From the IMG/VR virus record IMGVR_UViG_3300022222_000004, positions 1-49,079 of that record: a stretch of DNA of 49,079 nucleotides. One strand, 5' to 3'. The notes below the pieces were generated by a model. It searched no databases and was not told the origin of the DNA. It was given only the letters and a program-made list of their open reading frames with translations. Below, piece after piece: positions 1-49,079 of the stretch. Positions within the stretch are counted from its first letter, which is position 1. Every line of letters begins with the position of its first letter. The stretch comes from a virus. A program made the position numbers and the translations under genes.

Positions 1-57
1 CCCCTTGTAGCGTGGTTGGTGGGGTTAGTTAACTACGTTTTACGTAGACGGAGGTGA
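1..57 (+). CDS. 3' end of CHAP endolysin gene (partial copy)
   Basis: Only the last codons are present, ending in four arginines and TGA. From base 3 they match the 3' end of the complete endolysin gene at 46895-47647. The window opens inside this gene because the first 480 bases repeat the right end. It is a partial copy, not a separate gene. Confidence 0.75.
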   Translation, partial: PLVAWLVGLVNYVLRRRR

Positions 58-62
58 TTTAA

Positions 63-266
63 ATGCAGAGTAAACAATGGAACTTAAATTTCGAAGATGT
101 AAAATCTTTAATTAGGAACGGTCTTATTTTCTTTTCACCCGTTGTTATTATTGGTTTGGTTACACTACAAAATGGTGGGACGTTGGAACAAGTAAACACA
201 GCGGCTCAAGTATGGGCTATGGGAGTAGCTATTAACTTTTTTAGGCGACTTTCGGCTAGCAAGTAA
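63..266 (+). CDS. Small membrane protein, probable holin (left copy)
   Basis: A 67-residue protein with one clear hydrophobic segment at about residues 17-36, a weaker one near 45-60, and a basic C-terminus (RRLSASK). A strong GGAGGTGA site precedes ATG 63 and fixes the start. It directly follows the endolysin gene, the usual place for a holin, which forms membrane lesions that release the endolysin. The holin call is from size, membrane segments and position only. An identical copy lies at 47653-47856. Confidence 0.6.
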   Translation: MQSKQWNLNFEDVKSLIRNGLIFFSPVVIIGLVTLQNGGTLEQVNTAAQVWAMGVAINFFRRLSASK

Positions 267-436
267 AAAGGTAGGGGTCTCTTGAAAAGCCTCTACGGTC
301 TGACGCAGGTGGTAAAAGCAGTGCGGGATTGCGTGAGCCAAGGTTACGAGGGTTTCTTCGGATAATCGTAGCATACTCGCTTATCGGCTGCTTTTTCTTT
401 GGTATAGAGGTATAATAATCTTGTTCAAGGATTTTT

Positions 437-474
437 AATATCCCTCACTATTGTGAAGACTGGTGGGGGGTATT
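437..474 (+). terminator. Hairpin after holin gene (left copy)
   Basis: Inverted arms at 437-448 and 463-474 form a 12-bp stem with a 14-nt loop, followed by TTATTG. The single difference between the two repeat copies (470) falls in this stem and changes an A-T pair to a G-T wobble, so pairing survives. It lies between the lysis genes and the early promoter at 483, so a terminator role is plausible. The T tract is short. Confidence 0.5.
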
Positions 475-482
475 TTATTGTC

Positions 483-510
483 TTGACATGATTCTTTTTT
501 AGTGTAATAC
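483..510 (+). promoter_or_regulatory. Probable early promoter
   Basis: A perfect TTGACA at 483-488 is followed after 16 nt by TAATAC at 505-510. An ATG lies at 518, seven bases after the -10 box, resembling the leaderless arrangement elsewhere in this genome. It would drive the replication operon beginning at 606-784. Confidence 0.55.
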
Positions 511-517
511 TCAAACC

Positions 518-605
518 ATGGGACACCAAATTTCAAACATTTACAGGCCGAGTTAACAACTCCTTCATTGGTGTTCCCAGTTGGCTCGGCCTTTAAGCGT
601 TGGAA
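518..605 (+). pseudogene. Possible remnant of primase-like gene 5' end
   Basis: ATG 518 opens only 12 codons. The region lines up with the start of the primase-like gene at 48153: both open with ATGGG, and the shared string CTTTAAGCGTTGGA begins exactly 73 bases after each ATG. The left copy has an early stop and no zinc-finger domain. Inverted arms at 545-552 and 585-592 (AGGCCGAG/CTCGGCCT) could form a hairpin here. The remnant reading is inference; a regulatory leader is the alternative. Confidence 0.35.
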
Positions 606-800
606 ATGAACAAATCCGAGGTACAGAAAAGAGCGCATAAGATATACGCCTTCGTAGACGCTTTTAGTCTCTTGGTCGACAAGGACATAAAATACTTAAA
701 TTTGTCTCTTGGAGAATCTATACCCAAAAGGAAGAAACGGTTTCGAGAAATATCAGATTATTACCACGAAAGGGTGAAAAACCTTGTCAAAATTATCTAA
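606..800 (+). CDS. Small protein of unknown function
   Basis: A 64-residue, lysine-rich, mostly helical-looking protein with no recognised motif. ATG 606 is chosen over an in-frame TTG at 600; no strong ribosome site precedes either. It overlaps the helicase start at 784, so the two are probably translationally coupled. It occupies the place taken by the zinc-finger primase-like gene in the variant genome at the right end. Confidence 0.55.
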   Translation: MNKSEVQKRAHKIYAFVDAFSLLVDKDIKYLNLSLGESIPKRKKRFREISDYYHERVKNLVKII

Positions 801-2217
801 GGGCGCAAAAGAACTTCTAAAACAAACAGAAAACCTCACAGAAGGTGAAGATAAGCCAACTGCAATCTCTTACTTTGAGACTCCTGATTATATCCTAGAA
901 CAAATTAAGGTTGCGAACGACGCGAACAACGCGAATAGTTTAAGCGAGGGGGGGTACATAAAATATAATAAAAAAACAGGCACGACAGAAGTCGTAGAAG
1001 ACTTTTATTATGAAAATGTACATTATGTGCCAATTACGAATGATCTAACCCATAGTATTTCACTAGCAGGGGGGGTAACAGAGTATGGGAATCTGGACAA
1101 CCTTGTAGGAAAAATTAAAGAGTTTTATAACTATAACTTTCAAGTACCAGCTAAGTTTGAAAAGTTTTTACCTTACTTGTGTCTATACACATGGGTTTAC
1201 GAGAGATTCCCCACTGTCCCTTACCTAAATTTCGTTGGCTTGACAGGTACAGGTAAAACTACAGCGATGGAGGTCTTTGGTACGCTTTGCTATAAGACGT
1301 TAGATGTATCAGGTTCTATTACTATGGCTTCTATTTTTAGAACTACCACCGTTTGGAAGGGGACTTTACTTTTAGATGAGTTTGACACCGTAGGCGATGA
1401 AGCCAGAGCAATGATCTCTTTTCTTAAAAGTGGTTTTGGGGATCGAGCGGTGCTTAGAGTCGAAGGGGATAAGATAAGAGAAGTAAAGGCGTATCTAGTT
1501 AAATGTCCCAAGATATTTACCTCAGAAAAACCAATAACAGATGCAGGGTTGCAGTCAAGAACTTTAGTAATTCAAATGGAAAAGAACAAAAGAAAAGTTC
1601 CACTTTACAGGTTAAATAAATTCAAAAAACAAGCAGAAGAAATAAAAAGTATGTTACTATTATGGAGACTAAGGAATCTTAATAAGATAGACTTAGAAGA
1701 ATTGGAATACGGATACGAGACCTTAGGTGGTTTCGATTCCCGCGTTCAACAGGTAATAACTCCTATATACTATTTGGCAGATGATACTGCAAAAAAAGAA
1801 ATACTTGAGTTCGCTAAAGAGCAACAAGTAGAGACACACAGACAGAGGCTTGAGGCTCATGAGGGTATCATATTTAATGCTATCTACGAAATCAGAAACA
1901 ACAGAGAACCTCTCTACTTAGAAGACATCACTAAAAAATTTAACGATCAAGCTACTCCTTATAAGGATTGGACAAACATTCGAGTCTCTAATGTTGTCAG
2001 AAAAATATTGGGATTTGCTACAGAAACAGTAGGTCATGAAAATAAAAAGGTAATTGTTGTAGAAGAAGAAAAATTTAAAGAATTGTGCCTATATTACGGT
2101 TTACTTACAAGGGGGGGGTACTCGCTTAAACCACTCGCAACCTTCGCATCGTTCGCAGATCCCCGTGAAAAAGAAACCTTTTTAGATCAATTTGAAGGAG
2201 ACACAAATGAAAGTTAA
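784..2217 (+). CDS. P-loop ATPase, probable phage replicative helicase
   Basis: A 477-residue protein with a Walker A motif GLTGTGKT at 152-159 and a Walker B motif LLLDEFD with D198-E199. This is the layout of D5/DUF927-like helicases of phages and mobile elements, which unwind DNA at the replication fork. The start is TTG 784 with an AAAGGG site 11 nt upstream. The homologous start at the right end (48824, beginning MSDII) supports it. Low-complexity Asn/Ala (about residue 40-50) and Phe/Ala-rich (about 445-455) stretches flank the core. The exact helicase family is uncertain; the ATPase call is secure. Confidence 0.8.
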   Translation: MSKLSKGAKELLKQTENLTEGEDKPTAISYFETPDYILEQIKVANDANNANSLSEGGYIKYNKKTGTTEVVEDFYYENVHYVPITNDLTHSISLAGGVTEYGNLDNLVGKIKEFYNYNFQVPAKFEKFLPYLCLYTWVYERFPTVPYLNFVGLTGTGKTTAMEVFGTLCYKTLDVSGSITMASIFRTTTVWKGTLLLDEFDTVGDEARAMISFLKSGFGDRAVLRVEGDKIREVKAYLVKCPKIFTSEKPITDAGLQSRTLVIQMEKNKRKVPLYRLNKFKKQAEEIKSMLLLWRLRNLNKIDLEELEYGYETLGGFDSRVQQVITPIYYLADDTAKKEILEFAKEQQVETHRQRLEAHEGIIFNAIYEIRNNREPLYLEDITKKFNDQATPYKDWTNIRVSNVVRKILGFATETVGHENKKVIVVEEEKFKELCLYYGLLTRGGYSLKPLATFASFADPREKETFLDQFEGDTNES

Positions 2218-2413
2218 ATGTGAATCTTGTAGCAAGACAAAAAGAGTTTTTGAGTTAAAAGGTAATTTTACATGGTATCAATGTTGGTCGTGCCTAGAAC
2301 TTAGAGCACAAGAGGAACTAAAAAATGACGGGCTTACTTTTGCAACCGATAAACAAATCAAAGACCGAAGACTTGCTATTGTTGAAACTTTCAACGGGAA
2401 GGTTCTTAAATAA
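2207..2413 (+). CDS. Small zinc-finger protein
   Basis: A 68-residue protein with two CxxC knuckles (CESC near residue 4 and CWSC near 27) that would bind one zinc ion. A GAAGGAG site at 2194-2200 points to ATG 2207 rather than the upstream in-frame TTG 2192. It overlaps the helicase end. Its role is unknown; small zinc ribbons in replication operons often bind nucleic acid or partner proteins. Confidence 0.65.
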   Translation: MKVKCESCSKTKRVFELKGNFTWYQCWSCLELRAQEELKNDGLTFATDKQIKDRRLAIVETFNGKVLK

Positions 2414-2415
2414 CC

Positions 2416-2691
2416 ATGCAACTAGCACTTGACAATGGAACAATACAGGTGTATACTTCAAAAACTGGGAATACCAAAATGAGCGGCTCCAAAAATACAC
2501 ACATAGATAAAAAACAAGACTCTCGTTGGCACTACGACAACTGTACGATTGAGACAGAAGAAACTCTCCACGGTGACTGGGGTACACGTGCCATGTGCGT
2601 TGAACACTTGATCGAAGTGACTGACCAACTACCAGAACCAGTAGAACCAGACGCATATGACAACAGTCAGGAGAACTTAAATGCCAACTAA
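2416..2691 (+). CDS. Hypothetical protein
   Basis: A 91-residue polar, acidic protein with a proline-rich tail (about residues 70-85), two cysteines and scattered histidines, but no recognised motif. ATG 2416 lies three bases after the previous stop and its end overlaps the next gene, so it sits inside a tight operon. Unknown function. Confidence 0.55.
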   Translation: MQLALDNGTIQVYTSKTGNTKMSGSKNTHIDKKQDSRWHYDNCTIETEETLHGDWGTRAMCVEHLIEVTDQLPEPVEPDAYDNSQENLNAN

Positions 2692-2863
2692 AATGACCAA
2701 GGCATACCTCAGATGGATGAAGATGGCGGTAAAGCTGGGTGACGCAGAAATGATAGAAGTTCTCGAAGCGGCATACAAGCTTGGCAAAATAGACGGGAAG
2801 CTGGAACAACTTTACTCAATGCACCCAGAACTTAAACAAGAACATGCAAAACAGAGCAACTAA
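2681..2863 (+). CDS. Small helical protein
   Basis: A 60-residue, Lys/Glu/Leu-rich, probably all-helical protein. CAGGAG lies seven bases before ATG 2681. It overlaps both neighbours (11 bases upstream, 20 downstream), so expression is coupled with the nuclease gene that follows. Function unknown. Confidence 0.6.
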   Translation: MPTKMTKAYLRWMKMAVKLGDAEMIEVLEAAYKLGKIDGKLEQLYSMHPELKQEHAKQSN

Positions 2864-3539
2864 TAAAACAGACCAAAGACGCGGAGGACTCTATTTCTTA
2901 GAGGGTAAACCCTATGTGAGTGTCACCTCAGTCTTAAAGGTTCTCGACAAGCCATCAATCCAATACTGGTACGGCAGGGAAGTCTACAAAGCGATGGTCT
3001 TTAATCCAACCCTAGACGAAAAGACAGCACTTGCCGCACCTTACAAGGTGCGCGACAAAGCCGCTGACAGGGGTTCTACGGTTCACTCAATCATAGAAGC
3101 ATACAAACACACGAAAGAGCACATTGAGACGATACCAGAGCAGTACAGGGGCTACGCTCAAGCGTTCTACAGCTGGGTCGACCAGAACGACATCGAGATA
3201 CTAGCGAACGAAAAAACTGTAGTTAACAAAGAAAAGAACTACGCAGGGACGCTGGACATGGTAGTTAAATTTAACAAGACGAACAAGGTATTTATTATCG
3301 ACATAAAGACAGGTAAGGACATCTATGCCGAAGCCACACTTCAACTCTCTGCCTACAGGGACGCTATGGAAGACAAGGTTGACGGGATTGCTGTTCTTCT
3401 CTTAATGGAGGATGGAAAATTCAAGTACCAAGAGTGTCCATACAAGATAGAAGAATTCATGGCTTGTAAAACAATCTGGGAATGGAAAAACCCTGACTTA
3501 GTAGAACTAATAAAAAGATACGAGAAAGGAGGGAACTAA
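2844..3539 (+). CDS. PD-(D/E)XK exonuclease, Cas4/RecB-like
   Basis: A 231-residue protein with the RecB-family nuclease motifs in order: RGSTVH (76-81), GTLD with D138, DIK with D153 and K155, and QLSAY (167-171). These supply metal-binding acids, the catalytic lysine and the QxxxY helix. No four-cysteine iron-sulphur set as in canonical Cas4 is visible, so a plain phage exonuclease is the better call. It probably processes DNA ends in recombination or replication. The OB-fold-like protein encoded next may be its single-strand partner. Confidence 0.85.
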   Translation: MQNRATNKTDQRRGGLYFLEGKPYVSVTSVLKVLDKPSIQYWYGREVYKAMVFNPTLDEKTALAAPYKVRDKAADRGSTVHSIIEAYKHTKEHIETIPEQYRGYAQAFYSWVDQNDIEILANEKTVVNKEKNYAGTLDMVVKFNKTNKVFIIDIKTGKDIYAEATLQLSAYRDAMEDKVDGIAVLLLMEDGKFKYQECPYKIEEFMACKTIWEWKNPDLVELIKRYEKGGN

Positions 3540-3871
3540 TGGCAAACGATAACATATGGGATGGATGGGATGAAGAAAAAATGGATGACACCCCTGTCTT
3601 TGATTTTCAAAAGAATAAAATACTCAAAGGGATATTTATCCAAAAGAAAGAAAACGTAGGACCAAACGGAAGCAACTTGTACATCTTTGAGACAATAGAC
3701 TCAAACGAACGTGTTGCAGTCTGGGGTAACGCACTCTTGGACTCAAGACTTGCGAACTGTATGCCAGCTGAAGAAGTTGGTATTGAGTATCTTGGTAAAG
3801 CAAAGAGCGTAAAGAGTGATCGTGAATATCACAACTTTAAGGTCTACAGGAGACCACTAACTGAGGTGTAA
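3539..3871 (+). CDS. OB-fold-like protein, possible ssDNA-binding
   Basis: A 110-residue, strand-rich protein: a middle region with a VAVWG strand (about 59-63) and a segment like EEVGIEYLGKAKS (78-90) suggest an OB fold. Its start overlaps the nuclease stop (TAATG) with a strong AAAGGAGGG site. Phage RecB-like nucleases are often paired with such proteins. Single-strand DNA binding is inference; there is no acidic SSB tail. Confidence 0.5.
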   Translation: MANDNIWDGWDEEKMDDTPVFDFQKNKILKGIFIQKKENVGPNGSNLYIFETIDSNERVAVWGNALLDSRLANCMPAEEVGIEYLGKAKSVKSDREYHNFKVYRRPLTEV

Positions 3872-3915
3872 GAAGCAGTTGGGTGGACGTTGTTGCCCAC
3901 TCAACTTCTGTTTAT

Positions 3916-4143
3916 ATGTCAGAAAAAGTTGAAATAATAATTTTGTCAATGATCGCAATTGGGTTAAGTCTCATGGTATGGGAAGTGGTGAACAGTAGAC
4001 CACAACCAGAGAGTATGACCAAGCAAGAAATCGTACTTGAGTGTGAAAAACTTAGCGCGGTAGCAACAAACGAAGCATGGTCTTACAAGAATTGTATAGA
4101 CAATATCACTAACCCAAATGACGCAAAGGAACTAATAGTATGA
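3916..4143 (+). CDS. Small single-pass membrane protein
   Basis: Starting at ATG 3916, a 75-residue protein has a hydrophobic segment at about residues 5-22 followed by a polar domain with two cysteines. A longer frame from GTG 3883 is possible, but no ribosome site decides. The bases before the ATG (TTTAT) resemble the leader of the small-gene cluster at 8.9-10.6 kb. Function unknown. Confidence 0.5.
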   Translation: MSEKVEIIILSMIAIGLSLMVWEVVNSRPQPESMTKQEIVLECEKLSAVATNEAWSYKNCIDNITNPNDAKELIV

Positions 4144-4643
4144 GCCTAGACGAACAAATATACGGGATGATTTTAAACAAAGACTTCCCAATTGAAAAAT
4201 ATGACCTAGAAGCCCTCTCGGACTTTGCAGTAGAGATCGGGGCAATAGGTGATAAGAAGCAACAAATTCTTGGCAAGCTGATTGTGCAAGCCCACAAGAA
4301 GCATGGCTACGGGATGATAAAGCACTTCGCCTATGTCCTAGATATCCCAGTAGCAACAGTAGAGAGTTACTTCCAAGTCACAAGAACCCTAGAAGGCTTA
4401 GACGTACCAGAAGACATCAACTGGTCGTTTCGAAAACTGATAGCCCACACAGACGACCCCAAAGAAACTCTACGAATGGTGGTAGACGAAGGCTTGAGCC
4501 GAGTTGACCTTCTAAACAAGCTTGGTAGGATCACACATGGCAAGGAAATGGTCTGTCCACACTGCAAATCCCACCAACCAACGAAAGATGTTTGTATTAG
4601 TTGTCATAAATCATTGAAGAAGAAAGGAGGTGATGAAAAATGA
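4140..4643 (+). CDS. Protein with C-terminal zinc ribbon
   Basis: A 167-residue protein with a helical N-terminal two-thirds and a C-terminal CPHC...CISC zinc ribbon (about residues 140-156). The middle includes an HTH-like stretch (about 60-80, VLDIPVATVESYF). It overlaps its neighbours by four bases on each side (ATGA junctions). A DNA-binding or regulatory role is likely but not shown. Confidence 0.65.
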   Translation: MSLDEQIYGMILNKDFPIEKYDLEALSDFAVEIGAIGDKKQQILGKLIVQAHKKHGYGMIKHFAYVLDIPVATVESYFQVTRTLEGLDVPEDINWSFRKLIAHTDDPKETLRMVVDEGLSRVDLLNKLGRITHGKEMVCPHCKSHQPTKDVCISCHKSLKKKGGDEK

Positions 4644-5422
4644 GAGGAACACCATTTACAGAAAAAAAGTTTAACGAGATAAAAACGGTTTTAGGTATGG
4701 GTATCAGTGTTAAGGAAGTTGCAAAAGTGTTTAAATATGCCACAGGCACAATTCATAACCTTAACAAGATGTCAAATTGGGCTGAGTACTTGGTTTACAA
4801 GGAAGGTCTTAAAGCAAACATGGAGAAACTCAAAGCAGTTACTCCTGAGGTTGCAAGCATACCGTCTAACTTGTTTGAGGTAGTAGATCCTAGAAAGGAA
4901 CATGTCATGTCAATCGTCAACCAGTTTCTTGACGGAGTGTCAGGGTCTGTTCTTGCGAAGCAAGGAGATTACAACTATCGCCTAAGGGTAGTTAGAGCAG
5001 TTATGGCTGGAGAAACAACTTTCAAAAACAGTCCGAACTCTAAGGTCTTTAACATTCCATCTTACTACGTTGAGGTTGTAAAAGACCTGAAAGATAGAGG
5101 TATCACTTCTATCCCCCTGCGAGAAGCAGGAATGAAAAGCGTGACGCAAGAACCTGTTATCGCAGAACAAGTTACGACAGTAGCTAAAAACTCAACAGAA
5201 GGCATCTTTCAAGCTTTGGATGGACTTTTGGAAGCTATTGATAGCTATGTAACAGACGAAGTAGCTCAGAGAACTGAGGTTTACAAAAGTAAACTACAGG
5301 AAGCTGAGAGTGAAATTGTCCAAAAAGCAGTAGAGAGCGACAAAGATTTCCAACAGAAGGCAAAAAATGCCAACTGGAGGGATTGGCTTTCTAAGAAATT
5401 TTTAGTTGGAGAAGTTAGATAA
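4640..5422 (+). CDS. HTH DNA-binding protein
   Basis: A 260-residue protein. Residues 1-40 look like a resolvase/homeodomain-type helix-turn-helix (GISVKEVAKVFKYATGTIH at about 21-39). Residues 75-160 are of unknown fold and 180-245 are a charged probable coiled coil. GGAGGTGATG precedes ATG 4640. It may regulate phage transcription or help start replication; neither can be decided from sequence. Confidence 0.6.
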   Translation: MRGTPFTEKKFNEIKTVLGMGISVKEVAKVFKYATGTIHNLNKMSNWAEYLVYKEGLKANMEKLKAVTPEVASIPSNLFEVVDPRKEHVMSIVNQFLDGVSGSVLAKQGDYNYRLRVVRAVMAGETTFKNSPNSKVFNIPSYYVEVVKDLKDRGITSIPLREAGMKSVTQEPVIAEQVTTVAKNSTEGIFQALDGLLEAIDSYVTDEVAQRTEVYKSKLQEAESEIVQKAVESDKDFQQKAKNANWRDWLSKKFLVGEVR

Positions 5423-5717
5423 AGGATCGTTAGTTGCCTCATGTCTGGGCAGTCTTGGGGCAGCTAACAATAAAAATATGAAAAATAATTGGGAACGAAA
5501 TGGATTTAAAGACGCAGAGGAGAGCAGGAAATACATGATTGCTATGCTCTACAGAGACAGAGTCAAACTGTTGGACAAAGGTAATGGTGGATCGTGGAAT
5601 GGTAAAGCCAACAAGCACGGAGAAATAAAAGAACTCAGGTACATCACGTTTTTTATGGGCACACGTCAATTCTGGCTGGATGACAAAGGATTTACGGATG
5701 GTGCAAATGTCGGTTAG
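5406..5717 (+). CDS. Hypothetical protein
   Basis: A frame of up to 103 residues between two clear genes, overlapping both. Start uncertain: TTG 5406 gives the full length, while ATG 5478 or 5479 gives about 80 residues; neither has a good ribosome site. The second half is rich in aromatic and basic residues. No motif recognised. Confidence 0.5.
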   Translation: MEKLDKGSLVASCLGSLGAANNKNMKNNWERNGFKDAEESRKYMIAMLYRDRVKLLDKGNGGSWNGKANKHGEIKELRYITFFMGTRQFWLDDKGFTDGANVG

Positions 5718-6069
5718 TGCAAAAGGTAGACGTAAGAAAGGGGCGGCTCTGGAGTATGTTGTCCGAGACGCTCTCATCAATTCGGGAATTGATCCTAATG
5801 CTCACAGGTCGATAATGAGCGGTGGTACTTGGGTTCACAAAGGTGACATCTACTCAAAGGTACTGCCAATCCACTGGGAAGCGAAGAATTGTGAAACTTG
5901 GCAACCTACAGCCTACTACGACCAAGCTCTCCGAGACAGAGCGAGTGCACGCCTCACGCCAGTTGTGGTTATGAAGCGCAATCGAACGATACCTTTCGCA
6001 TTTCTTTCCCTAGATGATTTTATCGAAATCTTAGTATTTGCAAAGAAAGGTGGCTGGGCAGATGAATAA
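5698..6069 (+). CDS. Holliday-junction-resolvase-like nuclease
   Basis: A 123-residue protein with a compact PD-(D/E)XK core: basic N-terminus with GRRKKG (10-15), E19, a GDI strand with D50, then EAK with E61 and K63, followed by a helix and a VVVMKRNR strand (89-96). This order fits the Hjc-like or VRR-NUC-like resolvases of phages, which cut branched DNA before packaging. AAAGGA at 5684-5689 selects ATG 5698 among several in-frame ATGs. The nuclease fold is well supported; junction specificity is inferred. Confidence 0.7.
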   Translation: MVQMSVSAKGRRKKGAALEYVVRDALINSGIDPNAHRSIMSGGTWVHKGDIYSKVLPIHWEAKNCETWQPTAYYDQALRDRASARLTPVVVMKRNRTIPFAFLSLDDFIEILVFAKKGGWADE

Positions 6070-6202
6070 TCACACACACAAATACGTCACAACCTTTACT
6101 CTAAAGTGCCAATGGAATACGTCAACCTATCACTTTAAATGGTTAACAAAAGTCTTCCAACAATGTCTATATTGTCGATTAGTAGAAAGGGTGGGTGAAT
6201 GA
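6062..6202 (+). CDS. Small cysteine-containing protein
   Basis: A 46-residue gene filling the gap between the resolvase-like and HNH genes, overlapping both (ATGA junction at 6199). AAAGGTGG precedes ATG 6062. It has three cysteines, two in a CLYC knuckle. Its C-terminus (LVERVGE) recurs as LVERMGE in the short frame at 6738-6797, which points to duplication of a leader or mini-gene. Confidence 0.5.
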   Translation: MNNHTHKYVTTFTLKCQWNTSTYHFKWLTKVFQQCLYCRLVERVGE

Positions 6203-6759
6203 AAAAGAAACCAGAAATACTAATGCACCCGAACATTCCTAAGCCTTTGCATGAAGTAAATCCTCGTAGCATTATGGGGCAAGATAAATGGGATATATTA
6301 AGACAAGAAGTTTATAAGTCAACTGACTACCACTGTATTGCGTGTGGTGTGCCTAAAAGTGAAGCTAAATTACATCAATGGCTAGAGGCTCATGAGTACT
6401 ATGATATTGACTACAAAAAGGGGCGTGTCAAAATTAAATCAATAGAACCACTATGCCACTACTGCCACAATTTTATACATTCAGGTCGAATGGCTATGAT
6501 AATTGGTAAAGAGAAAACAGAAGAAGAAGTAATTGAAATACTCGAACACGGGTTTAAAGTATTGGCGGATTCTAAATTAGAGTGTTTTTCTTTTACTTGG
6601 CACTTAGCGACAAAATTAGGAGCAAAAACCTATAACGTAGAACCATATAAGCAAACATCCGACTTTGCGGATTGGGATAAGTGGCGATTAGTCTGGGAAG
6701 GTAAAGAATACCCACCAAAGTTTAAAACTTACGAAGAATGGCAAGAAAGATATCAATAA
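6199..6759 (+). CDS. HNH-like zinc protein
   Basis: A 186-residue protein with C46/C49, LEAHE (62-66), then C86/C89, H90 and H94 in CHYCHNFIH. This is the treble-clef arrangement of a phage HNH-like family: two CxxC pairs bind zinc, and the LEAHE and NFIHSG motifs form the possible active site. A nicking or endonuclease role, perhaps in packaging or recombination, is plausible; catalysis is not proven. AAAGGGTGGG precedes ATG 6199. Confidence 0.75.
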   Translation: MKKKPEILMHPNIPKPLHEVNPRSIMGQDKWDILRQEVYKSTDYHCIACGVPKSEAKLHQWLEAHEYYDIDYKKGRVKIKSIEPLCHYCHNFIHSGRMAMIIGKEKTEEEVIEILEHGFKVLADSKLECFSFTWHLATKLGAKTYNVEPYKQTSDFADWDKWRLVWEGKEYPPKFKTYEEWQERYQ

Positions 6760-6797
6760 ATAAAAATCCAGAACTAGTAGAAAGGATGGGGGAATGA
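6738..6797 (+). CDS. Possible 19-codon leader ORF
   Basis: A 19-residue frame starting inside the HNH gene and ending directly against ATG 6798. Its last 25 bases nearly repeat those before the HNH gene (consensus TAGTAGAAAGG, then a G-rich run and GAATGA). It may be a duplicated ribosome-site leader rather than a functional peptide. Confidence 0.25.
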   Translation: MARKISINKNPELVERMGE

Positions 6798-7019
6798 ATG
6801 AAAAAATGTGAATGTCCTGAGTTAGGGGCAACACCCATGGGGCTGGAGTCTTGGTACTCGGAAGAAGAAAAGTCTGGCATGAATCATGCACCAAATAAAT
6901 GCAAAGGTACGAATAGAATCTTGCAATATGATCGAGGCAACAAAAAATTATATCTTTGTAGCTGTTGTCACTTATTTGGAGATAAACTTTTAGACACTAA
7001 AGGTGGTGATACTAAATGA
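6798..7019 (+). CDS. Small cysteine-rich protein
   Basis: A 73-residue protein with cysteines at 4, 6, 35 and a CSCC cluster near 57, suggesting zinc binding. A GGATGGGGGA site precedes ATG 6798. Its end overlaps the next gene (AATGA). Function unknown. Confidence 0.6.
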   Translation: MKKCECPELGATPMGLESWYSEEEKSGMNHAPNKCKGTNRILQYDRGNKKLYLCSCCHLFGDKLLDTKGGDTK

Positions 7020-7174
7020 TCGAAGCAACACAATCAGCTGTAACAAGCACAGAAATGATCTTGCAATATCCGAATCTTTTACTAGCACTTGCCGCTATTG
7101 GAGCATTTGCGATTATTGAGCATATGTTCATGGCAGGTAAGTTTTTCGGTGGACGGACTAAGAAAAGTAAGTAA
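7016..7174 (+). CDS. Small single-pass membrane protein
   Basis: A 52-residue protein with a hydrophobic segment at about residues 20-40 and a basic tail ending KKSK. It overlaps the preceding stop (ATGA) and is preceded by AAAGGTGGTG. It lies a few hundred bases upstream of a lysozyme-like gene, so a holin-like role is conceivable but unproven. Confidence 0.55.
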   Translation: MIEATQSAVTSTEMILQYPNLLLALAAIGAFAIIEHMFMAGKFFGGRTKKSK

Positions 7175-7177
7175 TTG

Positions 7178-7235
7178 ATCTCTTGGCTAACGATTGTAGA
7201 CCTGTGCGAAAGCCCGTTTACCTACTAGCCGAGAT
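7178..7235 (+). ncRNA. Candidate structured RNA leader
   Basis: Outer arms ATCTC(TT)GGCTA at 7178-7189 and TAGCCGAGAT at 7226-7235 can pair as ten base pairs with a 2-nt bulge. An inner GTAGAC/GTTTAC pair (one wobble) continues the stem. It fills the gap before the small gene at 7247. I could not match it to a known riboswitch or ribozyme. Confidence 0.3.
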
Positions 7236-7246
7236 ATGAGGAACTT

Positions 7247-7366
7247 ATGAAAAACAAATATAAACTACCTACCGTAGACGGTTTTGACCCTTTGGTTGAA
7301 CTAGATAAACTTGTAGAAGAAGCAAAGGCTTTGGTAGACAAGAGACGCAAGCAGGTGGAGAAGTAA
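7247..7366 (+). CDS. Short helical protein
   Basis: A 39-residue charged protein whose second half is probably one helix (VELDKLVEEAKALVDKRRKQ). GAGGA lies just upstream of ATG 7247. Position directly ahead of the repeat-protein gene suggests co-expression. Function unknown. Confidence 0.5.
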   Translation: MKNKYKLPTVDGFDPLVELDKLVEEAKALVDKRRKQVEK

Positions 7367-7367
7367 T

Positions 7368-7595
7368 ATGAAAACCAAACAAGAACAAAAAGACCCAGCA
7401 CGGGAATCCTACTTTGCAATAACAGACCCAGCACGGGAATCCTACTTTGCAATAACAGACCCAGCACGGGAATCCTACTTTGCAATAACAGACCCAGCAC
7501 GGGAATCCTACTTTGCAATAACAGACCCAGCACGGAAAGCCTACCTAGCAAAGTGCGACGAGATAGACGCAAGTGAAGTAGTGGAGAAGACGTGA
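7368..7595 (+). CDS. Repeat protein with 11-residue DPARESYFAIT units
   Basis: A 75-residue protein made almost wholly of an 11-residue unit: four identical copies and one variant, then a short polar tail (KCDEIDASEVVEKT). Eleven residues is three turns of a slightly unwound helix (hendecad). The proline in every unit would kink such a helix. Similar units occur in the genes at 8958 and 10387. Function unknown. Near-identity at DNA level suggests recent expansion by recombination or slippage. Confidence 0.6.
   Translation: MKTKQEQKDPARESYFAITDPARESYFAITDPARESYFAITDPARESYFAITDPARKAYLAKCDEIDASEVVEKT
7392..7553 (+). repeat. 33-bp tandem repeat, 4 perfect copies plus 1 variant
   Basis: Units start at 7392, 7425, 7458 and 7491, with a diverged fifth at 7524-7553. 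They are in frame within the repeat-protein gene, so unit number can change without a frameshift. Confidence 0.95.
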
Positions 7596-8137
7596 TCGAG
7601 TCTGCCCTTTGCTGGCTAATATGCGTAACTATACAGATAAAAACTGTACCCAAGATTGAAGTATATGAAACAAAACAAGTACAAGAAATACAACAAAGCA
7701 TGGGAGGAAGTGCAGAAACGGGTGTGGATAGACGCAACAGTAATAAACTGGGCGGGCAAAATAGCAATGGAACACAACCTAACAATGGGCAAACAAACCC
7801 AAAAGTCGACAAAACCGCTATTATCGCCAACTCGACAAATGATAAGCAAGCTATTATCGCCAAGATCCAAGAAACCTTCAAAGAAGACGCAGACGAAGCA
7901 ATCAAAATATTCACCTGTGAAAGTGGCCTCCGTTCCAATGCTATCGGACACAACACTAATGGTTCGTCAGACCATGGCGTGGCTCAAATTAATTCTGTTC
8001 ACTTTTCTAAGGTTCCTTCTAAGGATAAAGTGGCTTGGCTTCTTAACCCTGATAATAATATCGCTCTTGCTTATCAAATATACCAACGTCAGGGATGGAA
8101 TCCTTGGGTTTGTAAGAAAGTTCTGGCAATGAAATGA
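7592..8137 (+). CDS. Secreted lysozyme/lytic-transglycosylase-like protein
   Basis: A 181-residue protein. Residues 1-20 are hydrophobic and could be a signal or anchor, 30-85 form an Asn/Gln/Ser-rich linker, and 85-181 resemble a lysozyme-like fold. The CESGL motif carries the probable catalytic E110; DHGVAQIN (127-134) and LNPDNNIALAYQIY (about 150-163) fit the SLT/lysozyme superfamily. It would cleave the glycan strand of peptidoglycan. GTG 7592 overlaps the previous stop. It is distinct from the CHAP endolysin, so it may serve DNA entry or a second lytic activity. Confidence 0.75.
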   Translation: MIESALCWLICVTIQIKTVPKIEVYETKQVQEIQQSMGGSAETGVDRRNSNKLGGQNSNGTQPNNGQTNPKVDKTAIIANSTNDKQAIIAKIQETFKEDADEAIKIFTCESGLRSNAIGHNTNGSSDHGVAQINSVHFSKVPSKDKVAWLLNPDNNIALAYQIYQRQGWNPWVCKKVLAMK

Positions 8138-8277
8138 TCTATATCGCCATAACCATATTCCTAATCATAATAATCGCTGTCACTTTCCTAGAGGACGCTT
8201 GTCCCTGCGGTGGCAGATACACGGACAATGGTTGGGGGGAGAAATATTGTGATCGGTGTCAGGACAGGCAAAGATGA
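8134..8277 (+). CDS. Small membrane protein with zinc-knuckle tail
   Basis: A 47-residue protein: an Ile-rich hydrophobic segment at 2-18, then a short domain with CPC and CDRC pairs that could bind one metal ion. ATGA overlap with the preceding lysozyme-like gene suggests coupling. A lysis accessory role is possible from position only. Confidence 0.55.
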   Translation: MIYIAITIFLIIIIAVTFLEDACPCGGRYTDNGWGEKYCDRCQDRQR

Positions 8278-8417
8278 AGAAGAATATTTGTGATGATGAG
8301 GTATCAGAAGCACCATGGTGGGCGTTTATGCTATGGGGGGTTGGTAATTGGTTGTGTGATATTGGGTTTTTGTTACTAGGCTTTGCAAGCAAATATATTA
8401 AAGGAGTACTTAAATGA
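8274..8417 (+). CDS. Small tryptophan-rich membrane protein
   Basis: A 47-residue protein with a Trp/Leu/Gly-rich hydrophobic centre (about residues 14-38) and a basic end. It overlaps the genes on both sides by four bases. It could be a holin-like partner of the adjacent muralytic enzyme; this is inference. Confidence 0.5.
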   Translation: MKKNICDDEVSEAPWWAFMLWGVGNWLCDIGFLLLGFASKYIKGVLK

Positions 8418-8446
8418 CTAACCAAAGACCGAGGGGGAGGAAATGA
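8414..8446 (+). CDS. Possible 10-codon leader ORF
   Basis: A tiny basic frame (MTNQRPRGRK) that overlaps the preceding stop and the next start by four bases each. Its codons contain the GGGGGAGG ribosome site of the gene at 8443. It may act in translational coupling rather than as a functional peptide. Confidence 0.25.
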   Translation: MTNQRPRGRK

Positions 8447-8943
8447 AGAAAGCAAATAAAAAGAAACTAACAGGTATAGGCGGATTACCTCTAGCAAAGT
8501 TCACAGAGGCTGACGAACGCTTCATAGCTGAATTTATAAACGAGCCTAAACCATGGGAAGGGAAAATAGGTGGAGGTGGTGCTTGGGATTTTAAAAGCAT
8601 AAAATTTAACCCTACGTCAATCCTAAACCTTCCAGCGTCAACTACAGCGTCATGTGGATGTGAGGACAACGTGTGCCAAAAATGCACAACATCTACCGAA
8701 TGTAAACTATGTCACGTTTTAAGTTGCTATCACCACGACCAACCTAAACCAGAACGTAAGCATTGTGACAAACCATTAACAGATAAAGAAAAATGTAAAG
8801 AGTGTGGACAACTTACCACGATCAAAGAAGCAGGACTGAAACACAAGAAGTGTCCTAAGAATATGCCTGTTGATTCTGGGATGTGCTGGAATTGTGACGA
8901 GCCTAGCGAGGGAGGATATCACAAAGCATGGTGCATTGAGTAA
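8443..8943 (+). CDS. Cysteine-rich zinc-finger protein
   Basis: A 166-residue protein with a basic N-terminus, a Gly-rich stretch and many Cys/His residues from about residue 70 on, arranged as repeated CxC, CxxC and CWNC pairs. Three or more zinc knuckles are likely. The ribosome site GGGGGAGGAA is strong. Related knuckles occur in several nearby small genes. Function unknown; nucleic-acid or protein binding is plausible. Confidence 0.65.
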   Translation: MKKANKKKLTGIGGLPLAKFTEADERFIAEFINEPKPWEGKIGGGGAWDFKSIKFNPTSILNLPASTTASCGCEDNVCQKCTTSTECKLCHVLSCYHHDQPKPERKHCDKPLTDKEKCKECGQLTTIKEAGLKHKKCPKNMPVDSGMCWNCDEPSEGGYHKAWCIE

Positions 8944-8957
8944 TAACCTTTATTTAT

Positions 8958-9281
8958 ATGAAAAAACTAACTAAACAAGAAAAAAAAGACGAGGCATGGA
9001 AAGCCTACAAAGCAATACAAGTCCCAGCATGGGAATCCTACAATGCAATACAAGTCCCAGCAGAGGAAGCCTACAATGCAATACAAGTCCCAGCAGAGGA
9101 AGCCTACAAAGCAGTAGAAGCCCCAGCATGGAAAATCTACCTAGCAATACAAGCCCGAGCATTGAAAGTCTACCTAGCAATACAAGCCCCAGCATGGGAA
9201 TCCTACAATGCAATACAAGCTCCAGCATTGAAAGCCTACCTAGCAAGGCTCAAGGAGATAGACGAACAAGTGGAAAAATAA
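8958..9281 (+). CDS. Repeat protein with 11-residue PA..xYxAIQ units
   Basis: A 107-residue protein: an N-terminal MKKLTKQEKKDEA, then about eight 11-residue units of the type APAWESYNAIQ, then a short acidic tail. At DNA level the 33-bp units (about 8992-9247) are near-identical. The start has no Shine-Dalgarno site but carries the shared leader ACCTTTA(C/T)TTATATGAAAAA. Same family as the genes at 7368 and 10387. Function unknown. Confidence 0.6.
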   Translation: MKKLTKQEKKDEAWKAYKAIQVPAWESYNAIQVPAEEAYNAIQVPAEEAYKAVEAPAWKIYLAIQARALKVYLAIQAPAWESYNAIQAPALKAYLARLKEIDEQVEK

Positions 9282-9292
9282 CCTTTACTTAT

Positions 9293-9799
9293 ATGAAAAA
9301 ACTAACTAAATACTATTTCCATATCCACCACGAAGTACTGGTGGAGGCATTAACTGAACCTTTAAAAAATAGGATTAAATACATTAAGGAGAATAAACCA
9401 AAGGATGAGATTGAGTTAAGGTTAAGGCTTATCAAACCTGTCAAGGGTAAGTTACCTAGTGAGTTTATTAAAGCAGACCAAGCACGGGTTAAAGCATACC
9501 AAGCATTGGTTAAAGCACACCAAGCAAGGGCTAAAGCACACCAAGCATGGGTTAAAGCACACCAAGCATGGGAGAAAGCAGAACAAGCATGGGAGAAAGC
9601 AGTTCAAGCATACCAAGCACGGGCTAAAGCACACCAAGCATGGGATAAAGCAGACCAAGCATTTATTAAAGCAAACCAAGCATGGGTTAAAGCACTAAAA
9701 GATAGCATACCAGCTCTTGAGAAGTTACATAAAAAAGAATGTGGATGCGGGTGGAATGGAAAGACTATCTTTACTAAAGAGAATGGGTTGGAGAAATAA
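9293..9799 (+). CDS. Repeat protein with 7-residue KAHQAWV units
   Basis: A 168-residue protein. Residues 1-55 are non-repetitive. About 56-135 contain about eleven heptad-like units such as KAHQAWV and KADQARV, and the C-terminus has a CGCGWNG motif. Seven-residue periodicity suggests a long helix or coiled coil. The 21-bp DNA units (about 9466-9693) are very similar. It uses the shared leader; a longer frame from 8996 exists but overlaps the previous gene and is rejected. Confidence 0.6.
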   Translation: MKKLTKYYFHIHHEVLVEALTEPLKNRIKYIKENKPKDEIELRLRLIKPVKGKLPSEFIKADQARVKAYQALVKAHQARAKAHQAWVKAHQAWEKAEQAWEKAVQAYQARAKAHQAWDKADQAFIKANQAWVKALKDSIPALEKLHKKECGCGWNGKTIFTKENGLEK

Positions 9800-9800
9800 T

Positions 9801-9884
9801 ATGAAAAAATGGACAACACAATCAGGGGAATACATAACTAAAACTGATATTAAAAGTCTGATATATCACAAAAATAGAGAATAA
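9801..9884 (+). CDS. Possible 27-residue protein
   Basis: A short polar frame starting one base after the previous stop, with GGAG about 12 bases upstream in the end of that gene. Thr/Lys-rich, no motif. Existence is supported only by tight spacing. Confidence 0.35.
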   Translation: MKKWTTQSGEYITKTDIKSLIYHKNRE

Positions 9885-9900
9885 CTAACGTACTAAATAT

Positions 9901-10209
9901 ATGACCTATACAGAAAAAAGATTAGAGTGGTTTGAGGAAATCCTAAGAGATGGACTAAGTGAAGATTGGTATGATAGAACGCCACTGGAAAAGCAAAGAG
10001 CCATTGATGAATTACTCTCAACCTCAATCGCACAAGCCATAGCAGAAGATAGGAAGAGGGTGAGGCTGGAGATTGAGGGTTATTATATAGATGTAGATGC
10101 CATATTTAATGCTGAAAAATCAGGAGAATGGGTGTTGAGCATTAAACACTCAGACCTTCTCTGCATCCTAGACCCATTAACAGAGAAAGAAAAAGGACAA
10201 GATGAATAA
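9901..10209 (+). CDS. Hypothetical acidic protein
   Basis: A 102-residue, acidic, mostly helical protein with no recognised motif. No ribosome site is visible before ATG 9901; the preceding bases are TACTAAAT. It is followed directly by the shared leader and the next small gene. Confidence 0.6.
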   Translation: MTYTEKRLEWFEEILRDGLSEDWYDRTPLEKQRAIDELLSTSIAQAIAEDRKRVRLEIEGYYIDVDAIFNAEKSGEWVLSIKHSDLLCILDPLTEKEKGQDE

Positions 10210-10221
10210 ACCTTTACTTAT

Positions 10222-10374
10222 ATGAAAAACGAAGAAGAAATATGTCAACATATATGGTTAGATTCTCCATCGGGGGAAGTATATTGCAGGGATTGTGGGG
10301 GATTGAGACCAAGAGAAATACTTTACAGAAGAATTATGACTCGTGAAGGATATGCCTACGAGCCAGTTAACTAA
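10222..10374 (+). CDS. Small zinc-finger-like protein
   Basis: A 50-residue protein with CQH (8-10) and YCRDCGG (about 23-29), which could bind one zinc ion. Preceded by the shared leader ACCTTTACTTAT directly against the ATG, with no Shine-Dalgarno site. Function unknown. Confidence 0.5.
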   Translation: MKNEEEICQHIWLDSPSGEVYCRDCGGLRPREILYRRIMTREGYAYEPVN

Positions 10375-10386
10375 ACCTTTACTTAT

Positions 10387-10560
10387 ATGAAAAAACTAAC
10401 TAAACAAGAACAAAAAGACGAAGCACTGGAAGCCTACATAGCAATACAAGCCCCAGCATTGAAAGTCTACCTAGCAAAGTGCGACGAGATAGAGCAACAA
10501 GAAGACGACGACATTAGAATCATTGACGGTAAGAGATATAAATTGATTGAGGAGAAATAA
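10387..10560 (+). CDS. Short member of the 11-residue repeat family
   Basis: A 57-residue protein whose N-terminus nearly matches that of the gene at 8958 (MKKLTKQE). It has only two repeat-like units (EALEAYIAIQ, PALKVYLAKC), then an acidic stretch and a KRYKLIEEK tail. It looks like a contracted paralogue. It uses the shared leader. Confidence 0.55.
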   Translation: MKKLTKQEQKDEALEAYIAIQAPALKVYLAKCDEIEQQEDDDIRIIDGKRYKLIEEK

Positions 10561-10617
10561 CCTTTACTTATATGAAAAAGCAGGCGATCAATATGGGACG
10601 CTGGGTGAGTTGATAAA

Positions 10618-10794
10618 ATGAAACTAAACGAACTAGAAGATAAAATATACAAACTAGAAAAAGAGTTTGACTTATGGCGTGTACACTTAAACACACAACA
10701 GGAAGCAAACCAAAGAGAAATATACGAACTACGAAAAGGATTCTGGTGGAGAATGAGAGATAGAATAAATAAATGGCTGAGACAAGATTACTAA
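10618..10794 (+). CDS. Small coiled-coil protein
   Basis: A 58-residue protein with Leu/Ile spaced as in a coiled coil over about residues 2-40 and a Trp/Arg-rich end (GFWWRMRDRINKWL). A 13-codon frame (10572-10613) lies between the shared leader and this gene. The bases before ATG 10618 (GAGTTGATAAA) recur before the dehydrogenase at 10860. Function unknown. Confidence 0.5.
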   Translation: MKLNELEDKIYKLEKEFDLWRVHLNTQQEANQREIYELRKGFWWRMRDRINKWLRQDY

Positions 10795-10859
10795 CTTGGA
10801 TTCAATGACCAATAGACCGAAAAGATTATTCCAAATGTGACGCTGTATGAGTTGATAAA

Positions 10860-11591
10860 ATGAAAACAAACGTAGCAATTCTAGGTTCGGGGAAAATTTC
10901 TTGTGACCTACTAGTCAAAGTCAAACGAAGCAAATACTTAGAATGTATAATGTTTGCAGGACGAAATGAAAACTCGGCTGGTATCGCTTTTGCTAAATCT
11001 CTCAATACGCCTACCTCTACCAAGAGTATTGAGGGCGTACTTCTATCAAAAGCTGATATTGTATTTGATGCCACAACTGCACAAGCCCACAAACTACACG
11101 CCCCACGTCTTCGTGACAGGTTTGTAATCGACCTCACTCCTGCCAAACTCTTTCCTCTTTGTGTACCTGGTATTAGTAAAATTCCAACCAAAGGTGGGGT
11201 ATCGCTTGGAAGCTGTACAATTCAAGCCGTTATCCCAAAGTTAGCCAAAATAAAAAACCTAGAATATGTAGAGGTTGTAACAACTGTGGCTTCTGAGTCA
11301 GTTGGCATGGGGACAAGAGAAAATTTATCAGAGTATTTGGAAACCACCCAAAAGGCTATTCACGATTTTACAGGAGCAAAAGCTAAAAGTATTTTAATTA
11401 TCAATCCTTCGTTGCAAAGTATGTACAATACGATATATGCTATCAAGCGAGGGAGTAAAGACCCTTGGATTGTACACGCTGAGCTTCTTGGTTGCGGAGA
11501 CTATATAGATCCTCGTTTTGGGAACCTTGACGTTATGACAATTGCCGCAATTAACGTAGCTGAGGACTATGCAAAACATCAAAATATTTGA
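10860..11591 (+). CDS. Acylating aldehyde dehydrogenase, short MhpF/DmpF-like
   Basis: A 243-residue protein matching the acetaldehyde dehydrogenase (acylating) family: NAD-binding GSGKIS (9-14), IVFDATTAQAH (67-77), IDLTPA (90-95), the catalytic-type C119 in SLGSCTIQ, and a C-terminal GNLDVMT motif. Family enzymes convert an aldehyde and CoA to acyl-CoA using NAD and channel substrate from the partner aldolase, which is encoded next and overlaps by 23 bases. Usual length is about 310; the shortfall lies in the dimerisation region, with both ends kept. The substrate here is unknown, possibly a sugar-pathway intermediate. Confidence 0.75.
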   Translation: MKTNVAILGSGKISCDLLVKVKRSKYLECIMFAGRNENSAGIAFAKSLNTPTSTKSIEGVLLSKADIVFDATTAQAHKLHAPRLRDRFVIDLTPAKLFPLCVPGISKIPTKGGVSLGSCTIQAVIPKLAKIKNLEYVEVVTTVASESVGMGTRENLSEYLETTQKAIHDFTGAKAKSILIINPSLQSMYNTIYAIKRGSKDPWIVHAELLGCGDYIDPRFGNLDVMTIAAINVAEDYAKHQNI

Positions 11592-12573
11592 TTCAACCGA
11601 AAGAGATGGTCAACACGCAATACGTCACCAAATCACCAAATCCCAAATTAAGAACTATGCAAAACTTGTTGAAAAAACAGGAATATACGCTTTGGTTGTC
11701 GGGCATGGGAATGGGCTTGGGGCTAGCTCTATCCATCTTGGGCGTAGCTCTCTTAGTGATAGACAGATGCTCACCACCGCCAGACGTGAACTCAAATCAA
11801 CAAAGTTATGCGCTTTCGTCCTTCCAGGCTTCGCCACCCTCAAAGACATGGACATGGCAATCGCAGAAGGCGTTGACATCTTCCAAATCGCCAGCCATTG
11901 CACAGAAGCCACAGTCACCAAACAGTACATCGAGTATGCCAAGCGTAAAGGCAAAGAAGTCTACGGGGTCTTGATGATGAGCCATATGTTAGAAGGGTCA
12001 GAGTTACAGAAACAAGCGTACACTATGAAAAATTATGGCGTAGATGGTGTTTTTCTAATGGACAGCGCAGGTGCTTTATTGCCAGATGATGTTGGCGACA
12101 GGGTTTGTTATATGCGTGCGCCTGCTAGCGTAGGCTTCCATCCCCACAACAACTTAGGGCTTGCAGTAGCAAACGCGATAGCCGCAGTTGAATCAGGAGC
12201 ATCAATGATTGACGGTACAAGCAGAGGGTTAGGGGCAGGAGCTGGCAATTGTCCCTTAGAGGTGCTAGTGCCTGTACTACACAAGATGGGCTATTCTACT
12301 GGCATAAATGTAGAACGATTGTTCGACTGTGCCGACTATATTGCAAGCCAATTCCCCCCACAAGACCTTACCCCACTATCTATTACAAGCGGGTTAGAGG
12401 GTGTCTTCTCAGGATTTAAACCACATGTCCTAAAGGCGGCTAAGAAATACAAGGTAAATCCACACGAAGTTATGCGCCGACTCGGAAAAGAAAAGGTGGT
12501 TGCTGGTCAAGAAGATCAAATTCTCCAAGTAGCCAAGGACTTAAAAACAAATCCGATGGAGGCACTCTCGTAA
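11569..12573 (+). CDS. DRE-TIM aldolase, 4-hydroxy-2-oxovalerate aldolase-like
   Basis: A 334-residue protein, near usual length. DSTERDGQHAIRHQ (8-21) is the DRE-TIM signature with R-D, and H191/H193 in HPHNN are the metal-binding histidines. The family splits 4-hydroxy-2-oxoacids to pyruvate and an aldehyde, or runs in reverse. Its gene overlaps the dehydrogenase and meets the TPP gene at a TAATG junction. In this operon it may make or use a short 2-keto acid for the TPP enzyme; that is inference. Confidence 0.8.
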   Translation: MQNIKIFDSTERDGQHAIRHQITKSQIKNYAKLVEKTGIYALVVGHGNGLGASSIHLGRSSLSDRQMLTTARRELKSTKLCAFVLPGFATLKDMDMAIAEGVDIFQIASHCTEATVTKQYIEYAKRKGKEVYGVLMMSHMLEGSELQKQAYTMKNYGVDGVFLMDSAGALLPDDVGDRVCYMRAPASVGFHPHNNLGLAVANAIAAVESGASMIDGTSRGLGAGAGNCPLEVLVPVLHKMGYSTGINVERLFDCADYIASQFPPQDLTPLSITSGLEGVFSGFKPHVLKAAKKYKVNPHEVMRRLGKEKVVAGQEDQILQVAKDLKTNPMEALS

Positions 12574-13082
12574 TGAACGTATCAGAAAAGATAGTTAAAT
12601 ACTTAGAAAAGAAGGGTGTTAAATTTTGCTTCACCGTGGTCGGTGGTCATTCTATGTTTTTAAATGATGCACTCTTTCGCTCAAAGATCAAACCTATCTT
12701 TTGTCACCATGAACAAGCAGCAGGAATGGCTGCTGATGGCTATGCAAAAATAAATGGCTTAGGACTTGTAATGACCACGGCAGGCCCAGGAGTTTTAAAC
12801 GTATTTAGTGCGGTAGTTGGAGCATTGGCAGATTCCTCGCCAGTGATTGTTTTAAGTGGTGGAAACAACAGCCTCGAAATTGACTATATGCACAAGCACC
12901 GAATGAGGCAGGTGGGGTTACAAGGTGTAGACACAGAAGCCTTCGTTCCTCCTATTGTTAAAAAGTTCTACCAAGTAAAAGACGGTAGCGAAATCAAAGA
13001 AGCTTACGAACTTGCAACAAGTGATCGGAAAGGCCCGTGTTGGCTTGAGGTGAGTTTGGACGTGCAAAACAAAAGTGTTTAG
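12573..13082 (+). CDS. TPP-dependent enzyme, N-terminal (PYR) half of split gene
   Basis: A 169-residue protein equal to the pyrimidine-binding domain of acetolactate-synthase-like TPP enzymes: HHEQAAGMAADGYAK (45-59) with the cofactor-activating E47, TTAGPG (about 69-74), and the domain end GPCWLEVSLDVQ. It stops where the central domain would begin. The rest is encoded at 14584-15663 after a 1.5-kb insertion. The halves may assemble in trans, or the enzyme may be inactivated. In branched-sugar pathways (YerE type) such enzymes add a two-carbon unit to a keto sugar. Confidence 0.85.
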   Translation: MNVSEKIVKYLEKKGVKFCFTVVGGHSMFLNDALFRSKIKPIFCHHEQAAGMAADGYAKINGLGLVMTTAGPGVLNVFSAVVGALADSSPVIVLSGGNNSLEIDYMHKHRMRQVGLQGVDTEAFVPPIVKKFYQVKDGSEIKEAYELATSDRKGPCWLEVSLDVQNKSV

Positions 13083-13094
13083 TCTTCACATACC

Positions 13095-13124
13095 TTGACA
13101 TACACCCTCCATTGCTTTTAGAAT
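13095..13124 (+). promoter_or_regulatory. Promoter of inserted two-gene module
   Basis: TTGACA at 13095-13100, an 18-nt spacer and TAGAAT at 13119-13124, lying just after the stop of the TPP N-half. It gives the inserted genes their own transcription start, about 25 bases before their ribosome site. Confidence 0.65.
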
Positions 13125-13155
13125 ATAGTTATCTCAACCGAGGGAGGTGATTAAT

Positions 13156-13743
13156 ATTTCAGATGTACAAACAATTGATGTACCAGAGTTAGTTCCACAG
13201 CTTATCAAAGTTAAGTTAAAAGGCACAGCTCCTTTGATAATGCACAAATTTTCCCAAAAAGCAAAAATGCAAATGCTTGCTAAACAGCAAAAAAAGGTTA
13301 CTGAACGTGAAATTCGTGATCCTGAAAAGGAATACGAGGAATCCAAGTATCTTACTGCTGATGGCAAATTAGCTATTCCTGCGTTATGGGTCAAACTATC
13401 AATTGTTGATGCTGTAAGAAACGTAGATGGTCTTACAATGACCTTGGTACGTGGTGCAGTTTTCATTAGAGGTGATAAGGATGGACTTGTACCAGTAAAA
13501 TATAGTGAAGTACGAAACAGGGAAGATATAGTTCGTATTGGTAAAGGAAGTACAGATTTGCGTTATAGGGCAGAGCTTTTGGATTGGGAGTGTGATATTG
13601 AAATGACATTTAACCCTCACGTTCTTTCAGCAGAGCAAGTTCTTAATCTCTTAAAGATCGGTGGTTATTCCGTTGGACTTGGTGAGTGGCGACCTCAGAG
13701 AAATGGGGATTTTGGTACGTTCGAAGTCGCTAGTTTGAGGTAG
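13156..13743 (+). CDS. Array-associated protein A, unknown (RAMP-like by impression)
   Basis: A 195-residue protein. Features are LKGTAPLIMHKF (26-37), a charged helical region with EKEYEESKYL (56-65), a strand-rich middle and a C-terminal VGLGEWRPQRNGDFGTFEV (173-191). The Gly/Trp-Arg-Pro ending recalls a widespread uncharacterised phage family, with a loose resemblance to RAMP (Cas7/Cas6-type) RNA-binding folds. This is a memory-based impression, not a search result. GGGAGGTGA at 13142-13150 sits five bases before ATT 13156, matching the spacing before ATG 13882. GTG 13147 would overlap the ribosome site. Confidence 0.7.
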   Translation: MSDVQTIDVPELVPQLIKVKLKGTAPLIMHKFSQKAKMQMLAKQQKKVTEREIRDPEKEYEESKYLTADGKLAIPALWVKLSIVDAVRNVDGLTMTLVRGAVFIRGDKDGLVPVKYSEVRNREDIVRIGKGSTDLRYRAELLDWECDIEMTFNPHVLSAEQVLNLLKIGGYSVGLGEWRPQRNGDFGTFEVASLR

Positions 13744-13864
13744 GGCATGGCAGGTGAGGTGCGGTAAGGCAAGGTCTGGTGGGGTGCGGTGCGGCATGGC
13801 AGGTAAGGTGAGGTGCGGTCAGGTGCGGTCAGGTGGGGCGTGGCGAGGCATGGCAGGTAGGGTC
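13744..13864 (+). repeat. Degenerate GGYNN pentanucleotide array 1
   Basis: About 120 bases made almost wholly of 5-nt units GG(T/C)NN, punctuated by a 4-nt GGCA that usually follows GGCAT. The string GGCATGGCAGGT recurs at about 13744, 13793 and 13849. The strand is very G-rich and could form two-tier G-quadruplexes. It starts directly after the stop of protein A and ends just before the ribosome site of protein B. Confidence 0.95.
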
Positions 13865-13881
13865 GAAAGGAGGTGAAATAT

Positions 13882-14358
13882 ATGTCGATGATTAAATTAG
13901 CAGATAAATACTGGCAGGTTTTTAACGAGATTGAAGCTAAATCTTCAAATGGTGGTGTTCAAGCAAAAGACTTCGTTGATGCTTCTCGCCCAGAAGATGC
14001 ACCACTACACGATCAGTTCGAGTGGAATGATTCAAAAGCTGGCGAGGAGTGGAGAATACAGCAAGCTAGGGTAATGATGAGCTCTTACACAATAGAAAAT
14101 AATCCTAATGTTAGGGCTGTATCTCATGTTATTTATGAACTAGAAACAGGAGAGTCGGAACGGGCTTACTTTACTTACGCAACTATCCAATCAAGGCCAG
14201 AGTTAAAAAAAGCTTTTCTTAAACAGTTAAAAAAGAGTGTTGAGAGTATGAAAAGAAAATACGCAGACGCATTAAGTGTATATCATATTATCAATGAAAT
14301 TGAGCTGGAAAAATTAGGCAAAGAATTGGAAGCTGACGGTAGATATATTACAGTATAA
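13882..14358 (+). CDS. Array-associated protein B, unknown
   Basis: A 158-residue protein with a strong AAAGGAGGTGA site and ATG 13882. It has a KSSNGGVQAKDFVDASRP stretch (about 19-36), PLHDQFEWNDSKAGEEWR (about 40-57) and a strand-rich middle. It matches, from memory, an uncharacterised phage family with a conserved PLHxxFEWDDSxA motif. Flanked by GGYNN arrays on both sides and following protein A, so the pair and arrays form one unit. Confidence 0.75.
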   Translation: MSMIKLADKYWQVFNEIEAKSSNGGVQAKDFVDASRPEDAPLHDQFEWNDSKAGEEWRIQQARVMMSSYTIENNPNVRAVSHVIYELETGESERAYFTYATIQSRPELKKAFLKQLKKSVESMKRKYADALSVYHIINEIELEKLGKELEADGRYITV

Positions 14359-14360
14359 GT

Positions 14361-14582
14361 GGCAGGTAAGGTAAGGTAGGGTGCGGTGAGGTATGGCGAG
14401 GCGAGGCATGGCAGGTAAGGTGAGGTACGGTAAGCTGGGGTAGGGTCTGGTATGGCAGGTTTGGTGCGGCACGGTACGGAGAGTCAGGGTAAGGTGGGGT
14501 ACGGCAGGAAGGGAATGGTATGTTCCGTTATGGTGCGTTGAGGTATGTTAAGGAAAGGCGAGGTGCGGTATGGTCTGGCAGG
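14361..14582 (+). repeat. Degenerate GGYNN pentanucleotide array 2
   Basis: About 220 bases of GG(T/C)NN units with GGCA punctuation, as in array 1. It begins after the stop of protein B and runs up to the start of the TPP C-half. Order decays toward the 3' end, where GTTNN and GGANN units appear. Confidence 0.95.
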
Positions 14583-14583
14583 C

Positions 14584-15663
14584 ATGGAAAATATGCAATA
14601 CAGTAAACCTTTATTGATTTTAGGTAATGGCGCACGTGACGCAGGTGATTGGTGCAAGTTCGGTATCCCCATTGTCACAACACGACTAGGGTTAGACCTA
14701 ATTGAGTCTGACCACACTCTTTTCGCTGGCAGGTACGGTTTGTTTACTGATATTCCAAGTTATCTAGCGGTTAAAAATGCAGATTGGGTTTGTTGTATCG
14801 GTGCAAGACTTGACCCAGGCTTTGCATGGTACGATTACGCCAACTTTAAAACTGATGCCTACAAGATAGTGGTTGATATTGACAAGGATGAGCTTGCTAA
14901 GAGTAACGCTAATCAAAAATATGCTATCCCTGCAAAAGATTGGTGGGAACAATTCCCTTATCATTTTGATACTTCAATTCCTTTTGTAGCATGGTTAGAT
15001 CAAATCCACGCTTGGCAAAAGAAATACCCACTTAAACTAACAGGTTCTTACAAAGTAATCAGAGAAATATCCGATCAAGCGGACAAAGACGATGTAATAG
15101 TCGTGGACACCAGCTCTAGCTTCCACACCGCCGCCCAAATGTGGCAAATTAAAAAAGGTCAACGATATATCACCACAGGAGGTATATCTACGATGGGTTA
15201 CTGGCCTGCCGCTATCGGAGCGGCACTCGCTAGTGGTAGGCGGGTAATCTGTATCACAGGTGATGGGTGTCTGCAACAGAATATCCAAGAACTAGCAACA
15301 GTTGTTAAAAACAAACTAAACATAAAGATATTTGTACTTAACAACGATGGGTACTTGCTAATCCGTCACACCCAAAAGAAATACTTTGGCAGAGTAAATG
15401 GTGAATCACCTGCAACTGGGCTAGGGTTCCCCATCTTGTCAGAGATTGCCAGAGCTTATGGTATAGACTATTTTTGGACTTCTGTAGACAGGCGAAATTA
15501 TGCAGACAAGAAAGCAGAAGCTTTAACTCTTAAATATACGATTGAAGAAGCACTAGAGGGTAAAAGACCTGCACTAATTGAAATTAAAACTCCAAAATGG
15601 GAAGCTCCGCAAGGTCGCCTAGACTCGATTTCTAAACTGCCTATTGAAAACCAAACGTACTAA
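14584..15663 (+). CDS. TPP-dependent enzyme, C-terminal half of split gene
   Basis: A 359-residue protein (from ATG 14584) with the central domain (KPLLILGNGARDAG from residue 8) and the TPP-pyrophosphate domain: GDG at 226-228 and NN at 253-254, the GDG-x(24)-NN cofactor and Mg motif. Fused to 12573-13082 it would make a normal acetolactate-synthase-like enzyme of about 530 residues. The array runs into the start; the frame opens at ATG 14545 inside the array, and no clear ribosome site marks 14584. FAD-binding status is unclear. Confidence 0.85.
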   Translation: MENMQYSKPLLILGNGARDAGDWCKFGIPIVTTRLGLDLIESDHTLFAGRYGLFTDIPSYLAVKNADWVCCIGARLDPGFAWYDYANFKTDAYKIVVDIDKDELAKSNANQKYAIPAKDWWEQFPYHFDTSIPFVAWLDQIHAWQKKYPLKLTGSYKVIREISDQADKDDVIVVDTSSSFHTAAQMWQIKKGQRYITTGGISTMGYWPAAIGAALASGRRVICITGDGCLQQNIQELATVVKNKLNIKIFVLNNDGYLLIRHTQKKYFGRVNGESPATGLGFPILSEIARAYGIDYFWTSVDRRNYADKKAEALTLKYTIEEALEGKRPALIEIKTPKWEAPQGRLDSISKLPIENQTY

Positions 15664-15680
15664 GGCTTATAACTATAGGA

Positions 15681-16127
15681 GTGAACGCGTCCCAGATAGC
15701 CGAGGCACTTACCGCCTGTTTCAAACGAGGCAACAAAGTAATGATTATCGGCAACGGTGGTTCTGCCGCAGAAGCACAACACCTAGCCGCTGAGTTTCTT
15801 GGAACCTACGGTGGCAGGCAAACTCCACTCCCTGCAATCGCACTCACAACAGACACCTCAACAATAACGGCAATCGCAAACGACCTTGGCTTCAAAGAAA
15901 TCTTTGCAAGACAACTAATCGCACTTGGTAAACCAGGTGACATCCTCATTGGTATGTCAACATCTGGTGAGAGTGAGAACATTAACTATGCTTACGAGTG
16001 GGCAGAGAAGATGGACATTGAGGTAATAGACTTCCCCAGAGATGGCTACTCTGTAGCAGAAATACAGAACAAACACCTAGAACTAATCCATGACATTTGT
16101 AGCCTAGTCGGAGAAGAATTTGAATGA
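15681..16127 (+). CDS. gmhA: Sedoheptulose-7-phosphate isomerase-like SIS protein
   Basis: A 148-residue SIS-domain protein with GNGGSAAEAQH (24-34), ALTTDTSTITAIANDLGF (about 54-71) and STSGESENI (about 93-101), the GmhA pattern. GmhA turns sedoheptulose 7-phosphate into D-glycero-D-manno-heptose 7-phosphate. It is shorter than the usual 190 residues, with the N-terminal helix reduced. GTG 15681 is used as start although TAGGAG is only one base away. It overlaps the kinase gene (ATGA). Confidence 0.75.
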   Translation: MNASQIAEALTACFKRGNKVMIIGNGGSAAEAQHLAAEFLGTYGGRQTPLPAIALTTDTSTITAIANDLGFKEIFARQLIALGKPGDILIGMSTSGESENINYAYEWAEKMDIEVIDFPRDGYSVAEIQNKHLELIHDICSLVGEEFE

Positions 16128-17077
16128 AAATAATAGCACAAGCTCCCACCAGAATAGGGTTGTTTGGTGGAGGCACAGACACAGAACCATTTGCAAGCAC
16201 ACACGGTGGCATAGTCATCAACCTTGCCATTAACCTTAGACAGTACTTCACCCTCTACACAAAAGATAACATCTGGGACATCTCACAGAACACAGTACCT
16301 TACGGTTGTAGCCTAGACTTCGCTTACGCTTTCACAAAAGAGTTTGGCTTCGGGTCAATGCACCACTGTAAGTTCGAGTCAAGGTGTGACGATATAATTG
16401 AGTCAGGTCTGGGCTCATCGGCATCTGCTGGTGTTGCTATGGTAGCGGCCATGTCAAAAGCAAAAGATCAGAGTATGTCCAGAACAGAGATTGCAGAGAA
16501 AACATGGGAGATTGAAACACGAAAGCTTGGACTCTTTGGAGGTAAGCAAGACCAATATGCAGCTGCCTTTGGAGGACTGAACGTCTTTAAGTTCGGTCAT
16601 CACGTTGAGACACAACCATTTGACAAGAGAGCAGTAGAACAACTCCTACCTTCTCTGGTTCTGTTCCATACAAACATGAGAAGAAAGCGTGGGGATATCC
16701 AAGACTCTTTCAAACAGCCAACACCACCACAAATAGAAGCTCTGCACAAGATCAAAGAGCTGGCAATCCTCGCCATTCCTGCCATCGAAAGTGGAAACGT
16801 AGAGTATCTCGGACGACTACTAGATGAATCTTGGGAACTCAAAAAACAATCAAACGCAGGTGCAACCAACCCTAGAATAGATGCAATCTACACTACTGCC
16901 AAAGAACACGGAGCCTTGGGCGGTAAAATCTGTGGTGCAGGTGGTGGAGGGTTCATGTTCTTCATCATTGACCCAGGCAACAAACAAAACTTTGTTACCA
17001 AGATGACAAAGGAAGGTTTAGAGTGGCATGACTTTGGTGTTGACTATAACGGTTGTGAAACGAGGATACTCCCATGA
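16124..17077 (+). CDS. hddA: GHMP kinase, heptose-7-phosphate 1-kinase-like
   Basis: A 317-residue protein: APTRIGLFGGGTD near the N-terminus, the phosphate loop GLGSSAS at 95-101 and GGKICGAGGGGFMFF near the C-terminus. This is the HddA pattern: D-glycero-D-manno-heptose 7-phosphate to the 1,7-bisphosphate. It sits between GmhA-like and nucleotidyltransferase genes with four-base overlaps, as in GDP-heptose operons. The matching phosphatase (GmhB) is not seen in the window. Confidence 0.85.
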   Translation: MKIIAQAPTRIGLFGGGTDTEPFASTHGGIVINLAINLRQYFTLYTKDNIWDISQNTVPYGCSLDFAYAFTKEFGFGSMHHCKFESRCDDIIESGLGSSASAGVAMVAAMSKAKDQSMSRTEIAEKTWEIETRKLGLFGGKQDQYAAAFGGLNVFKFGHHVETQPFDKRAVEQLLPSLVLFHTNMRRKRGDIQDSFKQPTPPQIEALHKIKELAILAIPAIESGNVEYLGRLLDESWELKKQSNAGATNPRIDAIYTTAKEHGALGGKICGAGGGGFMFFIIDPGNKQNFVTKMTKEGLEWHDFGVDYNGCETRILP

Positions 17078-17661
17078 ACGCAGTTTTACTTGCAGGTGGA
17101 TATGGTAAACGCCTGCGACCCCTCACCTCTCGAAAGCAGAAATGCACCATTGAGATCGCAGGTAAACCTGTCATCCGTCACATAGTAGAAAGACTGATAG
17201 CGGTAGGGTTTGACGACATCTTGATCGTAGGTGGGTTTCTACATCAACAGGTAGAAGATGTATTGAAAGACTACGCTCGTATTAGGTTTTTTGTTAATTG
17301 GGATATGTCACCGACAGCTTGCTACCTAAAGGTGATATCAGATCAACTAGAAGATCCTTTTCTACTAACAAACGGTGATACGCTAACTGAGCTAAACCTA
17401 ATAGACTTCATAGAGTTTCACCTATCCAACAAAAACATAGCTACAGTATTCACTCACCACAATGCAATTCACTCAGGTGGCACTTACGTTTTTGACAAAG
17501 AGGCTCTAAACTACATAGAGGACGGAGACAATATCCCAGACCTCATGCAACACTTGATAGACAAAGAAATACCAATAAACCTTTACAAATCCCCCGACAA
17601 ATACTTTGACATTGGAGAACCTTACAAGCTAGAGAAAGCAAGAGAGTACTATGGAAAATAG
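17074..17661 (+). CDS. hddC: Sugar-1-phosphate nucleotidyltransferase, HddC-like
   Basis: A 195-residue protein with LAGGYGKRLRP (6-16), K23-type lysine after the loop and NGD at 100-102 for metal binding, typical of nucleotidyltransferases. By context it activates heptose 1-phosphate, probably with GTP; the nucleotide cannot be read from the sequence. It is shorter than most family members. It overlaps neighbours on both sides. Confidence 0.8.
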   Translation: MNAVLLAGGYGKRLRPLTSRKQKCTIEIAGKPVIRHIVERLIAVGFDDILIVGGFLHQQVEDVLKDYARIRFFVNWDMSPTACYLKVISDQLEDPFLLTNGDTLTELNLIDFIEFHLSNKNIATVFTHHNAIHSGGTYVFDKEALNYIEDGDNIPDLMQHLIDKEIPINLYKSPDKYFDIGEPYKLEKAREYYGK

Positions 17662-18880
17662 AGAAGTACTGGTTGGCCGCACCGTCTACGGAAAACCAGA
17701 AATAGATGCCGTACTCAAAGTCCTAGACGGTGGCTGGCTAGGTATCGGTAAATATGCTGACGAGTTCGAAAAAAGAGTAGCCAAGTACGTTGGACACAAG
17801 TACGGTATTGTCACCAACTCAGGGTCATCTGCCCTACTTCTTGCTGTACAAGCACTAAACCTTCCCAACCGCTCAAAGGTAATCGTTTGTGCCGCAGGCT
17901 TCCCAGCTACAGTAGCACCAATATTACACGCTGGACTCATCCCCGTCTTTGTAGATGCTGAACTAACTAGTTACTCCATAAATCCAACTCAAATAGAAAG
18001 AGCTCTAGAGTCTCACCCAGACACCCGTGCCATTGTCTTTGCTCACACAGTAGGGAATGTAGCCAACATGGACAAGATCATGGCACTAGCCAAGAAGCAC
18101 GAACTCAAGGTTGTAGAAGATATCTGTGACGCTCTGGGTGCTAAATGGCACGGCTGGCAAGTAGGTTCATTCGGTGATGTTGCGTGTCTATCGTTCTACC
18201 CAAGCCACCACATTACAGCAGGTGGGCTAGGAGGTATGTTACTTACAAGTGACGACAAGATTGCAACAGACGCTATCTCACTTAGAGACTGGGGAAAAAT
18301 GCACCGCACACCAACGTACTATGACACCTACAACACAGACGAGAAGAACTTTACAAAACTAGACGGCATCAACTACGACTATAGGTACTCCTACTCACAC
18401 GTTGGGTATAACCTCAAGCCAAGTGACATCAACTGTGCCTTTGGACTAGCACAAATGGATCGACTGGAGAGCTTCGTACAAAAGAGAAACGCTAACCATG
18501 CACAACTCAAAGCTTTCTTTGACAGATTTCCTCACACCTTTGTACCAACCACACAACACCCCCAAGCTACACCCTCATGGTTTAACTATCCTGTGGTAGT
18601 CAAAGACCTTGCTCCCTTTAGTCGTGACTCCTTAGTAAAGTTCCTAGAGAGCAAAAAGGTACGTTGCAGACTATTCTTTGCAGGTAACATAACAAGACAC
18701 CCTGCATTTAAGGGTAAGGGTATAGTTGTGGGTGACTTATCAGTATCAGACTTTCTAATGAAAAACGCTTTCTTGATAGCCTGTCACCCAGCACTCACCC
18801 AAGAGGACATAGACTACATAAAAGAATCAGTAAGTGAGTTTCTTGACTCTCCCGCGAAGGAGATTCCTTTCGCTTACTAA
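17651..18880 (+). CDS. DegT-fold sugar 3-dehydratase, ColD/RfbH-like
   Basis: A 409-residue fold-type I PLP protein. In SFYPSHHITAGG the position of the aminotransferase lysine is H186, and motifs such as DICDALG, YSHVGYNL and CRLFFAGNI fit RfbH/E1 and ColD better than aminotransferases. RfbH-type enzymes have cysteines for a 2Fe-2S cluster after RDWG; here that stretch (MHRTPTYYDTYNTD) has none, as in ColD. It should remove the 3-hydroxyl of a nucleotide 4-keto sugar. This makes a 3-deoxy sugar the likely product. Confidence 0.8.
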   Translation: MENREVLVGRTVYGKPEIDAVLKVLDGGWLGIGKYADEFEKRVAKYVGHKYGIVTNSGSSALLLAVQALNLPNRSKVIVCAAGFPATVAPILHAGLIPVFVDAELTSYSINPTQIERALESHPDTRAIVFAHTVGNVANMDKIMALAKKHELKVVEDICDALGAKWHGWQVGSFGDVACLSFYPSHHITAGGLGGMLLTSDDKIATDAISLRDWGKMHRTPTYYDTYNTDEKNFTKLDGINYDYRYSYSHVGYNLKPSDINCAFGLAQMDRLESFVQKRNANHAQLKAFFDRFPHTFVPTTQHPQATPSWFNYPVVVKDLAPFSRDSLVKFLESKKVRCRLFFAGNITRHPAFKGKGIVVGDLSVSDFLMKNAFLIACHPALTQEDIDYIKESVSEFLDSPAKEIPFAY

Positions 18881-19602
18881 TGAAAGTACTACTAACAGCA
18901 GGCAACAGCTTCATCGCTCGTAACCTCAAAGAGCAACTTGTAGACTGTGACATTACAGCACCAGACAAAAAACAACTAGACCTATTGGACAGTAAGAAAG
19001 TACACAAATTCTTCAAGGGTCATCACTTTGACGTTGTAGTTCACACCGCTTGTGTTGGTGGGAGGAGCTTGGGTGAACCAGAGTCAGTATTTCACGACAA
19101 CATAGCTATGTTTGAGAACCTATTGGCAAACAAAGAGCACTATGACAGGCTAATCAACATAGGTTCAGGTGCAGAGTACAACAAAGCAGAATCAATCATG
19201 GGTGTAGACGAGACATTTGACAGACCACCCAGAGATCCTTATGGTCTTGCCAAGTATGCCATTGGACAAACAATAGAGAAACTATACTTTGCAGTAAACC
19301 TTAGATGTTTTGGTGTTTGGGGAAAGTACGAAAAGAAGGACAGATTCCCTGCTGTTTGCCACAGGTTGAACCCTATACCAGTAACCGAGCTAACAATGTC
19401 ATACATAAAGGCTAGTGACCTGACAAGGGTAGTTCAGTGGGCGTTTGGACAGACAGAATATAACACTTACAACGTAGGGACACGGATTAGACTATCAGAC
19501 TTTGCAAAACAACTAGCTCCCAAAAGTGAGTTGGTCATTAAAGGTCATGGACTAGACTATTGGGGTGATGAGTCCAGATTGTTAAATGAATTCAAATACT
19601 AA
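18880..19602 (+). CDS. SDR nucleotide-sugar epimerase/reductase
   Basis: A 240-residue extended SDR. The nucleotide loop is TAGNSFIARNL (6-16), a variant without the usual three glycines. NIGSGAEY supplies the serine region and YGLAK the YxxxK pair. It resembles GDP-fucose synthase/RmlD-type enzymes that epimerise or reduce 4-keto sugars. As the last enzyme of the operon it probably finishes the deoxy or branched sugar. Exact reaction unknown. Confidence 0.75.
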   Translation: MKVLLTAGNSFIARNLKEQLVDCDITAPDKKQLDLLDSKKVHKFFKGHHFDVVVHTACVGGRSLGEPESVFHDNIAMFENLLANKEHYDRLINIGSGAEYNKAESIMGVDETFDRPPRDPYGLAKYAIGQTIEKLYFAVNLRCFGVWGKYEKKDRFPAVCHRLNPIPVTELTMSYIKASDLTRVVQWAFGQTEYNTYNVGTRIRLSDFAKQLAPKSELVIKGHGLDYWGDESRLLNEFKY

Positions 19603-19846
19603 GCTAATTATAAAATGCCCTGACTGTGAATATAAAGATGGCGTAGTCCAGTCAATCGCCGAGGTACTGGACGATGGTGTCATTGCAATCAGAAGATCAA
19701 CACGTTTTTTTACAGGTGTACATGAGCAGACACTTATAGTTGGTCAAGACTTTTCTCTGGCTTGCGGAAGGTGTGGTGCTCTAGTTTTTAGGAAAATGCC
19801 AGTTATTGTGGAACAACAAAAAAGTATTTTGCTGGGGACTTTTTGA
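19586..19846 (+). CDS. Zinc-ribbon protein
   Basis: An 86-residue protein with CPDC (11-14) and CGRC (about 60-63), a typical two-knuckle zinc ribbon. It overlaps the end of the SDR gene by 17 bases and is the last gene of the rightward operon. Function unknown. Confidence 0.65.
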   Translation: MNSNTKLIIKCPDCEYKDGVVQSIAEVLDDGVIAIRRSTRFFTGVHEQTLIVGQDFSLACGRCGALVFRKMPVIVEQQKSILLGTF

Positions 19847-20000
19847 ACGGGGATTGTCAAATTCCCTCAGGTTGCCTTCTTTATTGGTTTCATTTTCCCT
19901 GGGGGTTTTTGTCTCCTCTGTCCCCTATGACCTATAGTATGCAACCCCACCATTGCGCCTGTAATTGTACGCCATAGGTTAGCACCATATATATGTATGC

Positions 20001-20045
20001 AAGCCGTTAGAATGGCTCTAAGCGGTTCGTTTTTTAGCTTCATAA
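20001..20045. repeat. 45-bp imperfect repeat, copy 1
   Basis: AAGCCGTTAGAATGGCTCT and following bases match copy 2 at 21639-21683 with a few changes. AGCC and GGCT inside it can pair. The copies bracket the leftward gene set, and copy 2 ends at the small-terminase promoter. The rest of 19847-20229 holds no convincing gene; a leftward 63-codon frame ending at 19867 has no support. Confidence 0.6.
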
Positions 20046-20120
20046 TCTGATATTCTACCATGCTAGCCTTGACCACAAAAAACAAGAGCCACCCACTATC
20101 GCTAGTGAATGACCCTTGCA

Positions 20121-20147
20121 AGGTTATATATAACCTCTTGTTTTTTA
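20121..20147 (+). terminator. Probable rightward terminator
   Basis: The 16-base palindrome AGGTTATATATAACCT at 20121-20136 is followed by CTTG and six Ts. It would end rightward transcription from the sugar operon before it meets the leftward genes. Confidence 0.5.
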
Positions 20148-20229
20148 CACCTCTACAGTATTTAAAACCTCATCAGCGCCCCTATGCTCAAATGCTTTTG
20201 TGGTCGAACATAGGGTACGCTCAAAAGCG

Positions 20230-20373
20230 TTAAGTAAGATCAACGTGGTGTAAGTAATAATCATCAAGTTGATCGTGTTCGGCTTCGTCCATGATCTCAA
20301 AGCCTATTTTTTTGGCTTCTGCCTCGTTCTTGGCCTCAATTACTAGATCAACATTTACTGTATATTTTGTCAT
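20230..20373 (-). CDS. Small acidic protein
   Basis: A 47-residue protein (MTKYTVNVDLVIEAKNEAEA start) with a GGAGGTGAG site eight bases before its ATG. It looks like a small strand-helix-strand (DRBM-like or ferredoxin-like half) fold. It is the last gene of the leftward set. Its stop lies in the motif TTAACGCTTTTGAG, shared with the next gene, and a hairpin follows. Confidence 0.6.
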   Translation of the reverse strand: MTKYTVNVDLVIEAKNEAEAKKIGFEIMDEAEHDQLDDYYLHHVDLT

Positions 20374-20410
20374 AATTCTCACCTCCATCCCGCCTATTTA
20401 AGGCTTCAAT

Positions 20411-20437
20411 AGGGTTAGCAAGCTAGTTACTAACCCT
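20411..20437 (-). terminator. Hairpin after leftward gene
   Basis: Perfect 8-bp arms AGGGTTAG (20411-20418) and CTAACCCT (20430-20437) lie just downstream of the stop at 20446 on the minus strand. No long T run follows, so it may act in mRNA stability rather than termination. Confidence 0.45.
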
Positions 20438-20445
20438 CAAAAGCG

Positions 20446-20610
20446 TTAAACACTTATAGCTTGTTTGTGATTCTTGCGTGTGCACTTACCGCAAATTTGA
20501 TATTCCGTGAATGCTACCATTAAATCAACTTGCTCTCGGCACTGTTTACAGGTAAAACCCTCTTGCACGTCTTTGATTGTAAAAACTTCTGCTCTTGTAT
20601 TATCTTGCAT
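20446..20610 (-). CDS. Small zinc-finger protein
   Basis: A 54-residue protein with CKQC (21-24) and CGKC (40-43), a compact zinc ribbon. GGTGGTGAG precedes its ATG. It ends in the shared motif TTAACGCTTTTGAG followed by a hairpin. Probably a small DNA- or protein-binding factor; role unknown. Confidence 0.65.
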   Translation of the reverse strand: MQDNTRAEVFTIKDVQEGFTCKQCREQVDLMVAFTEYQICGKCTRKNHKQAISV

Positions 20611-20793
20611 TTATATCTCACCACCTTTCATTTATATTTATATCTAGCAAGGCATTGATCCAACGTGTACGCACTGAAGCGTGTATATCGAATGTACCTT
20701 ACTAGATCTAAGAACTTGGCCGTATTTTTGCGTCACTGGTCGGCATATCTCCAATTAAGCTTGCTCTAAGCTACCGAGTTAATAGATTTAATA

Positions 20794-20821
20794 GTAGTGG
20801 CAAGAGTGGCTTGCCAACTAC
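20794..20821 (-). terminator. Hairpin after leftward 92-residue gene
   Basis: Arms at 20794-20804 and 20810-20821 pair as GTAGT/ACTAC and GGCAAG/CTTGCC with one bulge. It follows the stop at 20832 and the bases AGCTTTTGAG. The rest of 20611-20793 shows no gene; on the minus strand it ends in an AT-rich stretch just before the gene at 20610, a likely promoter region. Confidence 0.45.
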
Positions 20822-20831
20822 TCAAAAGCTA

Positions 20832-21110
20832 TTAGATAACCGCAATGCCTCTGTTATAGTTAGTGCCGTTCATAGTTTTAGCAACTAGGTACAAACTACA
20901 ACCTCTCGGATCGCTTTGGTGGTAGACTTTCAAACCCAAATCACTAGCCAACTTTTTGGCTTCCACAAGTAGTTTATCAGTCTTAATATCATAATCTTGC
21001 TCTGATATTTCACCATTGCATGATTTACAATCTAAAGCGCTTATTTTCCTGCTTATTGGCTTAAGCCTGTTATAAACATTTATTGTCAACTGTGTTTTGT
21101 CTATTGTCAT
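20832..21110 (-). CDS. Hypothetical protein
   Basis: A 92-residue protein with CKSC near residue 28, a helical middle and a strand-rich end. AAGGAGGTG lies 12 bases before its ATG. It is co-transcribed with the two genes to its right on the minus strand. No family recognised. Confidence 0.65.
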   Translation of the reverse strand: MTIDKTQLTINVYNRLKPISRKISALDCKSCNGEISEQDYDIKTDKLLVEAKKLASDLGLKVYHQSDPRGCSLYLVAKTMNGTNYNRGIAVI

Positions 21111-21111
21111 G

Positions 21112-21255
21112 TTATTTATGCACCTCCTTCTGTAATAGTCTATATTCAGCTTCTAAATGTTTTAGCGTTAGTTTCTGATATTCGTTTAGGCCACTTTCAG
21201 ACCATTGAAAATATAGTTTTTCTATTCTATTTTTTAATTCTTCAATTGTTGTCAT
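21112..21255 (-). CDS. Short helical protein
   Basis: A 47-residue, Glu/Lys/Leu-rich, probably all-helical protein. Its final codons contain the AAGGAGGTG site of the next gene. It ends two bases before that gene's ATG, a clear operon spacing. Function unknown. Confidence 0.55.
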   Translation of the reverse strand: MTTIEELKNRIEKLYFQWSESGLNEYQKLTLKHLEAEYRLLQKEVHK

Positions 21256-21256
21256 G

Positions 21257-21451
21257 TTAACAACCTTGTGCATGGAATACATAGTCACAATAGCAAGGTC
21301 GTAGATCGTTAAACCATTTTGTTAAATATATTAGAGCTTTCGTTTCGCTCATTTGTCGACCACCATTTAAACTTACTGTATGCTTACGAGGGTAGTAAAA
21401 CGCTAGCCGTCCGCTTGCTTGCCATTTTTGCATTGCTTCTTGTAGTTTCAT
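21257..21451 (-). CDS. Small protein, first gene of leftward operon
   Basis: A 64-residue protein with a basic aromatic N-terminal half and CYCDYVFHAQGC at its end. ATG 21451 is preferred; a frame from 21478 adds nine residues. AT-rich sequence precedes it and a promoter lies about 90 bases upstream. Function unknown. Confidence 0.55.
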   Translation of the reverse strand: MKLQEAMQKWQASGRLAFYYPRKHTVSLNGGRQMSETKALIYLTKWFNDLRPCYCDYVFHAQGC

Positions 21452-21534
21452 GTTATATTTATATAAGTAACGGGTCATTGACTAATAAGCGGTTATGTTT
21501 TGTGTGCTATGCAATAACCCTTACTTACTGATTA

Positions 21535-21563
21535 AATGTACCATATAACTGTATGGTTGTCAA
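21535..21563 (-). promoter_or_regulatory. Leftward promoter with operator-like inverted repeat
   Basis: On the minus strand TTGACA (21563-21558), a 17-nt spacer and TACATT (21540-21535) form a near-consensus promoter for the leftward operon. AACTGTATG at 21547-21555, inside the spacer, has a perfect inverted copy CATACAGTT at 21596-21604. A regulator binding both could control this divergent region. Confidence 0.65.
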
Positions 21564-21681
21564 GCACAAACATAGTGTCGTTTATACTTGTAAAACATAC
21601 AGTTGTACGGTGACCCATTGTATCACTTGCTTGATTTTAAGCCTTTAGAATGGCACTCAACGCCACGTTTTGTAGTCATTA

Positions 21682-21690
21682 TGTTAAAAT
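21682..21690 (+). promoter_or_regulatory. Extended -10 promoter of packaging genes
   Basis: TGTTAAAAT is an extended -10 (TGN-TAAAAT). It ends six bases before ATG 21697, so the transcript would be leaderless. No convincing -35 is present. The second copy of the 45-bp repeat (21639-21683) abuts it. Confidence 0.45.
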
Positions 21691-21696
21691 ATGCCT

Positions 21697-22149
21697 ATGA
21701 CCGTACCCATTGCGCAAGAAACAGAAGCTACAGACCCTGCTAGTTTGTCACTGTATAGACGACTAGTCCAACAACACGCGACCAAAATGACCCCTCAAGT
21801 GTGTGCAAAACTACTAGAGTGTATAAGCAAGGGAATGACCCCCAAAGACGCTAGCAGTTTAGTTGGTATACACGTTGATACGCTATTACGATATATACGG
21901 AAGCACCCATTGTACGCCTCGCAGGTTGATAGGGCGTATGTTGGGTTTAAGGCAAAACACGTGGCTAATATCGACAATTTCGCAAAGGTTGACTGGAAAG
22001 CTAGTAGCTGGCTACTCGAACGTCAACACCCCAACGAGTACGCACCAAAGGCACAGTTGAACATAAACGGCAAACACGACGTGCGCATTAGCGTAACTGG
22101 CGGTGGCTACATACCCCACGTTGAGGCTACAACGGTTGACTCGGACTAG
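21697..22149 (+). CDS. Terminase small subunit
   Basis: A 150-residue protein with an HTH-like region (MTPKDASSLVGIHVDTLLRYI, in two pieces, about 45-66) and the small-terminase hallmark DWKASSWLLERQHPNEYAPK (in part, about 103-121). It binds the packaging site on phage DNA and feeds the large subunit. ATG 21697 is chosen over ATG 21691 because of the -10 spacing. Position ahead of the large subunit supports the call. Confidence 0.8.
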   Translation: MTVPIAQETEATDPASLSLYRRLVQQHATKMTPQVCAKLLECISKGMTPKDASSLVGIHVDTLLRYIRKHPLYASQVDRAYVGFKAKHVANIDNFAKVDWKASSWLLERQHPNEYAPKAQLNINGKHDVRISVTGGGYIPHVEATTVDSD

Positions 22150-22203
22150 CACACCCCACCCCATAGCGTACAGCAAGCGTGCCTCACTCTACAGTATGCC
22201 ATA

Positions 22204-22348
22204 TCCCATAGTAAGTCTAGGAGTCCCATGGACAATGATGACGTACGGGGTTTTTTTTTGGGTGTACCTTAAGCTTGTTCCACGTACAAAAAAAACGTAC
22301 CCACGTACAAAAAAAAAAGAAAACGTACCTACGTTACACACTATGGGA
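22204..22348. other. Intergenic repeat region, candidate packaging site
   Basis: Between the two terminase genes lies a 145-bp region bounded by a perfect 9-bp inverted repeat (TCCCATAGT 22204-22212, ACTATGGGA 22340-22348). Inside are several ACGTAC or CGTACC copies, two in CACGTACAAAAAAAA units, and runs of eight to ten A or T. No gene fits the gap 22150-22518. A pac/cos or regulatory function is inference from place and repeats. Confidence 0.45.
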
Positions 22349-22481
22349 CGGTACTCTTTTGTTTGTTATTGTATAGTATATTTTTTACCTACCCACGCCT
22401 ACCCCCTACCTAGACCAATCAGCCGCGAAGACCAACTCAATCATTCCCAATGGTATGCGTACTTCCACAAAAAAACACTAC

Positions 22482-22510
22482 TTGTGCCTACGGTACAGCT
22501 TTGGTACAAT
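22482..22510 (+). promoter_or_regulatory. Promoter for RHH gene
   Basis: TTGTGC at 22482-22487, a 17-nt spacer and TACAAT at 22505-22510. The ATG at 22519 is eight bases after the -10 box, so the message is predicted to be leaderless. Confidence 0.55.
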
Positions 22511-22518
22511 ATTGGTAC

Positions 22519-22791
22519 ATGAGCCATATCCACTTCGAATTACCAAAAGAACTACACGATGAATTTACTGCACTTGTTAACTTTAAAGGAGACTCTATTG
22601 CCCACACCCTCCGTTCATGGATACGAGCATTTATAAAAAAAACAACAGAACCTACACCAACTACTATAAGCCAACCACCTCCTGCCAACAAGTGGATAGC
22701 AAACACTACCTGTCAATTCTGCAAACAATCTATGCCAGAGACACAATACAAACAGCACTACCAGGACAACCATGAAGGTTCACAGCTCTGA
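22519..22791 (+). CDS. Ribbon-helix-helix protein with zinc finger
   Basis: A 90-residue protein. Residues 1-40 fit an Arc/MetJ-type ribbon-helix-helix (HFELPKELHDEFTAL, KGDSIAHTLRSWI). Residues 65-85 carry CQFCKQSM...HYQDNH, a C2H2-like finger. Probably a small DNA-binding regulator or packaging accessory. No Shine-Dalgarno site is present; ATG 22519 fits the promoter spacing. Confidence 0.65.
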   Translation: MSHIHFELPKELHDEFTALVNFKGDSIAHTLRSWIRAFIKKTTEPTPTTISQPPPANKWIANTTCQFCKQSMPETQYKQHYQDNHEGSQL

Positions 22792-22797
22792 TATACT
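22789..22797 (+). promoter_or_regulatory. Extended -10 before large terminase
   Basis: TGATATACT (TGN-TATACT) ends seven bases before ATG 22805. As with the two genes upstream, this predicts a leaderless transcript. No -35 match was found. Confidence 0.4.
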
Positions 22798-22804
22798 CTA
22801 GTGG

Positions 22805-24142
22805 ATGCCACAAGTTCTTCCTGAGATTAAGTTCCCTCCAGAGAACCTTATGCCGCACCAGACACAGGTTATCTACGATACTCATCGTTTTAAGGTTCTT
22901 GTCTGGCACCGACGCGCGAGAAAGACTAGCACCGCAATAACCGAGATTATCCGACAGGCCTTAATCCGCCGTGGTGTCTACTGGCATATCTTTCCTACCT
23001 ATTCCCTAGCCAAGGAATCTCTCTGGATTGATCCGATCATGCTTTTTAACTTCCTTCCAGAGCAGATCATCTTAAAAAGAAACGAGCAAGAACTCTCAGT
23101 CACCCTAACCAACGGTTCTGTCATCCGTCTAAAAGGCGCAGACGATCCTGACCACCTCAGAGGTGCAGGACCAGTCGGTGTAGTATTTGACGAGTTCCAG
23201 AAACAAAAACTCGAAGCCTGGCAGGTAGTTGAACCTATCCTGCGAGCTAACAATGGTTGGGCTTGGTTTATTGGTACACCAGCTGGCAAGAACCACCTTT
23301 TTGATTTCTACAACCGTGGACAGCACACAGAACAATTCCAAGAATGGGCAAGCTGGTTTCTCAAAGCTTCTACCTCTGGCATAATCTCCGCTTCCAACCT
23401 TGAGGAAGCCAGAAACACATCAATCAGCCAAGAGTTTTACAACCAAGAATACGAATGTGCATGGCTAGAAGGTGTCGGACAAGTCTTCCGAGGAGTCCGA
23501 GATGTTGCAACCAGTAAACCCCAACGCCCTGTACAGGATAAGAACTACGTTATGGGGCTTGATCTTGCCAAGCACCAAGACTACACGGTCATCACAGTAT
23601 TTGACCGTCAAACAAACTGCCAAGTGTACCAAGACCGCTTCAACAAGCTAGACTGGCCGTTCCAAAAGATGAAGGTCATTGAAACTGCCAAGTGGTACAA
23701 CAATGCAGTCTGCGTAACAGACGCAACAGGCATAGGCGACCCGATAGTAGATGACCTTGCAAGAGCTGGCGTTGCAGTCACACCGTTCAAAATAACGGAG
23801 ATGTCCAAGAAAGACCTGATAGAAAAACTGAGCATATGGATAGAACAGAGACGTTTTAAAATCCTACCTATAGAAGAAACTATCTTCGAACTGGAGAACT
23901 TTGCCTACACCATCGGCCCAACAGGAAAGATCAGATACAATGCTCCCAGCGGACTCCATGACGACATTGTCATCAGCCTCGCCCTGGCAGTCTCCGAGCT
24001 CAACGAAACCGTCCGACCTCCCAAAGAAGTTGAACTTAATCGCTTGCAAAGATACAAGCAACGTCTTATCATGGATATGGAACATGGAAGTCAAGATAGA
24101 GAAGCCAACGAGTTCGCCGAGTGGGCAGATCCCACCTATTGA
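22805..24142 (+). CDS. Terminase large subunit
   Basis: A 445-residue packaging motor. The ATPase domain has an atypical Walker A (WHRRARKTS, 34-42, K40) and Walker B VVFDEF with D129-E130. The RNase H-like nuclease domain has D253 in GLDLAK, D306 in TDATG and D386-D387 in HDDI. It pumps DNA into the capsid through the portal and cuts it to length. Full length for the family; no Shine-Dalgarno site. Confidence 0.95.
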   Translation: MPQVLPEIKFPPENLMPHQTQVIYDTHRFKVLVWHRRARKTSTAITEIIRQALIRRGVYWHIFPTYSLAKESLWIDPIMLFNFLPEQIILKRNEQELSVTLTNGSVIRLKGADDPDHLRGAGPVGVVFDEFQKQKLEAWQVVEPILRANNGWAWFIGTPAGKNHLFDFYNRGQHTEQFQEWASWFLKASTSGIISASNLEEARNTSISQEFYNQEYECAWLEGVGQVFRGVRDVATSKPQRPVQDKNYVMGLDLAKHQDYTVITVFDRQTNCQVYQDRFNKLDWPFQKMKVIETAKWYNNAVCVTDATGIGDPIVDDLARAGVAVTPFKITEMSKKDLIEKLSIWIEQRRFKILPIEETIFELENFAYTIGPTGKIRYNAPSGLHDDIVISLALAVSELNETVRPPKEVELNRLQRYKQRLIMDMEHGSQDREANEFAEWADPTY

Positions 24143-24563
24143 TCTACCACTAGAAAAACTAAACACTGCACTACGAGAAGCATTTGATCTTTTTGAGAGT
24201 TGTGCTATTGAGTGTATGCCCATCAAAGAAACTGGCAAAGCCATAAGAGACGGCAGGCTCCTCTCAGGCGACAGAATCTCCATCGGTCTTCAAAAGAAAT
24301 ACCTAAGCTATTCAACAATGTCCACCCTTATTAACTATATGCGTGACAAGTGCGAACGTGGAAATTCTGATACTTTCACGTTTGACCCAGACGACCAACG
24401 ACTAATCTCTTTCGAACATGAAGGTGTCCCCATAGATATACATATAATAGAGAAGAAATGGAAATTCCTGCACAGCCCAGAAGCTGTCATGTACAACTTT
24501 GACTACTTTATTCTACCTAACCCATATGAGGCTTACTACAAATCGAGGTTCTTATTCAGATGA
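24084..24563 (+). CDS. Nucleotidyltransferase-like phage protein
   Basis: A 159-residue protein overlapping the terminase end. Motifs such as LSGDRISIG (about 58-66), HEGVPIDIHII (about 112-122) and LPNPYEAYYKSRFLF near the C-terminus match, from memory, a family found beside terminase genes with a minimal nucleotidyltransferase fold. A longer in-frame extension inside the terminase gene is unlikely to be used. Function in packaging unknown. Confidence 0.55.
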   Translation: MEVKIEKPTSSPSGQIPPIDLPLEKLNTALREAFDLFESCAIECMPIKETGKAIRDGRLLSGDRISIGLQKKYLSYSTMSTLINYMRDKCERGNSDTFTFDPDDQRLISFEHEGVPIDIHIIEKKWKFLHSPEAVMYNFDYFILPNPYEAYYKSRFLFR

Positions 24564-24823
24564 ACTACGCACTTGCCATTCTTGCCGTGACCAACATAGC
24601 AACGCTTCTCCTTTTTGCGTACCATCTTCACCTTGAGAGTAAAGAAAAAAGCAAGACAATAAACGCTCTAATTGCAAAAAACTCCCAAGAGTTTCTAAAC
24701 CATGAGTTTTCAGACAAAACAGAAAAGATAAAGGTCGAACCTCAAACAGATATCGAAGAAGACCTTACAGCACTCAACGCTCTAACCGATGAAGAATTTG
24801 CAAATAAAATCGTAAATCCCTAA
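24560..24823 (+). CDS. Membrane-anchored small protein
   Basis: An 87-residue protein with a hydrophobic segment at about residues 4-21 and an acidic, helical remainder. ATGA overlap with the preceding gene. Small membrane proteins between terminase and portal occur in podoviruses; function unknown. Confidence 0.6.
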   Translation: MNYALAILAVTNIATLLLFAYHLHLESKEKSKTINALIAKNSQEFLNHEFSDKTEKIKVEPQTDIEEDLTALNALTDEEFANKIVNP

Positions 24824-24857
24824 AATAAAAACAGTTATCGGAAATAGAGGGCCGAGG
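24798..24857 (+). promoter_or_regulatory. Late promoter module before portal
   Basis: TTGCAA (24798-24803), a 17-nt spacer and TAAAAT (24821-24826), then the element CGGAAATAGAGGGCCGAGG at 24839-24857. The element is the left arm of the hairpin seen at 31081 and 36693, here without its right arm or T run. GAGG also serves as ribosome site for ATG 24868. Confidence 0.6.
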
Positions 24858-24867
24858 TAAAAAGACA

Positions 24868-27120
24868 ATGGCAAACGATAACAGCTTCCAAACATCAAGA
24901 GTAAAAACCGAAAACATTGGTCAAACAGTGGATGAGGTGATGTCCTATGCCGTCTCCGCCAGACGTGGCTGGGAACGCAGATGGTACGACAACAACTTCT
25001 TTGATGATGGTTATCACTTCCGTTATCTTTCACGCTCAACCAACAAAATAGTAGACCTCTCAGACTCTGCGTCACTTTACTCTCCTATGCGGGCAATCCC
25101 CAAAGCTAGTAAACAAATCAGAGGTGTAACCAACCTTCTAATTCTAAACGACCCTACACCAGTAGTTTACCCAGAGGCGATCAACTTTGCAGCGTTCCCA
25201 CCAGTTCCTGCACCACAAGATCCTAACCAACCCCAAGATCCTAACCAACCTCCACGAATGGTGGAGAACCCAGAACTAAAAAAAGCAAAAGACGAGAACA
25301 AAAGAGTTGCCCAACTCCAAGGCCACTGGGTAGCAGAAGAATTTAAAAAACAAGAGGTATCAGAGAACATTGCCTTGATGATAATGCTAGCTGCCAAACA
25401 CGGCATCTCTTATATGCAAATCTGGCCTGATGCCGTCAAAGAAGCCATCCGAACGCAAGTCTATGACGCTTTTGACATTCTGGTTAAAGGTGATGTTCAA
25501 GAACTAGACGACTCACCTTTTCTAATAAAAGCCCACCCTAAGACAATCTCAGAGATCAAAGCCAACGAGCTCTTTGACAAAACCCAGCTTGCCAAACTCT
25601 CACCTGACAATAAACTAGCTTCCTCAGAAATCAAAGAAGCTTACCTGCGAGCCAAACAAGGAATACCAAACAACCCTGATCTTGTTGCTACAGTAATCCA
25701 AAAGGAAGCGTTCATTAAAGAATACCTCAACGATGAGAACAGGGAACGTATCCGCTCAATGAACCCCGAACTACTTTCGAAGCGCAAAGATGGTGACTGT
25801 GTAATCAGACACGCGTTTGTCGCAGGTAACATCTGGCTTTTTGACGAATATCTCGACATTTACAAGTATCCCTTCGCAGAGTTCCGCTTCGAACCTGGAG
25901 CACTTTACCAAGTTCCCCTAATCGAACGCTTCATACCAGCCAACAAATCCCTTGACGTTGTAACCTCCAGAGTCGAGCGGTACATAAACACGATGGTTAC
26001 AGGCTTCTGGATGAAGAAACAAGGGGAACAGTTCAAACCAACCAACATCGCAGGTGGAGTAGTCTACGAATATCTCTCAACACCACCAACACAGGGTAAC
26101 ATTCAGCCAATTCCAGGCTTTGTCTTCAACTTTATGGAACTTTTGACCAACTTTATTGAAGAACAAGGCGTTACAACCTCCTCTATGGGTAAAATACCCA
26201 AAGGTACACGTTCAAATGCAGCCATTGAGTCAATAAAAGAGAGTGAGTATGCCTCTCTTGCAGTTGCACAGCGAAGAACCAAGAAACTTGTCAAGAATAT
26301 CACCCAACTTTTCCTGCAAATAGCAGATGAACACTTCGTTAACCCACAAAGTGTCCAATATCTTGAGCGAGGAGAGCCACAATACTTCAATATCGCAGGA
26401 AAACGCGCAATGGCAGAGCGAAAGAGGCTTGGAGTACCTGTTGAGGGTGACACTATCCCAATTTCGGCAGAAAGTAGAGTGGATATCGAGATTGAAGCTG
26501 GTCTGGGCTACACAAAAGCTGGGAAACGAGAGAATATGCTCAAACTTATCTCAGAGTTCTTACTACCACTATCAGAAAAGGGTCTAATCCCACCAGCAGC
26601 GGTAAAAACCATCATTCAAAGGACTCTTGAGACTTTCCAGTTCGGTGCAACGGCAGAATTGATGGATCAACTGGAAAATCCAGCACCAATATCAGATGGA
26701 GACATGGAAAAGATGAAAGTTGCTCTCCTTGAGGTTGTCAAAGACCTCCAAGGTAGTGGAGTACTTCCAGACGAACAGCAAAGAGTGGACGAAGGCAAGA
26801 TGGCTACCCTAGAAGTTCTAAATGACACTGGTTTGGTTGATGGTAAACCTACAGATCCAATGGTAGAGATCGAAATTCAAGCCAAACAAGAGGAAATGCG
26901 ACAAAAACAGGAGAAACACGAACTGGAGATGCAAAAACTAAGACAGGAAATCCAGAACGTGGACGAGAAGGTCGACACAGAGCTTGATATCAAAAAAACA
27001 CAAGCAAGACAGGACATGATAATAAAAGAAGAACAGTCAAATGCCCAGATCGAACTCAAAAAGAAACAAGCGGCAGCCGCAGCCAAAGTAAAGGGAGCAA
27101 CAAGTGAAAAGAGTTCTTAA
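24868..27120 (+). CDS. Portal protein
   Basis: A 750-residue protein, the length of P22-type portals, which form the dodecameric ring through which DNA enters and leaves the head. An N-terminal mixed region contains a Pro/Gln/Asp-rich insert (about 110-130). A conserved core includes the GALYQVPLIERFIPANKSLD area (in part, about 345-365). The last 100 residues are a charged coiled coil, as expected for a barrel or clip extension. Position between terminase and scaffold genes supports the call. Confidence 0.85.
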   Translation: MANDNSFQTSRVKTENIGQTVDEVMSYAVSARRGWERRWYDNNFFDDGYHFRYLSRSTNKIVDLSDSASLYSPMRAIPKASKQIRGVTNLLILNDPTPVVYPEAINFAAFPPVPAPQDPNQPQDPNQPPRMVENPELKKAKDENKRVAQLQGHWVAEEFKKQEVSENIALMIMLAAKHGISYMQIWPDAVKEAIRTQVYDAFDILVKGDVQELDDSPFLIKAHPKTISEIKANELFDKTQLAKLSPDNKLASSEIKEAYLRAKQGIPNNPDLVATVIQKEAFIKEYLNDENRERIRSMNPELLSKRKDGDCVIRHAFVAGNIWLFDEYLDIYKYPFAEFRFEPGALYQVPLIERFIPANKSLDVVTSRVERYINTMVTGFWMKKQGEQFKPTNIAGGVVYEYLSTPPTQGNIQPIPGFVFNFMELLTNFIEEQGVTTSSMGKIPKGTRSNAAIESIKESEYASLAVAQRRTKKLVKNITQLFLQIADEHFVNPQSVQYLERGEPQYFNIAGKRAMAERKRLGVPVEGDTIPISAESRVDIEIEAGLGYTKAGKRENMLKLISEFLLPLSEKGLIPPAAVKTIIQRTLETFQFGATAELMDQLENPAPISDGDMEKMKVALLEVVKDLQGSGVLPDEQQRVDEGKMATLEVLNDTGLVDGKPTDPMVEIEIQAKQEEMRQKQEKHELEMQKLRQEIQNVDEKVDTELDIKKTQARQDMIIKEEQSNAQIELKKKQAAAAAKVKGATSEKSS

Positions 27121-27361
27121 CTGCACATGGACTTTTGATACTGACGAGACTGGATGGAATACTGTCTGGGATATCTCAGACGATCTTAATTTCTACCTAG
27201 CGCAGAAAGGACTAGCATCTACTGTTTTTTCAGACGGTGAGGAAAAACACCCAGATATTGTCATGCACATTGGCCGCAGAGTACAAGTAGAGCAACAACC
27301 TGAGCCTGTCAAAGCTCCAACTGTTAACCAGCAACAAAAAAACGTAAAGAAGGTAAAGTAG
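27104..27361 (+). CDS. Hypothetical protein
   Basis: An 85-residue protein starting at GTG 27104 inside the portal end, with GGGAG eight bases upstream. N-terminal strands with several Trp residues, then a Pro/Gln/Lys-rich tail. Unknown; possibly a minor virion protein. Confidence 0.55.
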   Translation: MKRVLNCTWTFDTDETGWNTVWDISDDLNFYLAQKGLASTVFSDGEEKHPDIVMHIGRRVQVEQQPEPVKAPTVNQQQKNVKKVK

Positions 27362-27362
27362 T

Positions 27363-27860
27363 GTGGCTAGTCAAGATGAGCGATACGCAAGGAATAGAAC
27401 TCCCGCACAACTCTTTGTAGCTGGTTCAACGGGCACGGCACTAGCCAATAGTGATGCTGACATCATTCTTGGACGTGCAGATCCCGCAACAGGCGCACAG
27501 TACGTCTACAACCTCGGTCCAGCTGGTACAACCACAACCACAACAGCAGCCGCAATAAATACCTTCGGAACTACAGGTTCGATATTAGATGGTGCAACAG
27601 GCACAATTGTCAGCTATATAACACCAGCAGGTTTTAAACTAAAAGGTTTTATAGCAAATGGAGAAGGACAGGGGTATTATTATCTTCAAATAGGTGCAGG
27701 GACTACTAAATATTCTTACAGGACATCAATTGCCGATAAAGCAGCACAAATAATTTTACCTAGCCCAGAGACAATCCCCTCATCGACGAATCTTTTTCTA
27801 AAGGTAGATAATGAGAATGGTACTACGGTAAATTACGAAGGAGCCATCATCGGTGAGTGA
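27363..27860 (+). CDS. Probable virion decoration protein
   Basis: A 165-residue Gly/Thr/Ala-rich, strand-rich protein with a TTTTTTAAA stretch (about 56-64). Starts at GTG 27363, two bases after the previous stop. The composition is that of capsid decoration or tail proteins. No family recognised. Confidence 0.55.
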   Translation: MASQDERYARNRTPAQLFVAGSTGTALANSDADIILGRADPATGAQYVYNLGPAGTTTTTTAAAINTFGTTGSILDGATGTIVSYITPAGFKLKGFIANGEGQGYYYLQIGAGTTKYSYRTSIADKAAQIILPSPETIPSSTNLFLKVDNENGTTVNYEGAIIGE

Positions 27861-28080
27861 TATTAAACCAAATCTACATATAGGGTTAAAACAAACGGAA
27901 GTTACCCGTGACGAGTTTAAACTGACTATTCAACGACAAAACTTGAGACTTTTGGAGATCGAGGAAGAAAAGGTGCGAATAGCAGAAAATATCAAAGCTA
28001 CAGACAAAGAAATCACAGGCCTAGAGGAGAATATATCTAAATTACAGGCACAAATTGACAAAGACCACATTAAGATTTAA
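27853..28080 (+). CDS. Small coiled-coil protein
   Basis: A 75-residue protein from GTG 27853, almost wholly a predicted coiled coil (LRLLEIEEEKVRIAENI, ITGLEENISKLQAQI). The -35 box of the next promoter lies inside its 3' end. Possibly a virion assembly or chaperone protein. Confidence 0.6.
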   Translation: MSDIKPNLHIGLKQTEVTRDEFKLTIQRQNLRLLEIEEEKVRIAENIKATDKEITGLEENISKLQAQIDKDHIKI

Positions 28081-28128
28081 AATATATTTACGAAAGTGAA
28101 TGAGACGGCACTAAGCTGTCTTTTTTTT
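28055..28128 (+). promoter_or_regulatory. Late promoter plus hairpin-T module
   Basis: TTGACA (28055-28060), a 17-nt spacer and TAAAAT (28078-28083), then the hairpin GACGGC/GCTGTC (28104-28120) with eight Ts. The next ATG is only five bases after the T run. Same layout as the modules at 31042, 36653 and 42744: a promoter followed at once by a terminator-like hairpin. Confidence 0.7.
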
Positions 28129-28133
28129 GTTTC

Positions 28134-28883
28134 ATGGCTGACAATTACACACCATTACCAGTAAAAACTAAAACCGCAGGTGACGTTAGTGCCAATATCC
28201 AACTAGGCACAGTTACTCGCTTAGAAGGCGGAACTTTAACTAACTTTGCATCTGGAACATTTAATGCAGGTTCGGTTGTCTTAAACTCAGGTACTGTAAC
28301 CACAGGCTCGCTAACCAATCTGGCTACTGTTGGAACAATCTCAAACCTTAACGCAGGATCAGTTGTTGTTACGGCAGGAAGTGTCATTGTAACCGCAGGA
28401 ACGATGGTACAGGCCTCAGGAACTCTCACTACAGGGTCACTAACCAACGTAGCTACAATCGGAACGATATTAAACCTCAACGGTGGCACAGTCACTGTTT
28501 CTAACCCTGGCGGAGGTGCTACGAGCCCTAAAACTAATTTCCAGACATCTGTAGCACTGGCAGCAGCAGGTTCGGCAACTTTAGCATTTACTGCAATCAC
28601 CGCTGCAAGAACAGGACAACTTCATCAGGTAATTGTTTCTTCTTCGGTTCCGATTAAAGCATCAATTGAAAGTGTCACTGACGATGCCACAGGTACAGTA
28701 ATAGCAGGTGTATTGTTTACTTCGGCAGCTTACCCAACAGAAAGATTTGATTCTCCTGAAGATAACTTTTTCATAATTGCCAGTAACGGAACCGCTAAAT
28801 TCCAAGCCAAAATTACAAATATGGACAATTCACTCTCTGCCGATGTCTACGCTACAGGCTTTTGGGACGAAATCGTTACTTAG
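28134..28883 (+). CDS. Repetitive strand-rich virion protein (fibre-like)
   Basis: A 249-residue protein. Residues 20-125 consist of repeats such as TGSLTNLATVGTI and GSVVVTAGT, typical of beta-helical or triple-stranded fibre shafts. Residues 135-249 form a globular end. No Shine-Dalgarno site; the ATG follows the hairpin-T module. Probably a head fibre or tail fibre. Confidence 0.6.
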   Translation: MADNYTPLPVKTKTAGDVSANIQLGTVTRLEGGTLTNFASGTFNAGSVVLNSGTVTTGSLTNLATVGTISNLNAGSVVVTAGSVIVTAGTMVQASGTLTTGSLTNVATIGTILNLNGGTVTVSNPGGGATSPKTNFQTSVALAAAGSATLAFTAITAARTGQLHQVIVSSSVPIKASIESVTDDATGTVIAGVLFTSAAYPTERFDSPEDNFFIIASNGTAKFQAKITNMDNSLSADVYATGFWDEIVT

Positions 28884-28891
28884 TATATAAT
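28862..28891 (+). promoter_or_regulatory. Promoter, leaderless type
   Basis: TTGGGA (28862-28867), an 18-nt spacer and a perfect TATAAT (28886-28891). ATG 28898 is six bases after the -10 box. Confidence 0.6.
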
Positions 28892-28897
28892 TGATCT

Positions 28898-29338
28898 ATG
28901 GCAGATCAGACCGAATCCTCACAAAACGTAGAAGGTACAATCTCCGTAGCTAGGGTTACTACAGGCAGTATCGTAGTAACCGCAGGTACAGTAAGGGAAA
29001 ACTGGCGACCAGTTAACATTGGTTCGACCTTTGGTACACTTGCAACAGCAGCAGGATCAACTTTTGGAACTTTAGTTACGGCATCAGGTGTAGGAACTGA
29101 AATTATGGTGGCGGGCTGTTCGATTGTTTGTCAGACAGGCACTCCCGATGTAAGAATATTAGTTGGAACTGCAATAACAGGTCTAAGTGTCTTGACAGGT
29201 GGAGCATTTGTGCCAAGTGGAGGTATTGCAAGAATTTTCTCGCCACCGCATGAAACAGCAGCTAATTCCGAAATAACTTACCATTTTGTAAATGCAGGTA
29301 CGGCTTTTATCACACTGCAATATTGGAATGAAGTTTAA
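28898..29338 (+). CDS. Probable virion protein with GSIVVTAGT motif
   Basis: A 146-residue Gly/Thr/Val-rich, strand-rich protein. Near residue 24 it has GSIVVTAGT, a motif also present in the products at 28134 and 37750. The C-terminal half has a jelly-roll look. Predicted leaderless. A fibre or decoration role is inferred. Confidence 0.55.
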   Translation: MADQTESSQNVEGTISVARVTTGSIVVTAGTVRENWRPVNIGSTFGTLATAAGSTFGTLVTASGVGTEIMVAGCSIVCQTGTPDVRILVGTAITGLSVLTGGAFVPSGGIARIFSPPHETAANSEITYHFVNAGTAFITLQYWNEV

Positions 29339-29367
29339 TGTATAATTTAAAAAAAGAGATAAATTAA

Positions 29368-29721
29368 ATGGCAGCAGGCTTAACACCATCAATATTAGAT
29401 CCAAAAGTCCTATTAGACGTTACTATTTTAACAACGTCAGCTACGGGTGTATCCTTTACCGCTCCTGCTTCTGAAGCTGGTGTTCATATCACTGGATTGT
29501 GGGTGGTCAATTACGGTACAGTCGGGGCTAAGTTTAATGTCCAAATAACTCCCTCTGGCGGTTCAGCCGCTCAAATTGCTTCTTTCCCTGTCTCCCCTGA
29601 CTACAAACCTTACCGAGTCGATATAATAGGATATTTAGATGCAGGCGATAAGATAGAAATGGGGTCGGATACAGCGACTACTCTAAAAGTTTGGATTGAA
29701 GGCGAGGAGTTGAAAGATTAA
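29368..29721 (+). CDS. Probable virion protein
   Basis: A 117-residue strand-rich protein. A TATAAT box at 29341-29346 precedes it, with GAGAT as the only possible ribosome site. The sequence (GVHITGLWVVNYG, LDAGDKIEMGS) resembles small jelly-roll decoration or fibre proteins. No family recognised. Confidence 0.55.
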   Translation: MAAGLTPSILDPKVLLDVTILTTSATGVSFTAPASEAGVHITGLWVVNYGTVGAKFNVQITPSGGSAAQIASFPVSPDYKPYRVDIIGYLDAGDKIEMGSDTATTLKVWIEGEELKD

Positions 29722-29743
29722 AGCAGGTATTACTGGTGGGCTT

Positions 29744-30694
29744 ATGCTACCTGTTAGACGTAACTCCCCAGAGTTGATCCTGCCCGATGCGGGAACAGGT
29801 ACAGGAATGACTCCAGGAATAGCAAGTGCTAATGCCGCTGCCGATACTAACTCTGCTTATGCTGAAATTTGTAGTACTACCGAGTTTGGTACCCTTCCCC
29901 TAGTCCTGGTTGGTGTTTTTTCTTGGCATAGAGCTTTAGCCACAGCCACGGCTAATGGCTTCGCTCTGTTTCAGAGATTAACTAAAGTTGAACTTGCTAC
30001 AGGAGCTGCGGCTTCGGAAGTTAACATTCAGGAGCTAATATTTGCTAATAGTGCCAGTATTTCGGTCAGTGGTAATACAGATGGGGTAACAAGTGTTGAA
30101 GCAGGAGCTACTGGTTCCTTTTTTAAAGCCTGTGCCCCGCTTCTACTTCCCGCTTCAACTCGTCTTTCATTTCGTAACCAACACCACGATGCGAGTGCCG
30201 TTGGTAGACAGTCAGCGGTCTATGGAGTGGCTTATGATCCAGCTCAGTTGGCTTTATCCCGACAACTGATTAATTGGGACGAGTACATCCGAGGAGTTGG
30301 AGAATTTCACTCTGAAATTAGTGACTATGTAGTAACAACTTGTTCTGCTACAGCAGCGACTTATGGTTCTTATGTAACTGTAAATATTAATGGGGCTGCC
30401 ACCGCTGATAACGACTACCTCGTCACAGGACTAGTCTCTGACCCGAACGCCACGACTGCTTCTCATAAGATAGTCGAGGTCGCTACTGGCACAGCAGGTA
30501 ATGAGATCACTCAAGCTAGAATTGCAAGTCCAGGGGCTTTGACAGGTTTTGTTCAATCAATGGTTCACCATAATTTTCGTATCCCGTTTATTATCTTTAA
30601 AGGGGAGACAGTCCGTCTAAGACACAAGGAACACGTTGCAACAGCCAGAGACGCTGAACACGTTTTACAATTAGAGAGAATTAACAAAATCTAA
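29744..30694 (+). CDS. Probable virion structural protein
   Basis: A 316-residue Ala/Thr-rich, strand-rich protein with no recognised family. It lies between other virion genes and has GGTGGG before ATG 29744. Possibly a head decoration or tail-spike-type protein. Confidence 0.55.
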   Translation: MLPVRRNSPELILPDAGTGTGMTPGIASANAAADTNSAYAEICSTTEFGTLPLVLVGVFSWHRALATATANGFALFQRLTKVELATGAAASEVNIQELIFANSASISVSGNTDGVTSVEAGATGSFFKACAPLLLPASTRLSFRNQHHDASAVGRQSAVYGVAYDPAQLALSRQLINWDEYIRGVGEFHSEISDYVVTTCSATAATYGSYVTVNINGAATADNDYLVTGLVSDPNATTASHKIVEVATGTAGNEITQARIASPGALTGFVQSMVHHNFRIPFIIFKGETVRLRHKEHVATARDAEHVLQLERINKI

Positions 30695-30873
30695 TGGCTA
30701 GCGGAATCAAGCAAATAAATTATCGAGATAGACAACTTGGAGTTGTAAACAATACTTCCACTGCCGTAACAGCCCAAATCTATCCAAGTATAAATTTAGT
30801 AATAATAACGCCAACAGTAGCAGCAGGAGCAACTTCTAAGCCTTACCTAACTCTTCTTGGTGTTGGTAGTTAA
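30694..30873 (+). CDS. Small virion-region protein
   Basis: A 59-residue protein overlapping the previous stop (TAATG). Strand-rich and ending YLTLLGVGS. The next small gene ends NLLGVG, a hint that the two are related. Confidence 0.5.
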   Translation: MASGIKQINYRDRQLGVVNNTSTAVTAQIYPSINLVIITPTVAAGATSKPYLTLLGVGS

Positions 30874-30884
30874 AATGGTATAAT
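30857..30884 (+). promoter_or_regulatory. Promoter, leaderless type
   Basis: TTGGTG (30857-30862), a 16-nt spacer and TATAAT (30879-30884) with an extended TGG in front. ATG 30891 is six bases after the -10 box. Confidence 0.55.
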
Positions 30885-30890
30885 TTACCT

Positions 30891-31040
30891 ATGGTAAAAA
30901 TTACCACAGACTTTACTCCAAATACTAAAGTACAAAACTCTGCTTCATTTCTGGCGGTAGGTACAGGGAACGCTTTTACCGATAATGGAGTTGTTATATC
31001 AAGTTTTCTCCCCCGTTTAAATTTGTTGGGAGTGGGATAA
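30891..31040 (+). CDS. Small virion-region protein
   Basis: A 49-residue strand-rich protein ending FLPRLNLLGVG. Predicted leaderless start. Its end resembles that of the previous small gene. Function unknown. Confidence 0.5.
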   Translation: MVKITTDFTPNTKVQNSASFLAVGTGNAFTDNGVVISSFLPRLNLLGVG

Positions 31041-31041
31041 G

Positions 31042-31113
31042 TTGACAAGAAGGGCGACTTAACCTTAAAATTTAGTAGAAACGGAAATAGAGGGCCGCAG
31101 GGCTCTCTTTTTT
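31042..31113 (+). promoter_or_regulatory. Late promoter plus hairpin-T module
   Basis: TTGACA (31042-31047), an 18-nt spacer and TAAAAT (31066-31071), then CGGAAATAGAGGGCC and the right arm GGGCTCTCT (31100-31108) with six Ts. The hairpin would sit about ten bases from the 5' end of the message for the scaffold and capsid genes. Confidence 0.75.
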
Positions 31114-31169
31114 GTGAGCAAAAACTTTACTACCAGGCAACGGCCTGCATAGCAAGGAGGTGATACAGA

Positions 31170-31865
31170 ATGAATGATTTTTACAATAAACCAACCGAGG
31201 AAACAACAGATGACACAGAAGAAACAGTTGAAAAAACGAAAGTTGGAGACAAAGAGTACACGCAGGATGAACTAAACGTATTGGTAGGTCTTGGGGAGTT
31301 CGCACAAAAAGTGCAGACAGAACAAAACCGACCATTAGACAGGATTTATCCTGAGTACATTAAAACAACTCAGAGACTGACGGAACTTGAAAAAGAAAAC
31401 GACAGTCTCAAAAGTGTAAAGACTAACACCAAAATCGAAGAAGGTGTTGACCTTACACCAGCGGAGAAAAAAGAACAAATCCGAAAGGAGCTTCGTGAGT
31501 ACGGAGCAGTTCTAAGCGAAGATGTTGACAGCTACATCGACAGACGGCTAGGAGCAAGAGATACTCTTGCAACTACCAAAGGCGTTATAGCTGATGCCAA
31601 AGAGAAATATGGCATCAACACAAACGAAGATGAGTTGTTGAATTTTATGGGTGCAGAGGGGATTAGAAGCCCTGAGACTGCATTTAAGTTGAAATATGAA
31701 GACCAAATTGACGAGTGGAAAGAAAAGCAAATTGAAAAGGCAAAGAAGCCAGGAATGGCTACAGAGTCTACGTCAACTGCTGGCTCAAAAGCTCCACAGG
31801 CAGTTAGGCCGACATATGACAATGCAGATGCGCTCATGGACGACATATTTAATAGGAATCAGTAA
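31170..31865 (+). CDS. Scaffolding protein
   Basis: A 231-residue, very charged, helical protein placed directly before the major capsid gene, the usual place for a scaffold. An acidic start (about 1-35), a coiled-coil centre (about 70-95) and a C-terminal helix (DNADALMDDIFNRN, capsid-binding in other phages) fit. AAGGAGGTGA precedes ATG 31170. Confidence 0.8.
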   Translation: MNDFYNKPTEETTDDTEETVEKTKVGDKEYTQDELNVLVGLGEFAQKVQTEQNRPLDRIYPEYIKTTQRLTELEKENDSLKSVKTNTKIEEGVDLTPAEKKEQIRKELREYGAVLSEDVDSYIDRRLGARDTLATTKGVIADAKEKYGINTNEDELLNFMGAEGIRSPETAFKLKYEDQIDEWKEKQIEKAKKPGMATESTSTAGSKAPQAVRPTYDNADALMDDIFNRNQ

Positions 31866-31918
31866 GACCCTAAGCGTAAGCTTAAATCTGGGGTTGAAAG
31901 GATGGTGAATTAAATTTT

Positions 31919-33184
31919 ATGGCAATGTTACAAAGTAATTACACAGCTGTTTTGAAAGAGATAGTATTACCTCTTATCCAAGACAACTTTCCAACGCAGA
32001 AAATCGCTTTGAATCAATTGAAAAGAAATGCTGGCGTGCAACCGATTAATAACGCGTTCCAAGCCGCACTTCGAACTTCAAGACATGGTGGAATTACCAC
32101 TCTCGCAAACGATGGTAATAACATCAACGCTTCAGATGGCGCAACTTTCACAAGAGGCTCTGTTACGGTCAAACAACACACTGGGGCTTTCAATATCAGT
32201 AAACTGGTAATGGATTCTACCCAAGGTGATCGAATGGCAATCAAACAGGCTTTTGTTGAGCAAGCAAAAACTCTAGTAGACGACTTTGGTCGAGACTTGA
32301 ACCGCCAATTCTACGGTGACGCATCGGGAATTGTAGGTCAGGTTGCAGGATCAGCTTCAGGAACATCAGTTACATTAAAGGCACTCGATTCTGCATCAGC
32401 AGATGACGGTCGTGCAGTAGATTACTACGGTACGGTCAATCGTGACCTTGATGCAGCAGAATACCTGTACAAAGGCATGATCGTAGGTGTAGGTACAAAC
32501 GCAGCAGCACTTGGGACAATCTCATCTGTTTCTCCTGCGGGCGCTACCGCATCAGGTACTGTTAACTTTACGGGCATAGTCGCATCAGCGGCTAACGATG
32601 TAGTTTCAATTCTTGATGGATCAGGTCAGGGCATAGGTTCCGCTCAAATGAACGGTATCCGAGATGCTCTTTCATCTACTACAGGTGCTAGTACATACGC
32701 AGGGGTAGCGAGAAACACGGAAGGCTGGACTCCACAGTTCGGCTCTGCCGCAGAAGCTCTCTCTCTTGATCGTATGGAACTTGCTTACATCGCAGCTAGG
32801 AAATACGCCAGAGACGGCGATCGTTACGCAATATTCGTTAACAAGACTCTGTACAAAAAGTACGGACAACTTCTTACCGCAATGAGGCGTGAGGTTAATA
32901 GAACCGAGCTGACAGGTGGATGGACAGGTCTTGACTTTGCAGCAGGCGCAGGACAGGTCGGAGTATTTCTTGACTACCAGGTTCCAGATGGAGAAATGAT
33001 TATTCTTAATCTTGATACTTGGACTCTATGTCAAATTTCTGACATGAACTGGGTTGAAGAAGGGCAGGATGCACTTCTAAGACTTCAAAACACACTAACT
33101 TTCCAGGCCGTTTTGGTTTGGTATGCAAATGTTATGTGTTTGGCACCAGCGGCAAATGCTAGGGAAACACAGAAGACGGATTAG
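31919..33184 (+). CDS. Major capsid protein, HK97-type
   Basis: A 421-residue protein. The N-terminal arm (1-30) is followed by segments resembling the HK97 fold: FNISKLVMDSTQGDRMAIKQAF (in part, the spine region, about 82-103), and a C-terminal DYQVPDGEMIILNLDTW region (about 358-374). An Ala/Gly/Ser-rich insert (about 140-235) may be an added surface domain. Place after the scaffold and a GAAAGGATGG site support the call. Confidence 0.85.
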   Translation: MAMLQSNYTAVLKEIVLPLIQDNFPTQKIALNQLKRNAGVQPINNAFQAALRTSRHGGITTLANDGNNINASDGATFTRGSVTVKQHTGAFNISKLVMDSTQGDRMAIKQAFVEQAKTLVDDFGRDLNRQFYGDASGIVGQVAGSASGTSVTLKALDSASADDGRAVDYYGTVNRDLDAAEYLYKGMIVGVGTNAAALGTISSVSPAGATASGTVNFTGIVASAANDVVSILDGSGQGIGSAQMNGIRDALSSTTGASTYAGVARNTEGWTPQFGSAAEALSLDRMELAYIAARKYARDGDRYAIFVNKTLYKKYGQLLTAMRREVNRTELTGGWTGLDFAAGAGQVGVFLDYQVPDGEMIILNLDTWTLCQISDMNWVEEGQDALLRLQNTLTFQAVLVWYANVMCLAPAANARETQKTD

Positions 33185-33264
33185 ATGCTTTGGTAAGTTT
33201 GGCATCTTGAGAGGCAATGCGACACGAATCAATAAGTTAGCAAGCACCTCACCAAACTACCGTA

Positions 33265-33307
33265 GAGGGTACAGGCAGGTGAGTGAGTTCGAGTCTCACA
33301 CCCTCGC
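33265..33307 (+). other. tRNA-like minihelix before gene at 33308
   Basis: GTGAG-TTCGAGT-CTCAC (33283-33299) has a 5-bp stem and a perfect T-loop consensus. It is followed by ACCCTCGC, and ACCCTC pairs with GAGGGT at 33265-33270. The result is a T-arm on an acceptor-like stem, with 12 bases where D and anticodon arms would be. No full cloverleaf can be drawn. It touches ATG 33308, which has no Shine-Dalgarno site. It could be a tRNA 3'-end remnant, a translation regulator or chance. Confidence 0.4.
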
Positions 33308-33664
33308 ATGAACGTGAACGACTCAGTGATTAGTCCAAGGGACTACAAGTATATGATAGAAAAACCAGACGGTGATCCTGGCTTTTCTGCTGAGAAAAAC
33401 ATGGCGATCATCAACGAAACGATAAGAGACAACGACAAGTTACAGGCAAAGAAAGAAAAACAGTACTCAGAAATGGTAGAGGAACGTGCTGATGCCGCAA
33501 GTTATTTCTTACAAAGCCTTCTGAAGGGTGGTTCTAAAGGGAATTCACCACGCGAGGCTGCTTTGGCGTATTACGGCAAGAAAGAACTAGGAAGACTCAG
33601 AGGAGAAGAAATCAAAAGGAAGCTTATGTCAGGCCAGTACAGTAGCGCAGATTTAGGACAATGA
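33308..33664 (+). CDS. Hypothetical helical protein
   Basis: A 118-residue charged, mostly helical protein just after the capsid gene. No ribosome site; the tRNA-like hairpin abuts the ATG. Possibly a head-completion or assembly factor; no family recognised. Confidence 0.6.
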   Translation: MNVNDSVISPRDYKYMIEKPDGDPGFSAEKNMAIINETIRDNDKLQAKKEKQYSEMVEERADAASYFLQSLLKGGSKGNSPREAALAYYGKKELGRLRGEEIKRKLMSGQYSSADLGQ

Positions 33665-33665
33665 T

Positions 33666-33797
33666 GTGCCACGTAGACAGCCGAGGACATATAAAAAGCG
33701 TGCGTCTTTTAGACAGATGTGCAATAGGGCTGGGATAAGCCCAAAACAAAGAACTATGTTAATTAGAGAATTTAAAAAACAGAAGGAGGTGAAGTAA
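33666..33797 (+). CDS. Small basic protein
   Basis: A 43-residue Arg/Lys-rich protein from GTG 33666, one base after the previous stop. It has an HTH-like stretch (MCNRAGISPKQRTML). Its last codons form an AGGAGGT site that now precedes a stop. Likely nucleic-acid binding. Confidence 0.45.
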   Translation: MPRRQPRTYKKRASFRQMCNRAGISPKQRTMLIREFKKQKEVK

Positions 33798-33802
33798 AAA
33801 AT

Positions 33803-33822
33803 AGAGGGTTAAGAACCCCTCT
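33803..33822 (+). promoter_or_regulatory. Hairpin in leader of next virion gene
   Basis: AGAGGGTT and AACCCCTCT pair with one bulged C. Related to the AGAGGGCC hairpins at other late genes, but no T run follows and no TTGACA was found upstream. It ends nine bases before ATG 33832. Confidence 0.5.
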
Positions 33823-33831
33823 AATACAAAT

Positions 33832-34515
33832 ATGTCAGGATTAAAAAATTATCACCCAGATATAGCATACGCAGACAATAAAGTTGCGCCTGATGAGACC
33901 GACTGGTACAGACAGTACAAGGTTATCTTACCTGCACTCAATACTACTGTTGGTACAGCACCAGCAGCAGGAACTAATGCAGTTTCGACAATTACTGTTA
34001 CTTTGCCCGTGGCTGATTACCCAAGAAGTTTAGCATTAAACTACATTGGTACAGGTACAGGTGGAGGCGGAAGTGCCACGATAAATGGCAGAGACCAATT
34101 TGGTCAGGTAATTACTGAAACAATAGGTCAAGCTACAGGAGTAGGTACAGCAGGTACTACAGCAGGGACTAAAATCTTTGCTCGAATTACAAGTGGTTCT
34201 TTCACCTTTGGTTCTCAACTTGGACCAGGAACTCCGCTCATACAGTTTGGTACAACAGGTACAACCGCTAAGTTTGGTTTACCCGATAAAATCCAAAAAG
34301 CATCTGACGTGATTATGTTCACTTCATCAGCAGGAATACTAACAGGTGGATCAGCCGTAAATAACGGTACGATCTCAGCCTTTGTTGATGCAGCAACTCA
34401 CGCCTTTAGAGCGCCGACCAATGTAACAGGTACAACTGTTTACACAGTGCTCTATAAGTCAACTTATGACTCATCAAGTGAAAATCTAAATGCTGGATTG
34501 ACGCAATTAGCATAA
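33832..34515 (+). CDS. Probable virion decoration protein
   Basis: A 227-residue Gly/Thr-rich, strand-rich protein with a GTGTGGGGSA loop (about 65-74). Composition suits a capsid decoration or tail-tube-like protein. It has a hairpin leader instead of a ribosome site. Confidence 0.55.
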   Translation: MSGLKNYHPDIAYADNKVAPDETDWYRQYKVILPALNTTVGTAPAAGTNAVSTITVTLPVADYPRSLALNYIGTGTGGGGSATINGRDQFGQVITETIGQATGVGTAGTTAGTKIFARITSGSFTFGSQLGPGTPLIQFGTTGTTAKFGLPDKIQKASDVIMFTSSAGILTGGSAVNNGTISAFVDAATHAFRAPTNVTGTTVYTVLYKSTYDSSSENLNAGLTQLA

Positions 34516-34550
34516 GTTTGTTACGATGACTTAGCCGAGGACTAAGTACT

Positions 34551-34586
34551 TAAAATTATGGGTATCATCCTCGGTGATGCCCATAT
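34551..34586 (+). promoter_or_regulatory. TAAAAT box and hairpin before glycosyltransferase
   Basis: TAAAAT at 34551-34556 is followed by a perfect 10-bp hairpin (34558-34567 with 34575-34584, one wobble), then ATATTTT and ATG 34590. A matching -35 at normal distance was not found. Layout otherwise as in the late modules. Confidence 0.5.
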
Positions 34587-34589
34587 TTT

Positions 34590-35414
34590 ATGACCGTTAT
34601 AAAGAAAAAACCTCTAGCAATACTTGTAACTGGCATTGGAGACACTTACTACAATTACTCCGTTAAAATGCTCAACTCCCTCAAAAAGACCAACCCCAAT
34701 ATCGAAAAGAAAGCCGACATAATTCTAATGACGCAAAAGGAGTTTGCCCAAAAAGGTGGTACTCCACGCGAGATGTTGTACATGACCCCTTGGTTTGCCG
34801 CTGATCTCATCAAACAGTACGACTGCGTAGTCAGACTCGACTCTGACATGATAATCACAGGAGACATCAGCCACGTTTGGGAGGGCGATTTTGACGTTGC
34901 AGTAGTACAGAACGGCAATCCTCGCGAGATGGTAGCGCAACAACAATCTATGGGTAAGCTCGTACAAGTTTGGGACATCAAAGGCTTAGAGGAGTATGTT
35001 AACTGTGGTTTTGTTGTTATGAAGTCAGAGGAATTTGTAAACCACTGGTTATCCATGTGTACCCCTGAAAGACAAAACACTTACCAATTCTACGAACAAG
35101 ATTTTCTCAACATTCTCTGTTTCTACGGGAACTACAAGGTCAGGTTCTTGGACAAGGAAGCAAACAACAAGTGGCACGGACTTATTGCCAAAGGTTACTA
35201 TTCTGAGGCTATTCTAAAGGACAAAAAACTCATTCTGCCAAACAAATCAGGTGCAGAGTTTGATATGTGGCCGATAGACGGTGACAAAGAAATTGTCTGT
35301 ATTCACATCGCAGGCGGAAATTCCCCAAGTAAGTTTGACGGCCTTGCGAAGTTTTTTCAGCCAGAGGTACATAACTATATTCAGTTCTTACTTTCCAATG
35401 ACCAAAAGACGTGA
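34590..35414 (+). CDS. Glycosyltransferase, GT-A type
   Basis: A 274-residue protein with the GT8-like order: AILVTGIGDTYY at the start, YDCVVRLDSDMI with a DSD motif (about 74-86) for metal-nucleotide binding, and YEQDFLNILCFYG (about 167-179). It transfers a sugar from a nucleotide donor. It overlaps the next glycosyltransferase and lies among virion genes, so virion or host-surface glycosylation is suggested. Acceptor unknown. Confidence 0.75.
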   Translation: MTVIKKKPLAILVTGIGDTYYNYSVKMLNSLKKTNPNIEKKADIILMTQKEFAQKGGTPREMLYMTPWFAADLIKQYDCVVRLDSDMIITGDISHVWEGDFDVAVVQNGNPREMVAQQQSMGKLVQVWDIKGLEEYVNCGFVVMKSEEFVNHWLSMCTPERQNTYQFYEQDFLNILCFYGNYKVRFLDKEANNKWHGLIAKGYYSEAILKDKKLILPNKSGAEFDMWPIDGDKEIVCIHIAGGNSPSKFDGLAKFFQPEVHNYIQFLLSNDQKT

Positions 35415-36591
35415 TTTAAAACTTATCTTCCACGGTGACGCGATTTTTAGTCAGTCGGGCTATTCGGTTGAGCTAGATTGGCTCATCAGACGTTTCATGC
35501 TCGAAGGCTTCCAAGTAGCACAAGCGGCAAAAGCTGGACTTCACGGGCATTGGATAGATTACCGCATAGACGAAGGTACACTTCGAATGTACCCTGGAAT
35601 TGGTGATCCGCACGGCTCAGACACCATGTTCTATGGTGCAAGACACTTTGGGGCTAATGTAGCAATCTCAATGATAGACGCTTGGGTGGTTGACCCACAG
35701 TGGATAAATAACCTCCATTCCATAGGTTGTAAGTGGATACCCTACCTTCCGATTGACTCAGACCCACCAGCTCCTGGAACTCTTAGAGTTCTTCCCTTTG
35801 CAGATAAAATTATCACCTTCTCTAAGTTTGGACAAAAACAACTGTTAAAGCATGGTTTTGTCGCAGATATGTTTTACGAAGGAGTAGACGTAAACCAACT
35901 CAAAGCAGTAGACAAAATGGAAGCAAGAAAAAAGATTGGTGTACCTACCGATTGTTTTCTTTGGGGAATGATAGCCGCCAACAAAGAGAATCCGCCAAGA
36001 AAAGGATTCCAAGAGGCACTGGAAGGATTTAAGATGTTTGCCGATATGCACCCCGAAGCTAGACTGTTTATCGAAACTCAACAAGTTGCACCAGGCAATT
36101 TCCCCATACAAGAGTACGCTAAACACTTGGGGATACTAGAAAAGCTATTCTTTGCAGATCAATTGTTTGCCGCCCACCTCTCAACGCGGGAAGACGCAGT
36201 TCTTTGGTTTAGCGCATTTGACGCACTACTACACCCAAGCCAAACGGAAGGCTTTGGATTGACAATTATTGAGGCACAAGCGATTGGTAAACCTGTTGTA
36301 ATCCACGATATACACTCAATGCCAGAGTTGATTATTGAAGGTAAGACAGGAGAAGCTGCACGCACAGCTTCACGCAGATGGACAAGTGCACTTTCCTTCT
36401 GGGAAGTACCAGACCCCATGAGTATTTTTGTTGCAATGCAAAAAACGTACTTGAGGCTAATGGATAACCCAGCACAGGTTGCAAAAGACTGTCGTGAGAA
36501 CGTGGTTAAAAACTTCAACATAGACACAATCTTTAGGGAAAAGTGGTTGCCATACATTTTAAAACTCCAAGATGAAATCTTACCTGTATGA
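35398..36591 (+). CDS. Glycosyltransferase, GT4/GT-B type
   Basis: A 397-residue protein. The C-terminal motif LHPSQTEGFGLTIIEAQAIG (about 278-297) with its two glutamates is the GT4 donor-site signature. The N-terminal half carries an HGDAIFSQSGYS loop (11-22). ATG 35398 is chosen; the longer frame from 35281 overlaps the previous gene too far. Works with the partner at 34590, possibly using the sugar made by the 10.9-19.6 kb operon. Confidence 0.8.
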   Translation: MTKRRDLKLIFHGDAIFSQSGYSVELDWLIRRFMLEGFQVAQAAKAGLHGHWIDYRIDEGTLRMYPGIGDPHGSDTMFYGARHFGANVAISMIDAWVVDPQWINNLHSIGCKWIPYLPIDSDPPAPGTLRVLPFADKIITFSKFGQKQLLKHGFVADMFYEGVDVNQLKAVDKMEARKKIGVPTDCFLWGMIAANKENPPRKGFQEALEGFKMFADMHPEARLFIETQQVAPGNFPIQEYAKHLGILEKLFFADQLFAAHLSTREDAVLWFSAFDALLHPSQTEGFGLTIIEAQAIGKPVVIHDIHSMPELIIEGKTGEAARTASRRWTSALSFWEVPDPMSIFVAMQKTYLRLMDNPAQVAKDCRENVVKNFNIDTIFREKWLPYILKLQDEILPV

Positions 36592-36652
36592 AGCAATATA
36601 CTTGAGGCAGCCTTGATGTACAACCAAGCAGCTAAACAATATCATGGTCAGT

Positions 36653-36726
36653 TTGCAAAACTTAACTTAATCTTTTAAAATTAAAACAAGAAACGGAACC
36701 TAGAGGGCCGAGGGCTCTCTTTTTTT
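36653..36726 (+). promoter_or_regulatory. Late promoter plus hairpin-T module
   Basis: TTGCAA (36653-36658), a 17-nt spacer and TAAAAT (36676-36681), then ACGGAACCTAGAGGGCC and the right arm GGGCTCTCT (36712-36720) with seven Ts. A 20-codon frame (36616-36678) overlaps the promoter and is probably not a gene. A good AAGGAGG site follows for ATG 36743. Confidence 0.75.
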
Positions 36727-36742
36727 GTGGAAGGAGGAAATC

Positions 36743-37036
36743 ATGGCAGATCAAATACAAGGCAATAACTTTACATCAATAGGCGCAGCTGCAACTACTT
36801 TGGTTGCAAATCGACAGGTTAGTCTTAGAACACTAGCCATACTCGGTACGGGTAACGGAACATTGGCAGTTTATGACTCTGAATCTACAGCAGGAACAGC
36901 AACAGGGAATCTAAAGTTAACAATCCCTTTTCTTACAGTTGTTGCTCCAGCAGTGCACCCACTGAATGTTAACTTTTCAAACGGAATAGTCACAACAGTG
37001 ACGGGGACTATCAACGCAGGAATAGGGTGGTCATAG
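36743..37036 (+). CDS. Small virion decoration-like protein
   Basis: A 97-residue Ala/Gly/Thr-rich, strand-rich protein behind a strong promoter module and a GGAAGGAGG site. High expression and composition suggest a decoration protein. Confidence 0.55.
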   Translation: MADQIQGNNFTSIGAAATTLVANRQVSLRTLAILGTGNGTLAVYDSESTAGTATGNLKLTIPFLTVVAPAVHPLNVNFSNGIVTTVTGTINAGIGWS

Positions 37037-37750
37037 GTGGCACAACAGATTGAAAGTTTAGACCAAGAACAAACGTCTGGCGGCAACAACGCAGGCTTTG
37101 GTGAGTTTGCCAGTGGACGATATCGTGGTATGGGGTTTACTCCTGCTAGAAGTTCATTAACTGCAATTGAGTTTGACCGCAACAAGGGTAGCAAAGGCAT
37201 TAAAATCTACCTTGCCACAGCAGATGCTGACTCAATTCCAACTCAGGCTTTGGGTTCAGAGCTTTACTCTTGGACGGTTACAAACGCCACGATCACAGGT
37301 GCTATTCAGAAATTCACCCTACCAATTCCCCAAACCTTAACAATAGGTGCACAGTACGTTTTCTACATAGCCCCGTGGGACACAACAACAGATTTATACG
37401 CAGACGATTACCAAGATATGGTTTGGACACCATCTAACGTATACACTGGCGGCAAACCTGTTGTAAACAACAATGGTACTTGGTCAGTGTCAGACGCAGG
37501 TAACTTAGACGCACAGTTTAAGACTTATGGCTATGAACCTGTGATTTATGACGTTGTACCAAAGACAGACTTTCAAAAAGATACTCCTAAGATCAACTAC
37601 TTTAGCCCTACACCCAAAACCGCAGACTTAGGGCACGAACTTACAGACAGACTTTATCCTTATGTGCAAACAGTAGGTATGTACACGGGACTTCCTTTTG
37701 GCTTAACTTACACTGTAGCGGGGACAGTTAATTCCCCATATGCACCATAA
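37037..37750 (+). CDS. Probable virion structural protein
   Basis: A 237-residue protein from GTG 37037, directly after the previous stop. A middle region (about 40-135) resembles a carbohydrate-binding-like jelly roll (YVFYIAPWDTTTDLY). Likely part of a tail or head fibre; no family recognised. Confidence 0.55.
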   Translation: MAQQIESLDQEQTSGGNNAGFGEFASGRYRGMGFTPARSSLTAIEFDRNKGSKGIKIYLATADADSIPTQALGSELYSWTVTNATITGAIQKFTLPIPQTLTIGAQYVFYIAPWDTTTDLYADDYQDMVWTPSNVYTGGKPVVNNNGTWSVSDAGNLDAQFKTYGYEPVIYDVVPKTDFQKDTPKINYFSPTPKTADLGHELTDRLYPYVQTVGMYTGLPFGLTYTVAGTVNSPYAP

Positions 37751-38295
37751 TGGCCGATAACTTTGCTGTCAGTCCTGGAACTGGCGTAACGATAAGAACC
37801 GATGATGTTGGCGGGATTCAATATCCTGTTGTCAAGTTAGATGTAGGCGCAGATGGGCTATCCGTACCTTTCACAGGCACGCTCGGAGCAGTCACTAATC
37901 TTGCAGGTGGATCAGTTATTGTTACTGGTGGCACTATCAATACAGGGACGGTATTTGCCAAAACTCTTGGTACAGAAGTTAACCCTGCTAACGAATGGAC
38001 AGCAATATCAACTGGTACAGGTACAGCCACAGGAACAGTTAAAGCCGCAGTTGCAGGATCTGTCATTTACGTTACAGGGCTCGTAATATCGGGCGGAACT
38101 AACGCTACGCAAATTGGTGTTTCTAGCGGAACTCCAACAATTGCAATTCTAGGTACTATGTCTTTTGCGGCAAATGGTGGTTTAGCCTTAACTCCTATCA
38201 ACCCTCCTCTTAGAACTACAAGCGGTTCTGCGCTAGTTTGGTCACAAAACGGCACTTCCAATGTCAGTATTACTGCTGTTGGATATGTTGAATAA
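37750..38295 (+). CDS. Virion protein with GSVIVTGGT motif
   Basis: A 181-residue Gly/Thr-rich, strand-rich protein with GGSVIVTGGTINTGTV (about 53-68), shared in part with the products at 28134 and 28898. TAATG overlap with the previous gene. Probably fibre or decoration. Confidence 0.55.
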   Translation: MADNFAVSPGTGVTIRTDDVGGIQYPVVKLDVGADGLSVPFTGTLGAVTNLAGGSVIVTGGTINTGTVFAKTLGTEVNPANEWTAISTGTGTATGTVKAAVAGSVIYVTGLVISGGTNATQIGVSSGTPTIAILGTMSFAANGGLALTPINPPLRTTSGSALVWSQNGTSNVSITAVGYVE

Positions 38296-39477
38296 ATGGC
38301 ACAACGACAATTTCGTTCTGATGATACTTCTACTTGGACTGAGAAATACGGCAACGGTTCTGCTGGTGCTGTAACCATTTCTGCCAATACAGCTGATTCT
38401 GCACGCACAGGTTACGCTAATACTACAGCTGCAATTACAGAGGGACAAACGGCTTTAACCGCAGGCTCAGGTACTGGTTTTGCCGCAGGTGATTTAGTCA
38501 TTATCCACCAATCGAGAAACGGTGGTTCGGGAGCAGGTGCGTGGGAGCTTAACAAAATATCCTCAGTTGGTGGTGGGACTGATTGGACAATGGCCTATGC
38601 CGCTACAAAGACTTACGCCACTACAGGTCAAGTCTACCGCTTAGTACAAAATTCAGCTATTACTATAAATACAGCCGTAACCTTAACAGGTGAGGCTTTT
38701 GATGGGACAACAAAAGGAATTGTTGCTTTGTTTTGTAATGGGACGGTAACGATTACGGGGAATATAAGTACAAGTAATAGAGGCTATCGTGGAGGGAAAA
38801 ATTCGGGGCTAAACAGTGCTGACGTAGGTAATCAAGGAGAGGGAACCCTTGGAGCGGGTGGAGCGGTTACTAATTCATTATCCACTTCTGCAAACGGCAA
38901 CGGTGCGAGCGGTGGGCACGGAGCTGTATCAGAGTCACAAGTACAACAAGGGGGAAGCGGTGGTGGTAACGGTGCTGCTGGTTCAGCTAAAACTAGTGGT
39001 AATGGCGGAGAAGCTGCGGGGAACGCTGGGTTGACTTTAGCAGTTTTTGGTGGTGGTGGTGGAAGTGGGGGAAGAAAAAACGGAGTTTCTGGAGGTGACG
39101 GAGCGGGTGGAGCTGGTGGTGGATTACTTTTAATAATTGCCAAAACAATTACTTTTACAGGGGGAGCTACTGGTAATGGGACGGCAGGGGATAATTATAG
39201 TGATGAGAATAGTTCTGCGGGTGGTGGTGGAGCAGGAGGCTCAATTCTATTGAAGGGGCAGACAATTACTTTAGGAACAACTCTACTAACTGCAACTGGT
39301 GGGGCAGCGGGAACTGGCGGAGCAGCTAATAGAGATGGGGCAGCAGGTGCAGTTGGCCGAATCCACGCAGACTACTCAGAGACAATTTCAGGTACAACTA
39401 CTCCGACACTAGATTCGACACAAGATGTCACGTTGGCGGATGTAGGCACAACAGGTTTACAATCTAAATACTGGTAG
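38296..39477 (+). CDS. Glycine-rich tail fibre/adhesin
   Basis: A 393-residue protein. Residues 1-165 are strand-rich; 165-345 are extremely glycine-rich with many GGGGGSGG and GGAGG runs; the end (SGTTTPTLDSTQDVT) is again strand-like. The centre suggests a polyglycine type II sandwich as in T-even gp38-type adhesins, which place receptor-binding loops between glycine helices. It is a good candidate for host recognition. Confidence 0.65.
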   Translation: MAQRQFRSDDTSTWTEKYGNGSAGAVTISANTADSARTGYANTTAAITEGQTALTAGSGTGFAAGDLVIIHQSRNGGSGAGAWELNKISSVGGGTDWTMAYAATKTYATTGQVYRLVQNSAITINTAVTLTGEAFDGTTKGIVALFCNGTVTITGNISTSNRGYRGGKNSGLNSADVGNQGEGTLGAGGAVTNSLSTSANGNGASGGHGAVSESQVQQGGSGGGNGAAGSAKTSGNGGEAAGNAGLTLAVFGGGGGSGGRKNGVSGGDGAGGAGGGLLLIIAKTITFTGGATGNGTAGDNYSDENSSAGGGGAGGSILLKGQTITLGTTLLTATGGAAGTGGAANRDGAAGAVGRIHADYSETISGTTTPTLDSTQDVTLADVGTTGLQSKYW

Positions 39478-39484
39478 CTAAAAT
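39456..39484 (+). promoter_or_regulatory. Promoter, leaderless type
   Basis: TTTACA (39456-39461), a 17-nt spacer and TAAAAT (39479-39484). ATG 39491 is six bases after the -10 box. Confidence 0.6.
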
Positions 39485-39490
39485 AAAACT

Positions 39491-40615
39491 ATGCCAATAA
39501 TCCGTAATTTAAACGATCTACATGAAAAAGCACCGATAACTTATCTTGCCAGTGCAGAGGTAGCAGGTACAACTATAATTCGGTCTAAAAATACCACAGG
39601 GCTTACTACAGGCTGGGCGTTCCAGATAGGAAAAACAGGCGAAGATAGAACAGAAGTTGTACTTGGGACAGTAACCAACGTAGGTACACTCACAGTCGCC
39701 GCACTCGACTTTGACCACCCAGCAGACACCCCAATTTACGGCATAAAGTACAACCAAGTTGTTTTTGAAAAAAGTGTAGCAGGTACAGCAGGTACAGCTA
39801 CTCCAATCGCGAGCGGTACTATCGAGTACCAAGCAGACTCCACCCACACCATTTTTGATGATACAAGCGGTACGACAACAGATGCTTACCGAACCTACTT
39901 TAGAAATTCAGCTTTAACTTTAAATACAACCGAAAGTGATTGGATTACCCCGACAGGACACGTCTTTTATTCTTTGGCAAAAATGAGAAATCGTGTGCGG
40001 GAGAAACTATGGGATAGTAACTTCGTACAAGACGGTGAGATAGACAACTGGATAAACGAGTGGAAAGAAGAAATGACCAACTCTCTTGTTGCAGTCAACG
40101 AAGACTACGCCATAGGTACAGTTGGAGTAACATTTGGTACAAGTGGACTAGGAACAATAACAACAGCAGACTTCAAACAACCAAGGAAGATCGAAGTTAC
40201 CTACAACGGTAGCGACTATTACCTTTCAACCAAACAAGACATAAACGTATTTCAGCCAACTCAGACCTACAACACAACACACCCCTATCATAATTGGGAA
40301 GGTGACACCATTATTCATGTTAAACCAGCCGAGAGTGGTGGCACAGCAAAGATTTACTTCTATAGGACAGGTACACCTATGGTAAACGATACAGATGAAC
40401 TTGCCTTGCCAATGCGAGGCTACACACGTTCTTTTGTAGACTATGGTCTTGGGATGGCTTACCAGAAGGACGGTAAAACAAAAGACGCTGATCGTAAGTT
40501 CAGTGACGCTTACGGGCAAAAGGATATGTTCGTCAGACAACTTACCCCTCGCGACAAGAGCTCACAGACGATGGTACATCTGGAGGAAGTCATCTCTGGC
40601 GATGACTGGATCTAA
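39491..40615 (+). CDS. Head-tail adaptor, P22 gp4-like region
   Basis: A 374-residue protein. Residues 1-155 are strand-rich, perhaps a fused attachment domain. Residues 160-374 (KMRNRVREKLWD, GEIDNWINEWKEEM, ALPMRGYTRSFVDYGLGMAY in part) follow the layout of P22 gp4-like or gp6-like adaptors, which sit below the portal and hold packaged DNA. The N-terminal extension is unusual. The neighbouring tail-hub gene supports the call. Confidence 0.6.
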   Translation: MPIIRNLNDLHEKAPITYLASAEVAGTTIIRSKNTTGLTTGWAFQIGKTGEDRTEVVLGTVTNVGTLTVAALDFDHPADTPIYGIKYNQVVFEKSVAGTAGTATPIASGTIEYQADSTHTIFDDTSGTTTDAYRTYFRNSALTLNTTESDWITPTGHVFYSLAKMRNRVREKLWDSNFVQDGEIDNWINEWKEEMTNSLVAVNEDYAIGTVGVTFGTSGLGTITTADFKQPRKIEVTYNGSDYYLSTKQDINVFQPTQTYNTTHPYHNWEGDTIIHVKPAESGGTAKIYFYRTGTPMVNDTDELALPMRGYTRSFVDYGLGMAYQKDGKTKDADRKFSDAYGQKDMFVRQLTPRDKSSQTMVHLEEVISGDDWI

Positions 40616-42019
40616 ATGCCACTTGTCAATAATTACAACAACTTAGGACTAAACCAAGTTGTTAACCCCCTAATCCAACCAAAGGGTGAGTTTATCCAGC
40701 TAATCAATGTTGACCCTTACCCTTTTGGTGCAAAGACAAAACGTGGTGGGTTCTCTACTTACTTGGGTACTCCAGACGGTGGTACGGTAAACTCTCTTTT
40801 TAACTGGACAAGGAACAACGGTACACAGTTTTGGAACTACCGCTCTAGTGGCTCAACTCTTTACTACTCAACACAAGGTACAGGTGCTTGGACAGTCTGT
40901 GGCAATGGTACAGTCCCCAACGGTGCTATCGTTCGCCGTGCAGTATCGGCTGATACTCTGGTGGTAACTTCGGCAAACGGAACGACCAGACACTCTACAA
41001 ATGGTACGAGTTTTACAGACACAGTAGGCGCACCAGCAGGACCAGATATTACAGAGTACCAAGGTAGGATTTGGGTACCAGGCTCAAACTTGAACTACTC
41101 CAACTTAGGTACACCTACGGACTGGGTGAATGATTCTAGTTTTGTAGTTGTTCCTAACGAAGGCAAGATCAACTCTAGCTTTGTTGTTGGTGACTGGCTC
41201 TACAGCACAAAAGACTCTGGACTTATGTACCAACAGAACGGTTTTGAGGACTTTAACGATATGTCTACAAAAGTTGGTCCAACGTCAGTCAGGTCTATTG
41301 TCGAGAAGGAAGGCGTTAAGTTTTGGATAAACAGGCTTGGCTACTTTGCCTTCGGTGGTGGTAAACCTGAACTTATTAGCAACCCTATCCAGCCACAAGT
41401 GTACAACAAGCTAGACACAGGGATTGCAGGGGCTGTTTTTGATACTGCACCTAGTGGGCAGTTCAAATACGACATTCACACCGCAGTTGGTACTTTAACT
41501 GACGATCTGACCCGTGAGACTATCAGTAACGCTGTACACGTTTACGATTTTCGACTTAACGAGTGGAGAGACTACAGCATCCCTAACTTTTTCCCGACAG
41601 CATACAATACCTACAAAGATGTAAATGGGGTTGAACAGTTTATCTTCGGTGATGCATTTGGACAATGTTACACATTCGATGGGTCCCCAACAGACAACGG
41701 ACACCCGATAAATTCTGTAATGCAGATGATTTATGACGGTGGTTCTCCAGGGCAAGATAAGAGATGGAAAAAGATATGGTTATTCTTCAATCCAGGCTGT
41801 CGTGCACAAGTGTCTATTGCCGCTGAAAACACCTTTCATCCAAACACAAAAACATGGATACCTCTAGGAGATGCCGAGAGTGGTGTGGTTGAGTTCATCT
41901 TTCCGCCAGAAACACGCTCGAAGCTAATTTTTATCAAGATTACAGAATCTTCAAAAGATGCCCCGTTCACTTACTATGGGTTCTCTTGTGACTATGAATT
42001 TGAAGGTATGAACAGATGA
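40616..42019 (+). CDS. Tail hub/DNA stabilisation protein, P22 gp10-like
   Basis: A 467-residue protein with repeated strand motifs (LFNWTRNNGTQFWNYRSSG, WVPGSNLNYSNLG) that suggest a beta-propeller, and a start (NQVVNPLIQPKGEFIQLINVDPYPFGA in part) like podovirus nozzle proteins. These form the hexameric tail hub that plugs the head. It directly follows the adaptor gene, as in P22-like modules. Confidence 0.65.
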   Translation: MPLVNNYNNLGLNQVVNPLIQPKGEFIQLINVDPYPFGAKTKRGGFSTYLGTPDGGTVNSLFNWTRNNGTQFWNYRSSGSTLYYSTQGTGAWTVCGNGTVPNGAIVRRAVSADTLVVTSANGTTRHSTNGTSFTDTVGAPAGPDITEYQGRIWVPGSNLNYSNLGTPTDWVNDSSFVVVPNEGKINSSFVVGDWLYSTKDSGLMYQQNGFEDFNDMSTKVGPTSVRSIVEKEGVKFWINRLGYFAFGGGKPELISNPIQPQVYNKLDTGIAGAVFDTAPSGQFKYDIHTAVGTLTDDLTRETISNAVHVYDFRLNEWRDYSIPNFFPTAYNTYKDVNGVEQFIFGDAFGQCYTFDGSPTDNGHPINSVMQMIYDGGSPGQDKRWKKIWLFFNPGCRAQVSIAAENTFHPNTKTWIPLGDAESGVVEFIFPPETRSKLIFIKITESSKDAPFTYYGFSCDYEFEGMNR

Positions 42020-42549
42020 ATCAAGATTACGTTGATATCGGCTACGATAAGTATTTTAACAGAGTAAACTCTTTGCCCAACAGGTTCGTAGGTTCAAATA
42101 TGCCGTCTATAAAATCTCTTGCCAGATATGAACTAAAAACAGGCAGGATTCAAGCGACCCTAAGAGACAATGGTTTTGTTGATTTATCAGGTGGAGCCAC
42201 AAGTGGGGGAACAGTAGCCGCAGGGTCTTATGCAATTGTCACAACAACCATTACCCCTAACTTTACGCCACAAACTTTGGAGTATAGAAACTTTGGTATT
42301 CCCTATATAGCAGTTTACGAGGGAACAGCAACAGTTGGCTCAATGCAGATATATCCTTTTTATGGTAACGGGCCAGTTAAAAACCAATTTAATATTCACA
42401 GTGGTTTTGATCTAAATGCTCCTGGGTACACAGGCACAAACTCGGTCTTTCGGATAAGTATTTACAATACAAGTGGAACAACGGCTAATTTGTGGGTAGA
42501 GACACAATGGAAGTTTACAGACCACGGTATTGTGAGCGGTGACGCATGA
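42016..42549 (+). CDS. Probable tail protein
   Basis: A 177-residue strand-rich protein overlapping the tail-hub gene (ATGA). The second half has a jelly-roll look. Likely a minor tail component. Confidence 0.55.
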   Translation: MNQDYVDIGYDKYFNRVNSLPNRFVGSNMPSIKSLARYELKTGRIQATLRDNGFVDLSGGATSGGTVAAGSYAIVTTTITPNFTPQTLEYRNFGIPYIAVYEGTATVGSMQIYPFYGNGPVKNQFNIHSGFDLNAPGYTGTNSVFRISIYNTSGTTANLWVETQWKFTDHGIVSGDA

Positions 42550-42770
42550 AGATTAGAAAACCACAGGAGCGAGTTAAGAAGATATATGTATTCCCCGATG
42601 GAACACGGGCAGTTTCTACAGGCAATCTATGGATTTCGAATACTCCTGAGATGCCAAGTGAGATTATTGACGTTTCCACGGCAACAGAAGATGAATTTGA
42701 GCAACTAAAAATAAACCCGCACAAGAAGTCTTTACTCGATAAATTGACACAAAGGCCTAAGAAACTTTAA
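42546..42770 (+). CDS. Small basic protein
   Basis: A 74-residue protein with basic ends and an acidic centre, overlapping the previous stop (ATGA). Its 3' end contains the -35 box of the next promoter module. Unknown function. Confidence 0.55.
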   Translation: MKIRKPQERVKKIYVFPDGTRAVSTGNLWISNTPEMPSEIIDVSTATEDEFEQLKINPHKKSLLDKLTQRPKKL

Positions 42771-42817
42771 AATCTAAGTAGTAAGCGATATAGAGGGCGC
42801 ATAGTGCGTCTTTTTTT
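42744..42817 (+). promoter_or_regulatory. Late promoter plus hairpin-T module
   Basis: TTGACA (42744-42749), an 18-nt spacer and TAAAAT (42768-42773), then TAGAGGGCGCA and the right arm TGCGTC (42805-42810) with seven Ts. Stem bases differ from the other modules while pairing is kept. ATG 42832 follows without a clear ribosome site. Confidence 0.75.
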
Positions 42818-42831
42818 GTGTAAAAATAACA

Positions 42832-43698
42832 ATGGCATTAAATCCAGGACAAACATCAGGTAACGAAGAAGACGCAAGAAATATACTAAAATCTCAGTAT
42901 GGTGGAGAACCATCAAGTGGTGCAGTTAGATATTTAGCTCATGGTGATACAGGCTACTCTCCAGGAGATGCTCAACGCTACGGTTTGCCGATGTCACAGT
43001 CGATGCTGGCAGAAGAACAATCACGGTTAAGGAGTGAAGCAGTCAAACCTGCCATTGACTCTCTTGAGGCTAGTCGCGGTGAAGTCTCCCAGAAGTATGC
43101 TACGGCAAGTTCTCAACTAGAAGCCGAGAAGCAACCAATGATCGACAGGTACGCCAAGTTACTTGGTGATATTACTGGCAGAATCACCAAAGACACGACC
43201 ACAAACTTTGCACAGCGAGGCTTCGACACTCAGAGTGGTTTTATCCAAGAGGCAATTACTAACAAAGTAAATCCTGCACAGCAAGATATTACATTTGAGA
43301 GAGAGGACAAACTCAGAGGAATTGGAAACACTCAGGCAAATCTTGTAAACGATGAGGTAGAACAACTTAGGAAAATTACCACCACAATTGCAGAGCTCAA
43401 AGCCAACGGTGCAAACCAGGCGATCACAGATGCGCTGACGATGTACCAAAATCAGAAGTCACAGGAGTTGCAACTAAAAATTGCTGAGATACAAAAAACT
43501 CAACCGACAACCCCAGAATATAAAACAGTAGAGTTTGGTAACAACCTTTACTCATTTAACCCTGCTGATCCAAACTCCCTAAAAACCCTTGCGGCAAAAG
43601 CTGGTGGTGGCGCTAGTGGTGGCGGTATCCAAAAGTATTTAGGACCACAGGCACAAGAGAACTTAAAAGCTTTTGGCTTTATTCCTGATAACAGATAA
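42832..43698 (+). CDS. Probable internal virion/ejection protein
   Basis: A 288-residue, Gln/Ala/Glu-rich, mostly helical protein with long coiled-coil stretches (about 60-110 and 170-215). It precedes a large glycine-zipper protein near the end of the virion genes, where podoviruses encode ejection proteins. Predicted function from composition and place. Confidence 0.55.
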   Translation: MALNPGQTSGNEEDARNILKSQYGGEPSSGAVRYLAHGDTGYSPGDAQRYGLPMSQSMLAEEQSRLRSEAVKPAIDSLEASRGEVSQKYATASSQLEAEKQPMIDRYAKLLGDITGRITKDTTTNFAQRGFDTQSGFIQEAITNKVNPAQQDITFEREDKLRGIGNTQANLVNDEVEQLRKITTTIAELKANGANQAITDALTMYQNQKSQELQLKIAEIQKTQPTTPEYKTVEFGNNLYSFNPADPNSLKTLAAKAGGGASGGGIQKYLGPQAQENLKAFGFIPDNR

Positions 43699-43702
43699 TA
43701 GT

Positions 43703-45772
43703 ATGGCTATCCTAAAGGTAAGACAAAAAAAAACAGGACAAACTGGTCAAATAGACGAGCGAGGCTTTAATCCCCAAGAGTATGAAATACTAAGTGTTGT
43801 CGATAATAAAGCTCCAGAGACTAAAACAGTAGAACAGCCACAACAAAAAGGATTAGTTGCGTCACTTCTTAAACCATTTACAGATACAGCAAAGCGTGTC
43901 GGGGAGGCTGGCTATCAAATTAGTCTTAACCCTGGTGCTTTATTCGGCAAAGCTGACTCCGCAGAACAACAAAAGAAACGATTAGAAAAGCCTTCTAGGT
44001 TTATGAACATTGAGGATCTTGAGCGTGGCAAACTTGTCTCTGATACTGCAAGGTCAACCGCAGGACTAGCATCTTATGCGGTTCCTTTTGGTAAAGGTGC
44101 GGGTGTTAAACAGCTTTTAACAAGGGGTGGACTATCAGGAGGTCTTAATGCCTACTCTAATAAGGAAAGTATCGAGAGCGGTATTTTAACTGGTGGAGCA
44201 GGTGGTGTAGTCGGTGGAAAGTTACTTCCTAAGGTCTTAGGGTTCACAAAGGAGGCTGCAAAGAAAAGTTCTATTGCAGAGAAAGTTGCTGCGTTTGGGA
44301 GTAGAACCAGACAAAACGTAGGTAGGGCAAAAATAGCGGCCTCTCCTTACTGGGCTAAAACTCAAACAGGAATAATAAAAATGAAGGAAAAATGGGGATT
44401 AACAGGCGACCCTCAAAATCAGCTACAGCAAATGCCTGAAGTTGCAGATAAGATGCAAACCGCGATTGAAACACGGATTGCAAAAAACAATGTTGCGATT
44501 GACCAAAAGAAAGTAAACTTCAAGCAAAGACTAACTGACCTTTACGAGGACATTGGTGATGAAAATGTTACGCATAGAGAAGTAAAGAGGGAGATTAAAT
44601 CTCAGGTTACTAAGTTCATAAGCCAAGTGAAAGACTTAAAAAGTCTTTATGCTCTCAAAAAGAGAATTGGGGACACTCTCTCTAATGTACACAAAGCAAA
44701 AGAAGATGGAAACCAAATTACAATCCATAAGGACGTTAAATATGCAACGTGGAATCTTCTAAAAGACCTTATTGACGAGACTGGTGACAAAACAATTCGA
44801 GAGATCAATAGTGACCAACACGCCCTTCAGCAACTTGCAGCAGGTCTTATCCCAGAAGCTACGGGGAAGACTTCTTTTCCACTACTAGGAGCTGCTGGTG
44901 CTGCTTTAAGAGGCCCAGTTAAAACATTGCAAGACCTAGTTGGTCGCAAGGCAGGCGCAGTTGCAAACAAGACTCCTGCAAAGGTAGATCCGCAGGGTCA
45001 CATCGCAAGACTACTGCAAGGGACTTTCGAAGGAAATCCTGGCGCAAAAACACAAGGACTTTTAAACACGCTTCTGCCCACGCAAGGAACAACAACGTCC
45101 TTGCCAGCAGCTGCTAGTGTGTTTGGGCAAACGCTTGGAAGTGCAGGACCAAAGCTAGAGGGTGGAGCAATTACAGATGATATGCTTGGTCAAAATCTTG
45201 CTCCCGAAGTTCCTGCGGGATCACAAGATGAAACACGAACAGGATATACAGTAGAACAATTAGGTGCTGCGTGGAGCTCAGCGGTTCAAGCAGGCGATGA
45301 TGCAACAGCAAAAGACCTGAAAGCTATGTACGATGTGGAGACTGCGTACCAAGATAAAAGAAGTAAAACCACTAGCAAATCAGAAGCCCAAGTCTCACGG
45401 GAGGATAGTGGAGATTTGGTTGAAGAAGCAATCGCTCTGTTTGCTGCAAATCCTGACATTGCAACAGGAATGGTTGGAGGCAAACTAACAGGCCTGAAAT
45501 CAAAATTCAGTAAAGCAGACCCTGAGTCTCTCAGGTTTAATGTAATTATCTCAAATCTTAAAGCTGCAATTGCAAAAGCCCGCGCAGGAACAGCTTTTAC
45601 ACCAAATGAAGAAGCACTATTGAATAGGTACACACCAACTGTGGGTGACAGTAAACAAGAGTTGCAAGTAAAATTGGAAGAATTACAAAGAATAGATTTT
45701 AAAAGAAGGTCTACCAACCAAACCAGCTTGCCAAACATCCAAGAATTGTTACCACAGCTACTAGGACAATGA
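43703..45772 (+). CDS. Large internal virion/ejection protein
   Basis: A 689-residue protein. A region around 150-180 is glycine-zipper-like (GILTGGAGGVVGGKLLP) and could insert into membranes. Residues 230-380 are helical coiled coil and the rest is Ala/Gly-rich. Such proteins are packed in the head and form a channel for DNA entry in podoviruses. ATG 43703 is chosen over an earlier frame overlapping the previous gene. Confidence 0.6.
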   Translation: MAILKVRQKKTGQTGQIDERGFNPQEYEILSVVDNKAPETKTVEQPQQKGLVASLLKPFTDTAKRVGEAGYQISLNPGALFGKADSAEQQKKRLEKPSRFMNIEDLERGKLVSDTARSTAGLASYAVPFGKGAGVKQLLTRGGLSGGLNAYSNKESIESGILTGGAGGVVGGKLLPKVLGFTKEAAKKSSIAEKVAAFGSRTRQNVGRAKIAASPYWAKTQTGIIKMKEKWGLTGDPQNQLQQMPEVADKMQTAIETRIAKNNVAIDQKKVNFKQRLTDLYEDIGDENVTHREVKREIKSQVTKFISQVKDLKSLYALKKRIGDTLSNVHKAKEDGNQITIHKDVKYATWNLLKDLIDETGDKTIREINSDQHALQQLAAGLIPEATGKTSFPLLGAAGAALRGPVKTLQDLVGRKAGAVANKTPAKVDPQGHIARLLQGTFEGNPGAKTQGLLNTLLPTQGTTTSLPAAASVFGQTLGSAGPKLEGGAITDDMLGQNLAPEVPAGSQDETRTGYTVEQLGAAWSSAVQAGDDATAKDLKAMYDVETAYQDKRSKTTSKSEAQVSREDSGDLVEEAIALFAANPDIATGMVGGKLTGLKSKFSKADPESLRFNVIISNLKAAIAKARAGTAFTPNEEALLNRYTPTVGDSKQELQVKLEELQRIDFKRRSTNQTSLPNIQELLPQLLGQ

Positions 45773-45840
45773 CAAAAACAACGATCCCTGCAAGTACCTC
45801 TATCATAAGAGACGTATATTACCACAATACATATATATAG
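45769..45840 (+). CDS. Possible 23-residue protein
   Basis: A short frame overlapping the previous stop (ATGA) and ending at an AT-rich TATATATAG. No motif. Included because of the overlap; it may not be expressed. Confidence 0.25.
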   Translation: MTKTTIPASTSIIRDVYYHNTYI

Positions 45841-45878
45841 TCAAGTAACATGGACAACATAATTACATACATTCCAAA

Positions 45879-46127
45879 ATGAAAGATGATGGAGAACGTT
45901 TGGCTATACTAGAAACAAGAGTAACTGAGTTTGGTGAAACTTTAAAAGAAGTTAAATCTGACGTTAAAGAAATTAAAACCATGTTAAATGAGTGGGCTGG
46001 GGTTAATGCCCGTCTTAAAAAACTCGAGTCGGCTGGTAATTTGTGGAAATGGTTAAGCCCGTCTTTTTCGGCTATACTTAGTGCGATTATGACGTTTTTG
46101 ATTATTCAATATTTAACAAGCAAATGA
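45879..46127 (+). CDS. XhlA-like coiled-coil membrane protein
   Basis: An 82-residue protein: a coiled coil at about 5-50 and a hydrophobic segment at about 58-78. This is the layout of XhlA-type lysis-associated proteins. It is the first gene of the lysis region. It may help the holin or be a second one. AATTACATACATTCC precedes the ATG; no ribosome site. Confidence 0.6.
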   Translation: MKDDGERLAILETRVTEFGETLKEVKSDVKEIKTMLNEWAGVNARLKKLESAGNLWKWLSPSFSAILSAIMTFLIIQYLTSK

Positions 46128-46128
46128 C

Positions 46129-46383
46129 ATGGAACGTATCAGCGTCACGGGGCAAGACCACTTGATGTTACAAGGGTTTAAGATTGTCCTTGAGGAAACA
46201 TATAGAAGGGATTTAGAACCAAACCATAGAGAACACGTTTACGAAACCTTAAACGAAATCGCTAAGAATTGTGTAGACAAAGGATTTGGATTAGAACTTG
46301 CAAAGATACGGGATGAGGTATCAGTTGAACAGAAACTTATTAGATTAAAAAAGGCGTATGACAATGGAGAGATCGCAATTTAA
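46129..46383 (+). CDS. Hypothetical helical protein
   Basis: An 84-residue charged, helical protein starting two bases after the previous stop. No recognised motif. Within the lysis region operon. Confidence 0.55.
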   Translation: MERISVTGQDHLMLQGFKIVLEETYRRDLEPNHREHVYETLNEIAKNCVDKGFGLELAKIRDEVSVEQKLIRLKKAYDNGEIAI

Positions 46384-46660
46384 ACGCATACAGAGAATAT
46401 CAAAATCAGGTGAGCCTAATATTCGCTTTGAGGATTTTCTCCCCGCTAGTCTACTAGGCTTTGAGAGCGAGGAGGCAAAAGTAAAATGGCATGTAAACCA
46501 CATACCAAAACAAGCCAGATTTGATATTAAAGATAATAAGTTGAAAATGGCTATGCCTATACCCGTTGACGTTTTGGAGTTTAGAGAGAAGATGAAAGAG
46601 TTAAAAGAAATCAACCAAAGACGTAGAGAAATATTAGGTGATGATGTGGGGTCGTTGTGA
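46358..46660 (+). CDS. Hypothetical protein
   Basis: A 100-residue basic protein overlapping its neighbour by 26 bases. ATG 46358 or ATG 46364 could be the start. Probably helical at the end (LEFREKMKELKEINQRRRE). Function unknown. Confidence 0.5.
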   Translation: MTMERSQFKRIQRISKSGEPNIRFEDFLPASLLGFESEEAKVKWHVNHIPKQARFDIKDNKLKMAMPIPVDVLEFREKMKELKEINQRRREILGDDVGSL

Positions 46661-46863
46661 GAGAAATCTTCTTAGACGGGATTGGACTTTCGGTAGACGG
46701 TAGGACTTTCTTCAAAGGAACAGTGCGTGGGGATTTGGATAGACCAAAAAGCACTTGGGAGTTTGGGATTGATAAGGATATCCACCCGTACATAACCCCA
46801 AAAAACCCACCTAAACTTAAAGATATTTTAGTAGACTTAGACATTCTTGGGGGGAGATATTGA
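46657..46863 (+). CDS. Hypothetical small protein
   Basis: A 68-residue strand-rich protein from GTG 46657, overlapping the previous stop (GTGA). No recognised motif. It ends 31 bases before the endolysin gene. Confidence 0.5.
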   Translation: MREIFLDGIGLSVDGRTFFKGTVRGDLDRPKSTWEFGIDKDIHPYITPKNPPKLKDILVDLDILGGRY

Positions 46864-46894
46864 CAACGCAATTAAAAAGGAATACAACTAGTAA

Positions 46895-47647
46895 ATGACG
46901 TTTGATACGTTCATCACCAAATGGAATGGCAAGGGTGTTGACTATGACGGTTGGTATGGTTATCAGTGCATGGATCTCTACCGACAGTACGTTAAAGAAG
47001 TCGTAGTAGCTAAACAATCCTCGCCTGTTAGAGGAGCAAAAGACGTTTGGAATAACTACAATCAAGTTGCTTTCGAGAGAATTTCTAATCAACCAACCAA
47101 TTTCCCACAAAAAGGTGACATTGTTATTTGGGGAGTGGGTGTTGGTCAATACGGACACATTGCTATCTGTATAACCGCAGACTCATACAAGCTAACCTCA
47201 TTCGATCAAAACTGGCCTGTTGGTACTTTGTGCCACAAACAACCTCATAACTATACTGGTGTGCTTGGCTGGCTTAGACCAAAAAAAAAAGAGTTAATTG
47301 AACCTGAACCCGTCAAACCGCAAGACCCCGTCACAGAAGCTCCGCCTCAGCCTGAAGCAACGCCAGAGCCTATACCTACACCAGAAGAAGTGCCAACGAA
47401 TAGAACGGACACAGAATCGGTGGTTTCTAGCGATTTTGCTAGTGGGTCTTGGATTGATGCTCCTAGTGGTGATACGACAAGAGGCATGGATAGCTCTATT
47501 AATCCTTTCGATGGGACTACCCCTACTACTCAACCTGAAGCCTATCAAGAAGTTCCTATCGGACAATTACCACCTAAGTCTTTGATTGACCGCCTTGTAG
47601 CGTGGTTGGTGGGGTTAGTTAACTACGTTTTACGTAGACGGAGGTGA
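46895..47647 (+). CDS. CHAP-domain endolysin
   Basis: A 250-residue protein. Residues 5-125 are a CHAP domain with catalytic-type C25 (YQCMD) and H88 (YGHIAI), which cuts peptide bonds in peptidoglycan. Residues 128-220 are a Pro/Glu/Thr/Ser-rich linker. Residues 225-250 are hydrophobic and end in four arginines, perhaps a membrane-binding tail. No known wall-binding domain. It is followed after five bases by the holin-like gene. Confidence 0.85.
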   Translation: MTFDTFITKWNGKGVDYDGWYGYQCMDLYRQYVKEVVVAKQSSPVRGAKDVWNNYNQVAFERISNQPTNFPQKGDIVIWGVGVGQYGHIAICITADSYKLTSFDQNWPVGTLCHKQPHNYTGVLGWLRPKKKELIEPEPVKPQDPVTEAPPQPEATPEPIPTPEEVPTNRTDTESVVSSDFASGSWIDAPSGDTTRGMDSSINPFDGTTPTTQPEAYQEVPIGQLPPKSLIDRLVAWLVGLVNYVLRRRR

Positions 47648-47652
47648 TTTAA

Positions 47653-47856
47653 ATGCAGAGTAAACAATGGAACTTAAATTTCGAAGATGTAAAATCTTTA
47701 ATTAGGAACGGTCTTATTTTCTTTTCACCCGTTGTTATTATTGGTTTGGTTACACTACAAAATGGTGGGACGTTGGAACAAGTAAACACAGCGGCTCAAG
47801 TATGGGCTATGGGAGTAGCTATTAACTTTTTTAGGCGACTTTCGGCTAGCAAGTAA
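47653..47856 (+). CDS. Small membrane protein, probable holin (right copy)
   Basis: Identical 67-residue product to 63-266. This copy shows the complete context: endolysin gene directly upstream, strong GGAGGTGA site, hairpin downstream. Holin call from membrane segments and place. Confidence 0.6.
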   Translation: MQSKQWNLNFEDVKSLIRNGLIFFSPVVIIGLVTLQNGGTLEQVNTAAQVWAMGVAINFFRRLSASK

Positions 47857-48026
47857 AAAGGTAGGGGTCTCTTGAAAAGCCTCTACGGTCTGACGCAGGT
47901 GGTAAAAGCAGTGCGGGATTGCGTGAGCCAAGGTTACGAGGGTTTCTTCGGATAATCGTAGCATACTCGCTTATCGGCTGCTTTTTCTTTGGTATAGAGG
48001 TATAATAATCTTGTTCAAGGATTTTT

Positions 48027-48064
48027 AATATCCCTCACTATTGTGAAGACTGGTGGGGGATATT
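48027..48064 (+). terminator. Hairpin after holin gene (right copy)
   Basis: Same stem as at 437-474. Here the variable base is A, giving an A-T pair in place of the left copy's G-T wobble. Separates lysis genes from the next early promoter. Confidence 0.5.
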
Positions 48065-48117
48065 TTATTGGTGCTGTATCTTGTGTATCGAGGCTAAAAT
48101 GACACAATATGCGGGGC

Positions 48118-48146
48118 TTGACACTACAAAATAATGGGTGTACGTT
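48118..48146 (+). promoter_or_regulatory. Probable early promoter of variant genome
   Basis: TTGACA at 48118-48123, a 17-nt spacer and a weak TACGTT at 48141-48146. ATG 48153 is six bases further, again the leaderless spacing. Equivalent in place to the promoter at 483, with different sequence. Confidence 0.45.
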
Positions 48147-48152
48147 AGATAT

Positions 48153-48827
48153 ATGGGTTCCGTTAATATTTCCAGTTTTTTAAGCCCTGCTAGAACCCCT
48201 CAATCGGGACCCATTTCTAGTGGGGCTTTAAGCGTTGGAGATTGGATCAAGCGCGGTAAGAGTCTTAATCACTTCCAATACCCGCCCACTCTGCCCGATG
48301 ATGTTACTCTTGAGGTCTTTAGAGCCGATCTAAGGCCTATTATCGAACAGAAGCTTGAATCGTGCATGTCCCGTCTGGACGAGCTTGCAGGGGAGCGTAG
48401 ACGGATCGTTAAGGTTATCCTTAGGTCTAAGCCTCGTTCCGTAACTCGGGTCTTTTTGAAACAATACGAGGCTGCTGTTTTCTCAGAAAGCTATGTTATC
48501 CAGAAGTGGGTTACTTACTGGCTTAATTTGTGGTCAAAGGTCACAAAGGAGGAGATAAATTTGCCAAAGCTTACCAAGTTTGAGGATTTTGAGTTGGAAC
48601 GTGCCAGACAATTCCCTTTTGAACAGTTAGGTTCTACGGAATTTCGCAAGGCCGGCAACAAATGGTTCACCAAATGCCCGTTCCACGAAGAAGCTACCGC
48701 TTCATTTTGTATATTCTCTGACAATAAAGCCAAGTGTTTTGGCTGTGGATGGAGTGGTGACACTATCCAGTTTCTTATGGATACTAAAAAGTTAAGTTTT
48801 ATGGAGGCAGTTAGACAATTATTATGA
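48153..48827 (+). CDS. CHC2-type zinc-finger primase-like protein
   Basis: A 224-residue protein. Residues 1-165 are of unknown fold. The end has KCPFHEEATASFCIF then KAKCFGCGWSGDTIQFLM, the CHC2 zinc-binding domain of DnaG-type primases (C, H, C, C ligands). No TOPRIM domain follows, so it is the zinc module alone and must work with another catalytic protein. Upstream of the helicase homologue (ATGA). The main genome lacks it at the equivalent place. Confidence 0.75.
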   Translation: MGSVNISSFLSPARTPQSGPISSGALSVGDWIKRGKSLNHFQYPPTLPDDVTLEVFRADLRPIIEQKLESCMSRLDELAGERRRIVKVILRSKPRSVTRVFLKQYEAAVFSESYVIQKWVTYWLNLWSKVTKEEINLPKLTKFEDFELERARQFPFEQLGSTEFRKAGNKWFTKCPFHEEATASFCIFSDNKAKCFGCGWSGDTIQFLMDTKKLSFMEAVRQLL

Positions 48828-49079
48828 GTGATATTATAGAAAAAGCCAAACAATCTCAAAAAGAGGCTTTGAGGGAAGGGAAAGAAGAAAAGCCCATCGA
48901 AACCTCTTATTTAGAGACACCAGATTATATCCTAGAGCAAATTCAAATTGCGACCGATGCGAACGATGCGACTCATGCACAGGGTATGTACATCAAATAT
49001 AACAAGGCTAAAAATGATTATATTATAATAAATAATATTATTATAGAGGATAAGACATACCAGCCTATAGTTGATGGGG
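48824..49079 (+). CDS. Helicase homologue of variant genome (partial)
   Basis: The first 85 residues of a protein homologous to 784-2217. Both have ETPDYILEQI near residue 31-40 and an Asp/Asn/Ala-rich stretch, with a similar region to IKYNK. The sequences clearly differ at protein and DNA level. The window ends inside this gene, before the ATPase motifs. Confidence 0.8.
   Translation, partial: MSDIIEKAKQSQKEALREGKEEKPIETSYLETPDYILEQIQIATDANDATHAQGMYIKYNKAKNDYIIINNIIIEDKTYQPIVDG

Follow-up and report, generated by a model that had tools for sequence, protein, structure and literature searches.

A probable VIPR system with GGCA-punctuated arrays in an uncultivated tailed phage

Two genes and two repeat arrays carried by an uncultivated tailed phage constitute, with a probability that we put at about 90%, a VIPR system, including the guide action proposed for it below. 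The window, meaning the whole stretch of DNA analyzed, comprises all 49,079 bases of an IMG/VR virus record and encodes the tailed-phage genes for a terminase, a CHAP lysin, and a primase zinc finger. The module lies at 13.1 to 14.6 kb on the plus strand, where a predicted promoter, gene A, array 1, gene B, and array 2 follow one another head to tail. VIPR has been described as a Vipr protein acting with vrRNAs of 9 to 16 YNNGG repeats (PMC13142463; bioRxiv, April/June 2026). Through its NN pairs the vrRNA recognizes double-stranded DNA, passing over one base, usually the wobble base, between pairs; the complex represses transcription and can do so on either strand of any gene (PMC13142463). 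For the SUSP1 and P. fulva types, the reported evidence covers expression of the RNAs, their binding by Vipr, the one-base skip, and repression, and in SUSP1 function was abolished when NN was scrambled with GGY kept (PMC13142463). In the window, a Vipr-family protein with a RAMP fold is encoded beside GGY/NN arrays whose NN positions are hypervariable and whose predicted guides span 8 to 14 units; since these are the sequence-level marks of VIPR, the locus is assigned to that system. By analogy with the published types, the arrays of the window would act through guide RNAs. A sequence-only reading of this DNA had proposed the module as an undescribed system, a claim overtaken by the publication of VIPR in April 2026 (PMC13142463). 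New here are this member, the account of a GGCA/B branch, and a natural target predicted among cultured phages.

Layout of the locus and identity of gene A

As the sequence-only reading had noted, the module is preceded by a predicted promoter. This site, TTGACA-18-TAGAAT (13095 to 13124, plus strand), agrees with the consensus at 11 of 12 positions. Promoter-like sites in the region were no more numerous than in shuffled sequence, so only the quality and place of the 13095 site count. Also borne out were the order and single direction of the parts and their placement between the halves of a TPP enzyme gene. Upstream lies its N-terminal part (12573 to 13082, plus strand; Pfam TPP_enzyme_N, E = 2.8e-31), and downstream its C-terminal part (14584 to 15663, plus strand; Pfam TPP_enzyme_M and TPP_enzyme_C), with acetolactate synthase relatives; the ATG of the latter, at 14584, falls within the last units of array 2. 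In single-gene relatives, merely 33 to 40 codons or so separate the two matches, so the module occupies the linker that joins the PYR domain to the central domain. Judged by these domain matches, the two flanking parts are the halves of an acetolactate-synthase-like gene, which insertion of the module may have split.

The two-part gene belongs to a sugar-modification-like cluster. From 10860 to 19602, genes of sugar and acid metabolism include an acetaldehyde dehydrogenase-like gene, a DmpG-like aldolase, the split TPP enzyme, and a SIS isomerase, followed, by the look of their sequences, by a kinase, a nucleotidyltransferase, an aminotransferase, and a reductase; this run is perhaps a surface-sugar or heptose pathway. 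Elsewhere in the window, three tandem repeats with units of 33 or 21 bp, at 7391 to 7551, 8994 to 9246, and 9468 to 9695, are unrelated to GGYNN, and repeats within 8958 to 9799 encode repetitive peptides (AYNAIQVPA- and AWVKAHQ-type) in overlapping frames. ARAGORN calls a tRNA-Arg (tcg) at 35548 to 35636, within a glycosyltransferase open reading frame (35281 to 36591); either the call is false or the glycosyltransferase gene begins further in.

Gene A (13147 to 13743, plus strand; 198 amino acids; PHROG 4652) has an uncertain start codon, because the GTG abuts its own Shine-Dalgarno sequence. Searches of Pfam and NCBIfam did not place A in any family, and single-sequence searches for loci related to A or B returned almost nothing because the two proteins are too divergent. 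A profile was built from 83 A homologues. Compared with solved proteins, it had a sole convincing match, the SUSP1 Vipr protein (PDB 36pp; E = 1.2e-38; 176 of 182 positions), and hhalign of A against SUSP1 Vipr gave a probability of 99.9% at 22% identity. The AlphaFold model of A (pLDDT, 96) retrieved Csm3 and Cas7-like RAMP subunits in a fold search (best E = 2e-7; identity, 7 to 16%). At the C terminus is a conserved glycine-rich stretch, VGLGEWRPQRNGDFGTFEV in the window, which fits the expectation for a RAMP G-loop. By profile and predicted model, A is thus a Vipr-family protein with a RAMP fold. The loose RAMP-like look that the sequence-only reading had seen in A is in this way substantiated, and prediction of A alone yielded no unrelated enzyme fold that would have removed the idea. 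Its suggestion that A covers the array RNA unit by unit likewise agrees, by analogy, with the published VIPR complex (PMC13142463).

Array grammar and linkage to gene A

Array 1 (13739 to 13865, plus strand; 127 bp) parses into 26 units with three GGCA marks, and array 2 (14361 to 14590, plus strand; 230 bp) into 41 units with five. A search for six GGY units in succession gave 16 exact matches, all of them in the two arrays on the plus strand, versus 0 in 100 dinucleotide shuffles. The 5-nt arrays had been described as (GGYNN)n; this was right as to period, but the arrays are not plain, since the 4-nt GGCA unit interrupts them. It marks off six predicted guides, two in array 1 (9 and 10 pentamers) and four in array 2 (9, 8, 9, and 14). 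The boundary rule, GGCA to GGCA, is taken from the target match of phage Pipp given below. Between GGCA marks in array 1 lie the predicted guides g1 (13753 to 13797; NN = GA GC AA AA CT GG GC GC AT) and g2 (13802 to 13851; NN = AA GA GC CA GC CA GG GT GA AT). Array 2 would hold, within putative boundaries, g3 (14365 to 14409; NN = AA AA AG GC GA AT GA GA AT), g4 (14414 to 14453; NN = AA GA AC AA GG AG CT AT), g5 (14458 to 14502; NN = TT GC AC AC GA AG AA GG AC), and g6 (14507 to 14576; 14 units), all on the plus strand. One unit each of g4 and g5 and several of g6, perhaps a decayed or fused guide, are without GG; this loss of GG from several array 2 pentamers counts against the VIPR reading, as does the fact that no 3' tail of the SUSP1 vrRNA kind was recognized. 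Distances from GGCA to GGCA are mostly 4 modulo 5, the most frequent values including 44, 49, 54, 59, and 64 nt.

The linkage of A to such arrays was examined from both sides. A pattern of nine consecutive perfect GGY units in DNA retrieved at least 119 stretches from IMG/VR; among the 119 listed, 90 had an A homologue by the iterated profile, in 88 cases on the array strand; the median distance between A and array was 45 bp. From the A side, tblastn of a phage collection gave 36 records, and GGY arrays lay near A in all seven loci first examined, upstream of it in Donkeykong. Among 22 control loci drawn from other patterns, one had A, and that contig carried arrays too. These results support the earlier claim that proteins and arrays form one system; neither A without arrays (7/7 with) nor arrays without A (90/119 listed with) was the usual finding. 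Among the matches listed, 29 array stretches were without A, several of them with the array at a contig or locus end, and the remaining A-less loci may hold a more divergent Vipr. Clear GGY arrays lie well inside the locus in L016, L028, L036, L060, L121, and others, with no A found by profile. L020 and L070 are the sole loci with A and the called array on opposite strands, and their called arrays are short.

A tree of 94 Vipr proteins, whose deep forks are only moderately supported, places the window Vipr in a group of 39, of which 31 have GGCA-punctuated arrays; SUSP1 Vipr belongs to the opposite half. Guides of this branch are mostly 8 to 12 pentamers between GGCA units, and B is usually carried.

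Gene B (13882 to 14358, plus strand; PHROG 15946) is a candidate vipr accessory protein. A strong ribosome site, AAAGGAGGTG, precedes its ATG at 13882, and an upstream GTG at 13873 falls inside the Shine-Dalgarno sequence. Among the matches listed, B was never seen without A and was present in 26 of 90 A-bearing array loci. Within the tree set, it occurred mostly with GGCA-punctuated arrays (25/33 versus 6/57; Fisher P = 4e-10). Of the proposal that A, B, and arrays are one system, A therefore stands as the core partner of the arrays, whereas B, at 26/90, is a putative accessory of one branch. No similarity of B to SUSP1 vap1 could be detected. Its model (pLDDT, 91) gave weak fold matches of the winged-helix kind, in line with the remark that several vap products are predicted DNA binders (PMC13142463). 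B is probably a helper of the GGCA branch and perhaps binds DNA. The two PHROG families, 4652 and 15946, so far of no assigned function, gain meaning from these assignments.

Guide targets and alternative readings

The NN positions are hypervariable: nine pairs of loci whose vipr DNA is 61 to 88% identical had no run of six NN in common. Among six phasings, NN composition best fits codon positions 1 and 2 of the sense strand, as it should if the wobble base is the one skipped, although composition alone is weak evidence. In an all-versus-all guide search over the fetched loci, the one-base skip was only slightly overrepresented.

With skips of 0 to 3 allowed, guides taken from seven phages of Gordonia and Mycobacterium were matched against the early regions and immunity regions of phages related to them. 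The best match joined a Pipp guide (AC AT TC CC TT CG AC GT AG GC; L008:3724-3773) to gp46 of PhrostedPhlake at 19 of 20 bases. It appeared under skip 1 only, and all skipped bases are wobble bases of gp46. It starts right after one GGCA and stops at the next, and this exact fit is a first hint that GGCA is a guide boundary. The gp46 gene lies in the early operon beside an HTH regulator; PhrostedPhlake, a Jujuvirus, has the same host as Pipp and does not figure in the set of records that matched A. About 0.001 such matches would be expected in the search with uniform bases, a figure that skewed base makeup may raise several-fold, and shuffled guides reached local scores of 13 to 14 versus 17 for the Pipp match. 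DNA similarity between Pipp and PhrostedPhlake breaks off inside the target site, so Pipp would spare itself. Judged by this one sequence match, gp46 is a likely natural target of the Pipp guide, a lead with good odds rather than proof, and a concrete predicted pair that can be tested by ordinary phage work. A match of Ecliptus to ODay, 15 consecutive bases, was weaker, and the other guides of the seven actinophages had no clear targets in the fetched regions. That only one clear target emerged in the branch counts against the VIPR reading.

For the guides of the window, large collections were searched for exact matches. Guides g2 and g5 had no match in IMG/VR, and four matches of g2 in bacterial genomes, in unrelated genes, were rejected. 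The matches of g1 were rejected also, at 4 versus 41 for shuffled g1; because of this shuffle control, a g1 match in the VIPR-carrying contig L131 was judged to be chance. The 14 matches of g3, most of which fall in a single conserved family of phage proteins, were not accepted as targets either. No target is claimed for any of the six guides, which counts against the VIPR reading. The L131 contig, a chance find of the g1 scan, is a GC-rich viral contig of 84 kb with a Vipr and five discrete arrays (L131:7466-9164).

Could the same machinery be aimed at the phage's own genes or those of its host, as regulation, rather than at rival phages? Repression on either strand of any gene would permit this. 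We consider it unlikely, as no self-target of the guides was found in the window, the sole likely target in the branch sits in a rival phage, and the natural VIPR targets mapped so far are mostly satellites and prophages (PMC13142463).

Block lengths, mostly 44 to 64 nt, also recall an RNA wrapped around a TRAP-like ring of A, serving as an attenuator or protein sponge in which NN carries no information. In their 5-nt period and their 10 to 11 or so units per block, the arrays resemble TRAP sites. This ring was the first model and was dropped after the Vipr match; A has the Vipr/RAMP fold and not that of TRAP, and both the hypervariable, codon-like NN and the 19/20 target of the Pipp guide speak against it, making it very improbable.

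That the arrays are functionless G-rich repeats expanding by slippage next to A, some read as junk open reading frames as in the GC-rich phage annotations UmaThurman gp40 and Pipp gp43, is scarcely credible, since the window arrays are rich in TAA, TGA, and TAG, strand and distance to A are constrained (88/90 loci among the matches listed), and variation is confined to NN.

Arrays do stand in GenBank as protein genes, at L002:3625-3948 (UmaThurman gp40), at L008:3611-3880 (Pipp gp43), and in part of L005:2456-2842 (Donkeykong gp48); all three are probable misannotations.

Proposed mechanism and relation to known systems

We propose that the VIPR locus of the window is most likely transcribed from the 13095 promoter and that its two arrays would give rise to six short guide RNAs. 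Along each guide, subunits of Vipr (A) would line up and grip the GGY triplets, and the exposed NN pairs would base-pair with double-stranded DNA in three-base steps, one base being skipped, usually the codon wobble base. Such pairing would block transcription of chosen genes, probably those of competing phages or satellites. B probably helps in this branch, perhaps by binding DNA. The sequence-only model of one system with a RAMP-like coat thus holds in part; what it lacked was the guide function, with NN specifying a DNA target. More tentatively, and with the odds somewhat against it, the GGCA/B branch may be a VIPR variant that produces guides in a manner of its own, in which back-to-back guides of about 8 to 12 pentamers occupy untranslated gaps of the vipr-B operon, GGCA replaces the 3' tail as boundary, and B is a dedicated factor.

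VIPR is a newly described example of PAM-free, RNA-guided DNA recognition, proposed to be older than CRISPR. With this locus it gains a divergent member, carried by an uncultivated phage, and the GGCA/B branch to which the locus belongs is present in cultured Gordonia and Mycobacterium phages. With the CRISPR RAMPs (Csm3/Cas7), A has in common an RRM-like RAMP fold and a glycine-rich C-terminal loop. Unlike CRISPR, the window has no repeat-spacer array, only arrays of 5-nt period, and VIPR guide pairing is noncontiguous. No cas family was found among the neighboring and main window proteins scanned, and in arrays and scanned proteins alike the locus does not look like class 1 CRISPR-Cas.

The VIPR paper names seven types, accessory genes vap1 to vap6, and several array forms, one of them "staggered arrays with overlapping vrRNAs" (fig. 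S18, PMC13142463). The GGCA-punctuated arrays of the window are possibly this same form, the two being likened by name only. The SUSP1 system (type II, PDB 36pp) resembles the window in its homologous Vipr, in GGY/NN arrays that flank vipr on the same strand, and in an accessory gene directly downstream, for which B is the candidate in the window. Its arrays, however, are single runs with a 3' tail, whereas those of the window are back-to-back guides punctuated by GGCA, and the type II features of vap1 and discrete tailed vrRNAs were not recognized in the window locus. Similar in plan are the Gordonia phages UmaThurman, Pipp, and Ecliptus and the cyanophage Cy-LDV1, which have the A-array-B order and GGCA marks of the window. 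Their A proteins are about 41 to 43% (Gordonia phages) and 28% (Cy-LDV1) identical to that of the window, but their guides are wholly unlike its own, and their loci occupy a different genomic place.
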